A stretch of DNA of 64,000 nucleotides from Planctomycetota bacterium (GTDB taxonomy: Bacteria > Planctomycetota > UBA8742 > UBA2392), in assembly GCA_003576915.1 (NCBI GenBank), contig QEVF01000005.1, positions 124,001 to 188,000 on the forward strand. Reading direction: 5' to 3'. Shown piece by piece: positions 1 to 64,000 of the stretch (positions are counted from its first letter, which is position 1; each line of letters starts with the position of its first letter). The translations under genes and the position numbers were made by a program. Under the pieces are notes generated by a model. The model was given only the letters and a program-made list of their open reading frames with translations. It ran no database searches and was not told the origin of the DNA.

Positions 1-451
1 GCTCAAGGATGACGCCCTCTGCACCCAGGCGGCCGAGGCACTGCGAAACATCGGGCGTGACGCTCGTTCCGCCGTGCCGGCACTCATTGAAGCCATGAAG
101 GACGAGAAGGGGGATGTCAGCCGCGTGGCCAGCGAGGCACTGGGGGCCATCGCAGCGGAGGCCGTGCCGCACCTGGTCAAGGCTCTGGAAACGGGCAACG
201 CGCACACGCGGCGGCGGGCGGTGGCGGCGCTTCGTACCGTAGGGCCGGAGGCTCGGGCGGCGGTGGGGGCGCTGGCGCGGGCGTTGAAGGACGAAGACGA
301 GAACATCCGCTTTACGGCGGCAGAAGCCCTGGGGCGCATCGGCCCCGACGCCAAATCGGCCATTCCTGACCTCAGCGACGCCTTGATGGATGAAGACGAA
401 GACGTGCGTTACTGGGCCACGGAAGCGCTGTGGCGCATCCGCGGCGAATAG
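1..451 (+). CDS. HEAT-repeat protein, C-terminal part
   Basis: The reading frame is open from the left edge of the window, so only the C-terminal part (about 150 codons) is present. It consists of tandem helical repeats of about 31 residues with the recurring pattern 'A-EALGRIG-DAKSAIP-L--AL-DED--VR', typical of PBS-lyase-type HEAT repeats. At least four units are visible. Such alpha-solenoids act as protein-binding scaffolds; the partner cannot be inferred. A strong terminator follows 22 bases after the stop, so the transcript probably ends here. The true start lies outside the window. Confidence 0.85.
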   Translation, partial: LKDDALCTQAAEALRNIGRDARSAVPALIEAMKDEKGDVSRVASEALGAIAAEAVPHLVKALETGNAHTRRRAVAALRTVGPEARAAVGALARALKDEDENIRFTAAEALGRIGPDAKSAIPDLSDALMDEDEDVRYWATEALWRIRGE

Positions 452-473
452 GGCAGAGCGTGGATCGGCAGGC

Positions 474-498
474 GGGCCGCCGCGGCGGCCCCTTTTTT
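474..498 (+). terminator. Rho-independent terminator after HEAT gene
   Basis: A 7-bp perfect GC stem (474-480 with 485-491) around a four-base loop is followed by six T residues at 493-498. It lies just downstream of the HEAT-repeat stop codon and upstream of thrC, so it should separate the two transcripts. Confidence 0.8.
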
Positions 499-575
499 GG
501 CAGTGTCTGGGCGCTTGGCTTGTATCCGTGGCTTGCTAACCTTCCGGCCGAGAGCCGATACCATTGAGAACGCCC

Positions 576-1817
576 ATGCCCACCGCCCTCGCTGTTGGCC
601 TGAAGTGCCGTGAATGCGGCCATGAATATGCCGATGCTCCCAAGAATGTCTGCGAGCACGACTTCGCGCCCCTTGAAGTCAACTACGACTACGACGCGAT
701 CAGGAAGTCGCTTACGCGCGAGAGCATCGGCAAGCGCGCCTTCAACATGTGGCGCTACAAGGAACTGCTGCCCGAGCAGGAGCCCGTTTCCGGCCTGACC
801 ACGGGCGGCACGCCGCTGGTGCACGCGAAGAATCTGGGCCGCGAACTGGGCGTCAAGAATCTCTACGTGAAGTTCGATGGCGTCTGCCAGCCCACTCTCA
901 GCTTCAAGGATCGCGTCGTGGCCGTGAGCATCGCGCGCGCCAGGCGCTTTGGCTTCACGACCGTGGGCTGCGCGAGCACGGGCAACCTTGCCAACAGCGT
1001 CGCGGCTCAAGCCGCACAGGCGGGCCTCAAGGCGATCATCCTGATTCCGAAGGACCTCGAACCCGCAAAAGTCGCCAACACGCAGATTTACGGCGCCACG
1101 CTCGTGAAAATCGACGGCCCCTACGACGACGTCAACCGTCTTTGCTCCGAGATCGCCAATGATGCGAAGATCGGCATCGTCAACGTGAACCTGCGGCCCT
1201 ACTACGCCGAGGGCAGCAAGAGCATGGGCTTTGAAATCGCCGAGCAGCTTGGCTGGCGCGCGCCCGACAACATCATCTGCCCCATGGCCGGAGGCTCGCT
1301 GATCAACAAGCTCAGCAAGAGCTTCAAGGAATTCGAGAAGCTGAGCTTGCTCGAAGCCGCGCCTAAGACGAAGTTCTGGGGCGCGCAGGCGGCGGGCTGC
1401 AACCCGATTACCGATGCCATCAAGCGCAGGAGCGATCTGATCAAGCCCGTGAAGAAGCCCGACACGATTGCGCGCAGCATCGCCATCGGCAACCCCGCCG
1501 ACGGCTACTTTGCGGCGCGCCTGTGCCTCGACAGCGGCGGCGGCGGAGATGATGTCACGGACGCCGAGATCATCGAGGCCATGAAGCTTCTGGCGCGCAC
1601 CGAGGGCCTGTTCACGGAGACAGCGGGCGGCGTGACGCTGGGCGTGTTCGTGAAGCTGCTCAAGGCGGGCAGGATCAATAAGGACGAAAGCACCGTGGTT
1701 TGCATTACCGGCCAGGGGCTCAAGACGCTCGACCCGCTCTACGCGCCGGGCGTGCTGCCCGATGCGCCGGTGATCAAGCCGACTCTGGCCGCGTTCAAGG
1801 ATCTGAAAATCGCATAG
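576..1817 (+). CDS. thrC: Threonine synthase
   Basis: This 413-residue protein should convert O-phosphohomoserine to threonine with pyridoxal phosphate. The N-terminus has a zinc-ribbon-like CxxC (C11, C14) with another Cys at 26, as in many class II threonine synthases and related fold-II PLP enzymes. The PLP lysine is K111 in the SFKDR motif, and the Gly-rich phosphate-binding loop 'ASTGNLANS' follows. The length fits the family. I chose the ATG at 576; a TTG at 564 in the same frame would add four residues. No other threonine biosynthesis gene is adjacent. A hairpin follows the stop. Confidence 0.9.
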   Translation: MPTALAVGLKCRECGHEYADAPKNVCEHDFAPLEVNYDYDAIRKSLTRESIGKRAFNMWRYKELLPEQEPVSGLTTGGTPLVHAKNLGRELGVKNLYVKFDGVCQPTLSFKDRVVAVSIARARRFGFTTVGCASTGNLANSVAAQAAQAGLKAIILIPKDLEPAKVANTQIYGATLVKIDGPYDDVNRLCSEIANDAKIGIVNVNLRPYYAEGSKSMGFEIAEQLGWRAPDNIICPMAGGSLINKLSKSFKEFEKLSLLEAAPKTKFWGAQAAGCNPITDAIKRRSDLIKPVKKPDTIARSIAIGNPADGYFAARLCLDSGGGGDDVTDAEIIEAMKLLARTEGLFTETAGGVTLGVFVKLLKAGRINKDESTVVCITGQGLKTLDPLYAPGVLPDAPVIKPTLAAFKDLKIA

Positions 1818-1830
1818 CACCGCCGTGACA

Positions 1831-1854
1831 GGGGCGACGTGCAGTCGCCCCTTT
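1831..1854 (+). terminator. Hairpin after thrC, probable terminator
   Basis: A perfect 8-bp stem (ggggcgac at 1831-1838, gtcgcccc at 1844-1851) with a five-base loop is followed by only three T residues. It sits 13 bases after the thrC stop. The short T-run makes it a weak terminator or a transcript-end stabiliser. Confidence 0.55.
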
Positions 1855-1879
1855 GGGGGTGGTGCGCCATTCAACCAGC

Positions 1880-2539
1880 ATGACCGGCGCGTCAGAAATT
1901 TTCGCAGCCCTCAAGGCCGGAGACCTCGACGGCTTCAGGAAGCTGCTCGCCGGCAACTCCGCTTTGGCCAATGCCCGCAATGAGCAGGGCGTGAGCCTGC
2001 TGATGCAGGCGCGCTACGAGTTCAAGATGGCTTTTGTTGAAGCGCTGCTGGGTTATCGTGCCAAGCTTGACGTTTTCGAGGCTGCGGCGCTTGGCAAGCT
2101 GGACAAGCTTGCAAGAATCCTCGACGCCGAACCCGCAGCCGTCAACGAGTGGACCTCAGACGGATTCCAGCCCCAGCACCTTGCGGCCTTCTTTGCCCAA
2201 CCGGACGCCCTGCGGCTGCTGCTCGAACGCGGCGGGCAGATCGGCATTCATTCCAAGAACGCGCTTTCCGTCCGGGCCATTCACTGCGCCGCGGCCGGAC
2301 GTTCTCTGGCCTGTGTCAACCTGCTGTTGGAGCGGGGGGCTGACCCCAACGCGCGCCAGGCCGGGGGCTTCACTCCGTTGCACAGCGCGGCTCAAAACGG
2401 CAGCGTGGAGATGGTCAAGGTCCTGCTGGAACGGGGCGCAGATCACACCCTAGCGACCGATGACGGCCGCCTTGCCCTGGATTTCGCGAAGGAAAAGGGA
2501 CACGCCGGCGTTGTTGCGCTACTGGAGAAATCGCCATGA
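1880..2539 (+). CDS. Ankyrin-repeat protein
   Basis: A 219-residue soluble protein made mainly of ankyrin repeats. The motifs 'ALSVRAIHCAAAGRSLACVNLLLERGADPNAR' and 'GFTPLHSAAQNGSVEMVKVLLERGAD' are shown here as two patterns; each has the TPLH-like turn and the LLERGAD end typical of the family. No signal peptide or membrane segment is visible. The ATG at 1880 gives a sensible N-terminus; an in-frame TTG at 1853 would add nine residues encoded by the thrC hairpin region. Its stop overlaps the start of the ferritin-like gene by four bases (ATGA), so the two are probably translationally coupled and may act together, for example as adaptor and enzyme. That link is inference. Confidence 0.85.
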   Translation: MTGASEIFAALKAGDLDGFRKLLAGNSALANARNEQGVSLLMQARYEFKMAFVEALLGYRAKLDVFEAAALGKLDKLARILDAEPAAVNEWTSDGFQPQHLAAFFAQPDALRLLLERGGQIGIHSKNALSVRAIHCAAAGRSLACVNLLLERGADPNARQAGGFTPLHSAAQNGSVEMVKVLLERGADHTLATDDGRLALDFAKEKGHAGVVALLEKSP

Positions 2540-3090
2540 AACAGCCATTCAGGACTGATCTCGAGAAAATCCGCAAGCGCGCCCGCGCCAGAATGATGGA
2601 CGGCGCCGTGACGGAGGCCAACAAGTCGGACGTCAGGAGAGTCATCGAGGTGCTCAACGAGATCCTGGCGACGGAAATCGTCTGCATTCTGCGCTACAAG
2701 AACCACCACTTCATGGCCAGCGGCATCAATGCCCAGCCCGTGGCGGCGGAGTTTCTTACGCACGCGAATGAAGAGCAGATGCACGCCGACTGGGTGGCAC
2801 AGCGCATTACTCAGCTTGGCGGTGTGCCCAACTTCAACCCCGAAGGCCTCGCGACGCGAAGCCACGCCGAATATGCCGAGGGCGAAACCCTTGAGGACAT
2901 GATCATAGAAGACCTCGTGGCCGAGCGCGTGGCCATTGAGACCTACGCCGAGATCGCCAGGTGGATCGGGACTGACGATCCCACCACGCGGCGCATGATC
3001 GAGGACATCCTCAAGATGGAAGAAGAGCACGCCGACGACCTGAAGAACCTGCTGGAGAGCCTCAAGAAAACAGGCCGCGGCCGTCAGTGA
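2536..3090 (+). CDS. Ferritin-like (bacterioferritin family) protein
   Basis: A 184-residue four-helix ferritin-like protein, probably storing or oxidising iron. The di-iron ligand pattern is visible: an E in 'ILATEIVCILRY', the EEQMH motif in helix 2, an E in 'DLVAERVAIETY' in helix 3, and EEEH in helix 4. This spacing and the 'LGGVPNF' turn match bacterioferritin-like proteins more than Dps. It overlaps the ankyrin gene by four bases, so it probably shares its message. No haem-ligand methionine can be assigned with certainty by eye. Confidence 0.85.
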   Translation: MKQPFRTDLEKIRKRARARMMDGAVTEANKSDVRRVIEVLNEILATEIVCILRYKNHHFMASGINAQPVAAEFLTHANEEQMHADWVAQRITQLGGVPNFNPEGLATRSHAEYAEGETLEDMIIEDLVAERVAIETYAEIARWIGTDDPTTRRMIEDILKMEEEHADDLKNLLESLKKTGRGRQ

Positions 3091-3419
3091 TCGGCCCACT
3101 GCACGGGCACGCCTGTCGAAGGACGTCCTTCGTCCGGCGGCGGCGGGCAGAAGATCACGCATGTCGTAGGTCGCGTCTGAGTCATGCCCGCAGCATCGCA
3201 ATCCCGCGCCCGAAGATTGGCTGCGCCATGAATCTCCGGCACACGCATGGTCACTCCGACCGCTTCAACTCGTGGGAGGTGGCCGCCGCAAGGGCTGTTC
3301 TCACTTTGACCGCCGTGAAGACAATGCTGGCAGCCCCGTCGCGGCGAGCTGGGGAATGCTGGACATGTCCACACCCGCAAAAGCACTATGGCGGACGGCC
3401 TTCGACGGGGGCTGAACCC
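3091..3419. other. Non-coding spacer with 16-bp palindrome
   Basis: A frame is open through this 330-base stretch, but its translation is Arg/His-rich and unlike the neighbouring protein, so I treat it as non-coding. It contains a perfect 16-bp palindrome (CGAAGGACGTCCTTCG, 3117-3132) 27 bases after the ferritin-like stop, which could be an operator or a transcript-end hairpin. I see no convincing promoter. Confidence 0.5.
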
Positions 3420-3902
3420 ATGGACGATTCCGAGCGCAGGGCGCTCACCAACCGTTTCCTGCGCGTAATGCGGGCGATCTACCTGACCTCCCTGACGGCA
3501 GCCAACGTGTGCGCGGCCCATGGCCGCCTCCATTTGGGCGAGACCCGTTCCCGCCTTGAGGCCCACGCCGCTGAACTGCGCGACCGCCAGGTGGAAGCCG
3601 CGCGCCTGTTGGAGCTCTTTGGCCGGGGCCGGCCCATGCTGCGCTGGATGATCGGGCCCCTGACGAGCCTGTGGGGCCGGCTGACGACCCTGACGGGCCG
3701 CCGCTTCTCCCTGCACATGCTCGGAAACATGGAAGCCCAGGGAGCGAGGCTCACGACCTACGCTCAGAATCTGGCACGTGAGCTGGCCCACGTCGCGGCC
3801 GTGGAGGCGCTGGTAAGACTTCAGCGGGCGGAAGACGCCCGCAAGAAATACATCATCAGCCAGCTTGAACTGGCCCAGGATGCTGACGAGGCACTGAAGT
3901 AG
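3420..3902 (+). CDS. Ferritin-like/COQ7-like helical protein, diverged
   Basis: A 160-residue helical protein starting at the ATG at 3420. The order of segments resembles demethoxyubiquinone hydroxylase (COQ7): a first helical pair, a PMLRWMIGPL segment, a Gly-containing stretch before 'RFSLHMLGNMEAQ', then a final helix pair with 'ELAHVAAVEAL'. The usual first ligand motif GEVGA is replaced by 'CAAHGRL' and the EEEDH motif by 'ELRDRQ', so the di-iron site looks incomplete. It follows a true ferritin-like gene. The assignment is tentative; the protein could be an unrelated helical bundle. Its stop abuts the stop of the opposing small gene. Confidence 0.55.
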   Translation: MDDSERRALTNRFLRVMRAIYLTSLTAANVCAAHGRLHLGETRSRLEAHAAELRDRQVEAARLLELFGRGRPMLRWMIGPLTSLWGRLTTLTGRRFSLHMLGNMEAQGARLTTYAQNLARELAHVAAVEALVRLQRAEDARKKYIISQLELAQDADEALK

Positions 3903-4007
3903 CTACTTCTTCTTGGCGAGCTGCGCGGCGCGCTTCTTGGCGCGGGCGTTGGCGATCTTGCGACGCTTGGCCTTGAGGTGTCCTCGCTTGCTGCTGAAGT
4001 ACGCCAT
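3903..4007 (-). CDS. 34-residue highly basic protein
   Basis: This very short gene encodes 34 residues, beginning MAYFSSKRGHLKAKRRK and ending in AKKK, with about 14 Lys or Arg. A good ribosome-binding site (GGAGAG) lies five bases before the ATG. The composition suggests RNA or DNA binding, like ribosome-associated small basic proteins, but I recognise no family. The stop codon sits directly against the stop of the convergent COQ7-like gene. Its small size and clean start signal support a real gene. Confidence 0.65.
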   Translation of the reverse strand: MAYFSSKRGHLKAKRRKIANARAKKRAAQLAKKK

Positions 4008-4089
4008 GGAAACTCTCCGTGATTGAGGCGGAGTATTTGCTTCGCGCCCGCCCTGCCGTCAAGGGGCCGGCGGTGCTTTGTTGGCGCGA

Positions 4090-4695
4090 TCAGAACTGTT
4101 CTTCCTGCTCGTCGGGGTCCGCCGACGGAGGCGCCGGCCGGGGTGCTGTCTGTCGCTCCCGGGGTGCCTTCGGCGCAGCGGGTGCTTTGGGGGGCGCCTG
4201 CGAGGGTGGGGCCAGGGGGCGAGCTTGCGGCTGTGGAGGCAACTCCAGAACACACTCGGCTTCCTGGGGGCTGGCGGGCTCGCAGATGATCAAGCCGGGT
4301 CCGGGCGTCGCGCCGGAAGGACGCGGCGATACCATCAATGCCAGGACGGCCATCGCCAACCCCAGGACCGAGGGCAGGCGGCCGTTCTTGAGCCGGAAAG
4401 ATCCGGAGACGGATAGCCCGATGATGCCGCTGGCCATGGCAAGAAGGGAAAAGGCGATGGCCGTCTTGATCAGGGAATCTTCGTGGGCGCGCAGGGCACA
4501 TCCGAGAGAAAACAGGCCCAAGCTGAAGGCCCACCACGCCGCTCCGTTGCGTGGCTGCGCCAGGCGAACGGAAGCGGGTGCGGAACTTCTGGGCCGGTGC
4601 CAGGTGGCCAGGGGCGCATAGCCGTAGGGAACGCGCGGCAAGTCGGCCGCCTGGCGGAGAATCGGGGACGGCGCGCTTTGCCTGCGTGGACCCAT
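4090..4695 (-). CDS. Membrane protein with Pro/Ala-rich tail
   Basis: A 201-residue protein with a polar N-terminus of about 50 residues, then two or three hydrophobic helices (around 53-70, 78-98 and 107-123). It ends in a Pro/Ala-rich, finally acidic tail (EQEEQF). The membrane part resembles DUF4190-like proteins only in general layout. It is transcribed away from the actin-like gene and lies next to the basic small gene on the same strand. Function unknown. Confidence 0.65.
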   Translation of the reverse strand: MGPRRQSAPSPILRQAADLPRVPYGYAPLATWHRPRSSAPASVRLAQPRNGAAWWAFSLGLFSLGCALRAHEDSLIKTAIAFSLLAMASGIIGLSVSGSFRLKNGRLPSVLGLAMAVLALMVSPRPSGATPGPGLIICEPASPQEAECVLELPPQPQARPLAPPSQAPPKAPAAPKAPRERQTAPRPAPPSADPDEQEEQF

Positions 4696-4797
4696 AGCTC
4701 ACCCATCAAGATTCTACCCTATGGGCGGGGACACTGCCGCGATTTTGGGGCCGGGCCTGGGCTTTGGTGCGAATCTGTTCCGTACCCTGTTGCCGGC

Positions 4798-4825
4798 TTG
4801 CTTCACTCTTCAAGCGCGTTACAAT
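4798..4825 (+). promoter_or_regulatory. Probable sigma-70 promoter for actin-like gene
   Basis: TTGCTT (4798-4803) and TACAAT (4820-4825) are separated by 16 bases, 58 bases before the ATG at 4883. Both boxes match the vegetative consensus well for such GC-rich DNA. The rest of the 4696-4882 gap shows no other feature. Confidence 0.5.
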
Positions 4826-4882
4826 CCGCCGGCCCCGCCCGGGTCCCCTTGACACGCTCTACCTTTGCCCCCGGCTCCCTCA

Positions 4883-7666
4883 ATGTCCCGCGTTCCCCCG
4901 CCCCAAGACGACGATGCACCGCATGAGGGCCAGGTTTTCGAGGAAGAAGACGAGGACCTCGATCTGAGCCTGGATGACGTCGCCCCTCTCGCCGAGACCG
5001 TCGAGCAGCGCCTTCTACGGGCCGCTGAACGTTCGCGCCGGTCGGCTCCGTCTCTGGCCGAGCGTATGAGGCAGGCCGCGGAGCGCGGCAAGGGCAAAGC
5101 CCACCACGAGGGCGATTCCCAGGTTCATGAAGTGGTGGAAGAGGAAGACGAAAGTCTTGGAGATATTTCGCTGGATGGTGATGGCGGCCATGAAGTCGTG
5201 GAGGAGCACGACGAGGACGTGGGGGATATCAGCCTCGACGATGTTGCGGCGCAGGCCGGACCGGAGGAGTTCAACCCCGACGCGCAGGCCTCGGAAGTGG
5301 GCGAGATCCAGGAAGGCTGGGACGATACGGAGGCCATTGAGCGCGCCAAGCTGGAGCAAATGAGGGGAGAGGCGGGGCCGGCGACGGTGGCGGACATGAA
5401 GCTGGACGCCATGGGCCTGCCCCCGGCCCCGGACATGCAGGCCGGCCCAATGACAATGGCCATACACGAAGCCGGTCAGAATCTGACACTGGGTCCGATA
5501 AGCGACACGGACCGGGGCGAAGACGTGGCGTCCGAGGACAGCGCCCCACTAGCCACTGGCGCAACGGACTCTAAGCTGGTAGATAGCAAGCCATTCGAAA
5601 CTATTGGGGAAGTCCCCGCGCAAGCGGAAGCGGAGCTGGAAAGTTCCGACTCTGATTCTTTGACGTCTGGTGAGGAGAGGGCGGGTTCCACCACGTTCGG
5701 CACTGGAGCCCTGAACAGCGGCGGCGACACGCTGACATTTTCGCGGGCCGATCTCGGGGGGCCCGTTGCGCCGGACCGCACCCTGACCTATGAGCGTGAT
5801 GAGACCGGGCGAATCGTGCGCAGCGACCACCTCGCGCGCCGCCTGACCGAAAACGAGGAACTGGCAGAGATTGCGCGCCGCGCCGACGATCAACGGCGCC
5901 GCAAAGAGGAAGAAAGGGAAGCGGCAGAACTTGCAAGGTTGGAGCAGGCAAGGGCCGAACAGGCCGAGAGGGAAGCCGCCGAGCAGCGCCGCCTCGAACT
6001 GGAGGCAGAAGCCGAGCGCCAGAGGCTGGAGCAGGAGGCAGAACAACTCAGGCAGCAACAGGAAGAAGAGCGGCGTCTGGCCGAGGAAGCCCGCAAGGCC
6101 GCGCAGGCGAGGGCGGAAGCCCAGAAGCGCAAGCAGGAGGAGGAGCGCAGGCGCCGCGACGAAGCGGCCCTGGCCGAGCAGCGCAGGGCCGAGGCGCTGC
6201 GGCAACAGGAGCAGGAGAAGGCGCAGCAGCGTGAAGCGAGGCGGCGCGCGGAAGAGCAGGCGGCGCGCCAGCGCGAACAGCAGGACGCGCGGGATACCTT
6301 TGAGCAGGAGCGGCGGCGCAAGAGCGCGGAGCAGGAAGGCATCAGGGTCGCGCAGGAGCACGGCAGCGAGTTTGAACGCGAAATGGCGGCCCGCCGCGAG
6401 AAGCACGCCAGGCGGCAGAGCGAGAAGGACAAGAACAAGCGCGCGGTGGAGCAGGAAATCGCGCGGCTGGAGGCGGAGCAGAAGACCCGCCGCGCCAGAG
6501 AGGCGAAGATAGAACAGGCTTGGGCGGCCCATGCCGCGAAAGGCCAAGGTCAGAACAACCCCAGGGTGGACGGGGGCAGGGTTTCCGGGACGGTCTCGGG
6601 CGGCCATGCTCAACCCGCGAACACCAAGGATTCACAGTCGGAGGTTTCTCTCGTGAGTGACGATTCTGGAGCGCCGCTGGGACGCGGCCTTGACGTGGGA
6701 ACGGCCAACCTGGTCGCTGCCCGCATGGACGCCGAAGGCGGCATTGAGTTCTTCCCCGCGCGCAACGCGTTCCTTGACGTGCCGGAAGACCCCTACACCC
6801 TGAAAATGTTGAAAAGCCAGGGCGTGCCGTACATCAAGCGCGAAAACAAGCTGTACGTCATCGGTCAGGACGCCTTTGAGCTGGCGAACATCTTCAACCG
6901 CGAAATGCGCCGCCCGATGAAGAACGGCCTGATCAGCCCCACGGACGCCGACGCCATGCCCATGGAGGTCGAGCTGTTCAAGAAGATTCTTGGCCCGCCG
7001 CGCGTGGACGGTGAAGCCTGCTATTACTCCATCCCGGCGGACCCGGTGGACAGCACGATGAACATCGTGTACCACACGAACATCGCCAACGGCCTGCTGC
7101 AGCGCCTGGGCTACAAAGGCACGCCCTTCAACGAAGGCCTGGCCATCGTCTTCTCCGAGCTCGGTGACGACGAGTTCACGGGCATCGGCATTTCCTGCGG
7201 CGGCGGCATGGTGAACGTGTGCGTGGCGTTCCGCTCGATGAACGTCATTTCCTTCTCGTCCGCCAAGGGCGGCGACTGGATTGACCAGCAGGCCGCGCAG
7301 GTCATGGGTTGCGCTGCCTCGCGCATCACTCACATCAAGGAGTCAGGCGTGGACATCAACGCGCCCAAGACCCCCGAAGAGGAAGCGATCGTCATCTACT
7401 ACCGCCACCTCATCAAGTACTCGCTCGAAAACATCATGAAGAAGTTCGCAATCACCAAGGACATCCCGAACTTCCCCAAGCCCGTGCCGATCGCGGTTTC
7501 CGGCGGCACATCGATGGTGGGCGGGTTCATCGAGGTGTTCAAGGACGAGTTCAGCAAGGTGTCGAAGAACTTCCCGATCAAGATCTCCGACATCCGCCGC
7601 GCCGAGGACCAGTTCAACGCCACGGCCAAGGGCTGCTTGCTTGCGGCCCTGAGCAACGAAGAATAG
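4883..7666 (+). CDS. Acidic-repeat/coiled-coil/actin-like ATPase
   Basis: A 927-residue three-part protein. Residues 1-110 carry three acidic repeats related to 'EEDESLGDISLDG'. Residues about 320-550 are an Arg/Glu/Ala/Gln-rich charged helix predicted to form a long coiled coil. Residues about 595-927 are an actin/Hsp70-fold ATPase: phosphate-1 motif GLDVGTANLV (D604), phosphate-2 motif GIGISCGGGMVNVCV and adenosine motif AVSGGTSMVGGF. The last domain has about MreB length but is not a standard MreB. An in-frame GTG with a GGAGG site lies at the domain boundary (see 6653). I chose the ATG at 4883 over a TTG at 4865. It is probably cytosolic and cytoskeletal; this is inference. A terminator-like hairpin follows. 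Confidence 0.8.
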   Translation: MSRVPPPQDDDAPHEGQVFEEEDEDLDLSLDDVAPLAETVEQRLLRAAERSRRSAPSLAERMRQAAERGKGKAHHEGDSQVHEVVEEEDESLGDISLDGDGGHEVVEEHDEDVGDISLDDVAAQAGPEEFNPDAQASEVGEIQEGWDDTEAIERAKLEQMRGEAGPATVADMKLDAMGLPPAPDMQAGPMTMAIHEAGQNLTLGPISDTDRGEDVASEDSAPLATGATDSKLVDSKPFETIGEVPAQAEAELESSDSDSLTSGEERAGSTTFGTGALNSGGDTLTFSRADLGGPVAPDRTLTYERDETGRIVRSDHLARRLTENEELAEIARRADDQRRRKEEEREAAELARLEQARAEQAEREAAEQRRLELEAEAERQRLEQEAEQLRQQQEEERRLAEEARKAAQARAEAQKRKQEEERRRRDEAALAEQRRAEALRQQEQEKAQQREARRRAEEQAARQREQQDARDTFEQERRRKSAEQEGIRVAQEHGSEFEREMAARREKHARRQSEKDKNKRAVEQEIARLEAEQKTRRAREAKIEQAWAAHAAKGQGQNNPRVDGGRVSGTVSGGHAQPANTKDSQSEVSLVSDDSGAPLGRGLDVGTANLVAARMDAEGGIEFFPARNAFLDVPEDPYTLKMLKSQGVPYIKRENKLYVIGQDAFELANIFNREMRRPMKNGLISPTDADAMPMEVELFKKILGPPRVDGEACYYSIPADPVDSTMNIVYHTNIANGLLQRLGYKGTPFNEGLAIVFSELGDDEFTGIGISCGGGMVNVCVAFRSMNVISFSSAKGGDWIDQQAAQVMGCAASRITHIKESGVDINAPKTPEEEAIVIYYRHLIKYSLENIMKKFAITKDIPNFPKPVPIAVSGGTSMVGGFIEVFKDEFSKVSKNFPIKISDIRRAEDQFNATAKGCLLAALSNEE
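6653..7666 (+). CDS. Possible internal start: free actin-like domain
   Basis: Inside the actin-like gene, an in-frame GTG at 6653 is preceded by the sequence GGAGG (6640-6644) with eight bases between, an excellent ribosome-binding site. It lies exactly between the charged linker and the ATPase domain. Initiation here would yield a 337-residue protein beginning MSDDSGAPLGRGLDVG, the size of a free MreB-like actin. The gene may therefore make both a long and a short filament subunit. The alternative is that a former separate gene has fused and kept its start signals. Translation from this site is unproven. Confidence 0.5.
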   Translation: MSDDSGAPLGRGLDVGTANLVAARMDAEGGIEFFPARNAFLDVPEDPYTLKMLKSQGVPYIKRENKLYVIGQDAFELANIFNREMRRPMKNGLISPTDADAMPMEVELFKKILGPPRVDGEACYYSIPADPVDSTMNIVYHTNIANGLLQRLGYKGTPFNEGLAIVFSELGDDEFTGIGISCGGGMVNVCVAFRSMNVISFSSAKGGDWIDQQAAQVMGCAASRITHIKESGVDINAPKTPEEEAIVIYYRHLIKYSLENIMKKFAITKDIPNFPKPVPIAVSGGTSMVGGFIEVFKDEFSKVSKNFPIKISDIRRAEDQFNATAKGCLLAALSNEE

Positions 7667-7690
7667 AATCCCCTTGCGGTTTCAGAGCCG

Positions 7691-7726
7691 AGCGCCCGGC
7701 CAAATCGCGGTCGGGCGCTTTGCTTT
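7691..7726 (+). terminator. Hairpin after actin-like gene
   Basis: An 11-bp stem with one G-T pair (7691-7701 with 7709-7719) is followed by the T-rich stretch tttgctttt. It lies between the actin-like gene and the next small gene, and may stop or attenuate read-through. Confidence 0.65.
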
Positions 7727-7760
7727 TCGCGGCGGGATTTCTGCTCAAAGGAAATTCGAA

Positions 7761-8378
7761 ATGGCTGACCTGGCTAAGCTCGCAAGCCTGTCCAAGCGGA
7801 TGAAGACGGCGACTCCCAAGAACGTGGACGACCGCACGGCTCCGGTAGCGCCTGACGAGCCGGACGCCGAGGGGCGCGACGAAACCGGGACGGCGACTTC
7901 TTCCGGGGCGACGGAGGCGGCTCCCGCCCCGGCTCGCACCACCGCGCCGGTCGCGCCTTCAGGCGGAGGCGGCGGGGGCCCGGTCACCGTGAATATTGAC
8001 CTCACTCCTCTGCGCAACATCCTCGGTGACATCCGCGATGGCATCAAGGACCTGACCGGGGAGATCCGCAAGATTCGCGAAAAAGGCAGCAAGGTCGGCT
8101 TTGACGACGGCGCCGTCGAGCTCGTCGATCAGGCGCTCAAGCACCTGAGTGCTTCAAGCAAGGCCAACCGCGAGCTGGCGGAGAAACTGGTCACCAGCAT
8201 GCCCGAGGCTCGCTGGTATGGCGAGCTTCAGGAACTGCTGCGCACCATCGGCGAGAACTTTGTTGCCGGCGGAGGAGGCGGCGGCGCAGCCAGCGGCGAC
8301 ATCACGGCCATCAAGGACCAGCTCGAGATGCAGAAGACGCAGCTCACGGCCATCCTCAGCATTCTCCAGAGAAGGTAG
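7761..8378 (+). CDS. Gly-linker helical protein next to actin-like gene
   Basis: A 205-residue protein with three parts. The N-terminal 70 residues are low complexity (Ala, Pro, Thr, acidic). A poly-Gly linker then leads into a helical region 'NILGDIRDGIKDLTGEIRKI' and a second helical stretch, and another poly-Gly linker precedes a C-terminal helix ending in LQRR. The ATG at 7761 has an AAAGGA site nine bases upstream; an in-frame TTG at 7674 lies before the hairpin and is unlikely. Position suggests a partner of the actin-like protein. The architecture (poly-Gly linkers joining helices) recurs in the protein at 46984. No family recognised. Confidence 0.75.
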   Translation: MADLAKLASLSKRMKTATPKNVDDRTAPVAPDEPDAEGRDETGTATSSGATEAAPAPARTTAPVAPSGGGGGGPVTVNIDLTPLRNILGDIRDGIKDLTGEIRKIREKGSKVGFDDGAVELVDQALKHLSASSKANRELAEKLVTSMPEARWYGELQELLRTIGENFVAGGGGGGAASGDITAIKDQLEMQKTQLTAILSILQRR

Positions 8379-8476
8379 GCCTCCACGGTTCCCGATTCCA
8401 GGACGTCGGGGGATCTGCTGCCATGATGCCTTGCGCGCAGACTCCCGAGACCTGAACCTCCTGCATTGCCCTGCCG

Positions 8477-9274
8477 ATGCCCACCCAGATTCATCCCACT
8501 GCCCTCGTTGACAAGTCCGCTCTGCTCGGCGACGGGGTATGCGTCGGTGCCTTCAGCATCGTTGAAGCCGGGGTGAAGATCGGCGCGGGCACCCTGATAG
8601 GCCACCACTGCGTGCTGGCCGGCCCCACCGAGATCGGCGAGAGAAATCGCATCAGCAACTTCTGCAGCTTCGGCGCGCCGCCGCAGGATCTGGGCTACAA
8701 GGGCGATCCCACGAAACTCGTCATCGGCAACGAGAACTTCTTCGGCGACTACGTCCAGCTTTCACGCGGCACCACCAAGAACGCGGACCTGACCACCCGC
8801 ATCGGCAACAACTGCTTCCTCATGGCCTATTGCCACGTGGGCCACGATTGCGTGCTGGGCGACCGCATCATCGCCGCCAATGCCGTGCAGCTGGCCGGCC
8901 ATGTCAAGGTCGAGGACAAGGTGGTCTTCGGCGGAACGGTGGCCATTCACCAGTTCTGTCGCGTCGGCAAGATGGCCATGGTCTCGGGGGGCAGCGTGAC
9001 GAGCCTGGACATTCCGCCCTACACGCGGGTGGGGGGCTGGGGTTGCGCCGTGTTCGGCCTCAATCTCATCGGCCTGGAGCGCAACGGCTACTCCAAAGCG
9101 CAGATCCGGAGGATCCGTGAGGCTTACAAGGTCCTGTTCCGCAGCGATGTTCCCTACGAGAAGGCGCTGGCATCGCTGGAGTCGGACTTCAAGGATTGCG
9201 AGCCGGCCCAGCACTGGGTCAGGTTCTTCCGCGAAAGTGACCGCGGCGTCGTGCGCGAGCGCGAGAACAAGTAA
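8477..9274 (+). CDS. lpxA: UDP-GlcNAc acyltransferase, lipid A pathway
   Basis: A 265-residue left-handed beta-helix acyltransferase that puts the first acyl chain on UDP-N-acetylglucosamine in lipid A synthesis. Hexapeptide repeats run through residues 5-190. The catalytic histidine is H123 in 'CHVGHDC', matching H125 of E. coli LpxA. The 'AGHV' and 'AIHQFCRVG' motifs and the C-terminal helical 'AYKVLFRS' region are also diagnostic. The length is typical. No other lpx gene is adjacent, though the gene is the best evidence here for an LPS outer membrane. Confidence 0.92.
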   Translation: MPTQIHPTALVDKSALLGDGVCVGAFSIVEAGVKIGAGTLIGHHCVLAGPTEIGERNRISNFCSFGAPPQDLGYKGDPTKLVIGNENFFGDYVQLSRGTTKNADLTTRIGNNCFLMAYCHVGHDCVLGDRIIAANAVQLAGHVKVEDKVVFGGTVAIHQFCRVGKMAMVSGGSVTSLDIPPYTRVGGWGCAVFGLNLIGLERNGYSKAQIRRIREAYKVLFRSDVPYEKALASLESDFKDCEPAQHWVRFFRESDRGVVRERENK

Positions 9275-9343
9275 GCGGCCCCGGCGCGCCTTTTGTGGGG
9301 CTTGCCCAGTTTGTACACTCCCGCCCATCCACGGGCGCGCTCC

Positions 9344-10369
9344 ATGAACTTCGAACTATTGAGTTACCTCAAGAAGCAGAGCGACTTCACGGCGGTGGCT
9401 GAAGTCGAGGCCGCCCTGGCCAAGGGCAAGTCGAAGAAGCCCAGGAGTACGGGCCGGCAGGGGCCCGCCAACGATGCCCTGTTCCGCGACATCGAAGAGC
9501 TGATCGAGCAGGGTTACAACATCGAGTTCCATCCCTATCTGGGCGTCAAACTCATTGACATTCCGGACCGGCTGTTCGAGCACGAAATCCGCGAGGACCT
9601 CAACACCGAGCGCGTCGGCAAGGTCCTTCACATCCACGATCAGGTGGACAGCACCAACGAGACCGCCTGGAAACTCCTGGAATCCAGCCCCGCCGCCGAG
9701 GATGGAACCGTCATACTTGCCGAGCGCCAACTCAATGGCCGCGGCCGCCTTGGGCGTTCCTGGCACAGCCCCGCGGGGTGCGGCATCTGGATGAGCGTGA
9801 TCCTGCGCGTGCAGCTGCCCCCGGACAAGCTGGCCCTGCTGACGGCGACGGCCAGCCTGGCGCTGGCCAACATGCTGCAGCAGTTCATTCACCTGCCCAG
9901 CGAGATCAAGTGGCCCAATGACGTGATGGTGCGCGGCCGAAAGGTGGCCGGCGTACTGGTGGAAGCCCGCAGCACCGTGCCGGACACCTATGTGATGGGC
10001 ATGGGCCTGAATGTCAATCAGCAGCAGGCGGACTTTCCAGAAGAGCTGAGGGGTATTGCGACGAGCCTGCGTATCGAGCGGCCGGGCAGCGCCCCGGTCA
10101 ATCGTGTGCGCGTGGTGCGGCCCCTGCTGTTCTACCTCGACAGCGTGTATCGGCTCATCCACAAGAAGAAGTACGACAAGATTGCCCGCGCCTGGGCCGA
10201 GTTCGTGCCCATGGGCGGGCGCAAAGTGCGCCTGACCCAGGGTGACAGGGAGTTCACGGGAACGGTGGTTGAGCTGGATCCGGCCCGCGGCATCACCTTG
10301 AAGCTGGAAGGCGGCAAGGAGACGAAGTTGTTCGCCGCGGAAACCGTCAGCAATGTGCGCGAAGCCTGA
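9344..10369 (+). CDS. birA: Biotin-protein ligase
   Basis: A 341-residue enzyme that activates biotin to biotinyl-AMP and transfers it to biotin carboxyl carrier protein. The biotinyl-AMP loop is GRGRLGR (132-138), followed by 'SPAGCGIWMS', the 'IKWPNDV' motif and 'GVLVEA', all typical. A C-terminal SH3-like domain carries 'GTVVELDPARGI'. The N-terminal 90 residues include 'DIEELIEQGYNIEFHPYLGVKL', resembling the winged helix of bifunctional BirA proteins, so it may also repress transcription. I chose the ATG at 9344; the upstream extension looks unnatural. Confidence 0.9.
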   Translation: MNFELLSYLKKQSDFTAVAEVEAALAKGKSKKPRSTGRQGPANDALFRDIEELIEQGYNIEFHPYLGVKLIDIPDRLFEHEIREDLNTERVGKVLHIHDQVDSTNETAWKLLESSPAAEDGTVILAERQLNGRGRLGRSWHSPAGCGIWMSVILRVQLPPDKLALLTATASLALANMLQQFIHLPSEIKWPNDVMVRGRKVAGVLVEARSTVPDTYVMGMGLNVNQQQADFPEELRGIATSLRIERPGSAPVNRVRVVRPLLFYLDSVYRLIHKKKYDKIARAWAEFVPMGGRKVRLTQGDREFTGTVVELDPARGITLKLEGGKETKLFAAETVSNVREA

Positions 10370-10384
10370 AGCCGCCGCCGGGAT

Positions 10385-11182
10385 ATGCATCCCATGACCG
10401 ACCCCGTCCGCGAGTTCTACATGAACGCCCGCGACTATGACCTGATTTCAGGCCACGGCGTCGCAGGCGACGTGGCCTACTTCAGCCGTCTGGCCCGGGG
10501 CGCGCGCAGGGTGCTGGAGCTGGCCTGCGGCACGGGGCGCGTGACCTGGCCCATGGCGCGCGCTGGCGCCAGAGTCACGGCGCTGGACCTGGTGGGTGAA
10601 ATGCTGGCCCTGGCCCGCGAGAGGGGCGCAAGCGAGAACACTCCCGTACGGCGTCGTGTGCGCCTGCTCGAAGCTGACATGCGCGCGTTTGCGCTGCGGG
10701 AGCGCTTTCCGCTGATTGTCATTCCGTTCAGGGCCTTCCAGCACCTGCTCACGGTTGAAGAACAGATGGATTGCCTGGCCTGCTGCCGGAAGCACTTGAC
10801 GCGTCAAGGACGTTTGGTGATCAACCTGTTCGATCCCAACTTGCGCATTCTGGCCGCCCACATGCAGTCAGGGTTGCCGGGGCCCGTAACGCGCGTTGAA
10901 ACCCGGCTCGACGGCGATGAAAGGCTGATCGTGTGGAGTTCACGAACGCTTTCACCCGAGCAACAACGCATGCAGGACCAATGGGTCGTGGAACGCTTTG
11001 ACGCCCAGGGTCGTTCAATCTCCCGCCGTCTTCACACGCTGACGCTGCGCTGGTGCTACCGCTTCGAGATGGAGCATCTGTTTGCGCGTTGCGGCTTCAG
11101 GGTGCTCTCACTTGAGGGCGGCTTTGACGGCCAGCCGTTCACCCACGGCCAGGAGCAGGTCTGGACCCTTGGCCTGGCCTGA
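10385..11182 (+). CDS. SAM-dependent methyltransferase, class I
   Basis: A 265-residue class I methyltransferase. Motif I is 'VLELACGTGRVTWPMA', the acidic residue after beta-2 is in 'VTALDLVGEML', and 'LLEADMR' follows. The C-terminal half ('HTLTLRWCYRFEMEHLFARCG') resembles small-molecule methyltransferases of the UbiE/Bud23 type. The substrate is unknown. It starts 15 bases after birA and ends two bases before the convergent arsC stop. Although next to an arsenic operon, it lacks the Cys motifs of ArsM, so arsenite methylation is not supported. Confidence 0.8.
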   Translation: MHPMTDPVREFYMNARDYDLISGHGVAGDVAYFSRLARGARRVLELACGTGRVTWPMARAGARVTALDLVGEMLALARERGASENTPVRRRVRLLEADMRAFALRERFPLIVIPFRAFQHLLTVEEQMDCLACCRKHLTRQGRLVINLFDPNLRILAAHMQSGLPGPVTRVETRLDGDERLIVWSSRTLSPEQQRMQDQWVVERFDAQGRSISRRLHTLTLRWCYRFEMEHLFARCGFRVLSLEGGFDGQPFTHGQEQVWTLGLA

Positions 11183-11184
11183 CT

Positions 11185-11637
11185 TCAGGTCTTGGCCGGG
11201 GTTTCAGGCGCGTCCTGTTCCTGCCTGCCGACCCAGGCCTTGATGCGTGCCGCTATCTCGTCGCGGATACGCCTGAACACGGCCAGCCTCTGCTCCAGGG
11301 TGCCCTGCGCCGCCGCCGGGTCATCAAAGGGCCAGTGAAGCCGCTGAGAGACGCCGGTCCATGCGGGACAGTTCTGGTCGGCGTGGCCGCAGACGGTGAT
11401 CAGGCAGTCAAACGTCACGCGCCCCTGGTATTCTCGCAGGTGCTTGGAGCGTAAGCTTGACGTGTCAATGCCTGCCTCGCGCAGCACCTCCAGGGTCAGG
11501 GCGTGCACCCCTTTGGGCTCGATCCCCGCGCTGTGAGCCTCAAAGCGGTCGCCCGCCGCATGGCGCAGCAACGCCTCCGCCATCTGAGAGCGTGCGGAAT
11601 TGCCCGTACACAGAAACAGAACCCGGACTCTGGACAT
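11185..11637 (-). CDS. arsC: Arsenate reductase, thioredoxin-dependent type
   Basis: A 150-residue low-molecular-weight phosphatase-fold protein that reduces arsenate to arsenite. The nucleophile is C10 in the P-loop CTGNSARS, and the redox pair C83 and C90 lies in 'TVCGHADQNCP', as in the thioredoxin-coupled ArsC of Gram-positive pI258 type. It is the last gene of the operon and begins 16 bases after aqpS, so co-transcription is likely. Its product, arsenite, could leave through the channel encoded just upstream. Confidence 0.92.
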   Translation of the reverse strand: MSRVRVLFLCTGNSARSQMAEALLRHAAGDRFEAHSAGIEPKGVHALTLEVLREAGIDTSSLRSKHLREYQGRVTFDCLITVCGHADQNCPAWTGVSQRLHWPFDDPAAAQGTLEQRLAVFRRIRDEIAARIKAWVGRQEQDAPETPAKT

Positions 11638-11653
11638 GGGGCACTCCCGTAAA

Positions 11654-12316
11654 TCAGCCGTTGGATGAACCGGCCGGCCGCCGGTGAATGAAGGCCGACA
11701 GCGGCACGGCCGCCAGCGCGCCCAAAGTCGGCGCGGCCAGATAGATCCAGATGCCTTCCATCCGGGTGCTGACCAGCGCTGGCGCCATGGAGCGGGCAGG
11801 GTTCATGGATGCGCCGGAAACAGGCCCCGCGAAGAGGGCTTCCAGCGCGACCACGCCGCCAATGGCCGCGCCTGCAAACAGGCCCTTTTCGCGCGCTCCC
11901 TGGCTGACGCCCAGTATGGTGAACATGAGCAGCAGCGTCAGGACGAGCTCCAGAACGGCGGCCTGCATGGCGCTGCCGGCGGGCAGCGTTGCGCCCAGCG
12001 TGGCGTGGCTTTCGAACAGGCCGCGCAGGAGCAGGCTTGCCGCGCAGGCGCCCGCCACCTGCGCCGCGATGTAGGGCAGCACACGCACGACTTTGAAGCG
12101 CCCGGCCACGGCAAAGGCCAGCGTGACGGCGGGATTCAGGTGGGCTCCGCTGACGTCACCCAGCGTGTAGATCATGGCGCTGACGGCAAGTCCAAACGTC
12201 AGCGCGACGCCCACGTGGGTCACCGCGCCGCCACTGACATCATTGATCACGATGGCGCCTGTGCCGGCGAACACCAGCGCGAAGGTTCCCATGAACTCGG
12301 AGGCCAACTGGCGCAT
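11654..12316 (-). CDS. aqpS: Aquaglyceroporin of the arsenic operon (AqpS-like)
   Basis: A 220-residue MIP-family channel with six predicted helices and two NPA boxes: N61 in HLNPAVT and N172 in SMNPARS. In ars operons such as that of Sinorhizobium meliloti, AqpS replaces the ArsB pump and lets arsenite (or methylarsenite) flow out downhill after ArsC reduction. The location between arsI and arsC supports that role. No ArsB or Acr3 pump is present in the window. The intergenic region upstream holds two palindromic repeats. Confidence 0.85.
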   Translation of the reverse strand: MRQLASEFMGTFALVFAGTGAIVINDVSGGAVTHVGVALTFGLAVSAMIYTLGDVSGAHLNPAVTLAFAVAGRFKVVRVLPYIAAQVAGACAASLLLRGLFESHATLGATLPAGSAMQAAVLELVLTLLLMFTILGVSQGAREKGLFAGAAIGGVVALEALFAGPVSGASMNPARSMAPALVSTRMEGIWIYLAAPTLGALAAVPLSAFIHRRPAGSSNG

Positions 12317-12336
12317 GGCAGATCAGGGCAACAGCA

Positions 12337-12412
12337 AACCCACAGATGACGCAGATTTCAGGGATGAAAGCACGGCGCAGTCATCTGTGTTCACCTGCGC
12401 CATCGGTGGGTT
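12337..12412. repeat. 76-bp element with nested inverted repeats
   Basis: The ends form an 18-bp imperfect inverted repeat (12337-12354 and 12395-12412, two mismatches). Inside, CACAGATGAC (12341-12350) also pairs perfectly with GTCATCTGTG (12380-12389). The left arm can therefore pair with either of two right arms. The 'CACAGATGA ... TCATCTGTG' pattern recalls short dispersed repeats seen in many environmental bacteria. It sits between aqpS and arsI and may be a MITE-like remnant. Confidence 0.65.
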
Positions 12413-12456
12413 GCTTCCGGTTGCGGCCTTCACGACAGCACGAGTTCCAGCAGGCT

Positions 12457-12602
12457 GCTGAAAAGTGGCTTCCAGCCACTTTTTCAGCCCGGTCGGGCCA
12501 AAGTGAATCTGGCCCGACCTCCATTTCAAGCGGCTTTTCAGCCGCTTGAAATGCGCAAGCCAACTATGGCTTGCGTCCGCAGGCCGTATTTCAGCGGCCT
12601 GC
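12457..12602 (+). repeat. Five-hairpin dispersed repeat, copy 1
   Basis: This 146-bp block is a chain of five perfect or near-perfect hairpins: A 12457-12488, B 12491-12519, C 12524-12551, D 12555-12574 and E 12579-12602. A second copy lies in opposite orientation at 40043-40190. Hairpin E begins directly at the arsI stop codon. Comparison with copy 2 shows a paired change in stem A (T-A in one copy, C-G in the other), so the fold appears conserved, not just the sequence. It has no coding sense. Confidence 0.85.
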
Positions 12603-13123
12603 TAGCAGCACGCCGATTGCGCCGGCCTTTCCTGCTTCGCGGCTGCACAGCAGGAGCCGGCGGCCATGGCCTTGGCGTTTTCAGCCGCGCTTGCGCCGCA
12701 GCAGGCGCCTTCCGCGCTGGTGGCGCCCTTGCCGCCGTGCATGGCCTGGGCCTCGTCGTGCCGCACCCAGAACTCCCACTCGTTGCCGTCGGGGTCGGCG
12801 GCCCAGAATTTGTCGGCGACGGCATAGCAGCAGGTCACTTCCTGCTCCGTGCGCACGTTCAGGCCGGCCTTCTCTACGCGCTGTTTCCAGCCCTCCAGCT
12901 CGCGGTCGTCGAAGAGCTCGATGCCGAAGTGCCGCGCGTGCGTGTCGGCGATACGGGCGCCGGGGATGTGAACCAGAGCCAGGTGAATGGCCGGGTTGTC
13001 GAGCCGCCAGTTGGCGTAATCAGGCTGTGTCTTGGTGGGGGCCACGCCGAGCAGGTTGCGGTAGAAGGCAACCGACTTGTCGAGGTCGCTGACGCTGAGG
13101 TTGATGTGCACACGGGTCTTCAT
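12602..13123 (-). CDS. arsI: ArsI-type C-As lyase
   Basis: A 173-residue vicinal-oxygen-chelate (glyoxalase-fold) protein. ArsI enzymes use Fe(II) and oxygen to demethylate methylarsenite to arsenite. The substrate-binding Cys pair is C98-C99 in 'TEQEVTCCYAVADKFW', followed by the 'DPDGNEWEFWV' signature with the glutamate ligand. The N-terminal 'MKTRVHINLSVSDL' supplies the His ligand. The start at 13123 has a perfect AAGGAG site. An unusual tail carries three further CC pairs (141-142, 158-159, 172-173) that may gather arsenic or other thiophilic metal. CadI-like cadmium proteins are close relatives, but the operon favours ArsI. Confidence 0.88.
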   Translation of the reverse strand: MKTRVHINLSVSDLDKSVAFYRNLLGVAPTKTQPDYANWRLDNPAIHLALVHIPGARIADTHARHFGIELFDDRELEGWKQRVEKAGLNVRTEQEVTCCYAVADKFWAADPDGNEWEFWVRHDEAQAMHGGKGATSAEGACCGASAAENAKAMAAGSCCAAAKQERPAQSACC

Positions 13124-13135
13124 CGTTTCTCCTTT

Positions 13136-13151
13136 ATCGTAGAAATACGAT
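13136..13151 (-). promoter_or_regulatory. ArsR operator before arsI
   Basis: A perfect palindrome ATCGTA-gaaa-TACGAT, 12 bases before the arsI start and overlapping its leader. On the minus strand TTGCGT and TATATC lie 17 bases apart, so the operator would cover the -10 box of an internal promoter. The same box occurs twice more upstream of arsR. Confidence 0.7.
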
Positions 13152-13169
13152 ATAATGGCGCATAAAGAT

Positions 13170-13493
13170 TCACGCAAGTTCGCTCAAAAGTTCCTTCAGG
13201 CGCCTGAGCGCTTCGCGCCTCACGCAGTAGCAGATCCGGGGACCTTCAGTCTCGCCGTAAATGATGCCGGTGTCCTTGAGCACCTTGAGGTGCTGGCTTA
13301 CGGTGCTCTGGGCCAGCGGCAGATGCTCCACGATGTCGCCGCACATGCAGCCTTCGCGCCGCAACAGAAGCTGCACAATGCGCACGCGGGCGGGATGTCC
13401 AAGGGCCTTGGCCAGCCTGGCCAGCTCCTTGTCGGGGGCGAGCTTCCTGATCGTCCCGGGCGGGGTGCAGCAGTTGTCGGTTTGGCGCTTCAT
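13170..13493 (-). CDS. arsR: ArsR-family arsenite-responsive repressor
   Basis: A 107-residue winged-helix repressor expected to leave its operator when arsenite binds. The recognition helix is '[16 protein letters not shown]' (61-76). Cysteine pairs that could bind As(III) occur at C8-C9, C49/C51 ('EGCMCGDIV') and C88/C90 ('RICYC'); C49/C51 is near the E. coli ArsR site. It is the first gene of the minus-strand operon arsR-arsI-aqpS-arsC. No Shine-Dalgarno is visible, and an operator overlaps the ATG, so the message may be leaderless or nearly so. Confidence 0.9.
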
Positions 13494-13507
13494 CGTAGTA
13501 ATACGAT
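13492..13507 (-). promoter_or_regulatory. ArsR operator overlapping arsR start
   Basis: A perfect palindrome ATCGTA-gtaa-TACGAT that overlaps the first two bases of the arsR ATG. It has the same half-sites as the box before arsI. Binding here would block transcription start of arsR itself. Confidence 0.7.
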
Positions 13508-13529
13508 AAACGCGCCATCGATGAAATCC

Positions 13530-13545
13530 ATCGTAAAAATACGAA
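13530..13545 (-). promoter_or_regulatory. Second upstream ArsR operator, imperfect
   Basis: ATCGTA-aaaa-TACGAA differs from the other two operators by one base in the outer half-site. Its centre is 38 bases from that of the box at the arsR start, so two dimers could bind side by side across the arsR promoter. Confidence 0.6.
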
Positions 13546-13570
13546 ATAATTCCCGCGACTCAACGGCCAC

Positions 13571-13592
13571 GGGCGCGGCAGGTGCCGCGCCC
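13571..13592. terminator. Strong hairpin between arsR and DUF1579 gene
   Basis: A perfect 9-bp GC stem (13571-13579 with 13584-13592) with a four-base loop. It follows the DUF1579-like gene, which is on the minus strand and stops at 13615. The T-rich flank (gctttgttt) lies on the plus-strand side, so on the minus strand the hairpin lacks a T-run and termination there would be weak. Confidence 0.5.
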
Positions 13593-13614
13593 GCTTTGTT
13601 TCTCAGCCCATCCG

Positions 13615-14217
13615 CTACTTCCTGCGCTTGTAGGTCATCTCGACAATCTTCATTTCGGGGTTGTCGCCATAGGTGTCGAAAACCTCGACCACGGCTTCGT
13701 CCTTGCTCTTGCGGGTGTTCACCACGCGGCTCTTGACCTTCATACCGCCCATGCCCTTCTCGGTCCACTCGCCGGTGATGGTCATGGTGCCCGTCTTCTC
13801 ATCGAGCTGGCCGCTCATGATGTGCATGGAAGTGCCCATGTTACTGGTCCACAGACCCTGAAATTCTCTGTTGCTGTTGTCGTAGCCGAAAATGCCGAAG
13901 CCCTGCATGGGCATGTCGCCTTCGCCCTTGAACTCTTCGTGGATGAAGCGGTCAAAGCGCATCGTGATCTTCGAAGTGGCCTTGAAGGGCATGGGGTCCT
14001 TGCCGGGCTCCATCCACATCCGCCCTTCTACGATCCAGTCCCCGACTTCCTCGGCGAGCCACTTGTGCTCGGGGCCGGGCTGCTGCAGTTTGGCCCACTC
14101 TTCGTGCATGTCGCCTTCCTTCTTCTCACCGCCCTTGTCCTGGGAGAGAGCGGGCATCAGGTTGGCACAAACAATCACGAAGAGCGCGGCACACATCGTG
14201 TAGGCAAAGCGGATCAT
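13615..14217 (-). CDS. Exported DUF1579-like protein
   Basis: A 200-residue protein with a signal peptide (MIRFAYTMCAALFVIVCANL, cleaved before the charged 'QDKGGEKKEG'). The mature part has the DUF1579-like beta pattern 'FGYDNSNREFQGLWTSNMGTSM' and 'LDEKTGTMTITGEW', ending in 'VVEVFDTYGDNPEMKIVEMTYKR'. Function of this family is not established. The ATG at 14217 has an ideal AAGGAG site; 25 extra upstream codons are open but lack one. It is monocistronic. Confidence 0.8.
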   Translation of the reverse strand: MIRFAYTMCAALFVIVCANLMPALSQDKGGEKKEGDMHEEWAKLQQPGPEHKWLAEEVGDWIVEGRMWMEPGKDPMPFKATSKITMRFDRFIHEEFKGEGDMPMQGFGIFGYDNSNREFQGLWTSNMGTSMHIMSGQLDEKTGTMTITGEWTEKGMGGMKVKSRVVNTRKSKDEAVVEVFDTYGDNPEMKIVEMTYKRRK

Positions 14218-14377
14218 GAGGTCTCCTTGGGTTGTCCCGAACTGACGGACGGAAGGCGATTGGGGATACGGTGAATCCGGAATTCTTGTCATCGGTTGTG
14301 ATGGGAGTCAAGTGTTGAGTCCAGGGATGCGCCCAAGCAGCTTTTCAAGCGGACCTCCAGGTGTTACCTTTTTACAC

Positions 14378-15331
14378 ATGACCACAGATGTCGTCGCCCA
14401 GCTCATTGTCGGAAGCTCGCCGCGCATTCGCGCACTGCGCCAGCAGGTGGCCCAGGTAGCGGCAAGCGATCATCCGGTGCTCATTCTGGGTGAAAGCGGC
14501 TCGGGCAAAGAAGTCGTCGCACGGGCGATTCACGCAGCCAGTGTCCGGCATGCCGCGCCATTTGTGGGCCAGAGTTGCCTGGCGATTCCCGAGACGCTGA
14601 TCGAAAGCGAGCTCTTCGGGTATGAGCCCGGAGCATTCACGGACGCCCGAGAGCGCCGCATCGGCCTGTTTGAACAGGCGGAAGGCGGCACGCTGTTTCT
14701 AGACGAGATCGGCGACATTCCGCTGGCCTTTCAGAAGCGCCTGCTGCGCGTGCTGCAGGAGCGTGAGGTGCGCCGCCTGGGCAGCGTCGTGGCCATTGCC
14801 ATCAACGTGCGAGTGGTTGCCGCAACGAACGCGCCCATCGAGCAGGCGGTGGCCCAAGGCACGTTCCGCAGCGACCTGCTCTATCGCCTCAACACCTTTG
14901 AAATCCGCGTGCCCCCGCTGCGCCAGCGCTCTGAGGACGTTCCCCTGCTTGTCGAGCACTTCATCGCCAAACATGGGCGCGCGTACGGCTTTGCGTCCAA
15001 GCCCGCGGCCGGCCTTCTGAAGCGGCTGCAGGAATATCCCTGGCCGGGCAACGTGCGCGAACTGGAGAACTTTGTCGTGCGCTGGATGACGCTGGGTGAT
15101 GAGGCCCTGGAAGCGCTGGACAAGAAAGTGGCCCTGAGTTTTGACACCACGAGCAACCGGCGTTGGCTCTCGATGTCCATGGAGGAGATCGAGGCCGAGG
15201 TCATCAAGATGTTCCTGGAAGACTGCGGTCGCAACAAGACGCTGGCAGCCAAGCGACTGGGGCTGGCGCGCAAGAGCCTTTACAACAAGATCGAGCGCTA
15301 CGGCATTGAGGGCGCGGTGAAGGGCAAGTAG
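14378..15331 (+). CDS. Sigma-54 enhancer-binding activator without sensor domain
   Basis: A 317-residue AAA+ activator with no N-terminal receiver or sensor domain. Walker A is GESGSGKE (38-45), Walker B is GGTLFLDE (103-110), and the sigma-54 contact loop reads GAFTDA (85-90) instead of GAFTGA, a variant known in other activators. The arginine region 'FRSDLLYRLNTFEIRVPPLRQR' and a C-terminal Fis-type helix-turn-helix ('NKTLAAKRLGLARKSLYNKI') are complete. Like PspF, it must be controlled by a partner protein or by its own level. The ATG at 14378 was chosen over an in-frame TTG-type extension at 14312. Its targets are unknown. Confidence 0.88.
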   Translation: MTTDVVAQLIVGSSPRIRALRQQVAQVAASDHPVLILGESGSGKEVVARAIHAASVRHAAPFVGQSCLAIPETLIESELFGYEPGAFTDARERRIGLFEQAEGGTLFLDEIGDIPLAFQKRLLRVLQEREVRRLGSVVAIAINVRVVAATNAPIEQAVAQGTFRSDLLYRLNTFEIRVPPLRQRSEDVPLLVEHFIAKHGRAYGFASKPAAGLLKRLQEYPWPGNVRELENFVVRWMTLGDEALEALDKKVALSFDTTSNRRWLSMSMEEIEAEVIKMFLEDCGRNKTLAAKRLGLARKSLYNKIERYGIEGAVKGK

Positions 15332-15399
15332 GGCATGCCTTCACTGCGGGCGGCGTGCTGACCGGCCATGGGGCCCGCCCGGCGCGATGGGCCCCAAGC

Positions 15400-15424
15400 G
15401 AAACGACGCCCGCAGGGGCGTCGT
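15400..15424 (-). terminator. Terminator downstream of tRNA-Leu
   Basis: A perfect 9-bp stem (15403-15411 with 15416-15424) with loop gcag. On the minus strand it follows the tRNA 3' end by about 20 bases and is followed by TTTCGCTT. A second GC hairpin (GGGGCCC/GGGCCCC, 15370-15396) lies next to it and may serve the plus-strand activator gene. Confidence 0.65.
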
Positions 15425-15444
15425 CGAGGCTGCCTGAAAATTCT

Positions 15445-15531
15445 TGGTGCACGGGGTGGGACTTGAACCCACAAGCCCTTTCGGGCACTCGCACCTGAAA
15501 CGAGCGCGTCTGCCAATTCCGCCACCCGTGC
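15445..15531 (-). tRNA. tRNA-Leu (anticodon CAG)
   Basis: An 87-base leucine tRNA on the minus strand, with the 3' CCA encoded. The acceptor stem pairs GCACGGG with CCCGTGC. The D-arm is GGCGGAATTGGCAGAC, the anticodon loop is TTCAGGT with anticodon CAG reading CTG codons, there is a long variable arm (TGCCCGAAAGGGC), and the T-loop is GGTTCAAGTCC. CTG is the dominant leucine codon in this window. It lies 75 bases downstream of tatA in the same direction. Confidence 0.95.
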
Positions 15532-15566
15532 ACTGTCACGGCAACGTGTGCCGTGGCGAGGCGGGA

Positions 15567-15594
15567 AAGATACAAAGGAAGCTCAGGCCTTCAA
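15567..15594 (-). promoter_or_regulatory. Probable promoter of tRNA-Leu
   Basis: On the minus strand TTGAAG (15594-15589) and TATCTT (15572-15567) are 16 bases apart, about 35 bases before the tRNA 5' end. They lie just after the tatA stop, so the tRNA could be transcribed alone or by read-through from tatA. Confidence 0.45.
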
Positions 15595-15606
15595 GGGCCG
15601 GGGAGA

Positions 15607-15861
15607 CTACTTTGAAACCGTTTCGCGCTCGGACTTTTCGACATTCACCTCGCGCGAGGGCTTGTTTTCAAGCTTGGGGTCGGAGCTGGCAGCTTCGCTG
15701 ATGTCGTCTTTGACGTCTTTGATGCCCTTCTTGAACTCGACCACGCTCTTTCCGAGGTTCTTGGCGATCATGGGAAGGCTGCCGCCGAAGAGGATCAGCG
15801 CCACCACACAGATGACAATGATTTCACCCGTCGAGAGGTTGAAGAACGCTAGAAAGTCCAT
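15607..15861 (-). CDS. tatA: Twin-arginine translocase subunit TatA
   Basis: An 84-residue Tat translocase pore subunit. It has one N-terminal membrane helix ('GEIIVICVVALILFGGSLP'), the FG hinge and Pro, then the amphipathic helix 'IAKNLGKSVVEFKKGIKD' and an acidic polar tail. This matches TatA/E. A GGAGG site lies six bases before the ATG. tatB and tatC are not next to it. Confidence 0.9.
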   Translation of the reverse strand: MDFLAFFNLSTGEIIVICVVALILFGGSLPMIAKNLGKSVVEFKKGIKDVKDDISEAASSDPKLENKPSREVNVEKSERETVSK

Positions 15862-15987
15862 GGCCGGCCTCCGTCATCGTCATGCACTGATTCTGACATA
15901 CTCAACACCGCCTGTAACCAAATGTTCCGCGAATACACTCCTTCAGCGTACAATAGCTCTACAGACACACAAGGAAGCCCGCGAGCG

Positions 15988-16878
15988 ATGCCCGTACCTC
16001 AACCTCAAGCCGTGACCGTCCACTTCAGTTGCCAGGCCTGCGGCAACAGCTTTCCCGCCACCAAAGAGCAGATGATGGTCCAACCCATCTGCCCCAAGTG
16101 CCGCACCTGGGGAAGGATCGTAGGCCCGGACGGCAGGCCGGTGCAGGCCGCCCGCAAGGGGGCCGGTTCTTCGCCCTATGCGGCCGCCATGGGAGCCTCG
16201 CATTCCGAAGAGCCGGTCACCGTCGACTTCACCGTGGCCCACGGCAAGAAGGACACAACGGCCATGCTGCGCATGGTGTTCGTCGTCGTGGCGGGCCTTG
16301 CCGTGCTGATTCTGGGCTACATGCTGATCAGCAACCTTCAAACCGGCGCGGCTGAGCGCAAGAAGCAGGAACGTGAAACAGTGCTCGATGTGAAGGCCTA
16401 CGAAACTGCGGTAGACGAGGCCATGAAACGCGTGCGCTCTGCCCTCAGCGCCGGCGGCAAGAACGAAGTGATCGAGGCATCCGACCTCACGCAGGCCCTG
16501 GAGGCCATTTCTGCCCAGCCCACGGGCGGCATGAAGCTGCCCTGGAGCACGCCACCCAAGCCGGGGTCTCCGCACCGCTCTTACAGCTTTATCGTAAAGC
16601 ACACGGACGCCAAGGGCGTGCAACACGTGGGCTTCATTGTGCTGCTGTACTACAAGAAGTCTGAGGAAGTGCTTTCGGCCGAGCAGGCCCTCAAAGACCA
16701 GCTTTCGAACAAGACGCACTTTGGACTCTCCGTCCAGAGCGCCATGTGGTTCCTCGGATATCAGGGCGTGAATTACGGCGGACCGGTGCGTGACGCCATG
16801 AACGTGGCCATGGCTGCGGCGCCACCCAGCGACTTTGCCCAGTTCCGCAAACGCACCGGAATCGCCGGCGACGATTAG
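15988..16878 (+). CDS. Zinc-ribbon membrane protein
   Basis: A 296-residue protein. The N-terminus has a zinc-ribbon with two CxxC pairs ('FSCQACGNSF' and 'PICPKC'), then a linker, a single membrane helix near residues 92-114 ('MVFVVVAGLAVLILGYMLI') and a soluble domain of about 180 residues. This topology places the zinc ribbon in the cytosol. The C-terminal domain ('RSYSFIVKHTDAKGVQHVGFIVLLYY') is not recognised. The ATG at 15988 follows an AAGGAA site; a TACAAT -10 box lies at 15949-15954. It may form an operon with the next gene, 59 bases downstream. Confidence 0.7.
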   Translation: MPVPQPQAVTVHFSCQACGNSFPATKEQMMVQPICPKCRTWGRIVGPDGRPVQAARKGAGSSPYAAAMGASHSEEPVTVDFTVAHGKKDTTAMLRMVFVVVAGLAVLILGYMLISNLQTGAAERKKQERETVLDVKAYETAVDEAMKRVRSALSAGGKNEVIEASDLTQALEAISAQPTGGMKLPWSTPPKPGSPHRSYSFIVKHTDAKGVQHVGFIVLLYYKKSEEVLSAEQALKDQLSNKTHFGLSVQSAMWFLGYQGVNYGGPVRDAMNVAMAAAPPSDFAQFRKRTGIAGDD

Positions 16879-16937
16879 CCCTCAAGATTTCCGCCCGGCC
16901 AGCCGATGTATCAGATACGTGATGTCGGCGGAATGTC

Positions 16938-17381
16938 GTGAACTGGCCCTATCTGCTCGAGCGCATGGTTTTCATGGCGGTCCTGCTCGGACTGCCCGCG
17001 ATGGCACTTTACAGCTACGTCATGCTCCTGGTGCGCCACCGCGAGCATCTGGACACGCTGCACGCCGAGCGCACTCGCGCCCGGGAGGCGGCCCGTCTCA
17101 AGCAGATCAAGCGTGAAGAAGCCGCGCGCCTGGCGGACCCCCTGTTTCGTTTCCGACGCCGTCCGCCCGCCGCGGGCTTGCTTCACCCCACGTCCATCGA
17201 GCACGTCAGACCCGGCATGATTCTGGGCCGGGACCTGTCCCTGAGCCAGGGACGAACCCTGGCGGCGGGGCACCGTCTCGATGCCGCGTCCATCGAGCTT
17301 CTGCGCCAGTCCCAGCAGTTCCTCGTGCCCATCCTGTATGAGGGCGATCAGGGGCCCCATGAGGGCCGGACTTTGGCATAA
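16938..17381 (+). CDS. Membrane-anchored DUF3391-like domain protein
   Basis: A 147-residue protein starting at GTG. One N-terminal membrane helix (10-31) is followed by a basic helix and a C-terminal domain 'HVRPGMILGRDLSLSQGRTLAAGHRL' with 'IELLRQSQQFLVPILY'. That pattern matches the small beta domain found before HD-GYP domains (DUF3391-like: PGM-L-ARD---G-LL--G). No HD-GYP domain follows, so it may regulate or bind a separate partner. The stop overlaps a CATAAT -10-like box for the following leader. Confidence 0.65.
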   Translation: MNWPYLLERMVFMAVLLGLPAMALYSYVMLLVRHREHLDTLHAERTRAREAARLKQIKREEAARLADPLFRFRRRPPAAGLLHPTSIEHVRPGMILGRDLSLSQGRTLAAGHRLDAASIELLRQSQQFLVPILYEGDQGPHEGRTLA

Positions 17382-17388
17382 TCACAAG

Positions 17389-17549
17389 GGCCTTCAACGT
17401 CCGCCCTCGGGCGGGTGTGGGCGCAAGCCATGGAAGGCTTGGTGCCGGGCATCGGGTGGCGCCCTTGGTCAAGGGGGCCCTGCCCCTGTCAGCAGACGGC
17501 ACGAAGCCGCAGGTCCAGGCGCGCCAATGCCTGTGGGGAGTGATTGCCG
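17389..17549 (+). ncRNA. Candidate structured leader RNA before TPR gene
   Basis: About 160 bases between the GTG-started gene and the TPR gene are non-coding and rich in local hairpins. A CATAAT box at 17377-17382 predicts a start near 17389. Hairpins: 17401-17414 (CCGCC-CTCG-GGCGG), 17420-17446 (CAAGCC/GGCTTG closed by GGC/GCC), 17462-17475 (CCCTT/AAGGG), 17497-17509 (CGGC/GCCG), and CAGG/CCTG at 17510-17533. The last ends just before a GGGGAG ribosome-binding site. I could not match it to 6S RNA, SRP RNA, cobalamin, c-di-GMP or other riboswitches. It may be a regulatory leader or chance GC pairing. Confidence 0.35.
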
Positions 17550-20522
17550 ATGCTCGTTCGCCTCGTGGCCGCCACCCTGGCGGCAGGTCTTTGCCTGTCG
17601 ATGATGACGGCGCTTCATCACGGACAGGAGAGTGACAACCCCAAACCCGCCCCCAAGGTAGACAAGCGCCCTGCCAAGGAGCAGGCGCAGGAACATGTGC
17701 GGCGCGCCCGCCGGCTCATCGACTTCGGCCGACCCCTGCTTGCCAAGAAACAGCTCGACCTCGCCCTGGCGCAGGATCCCCAGAGCCGCGACGTCATGCT
17801 CTGGCAGTTGCGGCTCTATACGCGCAGCACCGGGGGCGCTGAAGATGCCCGCAAGTGGGCTGAAGCACTGGCCAAGAACTTCCCCGACGACTACGAATCC
17901 TGCTTCGAGATCGCCAACTTCCTGTTCATCACGCAGCCCGACGTGGTCGCACCCAACCCGGGCAAGGAAGACGAAGTCAAGGCCGCGCTGACCCGCCTGA
18001 AGGCCGAGGTTGAGATTTTCCAGGAACTTGCGGACTACATCATCGCCCCCACAGAGACCCTGCCGGGCGCGGCATCGCCCCGCGCGGACCTCTCGCTTGC
18101 CTGGCTGGCGCGCGCGAGCCGGCAGACCCCGCGGACCGGAGAAGTGTGCTTCCTGGCGGCTCAGGAGCTGGACTTCCGGGCGCGCCGTTTTGAGAGCTTT
18201 TCAAAGCTGCATGGGAGTTTTGGGCCCTTTGGCGAGGCGGCCCGGAAGCTGCTGGAACGGGCCGAGAAACTGTACCGGCGCGTGATCGAGACCAGCGCGG
18301 CCGACCTTACGGCGCGCGCGGCCCTCTGCCAGGTGCTGCTGCGCCTCGGGCGCTACGAAGACGCGCGTCGCGAGTGTGATGCTGCGCTTCTGCTGTCGGG
18401 CGAGGATGCGCCCGTGACCAACCGCTTGAACGCGATTCTGATCGATGTTGCGGGCGCGACGGGCGACCTGGAGCTGCTGATCGGCCGATTGGAGCTGAGG
18501 CACCGGGTCTACAACGACGTGGACAGCGCGCTGGATCTGTCCGCCGCGCGCAGGATTCGTGACGCCAAGTGGCCCTTTGACCGCTGGCGGGAGTATCGAG
18601 TGGTGTTCGGCCTGCGGGGCGAGGCGCGCCTTCAGGGCTGCGGCGAACTGCTTCAACTGCAACCGGACTTCCTGGAGATTCACCTTCTGGCGGCGGAGGC
18701 CCTGATCAGCCGCGCCGAGGCGATCACGGAAAACGTGGAAGCGCGCAACTCGTGGTATGAGGGCGCGGTGAAGGCCGTGGACAAGGCCGGAGAGCTGGGA
18801 GAGAAGCTGCCGGATGCGTCGCGGCTGCGGGCGCTGGCATTGTGGCACCTGGGCCGCTTTGAGGAGGCAGCAGAGGCCTTCTCGCGTACGGCCAGGCTGG
18901 ACCCCGAAGACGACTATGCCAGGCGTTACGCTCGCGCTGCGCGGGACATTGCGGCGGGCCTCTACACGGCGCCGGACTACATGGCCCTGCTCAATCTGGG
19001 CCGGGACTCGGACTTCAAGCTTCAGCGCAGCCTGCTGGAGTCGCTGGTCAAGCGTGCCCCCCGCTTCTTTGATGCCTGGCTGATGCTGGGTGAAGTCAAC
19101 TTTCTTCAGAGGTTCAACGAGGAAGCCCTCGCTGCCTACAAGCAGGCTCTGGAGCTGGGGCCGGAAAACCTGCAGGCCCTCTATGGCGCCGGCTTTGCCG
19201 CCATCAACCTGGGCGACTTCCAGCAGGCCTTGAAGCACTGGGAGAAGCTGAACGCCCTGAGCGACAATTATCGCGGCACGCGGCGCTGGATGCGCATTGC
19301 CCGGAGTGCGCTCACCAAGGGAGAGAACCGGGCCAACGCCGTGCGCACCTGGATCGCGGCCGCCACCCCGACGGACGCGCCGCGAAACCGCAAGGCGCAG
19401 CTTGAAAAGGCCGTGGAGCAAGACCCCACGTTCTCCGAAGCGCTGACGGACCTGGCCCGATTGCTGCGCGAGGAAGCGGTTTCATCCGGCGAGCGCAACA
19501 TCGGCATGCTGGAACGGGCGGAAGCCCTGCTCAGCCAGGCCTGGCAACAGGCCGAGGACAATTACGCCAAGGCCTCGGCGCGCCTTGAACTCGGACGCGT
19601 GCGCGTTCAGCTCCGGCGCTTTGAATCCGCCGCCGAAGACATGGAGGCCGCCTTTGCCCTTGACCCCGATGACGGCACGGCGCTGCTGATGGCGGCGCTG
19701 GCGCGGCGCGCTCTGGGTGATGAAGCGGGGGCCGCGGCTCTGATGCGGCGTCTTTACGCGGAGGTGCCCGGCTCCATTCTACTGCGGCCCAGCGACCAGG
19801 TGATGACGCTGCTGGGCCTGGCGCCCGTCAAGGCGCAGGGTCCAAGGGCCGTCACGCCAGGCTGGACGGCGGGCGAGAAGCTGAAGTTCGATGTCAGCAT
19901 CTCGGGTGAAGGTGAAGGTGGCGAAGTGGGGCACCACCGCGCACAGTGGGGCTTTGAGATGCGCGTGGAAGTCGCGGCCACGCCGGAAAACGGCGGCCTG
20001 TGGAAGCTGATCGTCACGTTTGCGCCGGGCGCGGCGGCGGCCGTGCCGGGCCTGGAGGAACTGCGACTCCAGGTGGAGCTCAGCCCGTGGTTTGGTCTGG
20101 TGCGCAATCCGCTGCCGGCCTCGCGCGCGCTGGCCGATGCCGTAGACCCGGCCATTTCCGCCCTGTGCGACGCGCTTTGCCTGGGTCTGGGTGATTCGCC
20201 CGTCCTTCCGCCCTATGGCTGGCGCAATGAGCGTACCCAGGGGCCGGCCCACTTCAGCGGCGAGGGCTATGCCGAGGCTGCGGCGATTGAGCAGTTGGTG
20301 GGGGACAACCTTCTGGTGCGCCGTGTGGCGGCCCGGGGCCGCTATGCCGGGGGCGACCCCGATTACGTCAATGACGGCGGGCGCGTGGAGTGCGTGGTCG
20401 AACTCGCGGGTGCGCGCTGCCAGTTGCGCCGCCTGACCCTGACCATTTTGAACGAACAACTGGCGGAGACGGACGACGACGTGATCTCATCGAAGCTCAG
20501 CGTCAAGCTCACGGCCAGGTAA
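17550..20522 (+). CDS. Large exported TPR protein
   Basis: A 990-residue protein with an N-terminal hydrophobic signal sequence ('LVRLVAATLAAGLCLSMMTAL') and many tetratricopeptide repeats. Clear TPR units include 'ALWHLGRFEEAAEAFSRTARLDPEDDYA', 'NEEALAAYKQALELGPENLQALYGAG' and 'RFESAAEDMEAAFALDPDDGTALLMA' (each given as a pattern). The final 220 residues form a beta-rich domain that is not TPR. It is probably periplasmic and works as a protein-binding scaffold. A GGGGAG site precedes the ATG at 17550. It is followed 12 bases later by the UbiD-type gene. Confidence 0.8.
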   Translation: MLVRLVAATLAAGLCLSMMTALHHGQESDNPKPAPKVDKRPAKEQAQEHVRRARRLIDFGRPLLAKKQLDLALAQDPQSRDVMLWQLRLYTRSTGGAEDARKWAEALAKNFPDDYESCFEIANFLFITQPDVVAPNPGKEDEVKAALTRLKAEVEIFQELADYIIAPTETLPGAASPRADLSLAWLARASRQTPRTGEVCFLAAQELDFRARRFESFSKLHGSFGPFGEAARKLLERAEKLYRRVIETSAADLTARAALCQVLLRLGRYEDARRECDAALLLSGEDAPVTNRLNAILIDVAGATGDLELLIGRLELRHRVYNDVDSALDLSAARRIRDAKWPFDRWREYRVVFGLRGEARLQGCGELLQLQPDFLEIHLLAAEALISRAEAITENVEARNSWYEGAVKAVDKAGELGEKLPDASRLRALALWHLGRFEEAAEAFSRTARLDPEDDYARRYARAARDIAAGLYTAPDYMALLNLGRDSDFKLQRSLLESLVKRAPRFFDAWLMLGEVNFLQRFNEEALAAYKQALELGPENLQALYGAGFAAINLGDFQQALKHWEKLNALSDNYRGTRRWMRIARSALTKGENRANAVRTWIAAATPTDAPRNRKAQLEKAVEQDPTFSEALTDLARLLREEAVSSGERNIGMLERAEALLSQAWQQAEDNYAKASARLELGRVRVQLRRFESAAEDMEAAFALDPDDGTALLMAALARRALGDEAGAAALMRRLYAEVPGSILLRPSDQVMTLLGLAPVKAQGPRAVTPGWTAGEKLKFDVSISGEGEGGEVGHHRAQWGFEMRVEVAATPENGGLWKLIVTFAPGAAAAVPGLEELRLQVELSPWFGLVRNPLPASRALADAVDPAISALCDALCLGLGDSPVLPPYGWRNERTQGPAHFSGEGYAEAAAIEQLVGDNLLVRRVAARGRYAGGDPDYVNDGGRVECVVELAGARCQLRRLTLTILNEQLAETDDDVISSKLSVKLTAR

Positions 20523-20534
20523 CCAGATTCCGCC

Positions 20535-22388
20535 ATGCCCTATCCCGATCTGCGCTCCTTCATCGCTGACCTCAAGCGCCGCAAGGAACTCGTTGAAATC
20601 AGCGAGCCCGTTTCGACGGATCAGGAAATCGCCTGCGCGGCCGACCGCGTATCCAAGCTGCCCAAGGGCGGTCCCGCGCTGCTGTTTTCCAACGTGCAAG
20701 GTGCGGGCCTGCCCGTTCTGATCAATGCGCTGGGCAGTGAGAGGCGCCTTTCGCTCGTGTGCGGCGTCGAACACTTCGAGGGCCTGAAGCACCGCCTGGC
20801 TGAACTTCTCGAGTTGCTGCAGGCGCCGCGGAAAAGCCTGATGGACAAACTCAAGGCTCTGCCCCTGCTCTCGCAGCTTGCAGGCTACTTTCCGCGCTAT
20901 GTGAAGCGGGCTCCCTGCCAGGAAGTTGTTCACACGGGCGACGCCATTGACCTGTCAAGACTTCCGGTGCTGAAGACCTGGCCGGAAGACGGGGGGCCGT
21001 TCATCACCTTTCCGCTGGTGTTCACGCACTCGCCGCGCGACGGCAAGCGCAACTGCGGCATGTACCGCATCCAGATATACGACCGCCGCACCACGGGCTT
21101 TCACGTGCATACGCACCACACGGCCGCCGAACATATGCGCGAGGCCAAGCGCGCCGGCAAGGACCGCCTGGAGGCCGCGATTGCCATCGGTGGAGCCCCC
21201 GCGGTCACGTTTTCGGCTGTGCTGCCGCTGCCGCCGGGTCTGGACGAGATGATCCTGGCGGGCTTCCTTCAGGGGCGGCCCGTTGAGATGGTGCAGTGCA
21301 AGACCGTCAATCTCCAGGTGCCGGCCAGCGCGGACTTCGTGATTGAGGGCTATGTCGCGATTGATGAAAAGCGCCGCGAGGGACCCTTTGGTGACCACAC
21401 GGGTTTCTACTCGCTGGCCGACGACTACCCGACGTTTCATGTCACGGCCATCACCCAGCGCCGCGATCCTGTTTACTTTGCCACCGTGGTGGGCCCGCCT
21501 CCCCAGGAGGATTCCTGGATGGCGCGGGCGATTGAGCGCCTGTTCCTGCCGCTGATGCAGCAGACCATTCCCGAAGTCATCGACTATCGCCTGCCCTTTG
21601 CCGGCGTCGCCCACAACCTCATGCTGGTCAAGATCCGCAAGAGTTACCCCGGACAGGCCCGCAAAGTCGCCCACGCGGTCTGGGGGCTGGGCCAGGCCAT
21701 GTTCACCAAGGTGATCTGCGTGGTCGATGAAACCGCCCCTGACATGACCGACGAGCCGGCCCTGGCGCGCCATATCATCGAGCGTGTCAATTTCGCACGC
21801 GATGTCGAGTTCGTGCTGGGGCCCACGGAGACCCTTGACCATGCCACCCGCGCCCTTCACTTCGGCAGCAAGGTCAGCCTCGATGCCACCCGCAAGCTTC
21901 CCGGCGAAGAGCTGACGGGGCTTTTCCTGGCCTCTGAGGGTCCGGCGGCCATGCCGCCGCTCGACGGCCTGGGCCTGGCCGGCCACTGGGAAGTCGGCGG
22001 CGTTCACGTGCTGGAGATTCAGAAGCAGCGCGGCTATCAGGCGCAGGAGCTGGCCCGGGAGCTGTTCCAGCGGGCCAAGGACGCGCCTTTGCCGCCTGTC
22101 GTGGTCCTGGAGGCGGGGCTGGTGACGCGCGGCAGCGGCGAGGAACTGGTGTGGGCCGCCCTGGCGAACATGGACCCCGAGCGGGACTGCATCTTTGATG
22201 AGCGCCCTCAGGCCGAGTCTTCCGGCCGCGTCAGACTGGCGCGCCACACCGGCCGCCTGGTGATTGACGCCACGAGCAAGGACAGCCGCGACGGTTTTGC
22301 CCGAGACTGGCCCCGCAAACAGACCCATGCGCCGGAGGTTCTGGCCCGGGTCCGTGAACTGCTGGGAAGGCACGGGCTTGCGGTTTGA
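20535..22388 (+). CDS. mqnL: UbiD-family decarboxylase, probably MqnL
   Basis: A 617-residue prenylated-FMN decarboxylase. The UbiD signatures 'GMYRIQIYDRRTTGFHVHTHH' region, the 'EGPFGDHTGFYS' motif with the catalytic-site residues and 'VVGPPPQEDSWMA' are clear. At 617 residues it is longer than UbiD of the ubiquinone pathway (about 490) and matches the size of the menaquinone-type decarboxylases (SCO4490/MqnL) of the futalosine route. MqnA and MqnC are encoded 14 kb away, which supports this. An MqnM/UbiX partner that makes the flavin cofactor is not seen here. A very strong hairpin follows. Confidence 0.82.
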   Translation: MPYPDLRSFIADLKRRKELVEISEPVSTDQEIACAADRVSKLPKGGPALLFSNVQGAGLPVLINALGSERRLSLVCGVEHFEGLKHRLAELLELLQAPRKSLMDKLKALPLLSQLAGYFPRYVKRAPCQEVVHTGDAIDLSRLPVLKTWPEDGGPFITFPLVFTHSPRDGKRNCGMYRIQIYDRRTTGFHVHTHHTAAEHMREAKRAGKDRLEAAIAIGGAPAVTFSAVLPLPPGLDEMILAGFLQGRPVEMVQCKTVNLQVPASADFVIEGYVAIDEKRREGPFGDHTGFYSLADDYPTFHVTAITQRRDPVYFATVVGPPPQEDSWMARAIERLFLPLMQQTIPEVIDYRLPFAGVAHNLMLVKIRKSYPGQARKVAHAVWGLGQAMFTKVICVVDETAPDMTDEPALARHIIERVNFARDVEFVLGPTETLDHATRALHFGSKVSLDATRKLPGEELTGLFLASEGPAAMPPLDGLGLAGHWEVGGVHVLEIQKQRGYQAQELARELFQRAKDAPLPPVVVLEAGLVTRGSGEELVWAALANMDPERDCIFDERPQAESSGRVRLARHTGRLVIDATSKDSRDGFARDWPRKQTHAPEVLARVRELLGRHGLAV

Positions 22389-22400
22389 AAGGCGAAAAAT

Positions 22401-22440
22401 GCAGACGGGCGCGGCGACATGCCGCGCCCGTCTGCATTTG
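22401..22440. terminator. Bidirectional terminator, perfect 15-bp stem
   Basis: A perfect 15-bp inverted repeat (22401-22415 and 22421-22435) with a five-base loop lies between two convergent genes. ATTT follows on the plus side and ATTTTT on the minus side, so it can end both the decarboxylase and the HtrA transcripts. Confidence 0.9.
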
Positions 22441-22446
22441 ATGGGG

Positions 22447-23841
22447 TCAAGGCCTGGCGGCGGTGATGACGGTGACTTCGGCTTCCTGACCGTCGCGGAT
22501 GTATTTGACGAGCAGGGGGGTACCGGCGTCCACGGAGATGAGGATATCGCTCACGTCGCAAAGATAGTGAATCCTGCGCCCGCCAATGCTGACAAGAATG
22601 TCGTTGACCTGTAGGCCGGCAGCCTCCAGCGGGCTCTGCTCACCGCCGACCTTGGCGAACTTGAGCATGATGAAGCCGCCCACCTTGCGGTCCGGGTTTC
22701 GCTTCCAGCCGCCGTTGGCGATGCCCAGTGAGCTCTTGGCGGGGGGGAGCTTGAAGGGGTCCATCATGCCGGCGATGCCGCCGCTGCCGTCGCGGCGGGC
22801 GTCTTCGTCACTGCGCGGGATGGTGCCGAACTGGCCGGATTCCGAGGGCAGGTCGTTGCGGGCGCTGAACTCGATGGTTTTGTCGCCGCGCTTGACCGTG
22901 AATTTGAAGGTGCTGCCCCTGGGCTTGGTGCCGATGACGCCGTAGTAGCGGAAGGCGTTGAAGATCACGGATTCGTCCATCTTGACGATGATGTCGCCAG
23001 ACTGAAAGCCGGCGTCGGCGGCCTCGGTCTCTGGTTCGACGGACTCGACCAGGGCGCCCTCAGCCTTGGCGCCCAGGGCAACCTTCAGGCCGCTGACGAG
23101 GCCGTGGCGCACGACAATGGCGCCGCCTTCCTGGGCCTTGAGGGCGTCAAGAAAGTGCCGAATCTGATTGGCGGGGATGGCGTAGCCCGCGCCTGTATTG
23201 AAGCGTTTGCCGTGGCTGGCGATGTTGCGGCCGTTGATGCCGATGATCTCGCCGTCCATGTTGAAGGAGGGGCCGCCCGAGTTGCCGGGGTTGATGGCCG
23301 TGTCGATCTGGATGCAGTCGCAGTAGCCGCCCTGAAAGCGATTCTTCGCGGTCACGGTGCCCAGGGTGATTGTGGGCTCGGAGCCGCCGCCCGAGAGCAG
23401 GAAGGGGTCGCCGATGCTGAGGCAGAGGTCTCCGATCTGGATCTTCTCGCTGTCCGCCAGCTTGGCAAAGGGCACCTTTTCGCCCTTCTCCAGCACGATC
23501 TTGCCCAGCACGATGTCGCCGCGCGGGTCAGCGCCCACGGGAATGGCCGTGAACCTGCGCGAGTTACCGGCCATGCGCACGGAGGTCTTGGCCTCCATGC
23601 CCTTGGGGGCGTCGTTGTAGACGTGGTGGTTGGTCAGGAAGTAGCCGTCCTCGCTGATGCACACGCCGGAACCGCCGCCGATATGCACGAACGCGGGCCA
23701 GACCTTCTTGACCAGGTCGCGCGTTTCGCGGTCGATCCTGTCGATGTTGGTCGAGGGCGCCGACGTCTTCTTGTCCTGCGCCTGTGCGGCAAACCCGCCG
23801 ACGAAAAGCGAGAGTGCAAGTGCTGCCATCAGCTTCTTCAT
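22447..23841 (-). CDS. HtrA-type S1C serine protease with PDZ domains
   Basis: A 464-residue exported protease with a signal peptide ending AQAQ. The chymotrypsin-like triad is intact: His in 'YFLTNHHVY', Asp in 'DPRGDIVLGKI' and Ser in 'NPGNSGGPS'. Two PDZ domains follow (around 260-350 and 385-460; 'AADAGFQSGDIIVKMD' and 'PLEAAGLQVNDILVSIGG'). It probably degrades or processes damaged envelope proteins. It is the last of three tandem HtrA-like genes, and the only one with a complete triad. Confidence 0.9.
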   Translation of the reverse strand: MKKLMAALALSLFVGGFAAQAQDKKTSAPSTNIDRIDRETRDLVKKVWPAFVHIGGGSGVCISEDGYFLTNHHVYNDAPKGMEAKTSVRMAGNSRRFTAIPVGADPRGDIVLGKIVLEKGEKVPFAKLADSEKIQIGDLCLSIGDPFLLSGGGSEPTITLGTVTAKNRFQGGYCDCIQIDTAINPGNSGGPSFNMDGEIIGINGRNIASHGKRFNTGAGYAIPANQIRHFLDALKAQEGGAIVVRHGLVSGLKVALGAKAEGALVESVEPETEAADAGFQSGDIIVKMDESVIFNAFRYYGVIGTKPRGSTFKFTVKRGDKTIEFSARNDLPSESGQFGTIPRSDEDARRDGSGGIAGMMDPFKLPPAKSSLGIANGGWKRNPDRKVGGFIMLKFAKVGGEQSPLEAAGLQVNDILVSIGGRRIHYLCDVSDILISVDAGTPLLVKYIRDGQEAEVTVITAARP

Positions 23842-23880
23842 GTTTCGCTCCGCAACTGGAGTAAGTTGAGTGTTGAGTGC

Positions 23881-24972
23881 TTAGGGCCTAGGGCCGAGGG
23901 TGACCTTGACTTCCATTTCCTTGTCGCCGCGCAGCAGCTTCACGGTAAGCACATCGCCCACCTTGTGGCCGGCGATGTGGGCAATCAGATCGGGAACGTC
24001 ATTCATGTCGGCTTCGTCCACTTTCAGGATGATGTCGCCCGTGCGGATGCCGGCCTTCTCGGCGCCGGAGCCCGAAATCACGTTGCCGACTTCGAGTCCC
24101 GGCTTGTCGGGCCACTTCTTGTTGGCGCCGATGCCCATGAAGGGGGCCTTGGGCCGCTCCACGAACTTGCCTTCCTTCATCAATGCGTAGGCGCGCTTGA
24201 CTTCGTGCATGTACGCCGCGTAGCTCACGCCCGAGGCCTGGCCGAACGTCTCGTGGTTGTGCAGGGTGACCATGCCGATGATCTTCCCGTCGTTGTCGGC
24301 CACGGGAGCGCCCAGAGTGGCGTTTCCGATGCGTGCATCGAGCTGGAAGGCTTTGCGCGCCTCACGATCGATGGCGCTGACGATGCCGTCATTGATCAGC
24401 ACGCGCAGGGGGTTCTGGCCGCGGCCCACCACAAAAACCTGCTGGCCGCGCTCGGGCTTCAGTTCGTCGGCGGGAAAAGACGCTATGGCGACATCCTTCG
24501 CGGTGCTGAGGTCGGCGTCGATCTCCAGCAGGGCGAGGTCGATCTCCTGGTGACGGCCGACGACCTTGGCCGGGTAGCGGTCGCCGCCGGGCAGGGTCAC
24601 AGTCACGCCCTCAACGCCCGGGCCCGCGCCTGTGGTATTGAAGTCGCCCAGGGTGCGATCGGAGATCAGCACGTGGTTCTTGCCCACGATCAGGCCCGAG
24701 AAGGGCCCGATGTCGTAGCGCTGGAAGGGGTCATTGGGGTCTTCACCGCCCATGCCGGGAATGGGCAGCCGCGGTGTGCGCGGCGCGGGCGGTCGCACCG
24801 CTTCATGGTCGTAGTCAATTTCGACGGAGACCGTGAACTTGGCCATGGACTTGGCCACTTTGATGCGCTGGGCCTCGAGCTCTTTGTGCAGCACGGGCTC
24901 CTGGGCCGAAAGTGCCGCCGCCGAGAGGCCAAGGGCCAGCAGCAGGGCGAAAGTCGTGAACTTGGTTTTCAT
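23881..24972 (-). CDS. HtrA-like pseudoprotease with PDZ domain
   Basis: A 363-residue exported protein with the HtrA protease fold but a broken active site. The signal peptide ends at 'ALSAQ'. At the His position 'LTNHHV' is replaced by 'LISDRTL' (His to Thr by alignment), the Asp is kept ('EIDLALLEI'), and the Ser motif GNSGGP reads 'NATLGAP' (Ser to Leu). One C-terminal PDZ domain is intact ('AEKAGIRTGDIILKVDEAD'). It lies 39 bases upstream of the active protease gene. It may bind the same substrates without cleaving, or modulate the protease. Confidence 0.85.
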   Translation of the reverse strand: MKTKFTTFALLLALGLSAAALSAQEPVLHKELEAQRIKVAKSMAKFTVSVEIDYDHEAVRPPAPRTPRLPIPGMGGEDPNDPFQRYDIGPFSGLIVGKNHVLISDRTLGDFNTTGAGPGVEGVTVTLPGGDRYPAKVVGRHQEIDLALLEIDADLSTAKDVAIASFPADELKPERGQQVFVVGRGQNPLRVLINDGIVSAIDREARKAFQLDARIGNATLGAPVADNDGKIIGMVTLHNHETFGQASGVSYAAYMHEVKRAYALMKEGKFVERPKAPFMGIGANKKWPDKPGLEVGNVISGSGAEKAGIRTGDIILKVDEADMNDVPDLIAHIAGHKVGDVLTVKLLRGDKEMEVKVTLGPRP

Positions 24973-25023
24973 GGTCGTTCTTTGTCGTTCAGTCCCGGCT
25001 GCATGTCGGGCCGGGTGCCAGGG

Positions 25024-26199
25024 TTAGAAGTCGTCTTCCTTCTGGACTGTGATCAGGTCCACGGTCTTTTCCCGCCCGCTCTCGGCGTCTTTGACCGTGA
25101 GCTGGATGTGCGTGCCGATGGGCAGGCCGTAACTCACGGCCACCTTGGTCTTGCGTTTGCGTCCGAAGCCGCTTTCCATCTCCACCTCTCGCTCGATGAA
25201 ACCAATGCCCAGCATCTCCTTGAGGCGCGGCATGCTCGGAATCTTGTAGTTGTCCACTCTCATCAGGTGCATGCCGTTCTTCAGGCCGGCCTTGTCGGCG
25301 GGGCCGCCCGGGGTGACGTCCGTGACGATGATGGCGCCCGCCTCCTTCGAGTACTTTGCCTTGAAGCCCAGCGAGGCCTGGGCCAGGTCGTCTTCCTTGA
25401 CGCCCTTTTTCAACTGCGGCAGGACGGCAGCTATCTGGTTGGAGGGAACGGCGCAGCCCATGTGGCGCCCGGCCATCCAGTGGGGGCACATCATGGCGAT
25501 GACTTCTCCGTCCAGGTTACAGATGGGGCCGCCGTGGTCGCCGGCGTGAATGGCGGTGTCGACCTCGAACACGTTGCCCCGGTAGGGGTCGCCCCCTTCG
25601 TCGGGGTTGATGACGCCGATGGGCTCAAAGCGGTAGAAGCCTGAAACCGTTCCGAACGAGAAGCTGATCTGGCGGTCGATGAGCAGGCTGTCCAGGGTAT
25701 TGCCGAGGGCGAGCGCCGTGGAGCCCACCTCCACTTTGTCGGAGTTGGCCAGCTTCAACGAAGGCAACTTCGGATGTCCTTCGTCCATCTTCACCAGGAG
25801 CATGAGGTTACGCTTGTCCTTGCCGACCACCTTGCCCGTGAACTCCTTGCCGTCGTGGGCCATAAGCCAGCAGGAGGAGCCGGGCTCCAGGTTGTTCGTC
25901 GCCGCCGATTCAAAGTTCGTGACGACGTACTCTTCGTCGACCACAAAGCCCGATGCCGCCAAGGCCGCGCCCTGCGCCAGACCCGTGGCCTGGGGATTGC
26001 TCAGGTCGGGACGGCTGTCCGCTATGGCAACCACGCTGGGCGTCAGCTTGCGGGCCAGCGCCACGCGCTCGGCCTGAAGCTTCTTCAGCGTCGGAAACTC
26101 CTGTGCCTGAGCCGGCGCGGCTTCCATGGATATCGTGGCTGCGCTGATTCCCAGCGCGAGCACAGACAGTGCGGCAAACTTCCATCGCATCTGCGGCAT
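25024..26199 (-). CDS. HtrA-like pseudoprotease, triad fully replaced
   Basis: A 391-residue exported protein, first of the HtrA-like trio. A signal peptide (cleaved after 'APAQA') precedes a trypsin-like fold in which all three catalytic positions differ: 'VVTNFES' (His to Glu), 'KRNLMLLVK' (Asp to Asn) and 'HAGDHGGPI' (Ser to His). A PDZ-like domain follows ('ADKAGLKNGMHLMRVDNYK'). The start at 26199 has a GAGAGG site; a longer open stretch upstream is not convincing. It lies 51 bases before the second gene, so all three probably share an mRNA. Confidence 0.85.
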   Translation of the reverse strand: MPQMRWKFAALSVLALGISAATISMEAAPAQAQEFPTLKKLQAERVALARKLTPSVVAIADSRPDLSNPQATGLAQGAALAASGFVVDEEYVVTNFESAATNNLEPGSSCWLMAHDGKEFTGKVVGKDKRNLMLLVKMDEGHPKLPSLKLANSDKVEVGSTALALGNTLDSLLIDRQISFSFGTVSGFYRFEPIGVINPDEGGDPYRGNVFEVDTAIHAGDHGGPICNLDGEVIAMMCPHWMAGRHMGCAVPSNQIAAVLPQLKKGVKEDDLAQASLGFKAKYSKEAGAIIVTDVTPGGPADKAGLKNGMHLMRVDNYKIPSMPRLKEMLGIGFIEREVEMESGFGRKRKTKVAVSYGLPIGTHIQLTVKDAESGREKTVDLITVQKEDDF

Positions 26200-26472
26200 G
26201 CGAAACCCTCTCTTGAACGTGTTTGCGGTTTGCGGTGACCTTCGGCCCCGGCACCCGGTCCTGCGGATAAGTCCTGCCCCAAGCCTATTACGCGGCGGCC
26301 CGCCCCAATGGCCAGAAAAACCGCGTGGCCCTCCTTCTTCCATGTTGACCGAGCTGCCGGCACGGGTTTTGGCACCACCACGCTGGATTTGGGATTCAGC
26401 CCCGCCCGGCGGGACATGGTACGGCGATCTCGCGTTACGCCCCCGCCTTCTGGCCCGGGGCTGAAATCCAGA

Positions 26473-26502
26473 ATTGTAGTGCTAGTGCCGCGGAGGGGCC
26501 AA
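26473..26502 (-). promoter_or_regulatory. Candidate promoter of the HtrA trio
   Basis: On the minus strand TTGGCC (26502-26497) and TACAAT (26478-26473) are 18 bases apart. This would give a leader of about 265 bases before the start at 26199. The stretch 26200-26520 has no gene I can support. Confidence 0.4.
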
Positions 26503-26525
26503 TCCTCACGCAGGAATTCGTCCAT

Positions 26526-26557
26526 GAAAAAGCAGCGCCGCCCCAAGGGGGCGGCGC
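26526..26557 (-). terminator. Terminator of the three-gene membrane operon
   Basis: On the minus strand a perfect 10-bp GC stem (26557-26548 with 26544-26535, three-base loop) is followed by TGCTTTTTC. It lies 17 bases after the stop of the gene at 26575 and before the HtrA promoter. Confidence 0.85.
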
Positions 26558-26574
26558 GTGCAACCCGATGCAGG

Positions 26575-27219
26575 TCAGGGCTTGTTGGAGCGCGCCTCGA
26601 CGTAGCGGCGAACAATCTGGTCGGCCCACTTGCGCTGAACCTCTACGTTCAGGGCGCCTTCCGTTGCGCCGATCAGGGTCTTCATGCTGGAAAGCGCGAG
26701 GGAGTGCTTGCGCTCGCCGTTGGAGGCCGAGACATCCTGGCCGAGCAGAATATAGGCGCGGCTGGTGTCACGCTGCAGGTCAAACACCACAAACTCAAGG
26801 CGGACTGCCGCGTCGCCCTGGGCCTTGACGGTGAACACGTCGCCCAGTTGAACTCCGTGGCGCGACCCGGCGTCGAGAACCGCCACATCGACATCGCCCT
26901 CCTGGAGGCGGCCGATGTAGTTCTGGCTCTCCAGGCCGATGATGTGGACGTTGTCGGGCTTGTTCAGACCCTTGGGCCCGGCCGACTCATAGTCTGTGAT
27001 TTTCTTGGGACCGGGCAGGAAGCCGAGGAAACCCGTGTCCATGTGCTGGTGGGTATAGCTGACCGCCAGCACCAGCGCCGTCAACGCCAGCAGCGTAGCC
27101 GGCAGTGTCAGGCCGAACAGCGCGAACTTGTCGAACTTTCCGACGGCCTCATTCTGCGCCGGTGCGCCTGCGGCTCCGGGCGGCGGAACTTTTCCTGCGG
27201 GTGGCGGCTTCTTGGCCAT
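26575..27219 (-). CDS. Membrane-anchored protein with shared C-terminal beta domain
   Basis: A 214-residue protein. A Pro/Ala-rich cytosolic N-terminus is followed by one membrane helix (about 35-56), then an extracytoplasmic domain. The segment 'DAGSRHGVQLGDVFTVKAQG' and the strands after it match the C-terminal domain of the next two genes upstream ('GKQAGVEFNQLFTIHRAG' and 'GRRDGVELFQKYTVTRNG'). It is the last gene of that operon and lacks the long coiled coil of its partners. Function unknown; probably an envelope structural complex. Confidence 0.7.
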   Translation of the reverse strand: MAKKPPPAGKVPPPGAAGAPAQNEAVGKFDKFALFGLTLPATLLALTALVLAVSYTHQHMDTGFLGFLPGPKKITDYESAGPKGLNKPDNVHIIGLESQNYIGRLQEGDVDVAVLDAGSRHGVQLGDVFTVKAQGDAAVRLEFVVFDLQRDTSRAYILLGQDVSASNGERKHSLALSSMKTLIGATEGALNVEVQRKWADQIVRRYVEARSNKP

Positions 27220-27293
27220 GGTCTTCTCTTCCTCAGTTACAATTTTACGGGCCTAGCCCGAAAACATCCGATCACACTGCGCCAGCCGGTCTG

Positions 27294-28349
27294 CTACCGG
27301 ACCGCGGCCGAACCAAAGGTGGCCGCGCTCTTGATGGAGTCATTCTCGAGCACGGTAACCTTGCCGCGGAACTCGTCCGTCAGGCGGCCTACGGAGTAGT
27401 TGTCCTCCACCTGCTCCACGCGCATGCGGCCGATGACCTTGCCCGCGCGGTGGATGGTGAAGAGCTGGTTGAATTCCACGCCCGCCTGCTTTCCGATGCT
27501 GATGGTGACCACGCCCGTACGCGGATCATCGCCCACGGCCATGACGCGGCCCTGGAGCCAGGTGCGGCCGGACATGTCCGCGAGGCGGCGGATGTTGGGG
27601 TCAATCTGCTCGTACATGGCCAGCGTCTTGACCGTGTTGGTGTAATTGCGGGACAACTGGAAGTAGACGTCCTCCAGCTCGGCTTCCTGCTTCTTGATGC
27701 GCTCGATGTCGTTCTTGACCTGGGCCAGCTCGGCGGTCAGGGCATCGCGCTCGATGATCACGCGCTGGATTTCGTAGTCGAGGTTGAACACCTTCTGCTG
27801 GAAACTGGCGATGATGTAGCGGAAGGCCTGCATTTCGGCGCCGAAGAGGCGGGCGCGGTCGCGCGACTCGCTGAAGCGGTTCAGGGCCTTGCGCCAGGCA
27901 CGTCCGTTCTCCGCGATCTGCTTTTCCAGCGTCGCAAGCTGGCTGTTGATCTCGGCCACGGTCGCGAGATGGGCGCGCTTGGCATCGCCGCCGAGGTTGC
28001 GTTCCAGCTCGATGAGGCTGTGGCGCTTGTCAATCTTCGAGCCCGGCAGCGGGTCTTCGGAGCCGCCCGTGCCGCCTTCATCCGGCAGGCCGTAAGGCGC
28101 GCCGCCGAGGCTTTCCGGAGAGAGCTGGGCGTCGGCCGAGTTCAGGCCCTTGTCGTGGCCGCGTTCACCCACCACGCCGCCCATCAGGTCGACGTAGCGG
28201 TAGGCAATGGCGCGCCGGATGTTGGCCTCGGCGACCCACTTGTCCCGCCAGTCGGGTTCGGGGTCCATGTGCATGAAGATGAACGCCACGTTCAGGCCGA
28301 CAAGCCACGCGACGGCGAGCATCAGCATCGTTCGGGAGAATACGCCCAT
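27294..28349 (-). CDS. Membrane-anchored coiled-coil protein
   Basis: A 351-residue protein with an N-terminal membrane helix (6-26), a Gly/Pro-rich stretch, a long coiled coil (about 120-240; 'AELAQVKNDIERIKKQEAEL') and a C-terminal beta domain ('GVVTISIGKQAGVEFNQLF', then 'IGRMRVEQVEDNYSVGRL'). The latter is shared with both flanking genes. The layout recalls membrane-anchored periplasmic spacers. It is the middle gene of a three-gene set with gaps of 82 and 74 bases. No named family recognised. Confidence 0.75.
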   Translation of the reverse strand: MGVFSRTMLMLAVAWLVGLNVAFIFMHMDPEPDWRDKWVAEANIRRAIAYRYVDLMGGVVGERGHDKGLNSADAQLSPESLGGAPYGLPDEGGTGGSEDPLPGSKIDKRHSLIELERNLGGDAKRAHLATVAEINSQLATLEKQIAENGRAWRKALNRFSESRDRARLFGAEMQAFRYIIASFQQKVFNLDYEIQRVIIERDALTAELAQVKNDIERIKKQEAELEDVYFQLSRNYTNTVKTLAMYEQIDPNIRRLADMSGRTWLQGRVMAVGDDPRTGVVTISIGKQAGVEFNQLFTIHRAGKVIGRMRVEQVEDNYSVGRLTDEFRGKVTVLENDSIKSAATFGSAAVR

Positions 28350-28431
28350 CGTTGTTCCTCAGTTTTCCAGCGCTGCACTGCAGGTATTCGACTTCGCCAT
28401 GCACCTCAAGCCTTGAGACTTCCCCGATCGC

Positions 28432-29316
28432 CTAGGGGCGGCGGCCGGTCAGGCGCGCCATGAACAGGCGCGTCACTGCTTCATCGCCCTCGCGGGGCAG
28501 AACCTGACGGTTGGGAACGTCCTCAATGGTGCACTCACAGGTTTCGTTCTGGACTTCCACCACGTTGACCACGGCCACCGTCACGCCGTTTCGCGTAACG
28601 GTGTACTTCTGAAACAGTTCCACACCGTCGCGGCGGCCCTTGTTCAATTGCAGGCTGGTGGCCGTCGACCACACCACGCGGGCGAAGATAACCGGGCCGT
28701 TTTCGCCCAGATCCGCCTGCAGATCGGGGCGCAGGGAGCGATAACGGGCGCGCATATCCAGACGGCGCTCCAGCTCCTCCTGCAGCACGAACTGCTGGAA
28801 CTCCATGCGCAGGTAATCTTCCTGGTGGCGCGCATAGAGGCTGTGGGCCGTGGCGACCTGCTTGAGCAGGGTGCCGCGCTCGGTGAACAGTTCGCGCTTC
28901 TTGCCCGTGCGCTCGGCGACGGCGGCCTGGAGCACGGAGACCACTTCGTTGTCGTAGTCGCGGGTGATGGACGGGAAGTCGCGCACGGCATCTTCAAGTT
29001 CCTGGGCGCGGGCTTCCACGTCGCGTCGGGCGAGCGCAGAGTCCGCCTGCCAGGATTCCATGGTCGCGCGCGAGGCGTTGAGCTTGGCCAGTTCGGCGCT
29101 CTGTTCGGCCTTGTCTTCGCGGTTCTTGTGGCGGGCCGCCAGATACTCGCGGTAGGCCGCCTCGAGGCGGTCCTTGTCGCGGTGGCGCGCCGCCACTTCC
29201 CATTCGTAGCGCTCGCGCCATTGCACGCTGCCGGCAAGCGCAACAGCCACATACTGGCTCAGGATCAAGCTCAGCAGCAGCACGACGATGATCAGCACCT
29301 TGGTGGCGATATGCAC
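28432..29316 (-). CDS. Membrane-anchored coiled-coil protein, first of set
   Basis: A 294-residue protein: N-terminal membrane helix (6-30), then about 170 residues of charged alpha-helix with coiled-coil periodicity, then a beta domain 'VVWSTATSLQLNKGRRDGVE' followed by 'LFQKYTVTRNGVTVAVVNVV'. The beta domain matches the ends of the next two genes. The beta-rich pattern 'G--DGV--F-KYTV-R' resembles small beta-barrel domains in envelope proteins. It heads the three-gene operon, which is divergent from rpsB. Function unknown. Confidence 0.75.
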   Translation of the reverse strand: MHIATKVLIIVVLLLSLILSQYVAVALAGSVQWRERYEWEVAARHRDKDRLEAAYREYLAARHKNREDKAEQSAELAKLNASRATMESWQADSALARRDVEARAQELEDAVRDFPSITRDYDNEVVSVLQAAVAERTGKKRELFTERGTLLKQVATAHSLYARHQEDYLRMEFQQFVLQEELERRLDMRARYRSLRPDLQADLGENGPVIFARVVWSTATSLQLNKGRRDGVELFQKYTVTRNGVTVAVVNVVEVQNETCECTIEDVPNRQVLPREGDEAVTRLFMARLTGRRP

Positions 29317-29531
29317 GCGAAACTCCTACACGCAAACAGCAAGCGCCCAACCGCGCCTGGTTGAATGATGTGCTTCTCTGGGGGTGAGAAACGAAAGATA
29401 GCGGTCGTGCTAGGCAGGTCAAGAGGATAAATGGCCGCCCCTCACAAGCTTATGCGCAGAGTGTTTTGGCCGTCACGGCACGGTCACGCACTGCCGAGAC
29501 CCCGGGGGCTCGGTTTTGCTCCGTCCGCCGG

Positions 29532-29559
29532 TTGACAATCGGCCCCTGCTCCCTACACT
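29532..29559 (+). promoter_or_regulatory. Strong promoter of rpsB-tsf
   Basis: A consensus TTGACA (29532-29537) and TACACT (29554-29559) are 16 bases apart. This gives a leader of about 123 bases before the rpsB start at 29689, a place where S2 autoregulation could act. It is the best sigma-70 promoter in the window. Confidence 0.75.
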
Positions 29560-29688
29560 TCCCCCCCTCAATGCCGGACGCGCCGGGCACAGGGCCAGGT
29601 GGCGGCATCTATTCAGACTCCAGCGGGGCCGGCGCCGTGGTCAGCACCAACGGCGCTCCAAAGCCCGGACTGGAACAGGCGAGACGAC

Positions 29689-30726
29689 ATGGCAACAGCG
29701 CAGGCTCAGCCGGCCCAGAGCGGTCAGGCGGACATTCCCAAGCTTTCTCCCGAGGCTCTTCTTGAGGCCGGTTTCCACTTCGGACACCGCACCAGCCGTT
29801 GGGACCCCCGCATGAAGGGGTATATCCGCGACAAGAAGAACGGCATCCACATCATTAATCTGAAAGAAACGCTGCGCGGCCTGATCGCCGCCAAGCACTT
29901 CCTGCGCAACCTCGTCAGCACCGGCGTCAAGGTCGTGTTCGTCGGCACCAAGAAGCAGGCCAAGGACATTGTCCGCGCCGAAGCCGAGCGCTGCGAACAG
30001 GCCTTCGTCAGTGAGCGCTGGCTGGGCGGCACCCTGACCAACTTCCCCACGATCCGCAAGCGCCTGGCGCGCCTCGACAAGCTGGAGGCCCTCGAATCCA
30101 GCGGTCAGCTCGCCAAGATGCCCAAGAAGATGCAGGCCGTCGTCAACCGCGAGCGCCGCAAAATCCTCAGCAACCTGGAAGGGCTGCGCCGTCTCGACAA
30201 CCTGCCCAGCGCCCTGATCATCGTGGATGCCAGCATGGAACGCACGGCCATCCTCGAGGCCCGCAAGCTCGGCGTGCCGGTGATTGCCATCGTCGACACT
30301 GACAGCAACCCCGAGAACGTGGACATCGTCATCCCCGGCAACGATGATTCCGTGCGCGGCATCCAGATCGTGCTCCATGCCTTGGCCGATGCCTGCATTG
30401 AAGGCAAGAAGCTGGCCGAACAGGGCAAGGGCCTTGAACTCAAGAAAGGCCTGGGCATCGTCGGCTATGACGATGCGGCGCCCAAGCCCAAAGACGATCG
30501 CGGACGCGGAGGCCCCCGCGGCGACCGTCGTGGCGGCGGCGGCACGCGCCGGCGCGGCCGCGGAGACGAAGCCAGCCCCGAGGCGGAGGCCGCGGCCAAG
30601 GAAGCCGTGGAAGTCGCCGAGGCGCAGTCGGCTCCGGCTCCGGCCCCCACGGTTCGCACCAAGCCCCGCGCCCAGAAGAAGGACGCGCCGGCTGAGGGTG
30701 GCGAGAAGGCCGAGTCCAAGGAATAG
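29689..30726 (+). CDS. rpsB: Ribosomal protein S2 with long RGG/acidic tail
   Basis: A 345-residue 30S subunit protein. The core (residues about 18-255) has all S2 landmarks: 'EAGFHFGHRTSRWDPRM', 'IHIINLKETL', 'RWLGGTLTNF', 'PSALIIVDASMERTAILEA' and 'IVDTDSNPENVDIVIPGND'. The usual length is about 240-260 residues. Here about 90 further residues follow: first an RGG-rich basic block (RGRGGPRGDRRGGGG), then an Ala/Glu-rich acidic tail ending KAESKE. The ATG at 29689 fits the family; a longer upstream frame does not. rpsB is followed by tsf, the standard order. Confidence 0.95.
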   Translation: MATAQAQPAQSGQADIPKLSPEALLEAGFHFGHRTSRWDPRMKGYIRDKKNGIHIINLKETLRGLIAAKHFLRNLVSTGVKVVFVGTKKQAKDIVRAEAERCEQAFVSERWLGGTLTNFPTIRKRLARLDKLEALESSGQLAKMPKKMQAVVNRERRKILSNLEGLRRLDNLPSALIIVDASMERTAILEARKLGVPVIAIVDTDSNPENVDIVIPGNDDSVRGIQIVLHALADACIEGKKLAEQGKGLELKKGLGIVGYDDAAPKPKDDRGRGGPRGDRRGGGGTRRRGRGDEASPEAEAAAKEAVEVAEAQSAPAPAPTVRTKPRAQKKDAPAEGGEKAESKE

Positions 30727-30738
30727 CCTGTGAACTCA

Positions 30739-30795
30739 GAAGTCAGAAGCGGGGGTCAGAGCCGGCTTTGCTTCTGATCTCCGGCTTCTGACTTC
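30739..30795 (+). repeat. Nested inverted repeat between rpsB and tsf
   Basis: GAAGTCAGAAGC (30739-30750) pairs perfectly with GCTTCTGACTTC (30784-30795). A shorter related copy (GCTTCTGA, 30770-30777) lies between them, so alternative pairings are possible. The hairpin separates rpsB and tsf and lacks a T-run, so it may tune tsf expression or mRNA decay rather than terminate. Confidence 0.7.
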
Positions 30796-30838
30796 GCGAT
30801 TTGTGATCGGCGCATCACCGACCAACGAGGAATGACCC

Positions 30839-31669
30839 ATGGCAGAGATTACGGCAGCGATGATCAAGGCGCTTCGCGACGCAACGGACTGCGGCATGAT
30901 GGACGCCAAGCGCGCTTTGACGGAAACCAACGGAAACCAGGAAGCCGCCATCGAGCTGCTCCGCAAGCAGGGCGCGCTCAAGGGCGGCAAGCTGGCCGGA
31001 CGCAGCACCGCCCAGGGGCGCATCGGCGTGGCCGTGAGCAAGGACGGCAAGCATGCCGCGCTGGTCGAGGTTCAGTCGGAGACGGACTTCACGGCGCGCA
31101 ACGACCAGTTCGTGGCCATGGTGGACGCCATTGCCCAGGATTTCGCGGACAAGGGCGGTGACCTGGCGTCGCGCCAGGACCGGTTGACGGCGATGGTGGC
31201 CAAGACCGGCGAGAACATGAAGTTCGGCAAGAGCGCGCGGCTGACGCTGGGCGGTGCAGGTTTCTTCGGCACCTACCTGCACAGCGACTTCAAGCTGGGT
31301 GTGCTGGTGCAGGTGGAAGGCGACGGGGGCAAGAGTGACACGGCCAAGGCTCTGGCCAAGGACCTGGCCATGCACGCGGCGGCCAGCGCTCCCATTGCCC
31401 TGGACCGCTCGGGTGTGCCGGCGGACTACCTGGCCAAGGAAAAGGAAATCGCCCGTGAGGCCGCCAAGGCTGAAGGCAAGGCTGAAGGCGTGCTCGACAA
31501 GATTGCCGAGGGCAAGGTCAACGCCCTGCTCAAAGAGAAGTGCTTCATCGAGCAGCCCTTCGTGAAGGAGCCCAAGCTGAGCGTGAGCCAGCACGTGGAG
31601 AACATCGGCAAGACCATCGGCGCGAAGCTGACGGTCAAAGCCTACGCCCGCATCAAGGTCGGCGAGTAG
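30839..31669 (+). CDS. tsf: Translation elongation factor Ts
   Basis: A 276-residue nucleotide exchange factor for EF-Tu. The N-terminal UBA-like domain is clear ('ITAAMIKALRDATDCGMMDAKRAL'), followed by the diagnostic 'VEVQSETDFTARNDQF' and the 'HAAASAPIALDRSGVPADYL' segment of the core. The length is typical. A GAGGA site lies seven bases before the ATG. It is co-transcribed with rpsB, and ends at a strong hairpin. Confidence 0.95.
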   Translation: MAEITAAMIKALRDATDCGMMDAKRALTETNGNQEAAIELLRKQGALKGGKLAGRSTAQGRIGVAVSKDGKHAALVEVQSETDFTARNDQFVAMVDAIAQDFADKGGDLASRQDRLTAMVAKTGENMKFGKSARLTLGGAGFFGTYLHSDFKLGVLVQVEGDGGKSDTAKALAKDLAMHAAASAPIALDRSGVPADYLAKEKEIAREAAKAEGKAEGVLDKIAEGKVNALLKEKCFIEQPFVKEPKLSVSQHVENIGKTIGAKLTVKAYARIKVGE

Positions 31670-31692
31670 GACGCAGGCGGGCGCACGTTGAG

Positions 31693-31721
31693 CAGGGCGA
31701 GGCTCAGGCCTCGCCCTGTTT
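31693..31721. terminator. Terminator of tsf, overlapping convergent gene end
   Basis: A perfect 11-bp stem (31693-31703 with 31708-31718) and four-base loop is followed by TTTC on the plus strand. The right half of the hairpin is also the last codons and the stop of the convergent membrane-protein gene (stop at 31704-31706), so a coding end and a terminator share the same bases. Confidence 0.8.
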
Positions 31722-32492
31722 CGTGGGCGCGGGCTTGCCTCTTGGCAAGGGCTTTCTCTCGGCCTTCTGCCGGGCCGCCCGCTCCGCTGCTTCGCGCGCC
31801 ATGCGGGCTTTCTCCGTGACGGTTTCGACGACAGCGACTGCCACCACAAGGCCGCCGATGGCAAACAGCAGGTCCACCAGATCCAGCGGCGGACGGGCAA
31901 TCTGCCAGAGCGGCGTTGTGGCCTTGAAGTGCCGTTCATAGCCGCGGGCGACAATGTCGTAATAGGCCTCCCGTGCTTCATTCTGTTTGGGAAGCTTGCT
32001 CGCCCAAGCTGTCAGATGGGGCGCCACATCGCTTTGAAAGTGCTCGATTTCCAACGCGGAGACTTGCCGGTCCGGCTCTCCCAGTTCGTATCCCCAGCGC
32101 AGGATGAAGGACTCCACCTGGTCGGGCGGGGTCTCCTTGAACTCGCCGATCTGCCGCAGCATGCGGTCGTACGTGGCATCTTCAAAGGGGGCGCGCCGCA
32201 AGGCGCCGGCCGTGATAGCCTGGCGGTCCTTCCATCCCCACTCCCGGTTGAGCACAATCCATGCACCGAGGACCCGTCCACCCAGCATGGCCGCGACCGC
32301 GAGGAATCCGGCCAACAGGGCCATCTTCATGCCGCGGCCGCCCAGCAGCGCGCAGCCTGAGCCGGTAAGGGCGCCGACCAAAAGCGCCACCCAGGAGCCC
32401 TCCATCCCGCCGGGCCCGCCAAAGCCCAATCCCCAGATAACGGCCCCAAGCATGGCGCCCAGGAGCGCACCTACCAGGCCAAGACTCTGCAT
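31704..32492 (-). CDS. Membrane protein with C-terminal basic tail
   Basis: A 262-residue protein. The N-terminal third holds about three closely spaced hydrophobic, Gly-rich helices ('LVGALLGAMLGAVIWGLGFG'). A soluble helical stretch of about 115 residues follows, then another membrane helix ('LLFAIGGLVVAVAVVETV') and a Lys/Arg-rich tail. I do not recognise a family. The start may be the ATG at 32492 or an earlier ATG at 32525. It is convergent with tsf. Confidence 0.65.
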   Translation of the reverse strand: MQSLGLVGALLGAMLGAVIWGLGFGGPGGMEGSWVALLVGALTGSGCALLGGRGMKMALLAGFLAVAAMLGGRVLGAWIVLNREWGWKDRQAITAGALRRAPFEDATYDRMLRQIGEFKETPPDQVESFILRWGYELGEPDRQVSALEIEHFQSDVAPHLTAWASKLPKQNEAREAYYDIVARGYERHFKATTPLWQIARPPLDLVDLLFAIGGLVVAVAVVETVTEKARMAREAAERAARQKAERKPLPRGKPAPTKQGEA

Positions 32493-32558
32493 GATCCCCC
32501 CCGGCTCGGGCAGCACCGGAATCATTGACTACAAACCCCATTCCGTTCCTGCAAGGCG

Positions 32559-34538
32559 TTGGAGCCTGTTGCGAGTTATGATTGGTTTTTGGGGGCATCC
32601 ACGTTGAACGATACGCCCAAACCTGCGGAGTCTGTGGCCGGCCACGACTGTGATCTGTCTCTGGCGCAGCAGCGCTTTGAGGCGCTCCTGGGCTGTGAAC
32701 CCTGGATGGTGCTGGCCCTGCGCCCGGACATGTCCGTCGAATTCTGCAATGAGGCCTATGCGCGCTTCGTCGGAATGAAGGTTCAGGACCTTGTCGGCCG
32801 GAACCTGCTCAGCCTCTTCCCTGTGCTTGCGCAAACCAGGTCTCTGGCGGCCTACCGCGACGTCCTCAGAACCGGCAAGCCCGCCCGCGTGGAGGGTTGG
32901 CTGGGCAAGCGCTGCATGCTCGCCCACGTTCACGCGGCTCCCTGGGGGCTCATTGCGCTGGCCGACGACATCACCGCCTACAAACAGGCCATCGAGGCCG
33001 CCGCCGCCGGGCCCCAGGGCCAGAGTGCGCGGCTGGACGAACAGCGCTATCGACTGGTGCTGGAGTCGACCCGCGACGTGATCTGGGAGTGGGACGTTCC
33101 CGGAGACCGTGCCCGCTATGCCGGTCCCCTGCGCGAGCTGCTGGCCTGGCCGGAGGGGGGCGAAGAGCCCAGCTTCTCCGAGATCCGGCGTCGCATTCAT
33201 CCCGATGACCGCGATCGCTACGTCGCGGCACAGCGCGAACACTTTGAGAAGGGCCTGCCCTATGCGGAGACATTCCGCGTGGAGCGCTGCGATGGCACCT
33301 GGATCTGGCTGGAAGCGCGGGGCCAGGCCATTTGCGACGCCCAGGGCATGCCCTGGCGCGTGATCGGCTCCCTGCGCGATGTCACGGAAGGCCGCAGGCT
33401 GCAGGAACAGCTTCTCCAGGCTCAGAAGATGGAGAGCATCGGCCGCCTGGCCGGCGGCATTGCCCATGACTTCAACAACCTGTTGACGACCATCATGGGC
33501 TACACGGAAATGGTGTCCGCGCGCCTGCCCGAATCCTCGCGCGAGCGCGCCGAACTCGACGTGGTGCGCAAAGCCTCCCAGCGTGCGGCGGAGTTGACGC
33601 GCCAGATGCTGGGCTTTGCCCGCAAGCAGATGACCCAGCCGCGGGTACTCTCTCTCAACGACGTCATCCGCGGCATGGAGCGGATGATGGCCCTCAGCGA
33701 GGAGATCGAAACCAGAATTGTCCTGGCCAAGGATCTCTGGCGCGTAAGCATCGACCCCAATCAGTTTGAGCAGGTGCTGATGAACCTGGTGGTCAACGCG
33801 CGCGATGCCATGCCCTCGGGCGGCCGCCTGACCATCGAGACAGCCAATTGCCTGCTTGACGAAACCTACGTCAGGACGCGCCGCGATGTCCGACCCGGCG
33901 AATACGTGGTGGTCACGGTCACCGACACGGGTGTGGGCATCGCCCGCGAACTGCACGAGAAGATATTCGAGCCTTTTTTCACCACCAAGGAGGTGGGCAA
34001 GGGCACGGGCCTCGGGCTTGCCACCTGCTTTGGCATCATGCAGCAGAACGGCGGCCATATGGCCGTGTACAGTGAGCCCGGCCATGGCGCGGCCTTCAAG
34101 GTCTACCTGCCGCGTTGTGAGGAGGGCTCGGCCCCTGTTCCAGCGGCCGCCGTGGAGGCCCCGCCCGGGGGGCATGAGCGCATTCTGCTTGTGGAAGACG
34201 AGCCTGCCGTGCGAGAGATCGCGTTGCTGCAACTGCGCAAGCTGGGCTACGACGTTCAGGTCGCCCAGGACGGTCTGGAGGCCCTGTCCCTGGCCATGAT
34301 GCAGGAAAACCGCCTCGACCTCGTGCTCACGGATATGGTGATGCCGCGCATGGGCGGCCGCGAACTCGCAGAAAATCTGCGGCAGGCCCGGCCGGACATC
34401 CGGGTGCTGTTCATGTCCGGCTACACGGAAAACGGTGTGTTCCAGGGGGGCGCCGGCGGCCTTTTCCTTCAAAAGCCGTTCTCGCTGGGCGAACTGGCGC
34501 GCAAGGTCCGTGCCGCGCTGGACGCTCGCCGGCCGTAA
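32559..34538 (+). CDS. Hybrid histidine kinase with PAS domains and receiver
   Basis: A soluble sensor kinase of up to 659 residues with no membrane helix. Two PAS domains (about 40-140 and 160-280) are followed by the H-box 'RLAGGIAHDFNNLLT' (H303), the N-box 'NLVVNARDAM', G1 'DTGVGI' and G2 'GTGLGLA'. A C-terminal receiver follows, with phospho-acceptor D592 in 'DLVLTDMVMPRMGG'. It probably senses a cytosolic or redox signal. No ATG begins the frame: TTG at 32559 and TTG at 32604 are the options, the latter preceded by GGGGG. No cognate regulator is adjacent. Confidence 0.88.
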   Translation: MEPVASYDWFLGASTLNDTPKPAESVAGHDCDLSLAQQRFEALLGCEPWMVLALRPDMSVEFCNEAYARFVGMKVQDLVGRNLLSLFPVLAQTRSLAAYRDVLRTGKPARVEGWLGKRCMLAHVHAAPWGLIALADDITAYKQAIEAAAAGPQGQSARLDEQRYRLVLESTRDVIWEWDVPGDRARYAGPLRELLAWPEGGEEPSFSEIRRRIHPDDRDRYVAAQREHFEKGLPYAETFRVERCDGTWIWLEARGQAICDAQGMPWRVIGSLRDVTEGRRLQEQLLQAQKMESIGRLAGGIAHDFNNLLTTIMGYTEMVSARLPESSRERAELDVVRKASQRAAELTRQMLGFARKQMTQPRVLSLNDVIRGMERMMALSEEIETRIVLAKDLWRVSIDPNQFEQVLMNLVVNARDAMPSGGRLTIETANCLLDETYVRTRRDVRPGEYVVVTVTDTGVGIARELHEKIFEPFFTTKEVGKGTGLGLATCFGIMQQNGGHMAVYSEPGHGAAFKVYLPRCEEGSAPVPAAAVEAPPGGHERILLVEDEPAVREIALLQLRKLGYDVQVAQDGLEALSLAMMQENRLDLVLTDMVMPRMGGRELAENLRQARPDIRVLFMSGYTENGVFQGGAGGLFLQKPFSLGELARKVRAALDARRP

Positions 34539-34591
34539 ACGGCCGACATGCCCTGTCGCTTTTCAGCGGCCAAGGCTACCCTCTTGCGCCC

Positions 34592-35395
34592 ATGGCCAGG
34601 CTTCGTGTCGGTGTGGTTTCCTTCCTCAATGCTCAGCCCCTGTGGGTTGCGCTCGAGCATGACCCGGACATTGAGCTGATCCCGGACACCCCGGCCCGCC
34701 TCTCCGACCTCATGGAGCAGGGGCGCCTCGACCTCGGTGTGCTGCCCGCGGTGGAGGCCCTGCGCCTGCCGGACTCCGAGCTGGTGCTGGATCTCGGCGT
34801 TTCAGCCGAGGGGCCCGTGGACAGCGTGGGAATCTTTACGCGGCTTTCCAGCGGCGACACCGTCGAGGCGGACAGCCTGCGCATGGACCAGCGCTCTCGC
34901 ACCAGCGTCGCCCTGGCCCGCATCATCCTCAAGGTGCTCGACGTCCAGCCCGAGATCAAACTGGCCGAGGTTCGGCCTGAGCTCTTTGCCAGTTACACAG
35001 AGAGCGCGCTGATGCTCATCGGCGATGACTGCCTGCGGGCGCGCGCGTTGTGGCCAAACTGGCGCTATCTGGACCTCTGTCAGGCTTGGTTCGAATGGAC
35101 CGGCCTGCCCTTTGTGTTTGCCCTATGGACGGCAAGGCCCGGCGTCCTGAGCGCCGCCGTCTTGCGCAAACTGCACGATGCGCTGAACCTTGGACTGCTG
35201 GAGGTGCCAAGGCTTGTGCGCGCGGCACGGGAGTCCACGCGCCAGGGCGAGGAGTTTCTCACCAACTATCTCACACGCACCATCCGCCACCGTCTGGACC
35301 GTCGCTGCCTCGAAGGGCTGACGGAATTCGCGCGCCGCGCCGTTGATCTTGAGATACTGCCGAAGTCGGCTATCTTGAAGCTGGGCGCGGCATGA
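34592..35395 (+). CDS. mqnA: Chorismate dehydratase MqnA
   Basis: A 267-residue periplasmic-binding-protein-fold enzyme that dehydrates chorismate to 3-enolpyruvylbenzoate, the first step of the futalosine menaquinone pathway. The start 'RLRVGVVSFLNAQPLWVALE' and 'DLGVLPAVEALRLPDSE' are characteristic, as is 'YLDLCQAWFEWTGLPFVFALW'. The length is typical. mqnC follows after 46 bases, so they are probably co-transcribed. MqnB, MqnD and MqnE are not in the window. Confidence 0.9.
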   Translation: MARLRVGVVSFLNAQPLWVALEHDPDIELIPDTPARLSDLMEQGRLDLGVLPAVEALRLPDSELVLDLGVSAEGPVDSVGIFTRLSSGDTVEADSLRMDQRSRTSVALARIILKVLDVQPEIKLAEVRPELFASYTESALMLIGDDCLRARALWPNWRYLDLCQAWFEWTGLPFVFALWTARPGVLSAAVLRKLHDALNLGLLEVPRLVRAARESTRQGEEFLTNYLTRTIRHRLDRRCLEGLTEFARRAVDLEILPKSAILKLGAA

Positions 35396-35441
35396 GCGGG
35401 CATTGCCGATGCGGGGGGGCCTGTTGGGTCCGGGACTTACC

Positions 35442-36596
35442 ATGATCGCGACAAGCAGCAACCAGCTGTTCAACGCCATTGCCGACAAAGTGCTCCATGG
35501 CCGCCGCATCAGCGCTGCGGAGGCTCTCTGGCTGCTGGAAAACGCCGGGGACCACGAGCTGGGAGTGCTGGCCCATCACGTGCGCATGCGCAAACACCCC
35601 GACGACCGGGTGACCTACGTGATTTCCCGCAACGTGAATTACACCAACGTGTGCATCACGGATTGCGATTTCTGCTCGTTTTACCGCCACCCGCTGGACA
35701 GCGAGGCATACACGCTTGACCTGTCAAGTCTGCGCTCGAAGGCGCAGGAAACGCTGGACCTCGGCGGAACGGAAATCCTGCTGCAGGGCGGCCACAACCC
35801 CAAATTGCCCCTGAAGTACTACCAGGACATGCTGGGGCTCTTCAAAGGCATGGGGCTGCACAATCACGGGTTTTCGCCCAGCGAGATCCAGCACTTCGCG
35901 CTTTTCTGGCGCATGTCGCTTGGCGACGTGCTGAGCGAACTCAAGGCCGCGGGCCTCGACAGCATTCCCGGCGGCGGCGCCGAGGTACTGTCAGACCGCG
36001 TGCGCGAGATCATCTGCCCCAAGAAGGGCGGCGCCGATGCCTGGCTTGAGCCCATGCGCCAGGCCCACAAGCTCGGCATCCGCAGCTCGGCGACGATGAT
36101 GTTCGGCCATGTCGAGACGCTGGCCGAACGCATTGAACACCTGCAGCGCCTTCGTGACCTGCAGGACGAGACCGGGGGATTCACCGCCTTCATCTGCTGG
36201 ACGTTCCAGAACCGCGACAACCGCATGGCCCATATCCCCGTGGCGGGGGGGCGCGAGTATCTGCGCACGCAGGCCGTCGCCCGCATCTTTCTGGACAACT
36301 TCGACAACTGCCAGGCCAGTTGGGTCACCCAGGGGGGGCAGGTGGGGCAGGTGAGCCTGCGCCATGGCTGCAACGACATGGGCTCGCTCATGATCGAAGA
36401 AAACGTCGTGCGGCTGGCCGGCGCGGCATTCCGCATGACGGAATTGACCATCCGCGATCTCGTGCGCGACGCGGGCTTCACGCCCCGGCGCCGCAACTTC
36501 TACTACGCGCTGCGCGAGGAACCCGCGGGGCTGGACGAAAGGCTTCGCGAGGAACGCATGGCCGCTGACCCCGGGCGCATACCCGTGGCAGGGTAG
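35442..36596 (+). CDS. mqnC: Cyclic dehypoxanthinyl futalosine synthase MqnC
   Basis: A 384-residue radical SAM enzyme that cyclises dehypoxanthinyl futalosine. The iron-sulphur motif is CITDCDFC (C71, C75, C78; CxxxCxxC). The next motifs 'LDLGGTEILLQGGHNPKLP' and 'GIRSSATMMFGHVET' are typical of the MqnC/MqnE group. 'HGCNDMGSLMIEENVV' and the short spacing favour MqnC over MqnE. The ATG at 35442 gives the normal N-terminus; an ATG at 35409 adds 11 residues. The gene ends 13 bases from a convergent lipoprotein gene. Confidence 0.9.
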   Translation: MIATSSNQLFNAIADKVLHGRRISAAEALWLLENAGDHELGVLAHHVRMRKHPDDRVTYVISRNVNYTNVCITDCDFCSFYRHPLDSEAYTLDLSSLRSKAQETLDLGGTEILLQGGHNPKLPLKYYQDMLGLFKGMGLHNHGFSPSEIQHFALFWRMSLGDVLSELKAAGLDSIPGGGAEVLSDRVREIICPKKGGADAWLEPMRQAHKLGIRSSATMMFGHVETLAERIEHLQRLRDLQDETGGFTAFICWTFQNRDNRMAHIPVAGGREYLRTQAVARIFLDNFDNCQASWVTQGGQVGQVSLRHGCNDMGSLMIEENVVRLAGAAFRMTELTIRDLVRDAGFTPRRRNFYYALREEPAGLDERLREERMAADPGRIPVAG

Positions 36597-36601
36597 CCCT
36601 T

Positions 36602-36619
36602 GGGCGCCTCACGGCGCCC
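36602..36619. terminator. Hairpin between convergent mqnC and lipoprotein genes
   Basis: GGGCGCC (36602-36608) and GGCGCCC (36613-36619) form a perfect 7-bp stem that overlaps the stop codon of the minus-strand gene. Neither side has a clear T-run, so it may mark both transcript ends without being a strong terminator. Confidence 0.45.
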
Positions 36620-37142
36620 GGGCGATGGTGGCGAGGAGTTCACCTTCGGCGGTGCGGAATACCACGGACTTGCCGTCATTGCCCTTCTGCGGGTAGCTCA
36701 ACGTCAGCCTCGTGCCGGAGGGGAAGTCCTGGCGCGCCTGCTCCAGCGCTGTCTGGGCCTCGACAAAATCGCGGGGCACACTGACGCCCGCCAGGCGCAG
36801 GCGCTCGCGCCGCCCGTCGGCTTCCACGATCACCAGGCTGCAATCCACCCAGCGCAGCACGCTGGCCGAGGTGGGGCCTGCCTGCGGCGTCGCATCCGGC
36901 TCTCCGGGCGAGCCGGGCGAGCCGGGAGAAGCGGGGTTTCTGCCACTGTCACTTTCAAGTCCGCCTGAGCTATTGCGGTTGCGAGGTTCTTCCGCGGGCC
37001 GGGTGCCGGGCTTGGCGCCTTCGTCGGCGCGGGGGTCTTCGCCGCGCTGGATGGCGGCCAGCTCTTCTTCCGTCGGGTAGTAGCCGAGGACCTTGGCGCA
37101 CCCGCAGGGAAACAGCAGCAAGAGGCAGAGGAGTTTCTTCAT
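36609..37142 (-). CDS. Exported protein with truncated SNase-like domain
   Basis: A 177-residue protein starting at MKKLLC. A short signal with Cys residues ('LLLLFPCGC') could be lipidated, though the lipobox is not canonical. A Glu/Pro/Gly-rich linker (30-90) leads to a C-terminal domain 'LRWVDCSLVIVEADGRRERL', then 'RLAGVSVPRDFVEAQTALEQA'. The domain matches the start of the thermonuclease (SNase/TNase) fold: 'V-DGDT--V---G---RVRL-GI--P', with the key acidic residues partly missing. Catalytic activity is doubtful. Convergent with mqnC. Confidence 0.6.
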   Translation of the reverse strand: MKKLLCLLLLFPCGCAKVLGYYPTEEELAAIQRGEDPRADEGAKPGTRPAEEPRNRNSSGGLESDSGRNPASPGSPGSPGEPDATPQAGPTSASVLRWVDCSLVIVEADGRRERLRLAGVSVPRDFVEAQTALEQARQDFPSGTRLTLSYPQKGNDGKSVVFRTAEGELLATIARAP

Positions 37143-37250
37143 GGCGGGGAGGATAGCACGGACGCCCGGCCGCGGCAGCGGTCGCGGCCACACAAAGCCG
37201 TGCCCCGCCCAAAGAGGCGGGGCACGCGGAACGTGAATTGCGGGCGCAGA

Positions 37251-39956
37251 TCACTCGCTCCAGGAAGCGCTGATCTTGCCCTCGTGGTCCATCTCGATCC
37301 ACTCACCCTGAATCGAGATGCGAACCTTGTAGCCCTTGGCCGAAGAGGTGATGGTCATGTGGTCAGCGGCTTGGCGATCCAGCCAGAAGCCGTCTTCTTC
37401 CGTGACCTTCAATGCCTTGCGCAGGGCTTCATAGGCGTCTTCGTGCTCGGCGCCGTTGAAGCTGAACTCGGCATAGCCTTCGTCCCCGGCCAGCTTGCGC
37501 TCGCAGATTTCGCGGGTGTAGTAAAGGTTGTGACGCAGGCGGCGCAGCTTGGATTTGACCTTCCATGCAGGAAGTTCCACGCGCTGCTTGAAGGCCTTGA
37601 GGCGGCCGCCCGAACTATTGGAGAGCTTCAAAGCGTTGTAGTCAGATTCGCTGAGCCACACCACCCGCATGTTCATGCCCGACTGCAGCAGGCACATGCG
37701 CCCCTCACGCGCCCAGCTTCCCTTATGGGCCGCCACCAGCCAGGCGTCCGTCAGGTCGCCGTAGTCATACTTCTCGTCGCTGCGGATCACGACTTCATCC
37801 AAGGGCAGGCCGAACCACTCGAAGCCGCTTTCATCGAGCACGGCAGACTTTTCAGCCAGTTTGTCGCCGCGCGCCTTGAGCATGGCCTTGAACTGCTCGG
37901 CCATGGCGGGATCCAGGGCGCTGCGCAGGCCGTCGACCGGCTTGTACAGGCCCTGCGCCATCAGCGTGGCGGGCGAGACGGCCCTGATGGCATCCTTGCG
38001 CTCACTCTCCTTGAGCTTGGCCAGCCCCTCGCGGTTGGCGGACAGCCAGGCATCGCAGGCTTCGCTGAGGGCATAGAGTTCGCGCTCGTCGTGGCGCCAG
38101 GCGCGCTCAAATTCAAAGTCTTCCGCGAGATGTTCAAAGAGTGCGCGCAGGCTGCCCGTGCCCCCCGTGCTGGCCTGAAGCTGGATGCGCGTGGGGCTTT
38201 CAATGTCATAGGCCGCAAGGCGCAGGCCGTCTTTGAAGTAGGAGCGCATGTTCTGCATGGCCTGCGGGGGGGCGCCCCAGCGCGCGCTCCGGGCGCGATC
38301 ACCGGCCAGCATCCGCGCCACCATTTCACCGATGTCGGCGTAGATCACCTTGCTGCCGGAGGGAACTCCGCCCGGCACTTTGCCCAGGGCAAATCGTCCT
38401 TTGCCGGCGTGGGCCAGAAGTATCAGCTTGGCCACATCGTCATTGGCGGCCATGCCCAGAATGCCCTCTCCCAGAAAAATCACCGTGGAGTCGCCGTCTC
38501 CGGGGGTGATGATTTCGCCGCCCTCCACGGGTTTGCCGGCAATGGGCGAACGCTGGCCGCGCTCGCGATTCATGGCCTCCAGAAACTTTTCGCGGATGGC
38601 CTTGATGTCGCCCCGGGTGCGGGCCGCCATGAACCACATCTCGCTGAAAATGCTGGGGTCGTCATCTTCCGGCTGGGGGTCAGGCAGTCCGACAATTCCC
38701 AGCGCGACCTCATTGCCCAGAATCTCGAAGAGCTGCTCGCGGGTAAAGCCGCACCCTGTGCAGAACTCATTGAATTCGTCCAGGAAGTGCTCGGCTTCGC
38801 TTGGGCGGGTCTGCTGTCGCTCGCGCTCTTCGCGGTTGGGCTCAAAGGCGCGCATTTTGCCCGAAGCCAGTTCGGCCTTCATGCGCTGGGCTTCTTCGCG
38901 ATAGGAGGCTGCCTGCTCCTGGTAGGACTTCTTCTCCTCTTCAGACTCAGCACGGGCCGCCATCTCGTCCATTTCCTTGGCCCAGCGTTCGTAGTTCTCG
39001 ATCTGCGTCGCCAACCGGCCAAAGCGGGTGCGGAACTCGACGTCATGGAAGAAGCGCAGCAGTTCGTTGAAGCTGCGCTCGTGGTCGTTACCCAGTTGCG
39101 CGGCAATGAGGCCCAGGGTTTCGGCGGGCAGGCTGTCGAAGAGGGCGTAGCCTCCGGCGCTGCGCAACAGGGCGGCTGCCGGGCCCAGGGCCTCGGTCAG
39201 GCTGAGGTCGGCCCGCAGGTTCAGGCCGGCCTCCGTGATGTCCAATTCGAGGGAAAGCACATCCCACTTGGACCACTCCAGAATGCCCAGAACGTCCAGC
39301 AGTTCGCGGTCTACGTCGCGGCCCAGCCGGTCAAAACAGTTGCGCCAGGCCTTCATGTCGGCAAAGGCCACCAGGTCGCCGCGGGCGTGCTCGCGCCAGT
39401 CCTTGAAGCGCTTGACCTGGCTGAGGCTTTCTTCGGTGCTGCCGCCCAGCACATCCTCAACGTGCTTGAGCATGCCTTCGCCCGTGGTGACCACGAGCAG
39501 GCCGGGAAAGCGGCGCACGCGCACGGTTTCCATGTCCAGGGCCTTGGGCTCTGCCTTGCCGTTGCGCCCGAACTCCTTCTTGACCCATTCGCGCAACGCT
39601 TCGCTGAACTCAGCGGGCGCTCCCTCGCTCAACTCGACCACAGTGATGGTCTGGGTGTAGGGTTCGCGCACCATGATGTCGCCCAGGGCGAACTCCAGGC
39701 TGTTCGCACAGGGAATGTAGGCGCGCAATTCGTCGATCAGGGGCTGCATTTCGGCCGCGTCGCGGCTGGGCGCCGTGGCCCAGATGCGCTCAAAGGGCGC
39801 CAGGTAGCTGTCGCCTCCCAGCTTCTTGAGGTTGGCCTGGGCGTTGGAGAGGCGGGCGTGCAGCAGCGCTCCACGGGGCGTGAAGTCTCCCTGTTCCCGC
39901 GCGCAAAGCGGCGCGGCCAGCACAAAGGCCAGCAACAAACCGAAAGTCGCTCTCAT
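37251..39956 (-). CDS. Large exported protein of unknown function
   Basis: A 901-residue protein with a signal peptide ('ATFGLLLAFVLAAPLCA'). The long mature part alternates strands and helices, with 'LLVVTTGEGMLKHVEDVLGG' and 'DSTVIFLGEGILGMAANDDV' giving a repeated 'ILGMA/LLVVT-' pattern that suggests two related halves. A coiled-coil stretch occupies about 300-370 ('ERWAKEMDEMAARAESEEEKKSY'). The layout resembles DUF3352-type proteins of the periplasm, but I cannot confirm the family. Probably surface or periplasmic; the role is unknown. The dispersed repeat copy 2 lies 87 bases upstream. Confidence 0.7.
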   Translation of the reverse strand: MRATFGLLLAFVLAAPLCAREQGDFTPRGALLHARLSNAQANLKKLGGDSYLAPFERIWATAPSRDAAEMQPLIDELRAYIPCANSLEFALGDIMVREPYTQTITVVELSEGAPAEFSEALREWVKKEFGRNGKAEPKALDMETVRVRRFPGLLVVTTGEGMLKHVEDVLGGSTEESLSQVKRFKDWREHARGDLVAFADMKAWRNCFDRLGRDVDRELLDVLGILEWSKWDVLSLELDITEAGLNLRADLSLTEALGPAAALLRSAGGYALFDSLPAETLGLIAAQLGNDHERSFNELLRFFHDVEFRTRFGRLATQIENYERWAKEMDEMAARAESEEEKKSYQEQAASYREEAQRMKAELASGKMRAFEPNREERERQQTRPSEAEHFLDEFNEFCTGCGFTREQLFEILGNEVALGIVGLPDPQPEDDDPSIFSEMWFMAARTRGDIKAIREKFLEAMNRERGQRSPIAGKPVEGGEIITPGDGDSTVIFLGEGILGMAANDDVAKLILLAHAGKGRFALGKVPGGVPSGSKVIYADIGEMVARMLAGDRARSARWGAPPQAMQNMRSYFKDGLRLAAYDIESPTRIQLQASTGGTGSLRALFEHLAEDFEFERAWRHDERELYALSEACDAWLSANREGLAKLKESERKDAIRAVSPATLMAQGLYKPVDGLRSALDPAMAEQFKAMLKARGDKLAEKSAVLDESGFEWFGLPLDEVVIRSDEKYDYGDLTDAWLVAAHKGSWAREGRMCLLQSGMNMRVVWLSESDYNALKLSNSSGGRLKAFKQRVELPAWKVKSKLRRLRHNLYYTREICERKLAGDEGYAEFSFNGAEHEDAYEALRKALKVTEEDGFWLDRQAADHMTITSSAKGYKVRISIQGEWIEMDHEGKISASWSE

Positions 39957-40042
39957 AAGGCATCTCCGCGGCCCGCGTAAAAGGCCCCGGATTGTAACAG
40001 GGCGGGGTTGCCTTCAGGGCGACAAATTGCCGCGCGAGACCG

Positions 40043-40190
40043 GCAGGCCGTTGAAATACGGCCTGCTCACGCAAGTCAGGGACGGCTTGCGCATTTCAAG
40101 CGGCTGAAACGCCGCTTGAAATGGAGGTCGGGCCAGATTCACTTTGGCCCGAACGGGTTGAACAAGCGGCCGGATGCCGCTTTTTTGAAC
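40043..40190 (-). repeat. Five-hairpin dispersed repeat, copy 2
   Basis: A 148-bp inverted copy of the element at 12457-12602. The five hairpins follow in reverse order: E 40043-40066, D 40071-40090, C 40094-40121, B 40127-40155 and A 40157-40190. Loops are largely conserved (for example aaagtgaatct in B). Stem A shows a paired T-A to C-G change relative to copy 1; stem D is partly broken. It lies between a minus-strand gene (start 39956) and the exporter promoter, outside any gene. Confidence 0.85.
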
Positions 40191-40219
40191 AACCTGCAAT
40201 GGGCCACGGTGGCGAGGTG

Positions 40220-40247
40220 TTGACAGGCCAGTGCCGCTGACTAGGGT
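40220..40247 (+). promoter_or_regulatory. Promoter of ABC exporter operon
   Basis: A consensus TTGACA (40220-40225) is followed after 16 bases by TAGGGT (40242-40247). The -10 box is weak. It lies about 190 bases before the exporter start and directly before the leader peptide, giving a long untranslated leader. Confidence 0.5.
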
Positions 40248-40297
40248 GCAGCGTCTTGTCGGCGCAATGGCGCGCCGCCCACGGAAAGGAGAAAGCC

Positions 40298-40357
40298 ATG
40301 TTCAAGTTGGTTCGCGGCGTTCTCCACGCGCAGTTCCCGTCGGGTTTCTGGCGCTGA
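40298..40357 (+). CDS. 19-codon leader peptide upstream of ABC exporter
   Basis: An ATG with an ideal AAGGAG site six bases upstream begins a 19-residue peptide, MFKLVRGVLHAQFPSGFWR, ending in TGA. It lies between the promoter and the two ABC exporter genes. Its stop codon sits in the left arm of an inverted repeat (40354-40389). This layout resembles ribosome-stalling leaders that induce multidrug exporters, such as the BmrB leader of bmrCD in Bacillus subtilis. A stalling sequence is not recognised, and translation is unproven. Confidence 0.55.
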   Translation: MFKLVRGVLHAQFPSGFWR

Positions 40358-40389
40358 TACTCCGCTTCGCGCCGCCTCATCCGTATCAG
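40354..40389 (+). promoter_or_regulatory. Inverted repeat at leader-peptide stop
   Basis: CTGATAC (40354-40360) pairs with GTATCAG (40383-40389) and overlaps the leader stop codon. A GC palindrome CCGGCGCGCCGG (40423-40434) lies just before the exporter ATG, where no Shine-Dalgarno is visible. These could form alternative structures controlling exporter translation or transcription. Confidence 0.45.
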
Positions 40390-40438
40390 TCCACTCTGAT
40401 TGCCACCGAGTCAACAGGCGCCCCGGCGCGCCGGCCCT

Positions 40439-42277
40439 ATGCTTCGCGATTTGTTCCATCTGCTTCGATACGTCAAGCCCTACTGGCGGCCTTACCTTTG
40501 GGGCACGCTCACACTCTTGATCGTGGACGCCCTGGATACCTTCGCGCCCAAGATCGTGATGTGGGCCGTGGACCATCTCGTGTTCGTCACCCAGGGTCAG
40601 GGCGGGCAGTCGGTGGGCAAGGTGGTGGACAGCCCCCTGACCTCCCTTTTGCCCGAAGGCTGGTTCGGCCCCGAAAGCTTCATGGGCGGCATGTGGTTTT
40701 ACGGCCTGTTCTTCGTTGTCACGGTGGCTGTGACGGGCTTCTTCCGCTACCACATGAGCATGCAGTACAGCCACGGTGCCGTAAACCTGACTCACGATCT
40801 GCGCGGCCGGTTCTTCAGCCACGTTCAGCGCCTGCCCGCCAAGTACCACGACAAAAGCAAGATCGGCGAGCTGATGACCCTGGCCACCAGCGACATGAAC
40901 GCCTGCCGCGAATTCTTCTGGGTGGGCGTGCTGATCGGCATCGACACCGCCTTCTACTTCACGATGGTGCCCATCTACATGGGCATGATCTCCTGGAAGC
41001 TGCTCTTGGCCAGCCTCTGCACCCTGCCGCTGATCCCCCTGATTGTCTGGCTCCTGACCAGCCGCGTCGAGAAGCGCTACGACGAGCTCCAGAAGCAGTA
41101 CGACCTGCTGGCCGAGCGCGCGCGGGAGAGTTACGCCGGGGCCAAGGTAATCAAGTCGTTCGCCCAGGAGGCCAGCGAGGTGAGAACCTTCGGCAAGCTG
41201 GCACGCGAGTATCAGCGCCGCGCCCTGAAGCTGGCCGCCCTCGACTCCCTGGAGCAGCCCCTGCTGGTGCTGCTGCTGGCTCTGGCGGACCTCGCGATGG
41301 TCATCTACGGCGGCTATCTGGTGATTTCGGGCGAGTTGAGCGTGGGCCAGTTCTCGGCCTTCTTCATGTACCTGATCAAGCTCTCCGGCCCCATGGTGGG
41401 CATGGGCTGGGTCGTGACGCTGTACCAACGCGCCAACGTCAGCATGAAGCGTATCGAGGAAGTGCTGAACACCCCGGCCGACATCGTGGATGCGCCGCGC
41501 CCGGCCAACGTCAGCAGGCTGCGGGGCGACATCGAGGCCCGGGGCCTCACATTCAGGTTCTTCGACAACGGCCCGGCCGCCCTGAGCGATGTCTCGCTCA
41601 GCGTCAAGGCCGGGCGCACTCTGGCCATCGTGGGCGCGGTGGGCAGCGGCAAGAGCACGCTGCTGAACCTGATCACGCGGCTGTATGACCCGCCCCCGGG
41701 CGCCCTGTTCATTGACGGCATTGACGTGCGCGAGATTCCCCTGGAGGTGCTGCGCACCCAGATCGGAGTCGTGCCCCAGGAGACCTTCCTGTTCAGTGAG
41801 ACCATCCTGCAGAACCTGGGCCTGGGGGTCCACGGCGCCAAGCCCGACCCGGAGTGGCTCAAGCAATGCGCGCGGCTGGCTCAGGTGGAGCCGGACATTC
41901 TCGCCTTTCCCAGGCAGTACGAGACCATGCTGGGCGAGAAGGGCGTCAACTTGTCCGGCGGCCAGAAGCAGCGCGTGGCCATTGCGCGCGCCGTGGCGCG
42001 CAGGCCGGCCATCCTGCTGCTGGACGACTGCCTCAGCGCCGTGGACACCCAGACGGAAGAGGCCATTCTGCGCGGCCTGAAGGAAGTCATGAAGGAGTGC
42101 ACGACCCTGATCGTCAGCCATCGCGTCAGCACGGTCGAGCACGCCGACGAGATCATCGTGCTGGGCGAAGGCCGGGTGACGGAGCGCGGCACGCACGAGG
42201 AACTGCTGGCCAAAGGCGGCTATTACGCGGACCTGCACAAGAAACAGCAGTTGGAGGCGGAGCTGAGTAACGCATGA
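40439..42277 (+). CDS. ABC exporter half-transporter, degenerate site partner
   Basis: A 612-residue ABC exporter with an N-terminal six-helix membrane domain and a C-terminal ATPase domain. Walker A is GAVGSGKST and the signature is LSGGQKQ. Walker B reads ILLLDDCLSAVD, so the catalytic Glu is Asp. This marks the degenerate side of heterodimeric exporters such as TM287/288, LmrCD and BmrCD. It overlaps its partner gene by four bases (ATGA). Multidrug or lipid export is likely; the substrate is unknown. The ATG at 40439 was chosen; the upstream open frame lies in the leader region. Confidence 0.9.
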   Translation: MLRDLFHLLRYVKPYWRPYLWGTLTLLIVDALDTFAPKIVMWAVDHLVFVTQGQGGQSVGKVVDSPLTSLLPEGWFGPESFMGGMWFYGLFFVVTVAVTGFFRYHMSMQYSHGAVNLTHDLRGRFFSHVQRLPAKYHDKSKIGELMTLATSDMNACREFFWVGVLIGIDTAFYFTMVPIYMGMISWKLLLASLCTLPLIPLIVWLLTSRVEKRYDELQKQYDLLAERARESYAGAKVIKSFAQEASEVRTFGKLAREYQRRALKLAALDSLEQPLLVLLLALADLAMVIYGGYLVISGELSVGQFSAFFMYLIKLSGPMVGMGWVVTLYQRANVSMKRIEEVLNTPADIVDAPRPANVSRLRGDIEARGLTFRFFDNGPAALSDVSLSVKAGRTLAIVGAVGSGKSTLLNLITRLYDPPPGALFIDGIDVREIPLEVLRTQIGVVPQETFLFSETILQNLGLGVHGAKPDPEWLKQCARLAQVEPDILAFPRQYETMLGEKGVNLSGGQKQRVAIARAVARRPAILLLDDCLSAVDTQTEEAILRGLKEVMKECTTLIVSHRVSTVEHADEIIVLGEGRVTERGTHEELLAKGGYYADLHKKQQLEAELSNA

Positions 42278-44358
42278 GCGACGACCAGTTCGAGGATGAT
42301 CTCCTCGAAGAGAGGATAAAGACCAGGACGTGGGACCCGGTGCTGCTGCGCCGGATGCTGCTCTATGCCCGTCGCTACTGGCCTATGGTGCTGGCAGGCA
42401 CCCTGCTGGTCATGGTCAGTTCGTTTCTGGCCGTCATGCCGCCGCTGTTCGTCGGCGCGCTCGTGGACATCGTGTTCAACACGGGCCAGAGCTGGCCGGG
42501 TGACATTGTTGCCGGCGCCGTGAGCCTGTTCACGCCCTGGTCCGCCCTTGAAATCCGGCAGTTGGAGGCTGCGGACAAGCTCGCCATTTTCGGCGCGCTG
42601 TTTCTGTCCCTGCGGGTGGGGACCTTCTTCATTGACTGGGGCAACGGCTACCTGCTGAACAATCTGGGCCAGAAAATCCTCTATGACATCCGCATGGAGC
42701 TGTTCAGCCACATGCATTCGCTGTCCCTGAACTTTTTCCATCGCAACCCCGTGGGCCGGCTGGTCAACCGCACCACCAACGACGTGGGTAGCCTGGAGAA
42801 GATGTTCAGCGTAGCGCTGGTCACGGTGCTCAAGGACCTCTTCATGCTCACGGGTATCGTGATCATGCTGTTCGTACTGGACGTCACCCTTGCGGCCATC
42901 GTGTTGAGCGTGATTCCCTTCATGGTCGTGGCCGCGCTGATCTTCCGCAAGTATTCGCGCGTGGCCTACCGCAAATGGTACGCCGCCCAGAGCCGCCTCA
43001 ACGCGTTCATGGCCGAGAGCATGAGCGGCGTGCGCGTGGTGCAGCTCTTCCACAAGGAGAAGCGAAACGACGAAGCCTACGATCAGATCGGCAGCGACTT
43101 CCGGCGCCACTTCCTCGTGCAGCGCAAGGCCTGGGCCTATTTCCGGCCCGCGGCCACCACGCTTTCGGCCTGCGGCATCGGCCTGGTGCTCTGGTTCTGC
43201 GGCAGCGCGGTGTTCCGCGGCCAGGGCCTGAGCACGGCGGCGGAACTGACGGCGGTAGGGGCCATTTCCGTGGGCGTGCTGGTCAGCTACCTGCAGTACG
43301 CGGAGCTGTTTTTCAACCCCATCCGCGACCTGACGGAAAAGATCGACGTCATCGTTGGCGCCATGACCAGCGGCGAGCGCATTTTCACGATCCTCGACGA
43401 AAAGCGCGAGATTGTGGACCGCGAGGGAGCCCAGGCCCCCGGGCGCTTCTCGGGCTCACTGACCTTTGACGACGTCCATTTCAGCTACAAGCCTCAGGAG
43501 CCCGTGCTGCGGGGCGTGAGTTTTGAGGTCAAGCCCGGCCAGAGCGTGGCCATTGTCGGCCACACCGGCGCGGGCAAAACCACGATCATCAACCTGATCT
43601 GCCGCTTCTACGACGTCAATGGCGGCCGCGTGCTCGTGGATGGCCGCGACGTGCGCGACTATACGCTGCAGGGACTAAGGCGGAACATCGCCGTCGTGCA
43701 CCAGGACGTGTTTCTGTTCGCGGGAACCATTTTTGACAACATCCGGCTGGGCGAGGAGAGCATCACGCTCGAGCAGGTGAAGGCGGCCTGCGAGTATGTC
43801 GGCGCGCACCGGTTCATCGAGAAGCTGCCCGGCGGCTACGACGCCAGGGTTGAGGAAGGCGGCAAGACATTCTCGGCGGGCGAGCGCCAGTTGCTCAGCT
43901 TTGCGCGTGCACTGGTCTTCAACCCCAGCATCCTGATTCTGGACGAGGCCACCAGCAGCATCGACACCCACACCGAAGAGATGATCCAGGCCGCCATGGT
44001 CAAGCTTACCCGCGGGCGCACCAGCGTGATCATCGCCCATCGCCTGAGCACCATCCAGCGCGCGGACAAGATCCTCGTCATGCACAAGGGCAAGCTCGCA
44101 GAACAGGGCAACCATCAGCAGTTGCTGGCCCTGCGCGGCATCTACCACCGGCTTTACCAGTTGCAGTATTCGGCCCTGGCCGACACGCCCAAGGATCAGC
44201 CCGCCGGTGACGGTGAAATTCCCCGCCCCGAAGGAACCAGCGCCGGAGCCATGCGGGCCTTTGCCGCGGTCACGCGCGGCAAGGCGGCCGATGCCGCGCA
44301 GCAGGTGGAAGCGGACCGGCGCGGCAGCAAGCGCAGCGCGCCGGTGCGCCCGGGCTAG
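42274..44358 (+). CDS. ABC exporter half-transporter, active partner
   Basis: A 694-residue ABC exporter, the second half of a heterodimer. A charged N-terminus precedes six helices. Walker A is GHTGAGKTT, Walker B is LILDEATSSID with a normal Glu. The signature reads FSAGERQ, not LSGGQ, so it would form the degenerate site with the partner's Walker motifs, as in TM288. A 70-residue polar tail follows the ATPase domain. Translation is coupled to the first half by an ATGA overlap. It ends by overlapping the stop of the convergent anti-sigma gene. Confidence 0.9.
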   Translation: MSDDQFEDDLLEERIKTRTWDPVLLRRMLLYARRYWPMVLAGTLLVMVSSFLAVMPPLFVGALVDIVFNTGQSWPGDIVAGAVSLFTPWSALEIRQLEAADKLAIFGALFLSLRVGTFFIDWGNGYLLNNLGQKILYDIRMELFSHMHSLSLNFFHRNPVGRLVNRTTNDVGSLEKMFSVALVTVLKDLFMLTGIVIMLFVLDVTLAAIVLSVIPFMVVAALIFRKYSRVAYRKWYAAQSRLNAFMAESMSGVRVVQLFHKEKRNDEAYDQIGSDFRRHFLVQRKAWAYFRPAATTLSACGIGLVLWFCGSAVFRGQGLSTAAELTAVGAISVGVLVSYLQYAELFFNPIRDLTEKIDVIVGAMTSGERIFTILDEKREIVDREGAQAPGRFSGSLTFDDVHFSYKPQEPVLRGVSFEVKPGQSVAIVGHTGAGKTTIINLICRFYDVNGGRVLVDGRDVRDYTLQGLRRNIAVVHQDVFLFAGTIFDNIRLGEESITLEQVKAACEYVGAHRFIEKLPGGYDARVEEGGKTFSAGERQLLSFARALVFNPSILILDEATSSIDTHTEEMIQAAMVKLTRGRTSVIIAHRLSTIQRADKILVMHKGKLAEQGNHQQLLALRGIYHRLYQLQYSALADTPKDQPAGDGEIPRPEGTSAGAMRAFAAVTRGKAADAAQQVEADRRGSKRSAPVRPG

Positions 44359-45821
44359 CGCTGCTGCTGGGGGCTGGTTTCCTGCCGCGACTCCTGCTGC
44401 ACGGCCATCTTGCGCAGGAAAATGCGGCGGCCTCCGGGCACTTCCTTGAGTGAAAGCGTCTCAAGCAGCTCTTTGAGCTGCGGATGCTGGCGGGCCAGCT
44501 CTTCGAAATCGGCGGCGCGCAGTTCAACCTTCTTGCCGTCCAGCTCCGCTTCACCCAGCACTTCCGCGGCCGTCACGCGCAGGGTGACGCGGGTCTTGCC
44601 GTCGACGATCTGCATGACGCCGTTGGAGTGTTCATATTCGCGCCCGTTGACGCTGACCTTGAGCACCACGTTTTCGGAAAGGTCGATGATCTTCTGGGCT
44701 GAATCAAGCTGCCTGCGCATGCGCTCAAGCTCATCCTCGAACTTCTTGCGTTCGCCCGGCAGCAGCCGCTCCACGAGGTCCATGACCTCCTCCAGCTCCG
44801 ATGAGCCGCCCTGGGCGCGCAGGCGTCGCATGCGGTCCAGCACCACCGTCTGCACCTCAAGGGTCTGCCCTGACACCACCCGGCTGGCCTCCAGGCGCTC
44901 CCAGCTTTCACCATAGGGCATGAACAGCACATCGCCGCTCTGGACATGGGTGCGCACCAGGGCGCGGCCCTTCTGCGGGCTGGGCAGGTCCTTGCCGCGC
45001 TGCCGGTAATTGGCGAACACGAAGGCGGGGTCGCATTCCAGGTCGAAGGTCGAGCCCGGCGTGGCCAGAATGTCGCCGGTGCCGGTCTGAACGGTAAGGC
45101 TGCGCCGCGGGTCCTTGACCGCGACGTTGGCGTCGCCGCGCAGCACGAAGATGGCGTACTGGCCGGGCGTGCCCGCATCAGGCACCAGCTTGAACATGGA
45201 ATCGGGAACGAACGAGAACCGGGCGTTGTCCAGTTCGCAGGCCACGGGGCCCGCGCCGGAACTCTGCACCCACACGTTGGCCGGAATCACCTTCGAACGC
45301 GTCCAGCGCGCGCTCTCCGGGTTGGCGTCGGGGTCCATGGCCACCATCACGCTGCCGTCCGTGACGCGGCCGCCGGCCTCCAGCCCGGGCAGGGAGGCCG
45401 CATCGGGGCTCTTCACGCTGCCGCCCCCCGGGGGCTCTCCGCCGGCCACGGTTGTGGGCTCAGTCTCGCCGTCAGGCAGCGCGACCGCCACGTAGTAAAC
45501 CCCCGCCGCCAGCAGCAGGGCCGCGGCGGCCTGAAGGGCCCATGATGCGGGCCGCAGCGAAATCAGCCTTCCGGGCCTCTGAACCTGCCCCGCCTTCTTG
45601 AGCTGCTGCAGCACGGCATCGAGCGCGCGGGATTCCGCGTCGCCGCCGCGCGTTTCTTCCAGCAGCACCTCGCGCACTTCGGCCTGTTCGGCCAACGCGA
45701 GATCGTAGGCGTCGCGACAGGGGGCGCAGAAGTGCACATGTTCCAGCAGCGACTCGCGCTCGGGGCTGGGCACCAGGCCATAGGCCAGAGCCGTGATGTC
45801 GTGGGGTTGCGGATGGTTCAT
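44355..45821 (-). CDS. Anti-sigma factor with FecR-like domain
   Basis: A 488-residue membrane protein. The cytosolic part has a zinc anti-sigma motif HVHFCAPC (HxxxCxxC, about 28-35). A membrane helix lies near 93-112 ('AAAALLLAAGVYYVAVAL'). The extracytoplasmic part carries a FecR-like beta domain ('FRLVPDAGTPGQYAIF' region, 'ATPGSTFDLEC') and a C-terminal domain with coiled-coil features ('DELERMRRQLDSAQKII'). It should hold the ECF sigma factor inactive until an envelope signal arrives. The sigma gene precedes it with a four-base overlap. Confidence 0.85.
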   Translation of the reverse strand: MNHPQPHDITALAYGLVPSPERESLLEHVHFCAPCRDAYDLALAEQAEVREVLLEETRGGDAESRALDAVLQQLKKAGQVQRPGRLISLRPASWALQAAAALLLAAGVYYVAVALPDGETEPTTVAGGEPPGGGSVKSPDAASLPGLEAGGRVTDGSVMVAMDPDANPESARWTRSKVIPANVWVQSSGAGPVACELDNARFSFVPDSMFKLVPDAGTPGQYAIFVLRGDANVAVKDPRRSLTVQTGTGDILATPGSTFDLECDPAFVFANYRQRGKDLPSPQKGRALVRTHVQSGDVLFMPYGESWERLEASRVVSGQTLEVQTVVLDRMRRLRAQGGSSELEEVMDLVERLLPGERKKFEDELERMRRQLDSAQKIIDLSENVVLKVSVNGREYEHSNGVMQIVDGKTRVTLRVTAAEVLGEAELDGKKVELRAADFEELARQHPQLKELLETLSLKEVPGGRRIFLRKMAVQQESRQETSPQQQR

Positions 45822-46375
45822 GGTTGCCTCGTGCTTCCCGTTGCTTCGTCCGGCTCCTGGCCCAGCTTGCGGCCCAGCTTCTCGCGCAGGGATTCCAGGG
45901 CGCGGTGCACCGTCACGCGCACCGAGGTCTCCGTCATGCCCTCCAGCGCGGCAATATCCTTGCTGTCCATCTGCCCGAAGAACCGCAGTTCCAGAATGCG
46001 GCGCGCCTTGTCCGGCATGCGTTCCAGTTCGCGCCGGATGTGGACCATGCGCTCTTCATGGGCGATGCGCTCCAGGGCCTCGCTCGTCGCACTGGGGGCC
46101 TCGCCGCCTTCGGGCAGTTCCTCCAGCGTCACGTGGCGGGCGCGGCTGCGGGCCACCTCCACGCACACGTTATGGGCGATGCCGAAGAGCCATTTGCGGG
46201 CGTCGCGGCTCTGGTCCAGGCTTCCCCAATATTTGTGAGCGCGCAAAAAGGTCTCCTGCAGGGCATCGTTGGCGTCGGCGTCACGGCCCAGGCGCCGGCG
46301 GCAATAGCCGTACAGCGCCCCGTGATGGAGCACCGCCAGCCGCGACAGCGCTTCGCCTGCTTCCTCTGCCGACAC
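45818..46375 (-). CDS. ECF-family RNA polymerase sigma factor
   Basis: A 185-residue sigma-70 factor with only regions 2 and 4. Region 2 shows 'DANDALQETFLRAHKYW' and 'DARKWLFGIAHNVCVEVARSRARH'. Region 4 shows 'PDKARRILELRFFGQMDSKDIA', then 'GMTETSVRVTVHRALESLREKL'. It is co-transcribed with its anti-sigma factor, with a four-base overlap. Its regulon is not visible here. A GTAACG...CGGTA pair upstream (about 46400-46428, overlapping the pterin dehydratase stop) could be a self-recognised promoter; this is speculative. Confidence 0.9.
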   Translation of the reverse strand: MSAEEAGEALSRLAVLHHGALYGYCRRRLGRDADANDALQETFLRAHKYWGSLDQSRDARKWLFGIAHNVCVEVARSRARHVTLEELPEGGEAPSATSEALERIAHEERMVHIRRELERMPDKARRILELRFFGQMDSKDIAALEGMTETSVRVTVHRALESLREKLGRKLGQEPDEATGSTRQP

Positions 46376-46428
46376 TCTTTGGCCCCCCGTCGGTCTTCAA
46401 TGCCTCTACCGCCCAAGCCCCTGGCGCG

Positions 46429-46731
46429 TTACGCAGGAACTGCGCCGGCCGCAGCCTCGATCAGGCGCGCCAGTTCGAAGTCCAGCCTTGTCAGGCCCTG
46501 AGCGTCATGGGTCGTCAGCTCGATTTCGACGCTGTTGTAAACGTTGCGCCAGTCGGGATGGTGGTCGAGCTTCTCGGCGGCCTGGGCGACTGAGGTCATG
46601 AACGCGAAGGCCTGCCTGAAGTCGGCGAACTTGAACCGGCGGAACAAGGAAGCGCCGCGCAGCTCCCAGTGGGGCAAAGCGGTCAAAGCGCTCTGAATTT
46701 CCGCGGGTGTGGCCCGGGCGGGTCGTTTCAT
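46429..46731 (-). CDS. phhB: Pterin-4a-carbinolamine dehydratase
   Basis: A 100-residue protein of the PCD/DCoH family, which dehydrates 4a-hydroxytetrahydropterin and recycles the pterin cofactor. The diagnostic core '[20 protein letters not shown]' with '[15 protein letters not shown]' is intact. The start '[16 protein letters not shown]' at 46731 gives the typical length. A TATTAT -10-like box lies close to the start. No aromatic amino acid hydroxylase is adjacent, so its physiological substrate is open. Confidence 0.9.
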
Positions 46732-46881
46732 GGCAAAGTCCGATAATACTTCAGTGAAACTTGAACGGTGGCCGATAATTGGCTTGGAAGTCTGGCCATG
46801 CCCCAAAGGGCGGCTCGTTGCAAAGCCATGACAGTAAAAACGATAGCCGGAGCAAGCCGCAGCTCCGGGCAATGAATTGGC

Positions 46882-46910
46882 TTGTCGGGAGCGGCTTGGG
46901 GTGGTTTACT
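46882..46910 (+). promoter_or_regulatory. Candidate promoter of coiled-coil gene
   Basis: TTGTCG (46882-46887) and TTTACT (46905-46910) are 17 bases apart, about 70 bases before the ATG at 46984. The intergenic region also holds the start of the divergent pterin dehydratase gene. Confidence 0.4.
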
Positions 46911-46983
46911 TCACCGAACAGTCCAAAACCATTTCGCCGCGACCGGTGCATGCGCCAAAGCGGTGGCCCTTCCAGCGTGAACT

Positions 46984-48198
46984 ATGGCTGAGACTGCGCA
47001 AAATCCCGTCGATTACGCGAGCCTGATCAAGAATCAGACGCGGCAGATCGACATTGACGCCTTCAAAGAGCGCGGCCTCAAGAAGGTCAACGTCATCAAC
47101 GCCAAGAAGATCAATGAACTGATCTCTCAGGCGGTCACGAACATCATCGGCAAGATGGAGGGGTCGGGCGTTGATATCGCCCACATCAAGGAAGACAAGC
47201 AGCAGATCGTTCAGGACTCCATGGAGGAGTTCAAGCGCCTCTTTGCCGAGCAGAAGAAAGAGCAGGAAGGGCAGAACAAGCTGCAGGAGGAGCTGGCGGC
47301 CCTGCGCGAGCAGTTGACGCAGCGCAACGAGAGCCAGGCGGTGGTGGCCACCTCCCAGGTCTCGGACGAGATCGCCGAGCTCAAGGCCTTCATGATGAAC
47401 CAGGCGGCGCGCGCCCAGAGCGAGCAAATGACCCGCCAGGCCATGCTGGAACAGCAGCAGGAGTTCCTGAACGACCGTTTCTCTGAGTTGCGTGAAACTC
47501 TGGCGGCCCAGGGCAGCGTGGTCTCGCAGGTTTCGGCTTCCGCCAAGCTGGATGACGACACCCAGGCCGCCATCAAGGAAATGGCCTCCCAGCTCAAGCA
47601 GCTCGTTCAAATCTCGCGTAACACGGAAAAGGCCGTCACCGAGCAGAACGAGACCATCAACGACAAGCTGGGCGAGTTGCGGGAAGCCCTGGTGGGCACG
47701 GCCGGCGCCGAGCTGGCGGTGGCTGAAGTCGGCGGCACGGCCATCAAGAGCGTGCGGCAGATGATGTCGGACATGCAGGCCCACCTGGACAAGCGGAACG
47801 GACAGGACGAGCTGATCGCCACCATCAAGAGCGAGCTTTCGGGGCTTCGCGAAGAACTCAAGGACAAGCTGGTGGCCGCGGCCGACATCAAGGCCAGCGG
47901 CGGCGGCGGCGGAACGGCCAGCCCCGAAATGATGCAGGCCATGCGCGAGATGCAGGAGAAGATGTTCAGCGAACTCGCGGCGGCCGGCCTCATGAAGAAG
48001 CAGGTCAGTGCCAGCGAAGCCGTCGAGGTCTCCAACGTCATGGTCAATGCCGCGTTCAAGGGCATGGACGAAGTCGAGGTCAACCTCGGCAACATGGAAA
48101 AAGACCGCAAAGTGGACAAGGGCGCCGGTGTCGCCGCCAAGAAGGGCCTGGATGCCCTCAAGAAACTCAAGGGTGGCGGGCCCAAACCGGGCGCCTGA
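46984..48198 (+). CDS. Coiled-coil protein with Gly linker, cytosolic
   Basis: A 404-residue protein with no signal or membrane helix. The N-terminus 'IDIDAFKERGLKKVNVINAK' is followed by a small helical domain, then long coiled-coil segments (about 75-205 and 215-300). A GGGGG linker near 305 leads to a helical region and a Lys/Gly-rich end. The start, helices and poly-Gly linker resemble the design of the protein next to the actin-like gene at 7761. Function unknown; it may be a structural or filament-associated protein. A good terminator follows. Confidence 0.7.
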   Translation: MAETAQNPVDYASLIKNQTRQIDIDAFKERGLKKVNVINAKKINELISQAVTNIIGKMEGSGVDIAHIKEDKQQIVQDSMEEFKRLFAEQKKEQEGQNKLQEELAALREQLTQRNESQAVVATSQVSDEIAELKAFMMNQAARAQSEQMTRQAMLEQQQEFLNDRFSELRETLAAQGSVVSQVSASAKLDDDTQAAIKEMASQLKQLVQISRNTEKAVTEQNETINDKLGELREALVGTAGAELAVAEVGGTAIKSVRQMMSDMQAHLDKRNGQDELIATIKSELSGLREELKDKLVAAADIKASGGGGGTASPEMMQAMREMQEKMFSELAAAGLMKKQVSASEAVEVSNVMVNAAFKGMDEVEVNLGNMEKDRKVDKGAGVAAKKGLDALKKLKGGGPKPGA

Positions 48199-48212
48199 CC
48201 CAAGCCTTCCCT

Positions 48213-48236
48213 CCGGCGCCGCAAGGCGCCGGTTTT
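48213..48236 (+). terminator. Rho-independent terminator after coiled-coil gene
   Basis: A perfect 8-bp stem (48213-48220 with 48225-48232), tetraloop gcaa, and four T residues at 48233-48236. It lies 14 bases after the stop and before the serpin gene. Confidence 0.9.
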
Positions 48237-48300
48237 CACTTTCAGGAAACCTGGCGTCCGGGCTTGCGTCCAATACTGCAGCCCATTGTCAGGAGACTCC

Positions 48301-49518
48301 ATGCCCATGCTTCGTTTCGCCGCCGCGGCCGCGTCGCTCGTCCTGCTGCTCGGCTGTGCTGCCACAGGCGCCCAGGAGGGCGCGGCCAGGGGTGAAGGCG
48401 ACCCCAAGGTGCTGGCCGCGCGCAACAACCAGTTCGGCCTGAACCTGATGGGCAAGCTGCACAAGGAGGGCGAGAATCTGTTCCTCTCGCCGCTCTCCAT
48501 CTCGACGGCGCTGCAGATGACGGCCGGCGGCGCGCGGGGCGAAACGCGCGACGAAATGCTCAAGGCCATGGGCGTGTCAGACCTCAAGCTGCCTTCGCAC
48601 AACAAGGCCCTGCTGGACGCCCTCAACTCGCGCAAGGACTTCAAGCTCAGCGTGGCCAACTCGCTGTGGAGCGACAAGGCGCGCGTGACGCTGCAGGATG
48701 AGTTTGTGGGTGAGTGCCGCGATTTCTTCGGCGCGGAGGTCCGCACGCTGAACTTCTCGGACAAATCCTCCGTCAAGGTCATCAACGACTGGATTGCCGG
48801 AAAGACCAACCAGAAGATCAAGGACATGCTCGACGCCATTCCGCACGATGCCGTCAGCTACCTGGTCAACGCTGTTCACTTCAAGGGCGGCTGGGCCCAT
48901 CAGTTCAACAAGGCCTCCACCAAGGAAGCCGACTTCACGCGGGCCGACGGTTCCACGAAGAAGCTGCCCATGATGAGTCAGTGGGAAGATGTGCCCTACA
49001 ACGAAAGCGCCGACTGGCAGGCCGTGGGCCTCTACTTCGGTGAAGAGCGTCAGGCCATCATGTGGTTCATCCTGCCCGCCAAGGGCAAGAAGCTGTCTGA
49101 CCTCATGGCCGGCCTCGACGCAGACCGGTTTTCCGCCATGACGCGGCTGAACAGCCGCGGAGGAACCATTGAGATTCCGCGCTTCAAAGTGCGATACAAG
49201 GCAGGCCTCGTGGATGCCTTGAAGGCGCTGGGCATGAAGCGCTGCTTTGGCGAAGCTGATTTCTCGCGCTTTGGCACAAGCCCCCTGGGGCCGATCTACA
49301 TCGGTCGGGTGCTGCATGAAGCGGTGCTCGAAGTCAATGAACAGGGTGCGGAGGCGGCGGCCGCCACCGTCGTCGAGATGAGGGCGGAGAGCGCCCCGGC
49401 GGACCCGCCTTTCACGTTCAGGGCCGACCGGCCCTTTGCTGTGGCCATTGTCGATCGCGCCAGCGGCTCGCTGCTGTTTGCCGGAGCCATCTACGACCCC
49501 GAGGCCCTAAAGGACTGA
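48301..49518 (+). CDS. Lipoprotein serpin, probably inhibitory
   Basis: A 405-residue serpin exported as a lipoprotein (lipobox LLGC, C19). Fold landmarks are the N-terminal 'NNQFGLNLMGKLHKEGENLF', 'LSPLSISTALQMTAGGARGET' and 'NDWIAGKTNQKIKDML' segments. The reactive-loop hinge 'EQGAEAAAATVV' has the small residues needed for loop insertion, so it should inhibit a protease. By alignment P1 falls near the Glu-Ser or the Arg of 'EMRAES', so the target could be Glu- or Arg-specific. AGGAG lies four bases before the ATG. Bacterial serpins are uncommon. Confidence 0.9.
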   Translation: MPMLRFAAAAASLVLLLGCAATGAQEGAARGEGDPKVLAARNNQFGLNLMGKLHKEGENLFLSPLSISTALQMTAGGARGETRDEMLKAMGVSDLKLPSHNKALLDALNSRKDFKLSVANSLWSDKARVTLQDEFVGECRDFFGAEVRTLNFSDKSSVKVINDWIAGKTNQKIKDMLDAIPHDAVSYLVNAVHFKGGWAHQFNKASTKEADFTRADGSTKKLPMMSQWEDVPYNESADWQAVGLYFGEERQAIMWFILPAKGKKLSDLMAGLDADRFSAMTRLNSRGGTIEIPRFKVRYKAGLVDALKALGMKRCFGEADFSRFGTSPLGPIYIGRVLHEAVLEVNEQGAEAAAATVVEMRAESAPADPPFTFRADRPFAVAIVDRASGSLLFAGAIYDPEALKD

Positions 49519-49523
49519 GCTGT

Positions 49524-50252
49524 CTACTTGCGGCGGAACTTGAGCAGCACGCGGTCGCGCGTGTCGCTGCGGCTGTCTCTCATTTCCATGAATCCCCAAC
49601 AGCCGTCCTTGGGCAGCGTCGTTCCATCAATGACCAGCTCGATGCGCCCTGAAACTTCCGAGTCGCGGCGCGGCAGCCCGTAGATCCGCAGCTCATCGGG
49701 CAGCAGCGCAAACCAGAAGTCGTCGGCGGACAGGCCCTGCAGGTCGCCCCCCTCAACTGTCAGTTCCACCTTCTGATCCGGCCTGGCTTCCAGTGTCACA
49801 TCCAGTTCGCGCACGCCAAAGCGAATGCCGGCGCCATACTTCACGCGACGCGGCTTGCTGCGGAATTTCCGGCCCTGCTCCTCAAACTCGATGCTGAACA
49901 GTACGTCGCTGCCAAATCCGGCCAGGTCCACGGGCATGCGGTGGACCTGGTTCACAGTGGTGCCCAGGTCATACCAGAGCTTGCCGTCGCGCGAAGCCAC
50001 CAGGCGCGACGGAACGAAGTCCGTGGTTTTCCACGAAACCCAGAAGCTGGCCGCCGCCATACGAAAGCCGTCCGATGGCCAGACGTAGGGTGGGTCGCGC
50101 TCAGGCAGTTCCTCAAAAGGCACGCGCTCAAACTGGATGTCTTCCTTGACGGGGGCGTTGGATGGGTGGTTGGAGGGCGGGGCATCATTGGCCTGACCGC
50201 CGCCGCAGGCGGCCAGGGTCAAGGCGAACATCACCAGCAGAGCTGAGCGCAT
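49524..50252 (-). CDS. Lipoprotein of unknown function
   Basis: A 242-residue protein with a canonical lipobox (LAAC, C16). After a Pro/Ser-rich stretch, the mature part is a beta-rich domain ('VDLAGFGSDVLFSIEFEEQG', then 'SGRIELVIDGTTLPKDGCWG'). I recognise no family. It is convergent with the serpin gene, five bases apart, and lies in the same direction as, and downstream of, the pirin gene. Confidence 0.65.
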   Translation of the reverse strand: MRSALLVMFALTLAACGGGQANDAPPSNHPSNAPVKEDIQFERVPFEELPERDPPYVWPSDGFRMAAASFWVSWKTTDFVPSRLVASRDGKLWYDLGTTVNQVHRMPVDLAGFGSDVLFSIEFEEQGRKFRSKPRRVKYGAGIRFGVRELDVTLEARPDQKVELTVEGGDLQGLSADDFWFALLPDELRIYGLPRRDSEVSGRIELVIDGTTLPKDGCWGFMEMRDSRSDTRDRVLLKFRRK

Positions 50253-50309
50253 GGCGCGGAATTGTAGTCGCCAGCGCCGCCCGATGCAGCAAGGCGTTTG
50301 CGCGCCGGC

Positions 50310-51008
50310 TTAGGCCAGGTCAAAGAGGAGCAATTCGGCGTCGCGGGCCGCCCGGATTTCAAGGCGCGCCGTGTCGCTGACGGCGGCGCCGTCCGAACTT
50401 TGCAGGGCTTGACCGTTGAGGACAACCTCACCCCGCGCGACCTGCAGCCAGGCGTGACGCCCCCTGGCCAGATCCAGCGAGAGTTCCCTGCCCGCATCCA
50501 GATTGGCGGCATAGAGCCTGGCGTCGGCGCTGATGTTCACCGTGGCGCCCTCGCCCCGGGGAGCCGCGACCAATTTGAGGCGATTGGCGCGATCCTCAAA
50601 GGACAGCTTCCGCTGCTCGTAGCCCGGGGCAATGCCGCGCTGGGAGGGCAGAATCCAGATCTGGTAGAGGTGGGCGGCTTCATCCGGCAGGGGGTTGGCC
50701 TCGCTGTGGCGAATGCCGCTGCCGGCGCTCATGCGCTGAACATCGCCGGGGCGGATGATGTCGCCGTTGCCGAGGCTGTCGCGGTGTTCCAGGGCGCCCT
50801 TCATGACGTAGGTGATGATCTCCATGTCCCGGTGGGGGTGCATGGGAAACCCGTGGCCTGGCGCGACGAAATCCTCATTGATCACGCGCAGGTTGCGAAA
50901 CCCGTGATGCTGCGGATCAAAGTACTCGCCGAAAGAGAAGCTGTGCCAGGTCTTGAGCCAGCCGAAGTCGAAGTGGCCGCGGTCTTGCGCCTTGCGAACG
51001 GAAATCAT
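50310..51008 (-). CDS. Pirin-family protein
   Basis: A 232-residue bicupin of the pirin (YhhW-like) family, which includes quercetin 2,3-dioxygenases. Metal ligands are in 'HGFPMHPHRDMEIITYV' (H57, H59) and 'SGIRHSEAN' (His and Glu). The opening 'GHFDFGWLKTWHSFSFGEYF' is diagnostic. Its substrate is uncertain. It follows an FMN reductase gene; both may respond to redox or electrophile stress. The 57-base gap upstream is AT-rich ('TTATAT' on the minus strand) and may hold a promoter. Confidence 0.9.
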   Translation of the reverse strand: MISVRKAQDRGHFDFGWLKTWHSFSFGEYFDPQHHGFRNLRVINEDFVAPGHGFPMHPHRDMEIITYVMKGALEHRDSLGNGDIIRPGDVQRMSAGSGIRHSEANPLPDEAAHLYQIWILPSQRGIAPGYEQRKLSFEDRANRLKLVAAPRGEGATVNISADARLYAANLDAGRELSLDLARGRHAWLQVARGEVVLNGQALQSSDGAAVSDTARLEIRAARDAELLLFDLA

Positions 51009-51065
51009 GACTGCCCCCTATATAATTCTATGTCGAACAATAACAGAACAAGGGGAGGGCCGCCA

Positions 51066-51644
51066 TTATTCCGCCAGCTTTGTGCAGGTGCGGGCCAGCA
51101 GTTTGCCCAGGGCTTCGACGCTGCCGGCGATCTTGGGGTCGCGCAGGCTGCCGTCTTCCTGAAAGGCCTCATGGGCTTTGGGCAGGGCGAGCTGGTCGGG
51201 CAGCACCAGCACGCGCATGCCCGACAGCAGTAGGCGCAGCAGCGGCAGCAGACGCATGCCGCCAAAGGCACCGGGCGAGGCTGCCATGATCGCCGCCGTC
51301 TTGCCCTCCAGTGCGGCAAACGGGCGCTCGCCGGGCGCGCTGCGGGAGAGCCAGTCGAGCATGTTCTTGAAGCCGCCGGGATAGCTCCCGTTGTATTCAG
51401 GCGAGGCGACCAGCAGACCCTGGTGTTCCTTGAAGAGGGCCTTGAGCTTTACGGCGTTCTCGGGCAGGCCCGTGGCGGCCTCTACGTCGCCGTCATAGAC
51501 GGGAAGGGGGTAGTCGCGCAGGTGAATGAGCGTGACGACCGCACCCTCGGCCTCGGCGGCCTTGGCCGCAACCCTGACGAGCTTGGCGTTGAGCGACTCC
51601 TTCCGCAGGCTGGCGGAAAAGGCGAGGATTCTGGCAGTCTTCAC
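51066..51644 (-). CDS. NADPH-dependent FMN reductase
   Basis: A 192-residue flavodoxin-fold quinone or metal reductase of the ChrR/WrbA-related NADPH-dependent FMN reductase family. FMN-binding motifs are 'ILAFSASLRKESLN' and 'VASPEYNGSYPGGFKNMLDW'. 'AAIMAASPGAFGGMR' is also typical. It starts at GTG with a GGAG site five bases away. The likely role is two-electron quinone reduction or stress protection. It precedes the pirin gene by 57 bases. Confidence 0.9.
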   Translation of the reverse strand: MKTARILAFSASLRKESLNAKLVRVAAKAAEAEGAVVTLIHLRDYPLPVYDGDVEAATGLPENAVKLKALFKEHQGLLVASPEYNGSYPGGFKNMLDWLSRSAPGERPFAALEGKTAAIMAASPGAFGGMRLLPLLRLLLSGMRVLVLPDQLALPKAHEAFQEDGSLRDPKIAGSVEALGKLLARTCTKLAE

Positions 51645-51707
51645 GGGTGCTCCTTTCCTGTTTCGTCCGGAACGGAAGCGAGGCGGCTTCCATTCCGCAA
51701 ATGCATC

Positions 51708-51729
51708 GGGGCCGCCTGGAGGCGGCCCC
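51708..51729 (-). terminator. Hairpin between mltA and FMN reductase gene
   Basis: A perfect 9-bp GC stem (51708-51716 with 51721-51729) and four-base loop. It follows the mltA stop on the minus strand, but the following bases (gatgcatttg) form only a weak T-run. Confidence 0.55.
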
Positions 51730-51770
51730 TGAACTGCCGTTGGCCCCGACTTCGCCCGGGCTCGACCGGC

Positions 51771-53003
51771 TCAACGTTCAACACGGGACTTCAGGCGCTC
51801 CAGCTCGCTGTCCTTCAGGATCAGATAATACATGCGGCCTTCGTTGAACGTCCGCCCCGCATAGCGTTCGGCGCTCTCGCCCACGCCCCAATACAAGTCG
51901 CAGCGTCCGGGGGCCCTTATGGCGCCGCCGGTGTCCTGATCGAGCATGAAGCGGCTCAGACGTTCCTTCGTGCCGCGGGCGCTGATGTCAGCTTCCACGA
52001 ACACGAGCGAGCCGCGGGGAAAAATGCTCTTGTCTGTGGCAATGCTGCGCATCTGGATCACGGGCTCATTCAGGGAGCCGTAGGGCCCGCCGCTGTTCTT
52101 CTGAAAGAAGATGTAGCGCGGGTTTGCGGCCACGACGGCCTCAAAGTCCCCGGGGTGCTGGCGGAAGTAGCGCATGATGGTGCGCAGATTGAGGTCTTCG
52201 CGCTTGAGCATGCCGCGCTTGACCATCTCCAGCCCCAGAGACTTGTACTCGGCGCCGTTGGTGCCGGCGTAGCCTACTTCAAGGCGCGAGCCGTCGGGAA
52301 GGCTCAGGATGGCGCTGCCCTGCACCTGCACGACGTAGGCCTCCACGGGGTCTGCCAGCCAGACCAGTTCCTGGCCTTCGAGCATGCCGGACTGCATCAA
52401 CTCCGTGCGGCCCGGGTAACTGGGGTCAATGCTGCCATCAGGCCGCTTGAGGCCGAGGGTCTGGCCCGTCACGGGGTCCTTGACGTGATTGGGCGGCAGT
52501 TTGTGCAGAGGATACTTGAAGCGGTGGTCCTTTGTCAGCGAGGCCTCGAAGATGGGCGTGTAGTAACCCGTGAAGAGCACGGAGCCCTGGTTGTCGTAGC
52601 CCACGGTCGTGTAAACGTCAAAGCGCCGGCGCAGTTCCGTGTTGAGTTCAGCCGCGCTCAGGCCTCCCGCCAGCATGGCACGGAACTCCTGCAGCGATAG
52701 CCGCACCTGCTCGTGCGAGATGCCGCTGACGGGGAAGAACTGGGCGGCGGAGGGCTTGGAAAGGTAGTTGAGGCTGTTGGCGCAGGCTTCGTCCAGGCGC
52801 GCGGTGTCGGAGAAGGCCCGGGTAAAGTCAGGAATCTGCGCGGGGTCCGTGATCTTGCGCAGTGCGTGGGCTCCCGGCGGCAGTTCGCGCCAGTAGTAGT
52901 CCTTCTCTTCGGCCTGCGTCTGGGCGCAGCCGCTGGCGGCCACAGCGAGCACCAGAAGGGCAAAGAGTGACACAAATGCAACAGCGCGGCGGCGACGGGT
53001 CAT
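51771..53003 (-). CDS. mltA: Membrane-bound lytic transglycosylase A
   Basis: A 410-residue outer-membrane lipoprotein (lipobox ASGC, C26) that cleaves peptidoglycan glycan strands. The MltA motifs 'LFTGYYTPIFEASL' and 'YPGRTELMQSGMLEGQELVWLADPVEAY' are present, here as patterns. The C-terminal 3D-type catalytic segment is 'RFMLDQDTGGAIRAPGRCDLYWG', with the Asp residues of the active site. The length is slightly above E. coli MltA. It supports a diderm, peptidoglycan-containing envelope. Confidence 0.92.
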   Translation of the reverse strand: MTRRRRAVAFVSLFALLVLAVAASGCAQTQAEEKDYYWRELPPGAHALRKITDPAQIPDFTRAFSDTARLDEACANSLNYLSKPSAAQFFPVSGISHEQVRLSLQEFRAMLAGGLSAAELNTELRRRFDVYTTVGYDNQGSVLFTGYYTPIFEASLTKDHRFKYPLHKLPPNHVKDPVTGQTLGLKRPDGSIDPSYPGRTELMQSGMLEGQELVWLADPVEAYVVQVQGSAILSLPDGSRLEVGYAGTNGAEYKSLGLEMVKRGMLKREDLNLRTIMRYFRQHPGDFEAVVAANPRYIFFQKNSGGPYGSLNEPVIQMRSIATDKSIFPRGSLVFVEADISARGTKERLSRFMLDQDTGGAIRAPGRCDLYWGVGESAERYAGRTFNEGRMYYLILKDSELERLKSRVER

Positions 53004-53043
53004 GTCCGGCCTTGTTGTTGGAAGGGTTCTGGCGGGAGGAAGT

Positions 53044-53142
53044 TCAGCGGCCCACCGAGCCGCGGCGCGAAGACTGGCTGCCCGAATCGGGCTGGGGGCG
53101 GATGTTCTGGGCGCTGCCGCGCGTACGAACGGTGATCGTCAT
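53044..53142 (-). CDS. 32-residue hypothetical protein
   Basis: A short frame beginning MTITVRTRGSAQNIRPQP and ending SVGR, rich in Arg, Ser and Gln. A GGAGAG site lies four bases before the ATG. It fills the otherwise empty gap between the VWA gene and mltA, in the same direction as both. It could be a real small protein or a chance frame; the start signal is the only support. Confidence 0.4.
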   Translation of the reverse strand: MTITVRTRGSAQNIRPQPDSGSQSSRRGSVGR

Positions 53143-53225
53143 GGCGCTCTCCGGGTGTGGAAACGGGTGTACGTCCCTGGGCTATCGACAGGCCAGGGGG
53201 GCGCCCTTGAACAAAAATGAAGAAA

Positions 53226-55160
53226 TCAGTCGGTGATGCCGGCAAGCCAGAGCAGCCACTCCAGCAGCAGGCCCAGAAGCGCCACCCAGAGCAGGATTTC
53301 GGGAAACCAGTCCACCCAGGTTGGCTCACGTGCGGCCGGCACCAGGGCCTGTTCATCCAGTAGGGGCAGGGGCACAAAGGCCGCGGCCTGCTCCGACTCA
53401 TCGACCCAGTAAGCGCTGAATCGCGCCAGCTCTCGCCCCTGATGCAGCAACCGATAGAGCCCCGGTTGCTCCAGGGGGCCCAGGCGTGCGCGCCCGTCCA
53501 GCCCCGTCATCACCGAATAGCTCTCGGCACCATAGGCGTAGCCCGGGCCTACGTCGGGGTCGAGGCAGACCTCGAGCGCCATGGGAGCCCCGGCGTTGAT
53601 CTCCGTCGTTTGCGACATGGGCAGCAGGGGCGGAATCCAGGCGCTCTCGCGACTCAGCAGCGCGTTCAGCCAGCGTTGCAGCAGCGTAGGCCCCTCCGGG
53701 ACGAAGAGGAAATTGCTCTGCCTTGGCGAGTAACCGACGTAGAGCACGTCTCGTTCTCCTGTGGATGCGGCCAGGAGAACGCCGGCTTCAATGTGAGTGG
53801 CCAGGGGGGTGAGCCCGCCCCCCGGCCGCAACGGAAACGCCTCACGGCCCGCCAGCAACTGGAGATTGGGGACTTCAAAGCCCAGCCACGGCCGCTGCGC
53901 CCTCGCTTCAAACAGGCCCGCCTTGGCTTCACGGGCAGGCTCAACCTCTCCCAGTTCCGGCGGCAGGGCTCCGAAGCAGAGCAGGGCCCTGGCCCTTGGC
54001 TGGGCTGCGACGCGGTCCATCACGACCAGGTCGCTTTCGGCCCCTTCTCCCGCTACGGCCTCGCGTTCTTCAATCCTGCGTCCCGGAAGCAGCAACTCCA
54101 TGCCTTCGCGCAGCAGGGGGTTGGGCTCTTCACCTTTGGGTCGCAGGATCAGAATCCGCCGGATGGGGCTGCGCGGCAGGGGCACACGAATGAAGTCGTC
54201 GAGTGTGAGGATGTCGCGCTCGGATCGCACCAGGAGGTCCAGACCGTCGGAATCGAGGTCGTGGGGGACCTTCAGTGGAAGCTCAAAGCTCCGGGCATCC
54301 TTTTCCATCGTGTCCCACTTGAACGCCAGATACAGGGCCTCAGCCTTGCCTTGGCCGCGAAGGCGGGCGGTGAGAAGGCCGCGGTCGTCGCTTCCTGCCG
54401 GCGAGGGCTTGAAGACGGCCTCGATGAAGCCCGCGTTCTCCCCCGCCTCGCCGAATGTCTCCACGACGCCGGGCAGTCCCCCCAGACTTTTCCAGCGCGC
54501 GGCCGGCGCAACACGCTCAAGTCGGGCCGGTGCCTCTGCTGACTTCAGCGCCGGCGGGTCATCCGTAAGCAGCCATACGGCGCGCACCGCCTCGGGGGCC
54601 GGCCTGAAGTGCGGCGGCAGGCCCACTGCCGCGAAACAACCTGCCAGTTCCTCCGTTTGCGCCAGAGCATAGTCCGTACGGGGAGCGGGCCCGGCCGCGT
54701 CGCCGCGCTTGAGGAAGGGCCCTGCAACGGGGCGGCCCAGTTGCCAATGCACAATGCAGGCGCGGTCTTGAGGCGCGAGGCTGTTGAGCAGTTGCCGGGC
54801 GCGGGCCTGGGCCATCTGCTGCCGGGTTTGGCTGTGGGTGTAGCTGAAGGCCCGCATGCTTGGGGAGTTGTCGATGACGATGAACAGCAGCAGGGGCGGC
54901 GTTTCGTTCTGGGCCGCGGGCTGCAACCCGGCCGCGTAGAGCGCCGCGGAGGACAGCATGGCGCTTGAGACCAGCAGGGTGAGCAACAGACGCAGCAGGC
55001 GCTTCCAGGCCGGGGGGCGAACGCGCCTTGCCACGCGCTGCCAGATGAACCCGTAAGTGACGGTGGCCCTTTTCCAGCGTCGGGCCAGGAAGAACACCAC
55101 GAAGAACAGCGCCACCAGCGCAAACAGCCACAGAAATTGACCGCGCGCGAACTCAAGCAT
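53226..55160 (-). CDS. BatA/VWA-type membrane protein
   Basis: A 644-residue protein. Two N-terminal helices (7-26 and 55-78) match the BatA N-terminal domain. A VWA-like domain follows with the MIDAS motif DNSPSM. The middle and C-terminal part are beta-rich, and the final helix (about 617-640) anchors the C-terminus in the membrane. Such proteins usually sit beside a DUF58 gene and a MoxR AAA+ ATPase. The DUF58 gene is 81 bases upstream; no MoxR gene is in the window. Confidence 0.8.
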   Translation of the reverse strand: MLEFARGQFLWLFALVALFFVVFFLARRWKRATVTYGFIWQRVARRVRPPAWKRLLRLLLTLLVSSAMLSSAALYAAGLQPAAQNETPPLLLFIVIDNSPSMRAFSYTHSQTRQQMAQARARQLLNSLAPQDRACIVHWQLGRPVAGPFLKRGDAAGPAPRTDYALAQTEELAGCFAAVGLPPHFRPAPEAVRAVWLLTDDPPALKSAEAPARLERVAPAARWKSLGGLPGVVETFGEAGENAGFIEAVFKPSPAGSDDRGLLTARLRGQGKAEALYLAFKWDTMEKDARSFELPLKVPHDLDSDGLDLLVRSERDILTLDDFIRVPLPRSPIRRILILRPKGEEPNPLLREGMELLLPGRRIEEREAVAGEGAESDLVVMDRVAAQPRARALLCFGALPPELGEVEPAREAKAGLFEARAQRPWLGFEVPNLQLLAGREAFPLRPGGGLTPLATHIEAGVLLAASTGERDVLYVGYSPRQSNFLFVPEGPTLLQRWLNALLSRESAWIPPLLPMSQTTEINAGAPMALEVCLDPDVGPGYAYGAESYSVMTGLDGRARLGPLEQPGLYRLLHQGRELARFSAYWVDESEQAAAFVPLPLLDEQALVPAAREPTWVDWFPEILLWVALLGLLLEWLLWLAGITD

Positions 55161-55241
55161 GTCGGGATGATACAGGCGTGGCGCTGACTGGCGAGTGCAT
55201 CCGGTGGCCGTCGGAGCAACGTCGGCAGCCTGGGTTATCCG

Positions 55242-56117
55242 TCAGCGCGCGCCTTCCAGCAGGCCGCTGCGCAGGAGTTCAACGACAACGGGCTCCACAT
55301 CAACGTCGCTGGACATCTCGATGTAGCCGGCCCCCGTGGCCCGGATGGCCGCCTGGCAGGCGCGGCGGTAGTCTTCCACTTCCTTGCGGTAGGCTTCGAG
55401 CACGGGCGCGTCGATGCGCAGCTTCAGCGCGTCGCCGGCCAGGGGAGACAGGCGCGTCAGGCCCTCGAGCCGGGGTTGAAGTTCTTCATCGGCGTGCAGG
55501 CAGATGACCACGGCGCGCACGCCAAAGCGGCGGGCCTCGGAAAGCAGGGACAGGGTGCCATCTTTCGATTGCATGTCAGTGGCGGCCAGCAACACCGTGT
55601 CGCGCCCGCGGGCTGCCAGCGCGCTTCTCAGCGCGGCCGATGGCAGCGCCGCCCGGGAGATGGCCATGGCCGACACGGCCTCAAGGAAGGCCTGCTCGCT
55701 TCCTGCCGCATCGAAGGATTGCACGGCAGTATCTTCGTAGCGGGTCAGCAGCACGCGGTCAGCCGTGGCCTGCGCCACGAGCCCGAGGGCCGCCAGCACG
55801 CGCTTGGCCGCAAGCCACTTGTTGTGCGCGCCGAAGTCCATGGTCGGGGCCGCGTCGAGCGCCAGCAGCAGCCGCAGCTGGCCCGGCGCCTCAAAGAGCT
55901 TGAGGAAGAGCTGATCGAGGCGGCCATAAACGTTCCAGTCCACGCGGCGAAGGTCGTCGCCCTGCGAATAGGGGCGATAAGCCCCGAACTCAAGGCCGGA
56001 GCCCAACTGGCGGGAGCGGCGCTCGCCCCGCAGCGCTGACGCGCGTACGCGTTCGCCGGCCAGGCGCAGGCGGCGCAGGCGGGCGAGTTCTTGCTCCGTG
56101 AACAGTGATTCGGCCAT
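55242..56117 (-). CDS. DUF58-domain protein
   Basis: A 291-residue protein of the DUF58 family. The diagnostic segment is 'GLEFGAYRPYSQGDDLRRVD', then 'WNVYGRLDQLFLKLFEAP', followed by a VWA-like fold ('LLLALDAAPTMDFG'). In other bacteria these genes accompany MoxR ATPases and BatA/VWA proteins in envelope or chaperone functions. It lies between the BatA/VWA gene and the ccmD-like gene, all in one direction. Confidence 0.85.
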   Translation of the reverse strand: MAESLFTEQELARLRRLRLAGERVRASALRGERRSRQLGSGLEFGAYRPYSQGDDLRRVDWNVYGRLDQLFLKLFEAPGQLRLLLALDAAPTMDFGAHNKWLAAKRVLAALGLVAQATADRVLLTRYEDTAVQSFDAAGSEQAFLEAVSAMAISRAALPSAALRSALAARGRDTVLLAATDMQSKDGTLSLLSEARRFGVRAVVICLHADEELQPRLEGLTRLSPLAGDALKLRIDAPVLEAYRKEVEDYRRACQAAIRATGAGYIEMSSDVDVEPVVVELLRSGLLEGAR

Positions 56118-56190
56118 GGGCGCCTGAGGTTGCCGTGAAAGAATGATGCAGGCTCCTGCCGCCGCCGGCGCCGCCCGTGGTGCTGAGGCG

Positions 56191-56586
56191 CTAGCTCGTT
56201 TCGCGCACGGCCTTCAGGCGGGCCACTTCACGGGCCATACGCCCCGCGCTCAAGGCCTGCCAGACGATGAACAGCAAGAGCGCTCCCCACACAGCGGCAT
56301 TGCTGGCCCAGAGGTTGTTGACCGAACCTTCGTAGGACCTGCGTTCCTGCTCGAGCCTTTGCTCAAGCTCGGCCCGGAACTTCTTTTCAAGCTCGGCTTC
56401 CAGCTCCTTGCGCAGGCGCGGGGTCTCCTCCGCCCGGAACTCCCTGAGAAGGGCCTCGCGCTGCTCGGCGCTGACGGGCGCCGGCGGAAGACTGCTGCGG
56501 TCCACCTCGGCGTGCAAAGGAGTGCACCAGAGCGCGGCCAGCAGGCAGCCGGCAACCAGTAACGGACAGGGGCCAGGCTTGCTCAT
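56191..56586 (-). CDS. CcmD-like small membrane protein with extended N-terminus
   Basis: A 131-residue protein: signal-like N-terminus (8-25), a charged coiled coil (38-85) and a C-terminal helix 'NNLWASNAAVWGALLLFIVW' followed by 'QALSAGRMAREVARLKAVRE'. The end matches short CcmD-type proteins, which stabilise the CcmABC haem exporter. It overlaps the ccmC-like gene by four bases. CcmD is normally 50-70 residues; here about 80 residues precede the conserved helix. Confidence 0.7.
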   Translation of the reverse strand: MSKPGPCPLLVAGCLLAALWCTPLHAEVDRSSLPPAPVSAEQREALLREFRAEETPRLRKELEAELEKKFRAELEQRLEQERRSYEGSVNNLWASNAAVWGALLLFIVWQALSAGRMAREVARLKAVRETS

Positions 56587-57326
56587 GCCGCGCGCTCCTT
56601 TTGCAGTTGAAAGCTGAGGCGATTGGCGGAGTAGCGCAGGGCCACGGCGGCGCCAAAGGCGAGCAGCAGGCCCAGCGTGGCGACCTGTTTGGTGGTGCCG
56701 ATTTCAGGGGCGCTCAACAGGTCAGAGAAGCTGCGGGGATGGCTGACCTGGCCGATTTCGATGGCTTTCTGCACCAGCGGGTAAAGGGGCGCCACAAGAA
56801 TTCCGTACACGGCCGTCAACTTCATGCGCGCCTGCACGTTGGGCATGGCGCCGCGAAGCGCCAGCAGCGCCGCAAAGGCGAGCCACAGAATGAGCATGGT
56901 GGTCAGGCGCGGCTCCCAGTTCCAGCCGCTGCCGATGCGCCCCGTGCCCCAGGCGTAGTCCGCCCAGAAACTGCCCGTCAGCAGCGTGATGGCGCCCGCC
57001 AGCAGGCCCACTTCCGAGGCGCTCACCGTGAGGGCGTCCCACTTTTCAGAGCGTGACAGCAGGTGCATGACGCCGCCCACCAGGCACAGCCCGCAGCAAA
57101 GCGCCGTGGCGTAGGCCGAGGGCAGGTGGATGAAAAAGATGCGGTAGCTTTCGTAAAGGTTGAGCGTGTTGACGCCCGGCGTGGGCGAAACCACGAAGAG
57201 CGCCCCGGCCGTGATCTGCACCGGCGCATAGAAGTAGCTCAGCCAGAGCGCGGCCTGCGCGCCCAGCAGGGCGAGGACGGCCAGGATGATGGTGACCATC
57301 GAAGATGTGCCAAGGTCTTTCATCAA
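56583..57326 (-). CDS. ccmC: Cytochrome c maturation haem handler CcmC
   Basis: A 247-residue integral membrane protein with six helices, related to CcmC/CcsA. The tryptophan-rich haem motif reads 'WGTGRIGSGWNWEPRLT', with Glu where E. coli has Asp. Haem-ligand histidines are likely in 'FFIHLPSAYA' and 'GQVSHPRSF'. It passes haem to CcmE. The gene is coupled to ccmD-like and ccmB genes by four-base overlaps. Confidence 0.88.
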   Translation of the reverse strand: MMKDLGTSSMVTIILAVLALLGAQAALWLSYFYAPVQITAGALFVVSPTPGVNTLNLYESYRIFFIHLPSAYATALCCGLCLVGGVMHLLSRSEKWDALTVSASEVGLLAGAITLLTGSFWADYAWGTGRIGSGWNWEPRLTTMLILWLAFAALLALRGAMPNVQARMKLTAVYGILVAPLYPLVQKAIEIGQVSHPRSFSDLLSAPEIGTTKQVATLGLLLAFGAAVALRYSANRLSFQLQKERAA

Positions 57327-58018
57327 GCCTCGTGCAGCCTTCCGTAAAGCAGCAAGCCCAGAGCAGGAAACATAGCGCCACAGATGCAGAGCAGCAACAG
57401 ATAGGGCTTTGCTCCGGCCAGACCCAGGCCCGCGGACAGGGCATCCGTCGCCCCCACGGCCCCCAGAAACACCACGACCACCACCGGCAGAAGCAGGATC
57501 GTGAGCAAAGCCTCGCTGCCGCGCGCGCTTGAGGTGGCCGACGCCAGCAGTACGCCCGGGGCGAGCACGCCGATGTTGGTCAGGGCGACCACGGCCAGCA
57601 TCCAGGGCTCCTGGGGAATCTGGAACCGGAGCAGCGGAACGGCAGCGGCCACCAGCAGCACCTCCACCATGCTGAGGAAGACAAAGGCGCTGGAAAGTCT
57701 CGCCAGATAAATCAGCGCGGGATCAAAGGGCAGCAGCAGGAACGCGCCATGGAGGCCCTTTTCGCGATCCGCCAGGGCGCTGCGGTTGACGCCGACCACG
57801 GCCGCAAACAGCACGCAGACCCAGAGCACGGCCGGCACGAACCGGTGAAAGGTCTCATCCGACGGCAGCGCGCGAACGCCCAGCCCCACGACCACCACCT
57901 CGAGCAGGGCAAACAGGCCCATGGAGGTCATGAGTGAGCGCGTGCGTAGCTCGACGAGCAGCTCGCGCCGCAGAAGCGTCTTGAACGCGACAAGGGCAGA
58001 TGGCGCGTTGGGGCTCAC
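57323..58018 (-). CDS. ccmB: Haem exporter permease CcmB
   Basis: A 231-residue membrane protein with about six helices, the permease subunit of the CcmABC complex. 'VNRSALADREKGLHGAFLLLPFDP' and 'TNIGVLAPGVLLASATSSARGSE' are characteristic. It overlaps ccmC and the DinB-like gene by four bases each. The expected ATPase gene ccmA is not adjacent; a DinB-like gene and an NtrC-type regulator lie upstream instead. Confidence 0.88.
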   Translation of the reverse strand: MSPNAPSALVAFKTLLRRELLVELRTRSLMTSMGLFALLEVVVVGLGVRALPSDETFHRFVPAVLWVCVLFAAVVGVNRSALADREKGLHGAFLLLPFDPALIYLARLSSAFVFLSMVEVLLVAAAVPLLRFQIPQEPWMLAVVALTNIGVLAPGVLLASATSSARGSEALLTILLLPVVVVVFLGAVGATDALSAGLGLAGAKPYLLLLCICGAMFPALGLLLYGRLHEA

Positions 58019-58533
58019 TTCGGCAGCCGCCTTCGGATCAGGGCCATCTGGCCGCGGTGGTGGATTTCATCCTCGCCCACGTGGAACCACATGAAGTGAA
58101 AATTGCCGACACTGCCCCAGAGCGGCACGCGCGTTTCGAGCCAGGCGTCGTCCACGGTCTTGAACAGGTCTAGCGTCCTGCGGCGCGCGCCGTTGAGCAG
58201 ATCGAGGTAGAAGCCGAGGTCCTTGCCGACGAATTCGGCGCGCCCGAGGTCGCCCAAGTCCAGGGCGGGCTTGAAGCGGTACGCTTCTTCGGGCGTGAGG
58301 TGGCGGCGTTCGAAGGTTTCGATCTGCATGGCAAATTCGCAGTAGGCGATATGGGCCAGCAGCATGCCGATGGAATTGGCGCGCTCATCCAGCCTGTGGT
58401 CGAGCGCGTCGGTCTTCAGGTCGGCCACGGTCATCACGGTCGTCAGCCGCGCGTAATTGATGATGGAAACAAGCCGCGCCACGGCAGGCGTATAGCCGGG
58501 CAGGTCGCCCACGAGAAAAGGAGACTCGGGCAT
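58015..58533 (-). CDS. DinB-like four-helix protein
   Basis: A 172-residue protein of the DinB/YfiT (DUF664) group, thought to be metal-binding enzymes such as thiol-dependent transferases. Conserved His positions occur in 'ANSIGMLLAHIAYCEFAMQ' and 'HVGEDEIHHRGQMALIRRRL', the typical triad. The substrate is unknown. It overlaps ccmB by four bases, so the two are co-translated, which is an unusual pairing. Confidence 0.85.
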   Translation of the reverse strand: MPESPFLVGDLPGYTPAVARLVSIINYARLTTVMTVADLKTDALDHRLDERANSIGMLLAHIAYCEFAMQIETFERRHLTPEEAYRFKPALDLGDLGRAEFVGKDLGFYLDLLNGARRRTLDLFKTVDDAWLETRVPLWGSVGNFHFMWFHVGEDEIHHRGQMALIRRRLPK

Positions 58534-58548
58534 GGCAGGGCACCCCGG

Positions 58549-59922
58549 TTACTCCGCCGCGTCGCCTTCAAGCAGGCCGTACATCTTGCGCTTTTCCCAG
58601 AGGTTCTTGCGCGAGATGCCCAGGATCGAGGCGGCTTCCTCAATCTTGCCGTCCGTCATCTTCAGGACGTTCTGGATGTGCGCCTTCTCCGCCGCGGCCA
58701 CAACCTCGCGCAGGGTGCGGCGGTCGTCGCCCGGCGTCTTGACCTCACTGCCCTCCGGCAGCGACTGGGAAAAGTCGCGCAGGAAGTGTTCTTTGCGCAG
58801 CACCCCCCCGGCGGCGCCAAGCGCAATGGCGCGCTGCACGCTGTGTTCCAGCTCGCGCACGTTGCCGGGCCAGCGGTAGGCCACGAGGGCGGCCATGGCC
58901 TCGGGCTCGACGCTCAACTGGCGCGTGCCGGCGTAGCGCTTGATGAAGTGCTCGACCAGCACGGCAATGTCGCCTTCACGCTCGCGCAGCGGCGGCACCT
59001 GCAGGTCAATGACGTTGATGCGGTAATAGAGGTCCTGGCGGAACTTTCCTTCATGCACGAGCTTGCGCAGGTCCACCTTGGTGGAGGCAATCACGCGGAT
59101 GTTGACCTTGATGGGCTTGTCGCCTCCCAGGCGCTCGATTTCGCGTTCCTGCAGCACGCGCAGCAGCTTGGCCTGGGTGTCGATGGGCATGTCATCAATG
59201 TCATCGAGGTAGATGGTGCCACCGTTGGCCTGCTCGAAGCGGCCGATGCGCCGGGCCGTGGCGCCGGTGTAGGCGCCGGGCTCGTGGCCGAAGAGTTCAT
59301 CCTCGAGCAGATTCACGTTGGCAATGTGGCAGCCGACCTTGATAAGCGGCCCGGCCTGGCGCGGGCTGAGCTGGTGGATCGTGGTCGCGATGACTTCCTT
59401 GCCGGTGCCGTTCTCGCCCTGGATCAGCACCGAAAAATCGCTCTCGGCGATGGTGCGGATGTCGTCGTAGAGCCGCTTCATCTGCGGGCTGCTGCCCACC
59501 ATCTTGTCGAGGCGGAACTCGGTTTTGACCTCCTGCTGCAGCTGCACGAACTTGCGCTCGGTGTGCTGGCTCTGGGCGTAGCCGTTGCAGAGCAGGACGA
59601 CTTTCTCGTTGTTGAAGGGCTTCTCGACGAAGTCCTTGGCGCCCAGCTTCATGGCCTCGATGGCGCGCTCGGTGGTGGCATTGCCGGTGATCATCATGAC
59701 GATGATGTCCGGGTGTTTTTCGCGCGCAAAGCGCAACAGGCTCATGCCGTCCACCTTGGGCATCACGATGTCCGTGATCAGGCAGTCAAACTTCTCCTTG
59801 CCCAGGGCTGCCATGGCTTTTTCGCCATCCTCGACGGCAGTCACGCTGTGTCCCGCGTCTTCCAGGTCTTCGGAGAGCGTGAGGCGGATGCCGCGTTCGT
59901 CGTCTGCGAGCAGGATTTTCAT
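58549..59922 (-). CDS. NtrC-family response regulator
   Basis: A 457-residue sigma-54 activator: receiver (phospho-acceptor D51 in 'LITDIVMPKVDG'), AAA+ domain and Fis-type helix-turn-helix ('GKIEEAASILGISRKNLWEKRKM'). Walker A is GENGTGKE and the sigma-54 loop is GAYTGA. Walker B ends 'GTIYLDDIDD', with Asp where Glu is usual. It starts three bases after the stop of the peptide permease gene, so it may control peptide uptake. No cognate kinase is adjacent; the orphan kinase at 32559 is a candidate partner. Confidence 0.9.
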   Translation of the reverse strand: MKILLADDERGIRLTLSEDLEDAGHSVTAVEDGEKAMAALGKEKFDCLITDIVMPKVDGMSLLRFAREKHPDIIVMMITGNATTERAIEAMKLGAKDFVEKPFNNEKVVLLCNGYAQSQHTERKFVQLQQEVKTEFRLDKMVGSSPQMKRLYDDIRTIAESDFSVLIQGENGTGKEVIATTIHQLSPRQAGPLIKVGCHIANVNLLEDELFGHEPGAYTGATARRIGRFEQANGGTIYLDDIDDMPIDTQAKLLRVLQEREIERLGGDKPIKVNIRVIASTKVDLRKLVHEGKFRQDLYYRINVIDLQVPPLREREGDIAVLVEHFIKRYAGTRQLSVEPEAMAALVAYRWPGNVRELEHSVQRAIALGAAGGVLRKEHFLRDFSQSLPEGSEVKTPGDDRRTLREVVAAAEKAHIQNVLKMTDGKIEEAASILGISRKNLWEKRKMYGLLEGDAAE

Positions 59923-59924
59923 GG

Positions 59925-62378
59925 CTAGCGCCCGCGCAGCTTGGGATTGAAGGCCTCGCGCAGGCCCTCACCCAGCAGGTTGAAGGAGAGCACCGTGATC
60001 AAGATGGCGAGTCCGGGGATCCAGGTAAGCCACGGGGCGTCAAAAATGTACTCGCGGCCCTCGCTGAGGATCTGGCCCCAGGTGGTCTGCTCGGGCTTGG
60101 CGCCGATGCCCAGGAACGAGAGCGTGCTTTCCGCCAGCACCGCGCCGGCTACGCCGATGGACGCACTGACCAGCACCGGGGAAATCGCGTTGGGTACCAG
60201 GTGCCGCCAGATGATGCGGAAGTCGGACAGGCCCAGTGAGCGCGCGGCCTGCACGAAGTCCTGCTCGCGCAGGCTCAGAATTTCCGCGCGCACAAACCGG
60301 GTCGTGCCCATCCAGCTCGTGAGGCCGATGACACCCATGGTGATGAACACATCCTTCTCGAATATGGCCAGGATGGCCAGGATCAGGAAGATGACGGGAA
60401 TGGTCATCATGATCTCGGTGAATCGCATGACCAGGTCGTCCACCGTGATGGTGGGCAGGAACAGGCCCTTGACCGGAAGCTTGGTGTCCGTGACGGAGGC
60501 CTGGCCCGAGGCCATCAGGGCCAGGGCCGCCACGGCCAGCAGCAGATACAGGAAAGTGGCCATCAGGAAGTGGCTGGTGATGCGATAGAGGCCGTAGCGA
60601 TACTGGCCGCTGAGCAGTTCCGCGCCGCGCAGGGTGGTCAGGGCGTTTTTGGCCTCCGTGTCGAAACGGATCACGAAGCGTGTGCGCAACTGGCCGCGCC
60701 GGTCCATCAGGTCGTTGCTGCCCTGAACCTTGAGCAGAGGCAGTGACTTCTTCGCGTCCTCCGCGCTTTCATTGCGGATGGCCTGGAGCCTGGCCACATC
60801 GTCGGCGGCCGACTTGGCGGCCGCCTTGAGCCCCTCCTGGGCCGCAGCCAAACGCTTCTGTTCGGCCTGCAGGTCGGCCAGACCCGCATCCTCGCGACTT
60901 TCCTTGGCCAGCGCTTCAACCATGGGCTCCAGGGCGGCGAGACGTTTGGCGACCTCTACGTCCTTGAAGTCCGCTTCCGCCTGCTTCCAGGCGCGCACGG
61001 CCGCCTCAAGGTCGAATTGCGCCTTGCGCATGGTGGCGGCATCCTTGACATCTGCATCGAGCAGCGCGACCAGGCTCTGTTCGGCCTTGTCCAGGGCGGC
61101 CACTCGCTGGCTCAGGGGCTCTTCAAGGGCGGCCGATACGGCCTCAACGTACTTCTGGCGCGCGGCACCGATTTCACGCATGCGCTTGGTGCGCTTCTTG
61201 AGTTCGACCGGGTCGAAGGTGGAGGCGCGGGCTGCGTAGTGCGCTGCTTCAAGGCTCGCCGTACGGCCTTCTTCGTTTTTGCCGGATTTGAAAAGCTGCT
61301 GGGCCAGGGCGCTGGCCGCCTTTTCATCCTGCAGGGCCTGCTCGTGACGGACTTTGAAGTCGTCCACGAATCGTTCGAGGTGCTCGGCACGCTCCTGCTG
61401 CTCCTGGTGCAGCCGTTGCGCCTCAAGCAGCGCGCTGCGGAACTTGCGGATTTCGAAACGGCCCACCTGCAGGTCGAGGCGGCGCGTGCTGACCTCAAGG
61501 CGGAACTGGCGGCCATAGATCCAGGCCGGAAGGTCCTTCTGCTCCAGCAGATTGGAGATGTTCTTTGGGTCGGCCTCTTCAAACTCCTTGAACTCGCGGC
61601 CCGCGTCGCGCAGGTCCAGCAGCAGTTCTCTGGCCTGACGATGGGTTTCGAGGGCCGCCTGATGCACCGCGCCCTCCGGCGTCTGGTTTTCCGTGCGCCA
61701 GTTGAACCAGGAAACAGCGCCGAAGAGCAGCGCGGCCAGCGTGAAAAAGCCCACGGTTCGCCAGCGCTGGCCCGCCACGGCAAGCAGGAACTGGAAGGCA
61801 AAGAGCAGCGCTCCGACGGTGAAGCAGACCCAGGCTGGAGTTGTGATGCCCGCTGCCAGCATGACGCCCCAGGCGAGAAACAGCATCAGCGTCGCGAACA
61901 TCGGCAACCCGACGCGGTTGCGCCCGAAAAAACCGGCAATGCCGCCCAGTGAAATGCCCAGAAAGACGGAAATGCCCACGGCCAGAAAGCCGATGGTCAG
62001 CGAGATGGAACTGCCCGCCCAAAGCCGCGCCAGCACGTCGCGCCCGAGGTTGTCGGTGCCGAGCCAGTAGGTCTTGTTGTGATCGACGCTGCTCCGGGAG
62101 GCGGGGGGCAGGAAGGTGTCTTTGAGTTCGGGCTGGTGGGGGTCAAGGACGGCGTTCTTGATGACCTCGGACTTGAAGCGGTCACCGACGAGGCTGGCCT
62201 CCTCCATTCGGATGAGGTCGGCGGCGTCGGCCTTGCGGCCAACGACCAGGGAGCCGGAAACCGCAGCCACGCCCAGCAGTACGATGGCGATGAACGAGAG
62301 CAGGGCGGGCTTGTTGCGCACGAAAAGGCGCAGGGCGTCGGCCAGGGGTGAGGAAGACTTGCGAGGTTGGTCGGACAT
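59925..62378 (-). CDS. OppC/DppC-like permease with about 490-residue insertion
   Basis: An 817-residue ABC permease; normal OppC/DppC proteins have about 300 residues. Residues 1-150 are the usual N-terminus ('WLGTDNLGRDVLARLWAGSS' and 'LGISLGGIAGFFG'). Residues 646-817 are the normal rest ('VDDLVMRFTEIMMTIPVIFL' and the EAA loop 'QAARSLGLSDFRIIWRHLVP'). Between them lie three extra hydrophobic segments (about 158-228), a charged coiled coil of about 370 residues, and another helix (608-630). Both ends of the core remain intact, so it is probably functional. It is coupled to oppB and the binding protein. Confidence 0.88.
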   Translation of the reverse strand: MSDQPRKSSSPLADALRLFVRNKPALLSFIAIVLLGVAAVSGSLVVGRKADAADLIRMEEASLVGDRFKSEVIKNAVLDPHQPELKDTFLPPASRSSVDHNKTYWLGTDNLGRDVLARLWAGSSISLTIGFLAVGISVFLGISLGGIAGFFGRNRVGLPMFATLMLFLAWGVMLAAGITTPAWVCFTVGALLFAFQFLLAVAGQRWRTVGFFTLAALLFGAVSWFNWRTENQTPEGAVHQAALETHRQARELLLDLRDAGREFKEFEEADPKNISNLLEQKDLPAWIYGRQFRLEVSTRRLDLQVGRFEIRKFRSALLEAQRLHQEQQERAEHLERFVDDFKVRHEQALQDEKAASALAQQLFKSGKNEEGRTASLEAAHYAARASTFDPVELKKRTKRMREIGAARQKYVEAVSAALEEPLSQRVAALDKAEQSLVALLDADVKDAATMRKAQFDLEAAVRAWKQAEADFKDVEVAKRLAALEPMVEALAKESREDAGLADLQAEQKRLAAAQEGLKAAAKSAADDVARLQAIRNESAEDAKKSLPLLKVQGSNDLMDRRGQLRTRFVIRFDTEAKNALTTLRGAELLSGQYRYGLYRITSHFLMATFLYLLLAVAALALMASGQASVTDTKLPVKGLFLPTITVDDLVMRFTEIMMTIPVIFLILAILAIFEKDVFITMGVIGLTSWMGTTRFVRAEILSLREQDFVQAARSLGLSDFRIIWRHLVPNAISPVLVSASIGVAGAVLAESTLSFLGIGAKPEQTTWGQILSEGREYIFDAPWLTWIPGLAILITVLSFNLLGEGLREAFNPKLRGR

Positions 62379-62390
62379 GCTTCGCTTCCT

Positions 62391-63398
62391 CTACGAGAGA
62401 CGCACGCGCGGGTCAGCCACGCTCAGCAGGATGTCGGAGACGAGAATGCCGATCAGCGTAAGGGCCGAGCCCACGAACAGGCTGGTCATCACGATGTAGA
62501 TGTCGCGCTGGAAGACGGCCTCGAAGACCCAGCGGCCGAGGCCCGGCCACGAGTAAATGGCCTCGAACACGACGGAACCGCCGAAGATGGAGGGCAGCAG
62601 TCCCGCCAGCATGGTGATGAAGGGCAAGGAGGCCGGTCGCAGGGCATGTTTGTAGTAGACCTGGTCATCGTCCAGGCCCTTGGCTTTGGCGGTGCGGATG
62701 TAGTCCTGACCCATCACCTCCATCATCTGGCCCTTCACATAGCGCGTGAGCGTGGCCACGCCGGTCAGGGCCCCGACGAAGGCCGGAATGGCGATGTGCC
62801 AGGTGCGGTCGAAGAAAGCGCGTGGTCCTTCCAGCTCCACGCCGATGGTCTCGGGCGAGACGATGGGGATGCCCAGGGTCTTGGTCACGAATCCGATGAT
62901 GAGAATGGATATCCAGAAGCCGGGAAAGGCGATCAGCGTGTAGCTGAGCACGGTGATAGCCCGGTCCTGGACTGTATTTCGCCGCAGCGCCGAATAGATG
63001 CCGATGGGGAAGGACAACGACCACACCAGCAGGGTATTCACGATCACCAGGGGCAGGGTCACCAGCATCTTGCGCCACATGGTGGGCAGCACGGCTTCCT
63101 TGGAGGTCTCGCTGGTGAGCTGCCAGGAGTAGTTGTCTCCGCCGCCGAACTGCTTGCTGACGACGGCGCCGAAGTCGGAGAAGAAGCGCGAATAGAAATC
63201 GGTGTACTTCTTGACGACGGGGTCGTCATAACCGATCTCATCGCGGCGTCGCTCAAGGTCGGCGGGTGTCTTCTTGGGGTCAAGCTGGCTGGCCAGGGGA
63301 TCGCCCGGCGCCAGAGCGACGATCAGAAAGCTGAGCACGCTGACGATCCAGAGCGTCAGGGCCATCTGGAACAGGCGACGAACAATATAGGAGAGCAT
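62391..63398 (-). CDS. Peptide ABC transporter permease, OppB/DppB type
   Basis: A 335-residue permease with six helices. The start 'MLSYIVRRLFQMALTLWIVSVLSFLIV' is typical, as are 'FPGFWISILIIGF' and the EAA-type loop 'DYIRTAKAKGLDDDQVYYKHALRPA', given here as a pattern. A long extracytoplasmic loop (about 30-105) is also usual in this family. It lies between the binding protein gene and the unusual OppC-like gene. ATPase genes (OppD/F) are outside the window. Confidence 0.9.
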   Translation of the reverse strand: MLSYIVRRLFQMALTLWIVSVLSFLIVALAPGDPLASQLDPKKTPADLERRRDEIGYDDPVVKKYTDFYSRFFSDFGAVVSKQFGGGDNYSWQLTSETSKEAVLPTMWRKMLVTLPLVIVNTLLVWSLSFPIGIYSALRRNTVQDRAITVLSYTLIAFPGFWISILIIGFVTKTLGIPIVSPETIGVELEGPRAFFDRTWHIAIPAFVGALTGVATLTRYVKGQMMEVMGQDYIRTAKAKGLDDDQVYYKHALRPASLPFITMLAGLLPSIFGGSVVFEAIYSWPGLGRWVFEAVFQRDIYIVMTSLFVGSALTLIGILVSDILLSVADPRVRLS

Positions 63399-63408
63399 CG
63401 GGGGGGCC

Positions 63409-64000
63409 TTATCGCTTGTAGTCCTGTTCTGACCATTGAGGGGCTGTTTCGACCCGCTTCAGTTCGCCGAAGAAGTACACCATGTTCGCGCGGGCATTGC
63501 GGATGAAGTCGTGGTTCACGGGCCGGTTCTCGTACACCGGCTTGCCGTCCTTCTCGCCCACTTTCTTGCGCCAGACGATACGGCTGTCCATGACGCTGGT
63601 GCCCAAAGGCGAGTAGAGGAAGACATAGGGGAAGTCCGCCGCGATGGTGCGGAAAATGCGGTGGCTCATTTCGACCTGTTTGTCGCGGTCGTAGACCTTC
63701 AGAATGGCATCCATCAGCCGGTCGGCTTCAGGATTGGCGTAGGCCGCGAGATTCAGACCGCCGGCAGTGGGCCAGCAGGTCGAGTGCCACAGCTGGCGGC
63801 TGTCATGGTCGATGCCGCCGGACCAGCCCAGCACACAGACGTCAAACTTCAGCGCCATCACATATTGCTGAATGAAGACGTTCCACTCGTATTCCTTGTA
63901 GTCGACCTCGACGCCCAGCTTCTCCCAGTTCTGTTTGGCCAGCAGGGCGTTGTTCTTGCGCACGCCGCCGCCCGTGCTGTTGATGAATTCCAGGCGCAGG
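63409..64000 (-). CDS. Peptide-binding protein, C-terminal part
   Basis: The frame is open to the right edge, so only the C-terminal 197 residues are present; the N-terminus with its signal peptide lies outside. The sequence 'NSTGGGVRKNNALLAKQNWEKLGVEV' and 'YANPEADRLMDAILKVYDRDKQVEM' fits family-5 solute-binding proteins (OppA/DppA), where such a domain binds peptides. It is the first gene of the transport operon in this direction. The apparent internal start at 63963 is only a GTG within the frame. Confidence 0.85.
   Translation of the reverse strand, partial: LRLEFINSTGGGVRKNNALLAKQNWEKLGVEVDYKEYEWNVFIQQYVMALKFDVCVLGWSGGIDHDSRQLWHSTCWPTAGGLNLAAYANPEADRLMDAILKVYDRDKQVEMSHRIFRTIAADFPYVFLYSPLGTSVMDSRIVWRKKVGEKDGKPVYENRPVNHDFIRNARANMVYFFGELKRVETAPQWSEQDYKR

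Follow-up and report, generated by a model that had tools for sequence, protein, structure and literature searches.

A volactin-family actin gene of a planctomycetote with a long acidic N-terminal tail and a probable internal translation start

Bacterial actins are met here in an unusual setting: an actin-like ATPase at the end of a long reading frame, behind an acidic and highly charged N-terminal part. The question is what this gene makes and with which partner its product would work. The window, meaning the whole 64,000-nt stretch of DNA that was analysed, comes from a Planctomycetota metagenome assembly, and the genome collection used for comparison is likewise metagenome-derived and incomplete (87% for the window's genome). 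That an actin-like ATPase carries an N-terminal extension both long and unusual, as the original prediction had it from the letters of the sequence, is supported. The frame is intact, runs for 927 aa from an ATG and is present in one copy in the genome (G000, contig 33).

4883..7666, + strand: long ORF, 927 aa from ATG, with an acidic disordered region, an SAH-like helix and a volactin-family actin
6683..7648, + strand: Volactin (PF25216) actin domain, residues 601-922 of the long form, from the Pfam profile and the fold

The three predicted motifs of the actin fold were located in the last ~330 residues of the 927-aa protein: GLDVGTAN (6686-6709), GIGISCGGGMVNV (7181-7219) and IAVSGGTSMVGGF (7490-7528). 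They comprise the phosphate 1, phosphate 2 and adenosine motifs of the actin fold. The C-terminal region was searched against Pfam, as had been proposed, and matched Volactin (PF25216) with 274.3 bits against a gathering score of 35 (E 2e-81), covering profile positions 3-321 of 321, that is, the whole domain. An AlphaFold2 model of the actin built from an 18-sequence alignment was of modest confidence (pLDDT 64, pTM 0.60); Foldseek with this model placed MreB, MamK and FtsA on top and also returned actin, with E down to 2e-9 and probability 1.00. PilM and EutJ were, like FtsA, among the matches. The actin fold of the C-terminal domain is secure from sequence and fold together, and by its profile match the domain is a member of a named family, Volactin. 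Its namesake, volactin (VolA, HVO_2015), is a cytoskeletal actin of Haloferax volcanii that forms dynamic filaments and has a role in cell shape (PMC10869688). MreB provides the nearest solved structures by fold, yet the window protein has no match to the MreB Pfam family (PF06723) at E up to 0.1, nor to BeeR (NCBIfam NF053558) at the same limit, and it stays below the MamK cut-off (NCBIfam NF040964, 17.6 bits vs 400). A separate true MreB is encoded in the same genome (418 bits). The window actin presumably polymerises, and it may have a role in cell organisation or shape.

An unrooted tree of 55 rows, with MreB left out, was used to place the gene. The window's family forms one clade (100/99), sister to the free-standing actins of family f2 (99/99), and all volactin-family rows, haloarchaeal volactins included, are split from the planctomycetote MamK-like actins (100/100). 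The haloarchaeal volactins are plasmid-borne and 39% identical to the window actin over 98% of the domain. Volactin-family genes are present in 111 of 294 planctomycetote genomes. Many other volactins lie in long open frames that could be taken for fusions; in most of these the length is an artefact of high GC, and the real start lies close to the actin. Genuinely long volactins are those of f1, of f81 and of G280:C499. Family f81 (L088, L089, L090, L093) carries tandem volactin genes, short then long, the long one extended by an N-domain of ~150 aa and also at its C-terminus; in the tree, short and long copies fall into separate clades.

The N-terminal part of the window protein begins with acidic repeats, followed further on by a charged helix:

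4937..4984, + strand: acidic motif copy 1 (FEEEDEDLDLSLDDVA), residues 19-34, with a counterpart in other genera of the family
5126..5179, + strand: acidic motif copy 2 (HEVVEEEDESLGDISLDG), residues 82-99, whose SGRHEVVEED form is repeated in relatives
5189..5248, + strand: acidic motif copy 3 (HEVVEEHDEDVGDISLDDVA), residues 103-122
5843..6535, + strand: charged single-alpha-helix (SAH) like segment, residues 321-551, restricted to the window's genus

The three acidic copies that had been predicted are alike, with a shuffle p of 0.0005 for each pair. Related genera carry SGRHEVVEED-type repeats together with further short repeated motifs, for example GPMTMA and GDTER, and a search for the tail repeat motifs elsewhere in four family genomes gave no credible match outside the actin gene. 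The segment that had been taken for a 230-residue coiled coil is not confirmed as such. Residues 321-560 are 50% charged with 9% ILMVFWY, and pairs at i/i+3 and i/i+4 that could form salt bridges exceed shuffles by 5.4 sd. Heptad periodicity is weak, with p 0.02 over the segment as a whole and 0.07 for the best stretch of 70 residues in a sliding scan. Because the salt-bridge spacing is strong, the heptads are weak and ILMVFWY residues are few, this segment fits a charged single alpha-helix (ER/SAH) better than a coiled coil. The helix is found in the window, L032 and L033, all of one genus, and was not found in the family's five other genera, where the extensions are mostly acidic and disordered-looking; L034, of another genus, has a shorter lysine-rich stretch instead. 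The tail frame is open, stop-free and in frame with the actin in all 15 family genomes. Identity among relatives is 87-99% in the actin and as low as ~33% in the tail. Where computable, dN/dS of the N-terminal blocks was 0.10-0.22 against L032 and 0.18-0.26 against L033 (actin, same comparisons: 0.02-0.03), so the upstream frame is truly coding.

Between tail and actin lies a second candidate start site, which was not part of the original prediction (6640-6655); the same holds for the partner gene at 46984-48198 described below.

6640..6645, + strand: internal Shine-Dalgarno (SD) sequence GGAGGT, 8 nt before a GTG; all 15 of 15 family genomes have an SD match of 5 nt or more at this spacing
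6653..7666, + strand: putative short form, a 337-aa free-standing actin from the internal GTG (VSDDSGAPLGRG...), its start homologous to that of the free-standing sister L103, also a GTG

An in-frame GTG stands exactly 8 nt 3' of GGAGG in all 15 family genomes, which span six genera, and is placed two codons ahead of D[DE]SGAPLGRG. As a control, the other in-frame start codons of the upstream frames were scored, and just 8 of these 310 have an SD match of 5 nt or longer. The residues flanking the internal GTG differ between genera (SEVSLVS, EEVKLVA, PEGFTVA, PEVFTVG, PEESTVG), and the codons GAG and GTG, locally 38% of Glu and 36% of Val, are both invariant at the internal start. Between the window and L032, a run of ~63 identical codons spans this site, and codons upstream of it change at about 1 in 8. 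The free-standing gene of sister family f2 starts at the homologous GTG (VAQDKAPLGRG) with AAGGAG ahead of it. A promoter scan of the region found none. The long start at 4883 has no SD, and several other genes of the window's genome likewise lack one; SD use is thus mixed in this genome, so a long form from 4883 could still be made. The gene probably makes both a 927-aa and a 337-aa actin, although there may be little of the long form, or the internal start may be weak. Since a conserved internal start can release a free-standing actin, the gene is probably not simply a fusion. On the sequence evidence, the simplest account of its origin is that an upstream acidic frame became attached to a free-standing actin, which retained its ribosome-binding site; two proteins would result.

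Downstream of the actin, the gene order actin - small protein - lpxA is kept in the family, in answer to the gene-order comparison that had been proposed.

7690..7720, + strand: terminator-like hairpin just 3' of the actin gene, weak, with 12 pairs, 9 of them GC, and a T-rich tail
7761..8378, + strand: 205-aa family-specific protein that always adjoins the actin, with a conserved N-terminus (MADLAKLASLSKRMK)
8477..9274, + strand: lpxA (UDP-GlcNAc O-acyltransferase), a context gene

Sites resembling terminator hairpins are no more numerous in the region than expected by chance. The 205-aa protein is fast-evolving, found only in the window's family and always directly 3' of the actin; its N-terminus, MADLAKLA[SN]LSKR, is strongly conserved, and a C-terminal segment is conserved too. 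It had no Pfam or NCBIfam family above its cut-off. It was considered as a carrier of the tail motif of the adaptor described next: the full motif scores 1.3, and only a partial 8-mer, LAKLASLS, scores 9.5.

In many other Planctomycetota the gene directly upstream of volactin codes for a protein of some 230-800 aa that combines a conserved N-domain (DVRKVIEKSTSKVSLRELEKKGFRKVKVL...), a coiled coil and a conserved C-terminal tail of the form ESNI..VEVKE..GGV...L.KLK.LRGG; no Pfam family matched it. A member of this group is encoded in the window ~40 kb from the actin gene:

46984..48198, + strand: putative volactin adaptor, 404 aa, with a conserved N-domain, a coiled coil and a C-terminal tail; no Pfam family
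47005..47292, + strand: adaptor N-domain (profile A1), E 2e-18
48067..48195, + strand: conserved adaptor C-terminal tail (DEVEVNLGNMEKDRKVDKGAGVAAKKGLDALKKLKGGGPKPGA)

The central part of the window adaptor has a clear heptad signal (p 0.003), which argues that the true coiled coil of the system sits in the adaptor. An AlphaFold model of its N-domain was of low confidence (pLDDT 65, pTM 0.32). Among the 294 planctomycetote genomes, 94 have both volactin and partner, 17 volactin only, 36 the partner only and 147 neither; the partner is therefore found in 94 of 111 volactin genomes vs 36 of 183 others (Fisher p 4.5e-29, a value that is overstated since the genomes are related). The partner domain lies within 5 kb of 71 of 137 volactin genes, always on the same strand, 70 times upstream and once downstream (f2). 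That f2 adaptor, downstream of the actin (L103, L047:9001), seems to start at ATT, judged by the window adaptor. In G280:C499 (L091:513-2804) the N-domain, a coiled coil and a volactin are naturally fused in one 763-aa frame. The 17 volactin genomes without the partner belong mainly to one family, f28. There (L108, L110, L112, L124), the gene before the volactin-like actin, which overlaps the start of the actin frame, codes for a protein with an apparent membrane segment, and its C-terminal end is similar (LLDRVL.AM). Genomes of the window's family have one adaptor each, away from the actin. In f2 the partner still adjoins the actin and in other families it lies upstream, so loss of this adjacency and gain of the fused extension most likely took place in the window's family. 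From these associations, we infer that the window's coiled-coil protein is an adaptor binding the actin filament.

The adaptor tail was also compared with proteins adjoining volactins in other lineages. Its 12-residue core also scores in the neighbours of the Natrinema (13.0 bits, shuffle p 0.0015), Haloarcula (5.5 bits, p 0.05) and Omnitrophota L048 (6.6 bits, p 0.03) volactins, and of the volactin of G233 (L109; 14.2 bits, p 0.0025), where the carrier is a short protein with a hydrophobic N-terminus. The haloarchaeal plasmid volactins (L176:4980-5903, L177:4920-5828) are preceded by a DUF7139 membrane protein carrying a tail-like C-terminal motif. This fits the published contact of H. volcanii volactin filaments, by their tips, with the membrane (PMC10869688). 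A tail motif common to the bacterial adaptor and the haloarchaeal volactin neighbours is suggestive and not proven, because short motifs are weak evidence. The acidic repeats of the actin gene were considered as copies of the adaptor tail; this was not supported (best 12-mer 3.1 bits, p 0.68). Paralogues of the N-domain stand beside MamK-like actins in 9 of 20 further loci (L156, L160, L161, L163, L164, L165, L167, L168 and L175, with the adaptor-type gene directly beside the actin); two of the actins were scored, at 380 and 433 bits. The adaptor superfamily may therefore serve two actin families.

The reading preferred here, and considered probable, is that the window encodes a volactin-family cytoskeletal actin of which one gene gives tailed and plain subunits, with a separate coiled-coil adaptor binding the filament. 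The short 337-aa actin would form the filament, and the 927-aa form would co-polymerise as a minority subunit and decorate it with the acidic, motif-rich tail, which in the window's genus would be stiffened, largely disordered as it is, by the SAH-like helix. The tail could space the filaments and present binding partners with short linear motifs in repeated copies. Initiation at the two starts would determine the ratio of plain to tailed subunits, in the way known from CcmM (PMC8580825). Binding of the adaptor to the filament would most likely go through its conserved C-terminal tail, and the adaptor's N-domain would link the filament to cargo, the membrane or the chromosome. A broader reading is held more tentatively, as plausible but somewhat short of probable: a widespread, hitherto undescribed two-component system of Planctomycetota, in which a volactin-family actin is bound by an adaptor through a short C-terminal tail on varied carriers, and in which the window's family tunes the filament by tailed and plain subunits from one gene.

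Other explanations divide over what the gene makes and what the product does. If only the 927-aa form were made, the SD-like sequence would be a by-product of coding constraint, and tail and helix would be a fixed spacer or brush on every subunit. The stop-free frame in 15 genomes, the purifying selection on the tail and the single copy agree with such a fusion, but the SD and GTG are invariant while the residues they encode vary, GAG and GTG are locally minority codons, and the internal start is homologous to the true start of a free-standing sister; this explanation is considered unlikely. Equally hard to favour is one in which two overlapping products are mostly independent, the upstream ORF giving an acidic disordered protein with incidental read-through into the actin, and the short form being the sole working actin. 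All family genomes keep the tail in frame and stop-free, where, had the genes been separate, some lineages should have regained a stop; in its favour are the optimal SD at the internal start with none at 4883, and the very different rates at which actin and tail evolve.

The suggestion of the original prediction that a built-in coiled coil could cross-link filaments or anchor them to the membrane or DNA does draw on a real feature, as the window's genus has a long helical charged segment. It is not the best reading and has very little probability left, given the SAH-like composition, the weak heptads and the lack of the segment in 5 of 6 family genera. Just as improbable is an actin-fold ATPase that works independently of polymerisation, a regulator like FtsA, PilM or EutJ: these three do appear in the fold search, but the best fold matches are MreB and MamK, and the sequence family is Volactin, whose H. 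volcanii member forms dynamic filaments (PMC10869688).

Part of the predicted novelty stands: no description of the architecture was found in the open-access journal literature, whereas the actin domain itself belongs to the named family Volactin. The window actin shares its Pfam family with volactin, which is free-standing; neither a long acidic tail nor an internal start has been reported for volactin, while the window gene has the tail and a putative internal start; the neighbour on haloarchaeal plasmids is a membrane protein, and the bacterial partner is a coiled-coil protein. In the magnetosome system, the actins MamK and Mad28 are interaction partners of Mad25, a coiled-coil protein (PMC12748827). 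The MamK/Mad28 loci of deep-branching magnetotactic bacteria (PMC12748827, PMC12713370) thus likewise combine actin with coiled-coil proteins, a likeness of arrangement; by its NCBIfam score the window actin is not a MamK. BeeR, an actin of Verrucomicrobiota, also has a disordered N-terminal extension, which prevents filament bundling (PMC11929497), but this measures 30-50 aa vs ~590 in the window protein, and the similarity is one of resemblance only. Cyanobacterial CcmM follows the same logic in a scaffold, with long and short forms (M58/M35) made from one gene by an internal ribosome-binding site (PMC8580825); the protein is unrelated, and both forms were observed there, whereas those of the window gene are predicted.

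No FtsZ/tubulin-family gene was detected in 21 genomes (G000 to G023, the window's included), with 13 of 14 control genomes positive. To the question of how planctomycete cells are organised and divide, a volactin-family actin with a conserved partner brings a concrete candidate cytoskeleton. With volactin in more than one-third of the sampled genomes and a dedicated partner conserved, there are named parts to test. If the two forms are made, a ratio of decorated to plain actin set by internal initiation would be a new way of tuning a bacterial filament. If the tail motif is truly shared, it would connect the bacterial and archaeal volactin systems and suggest how haloarchaea hold volactin at the membrane.
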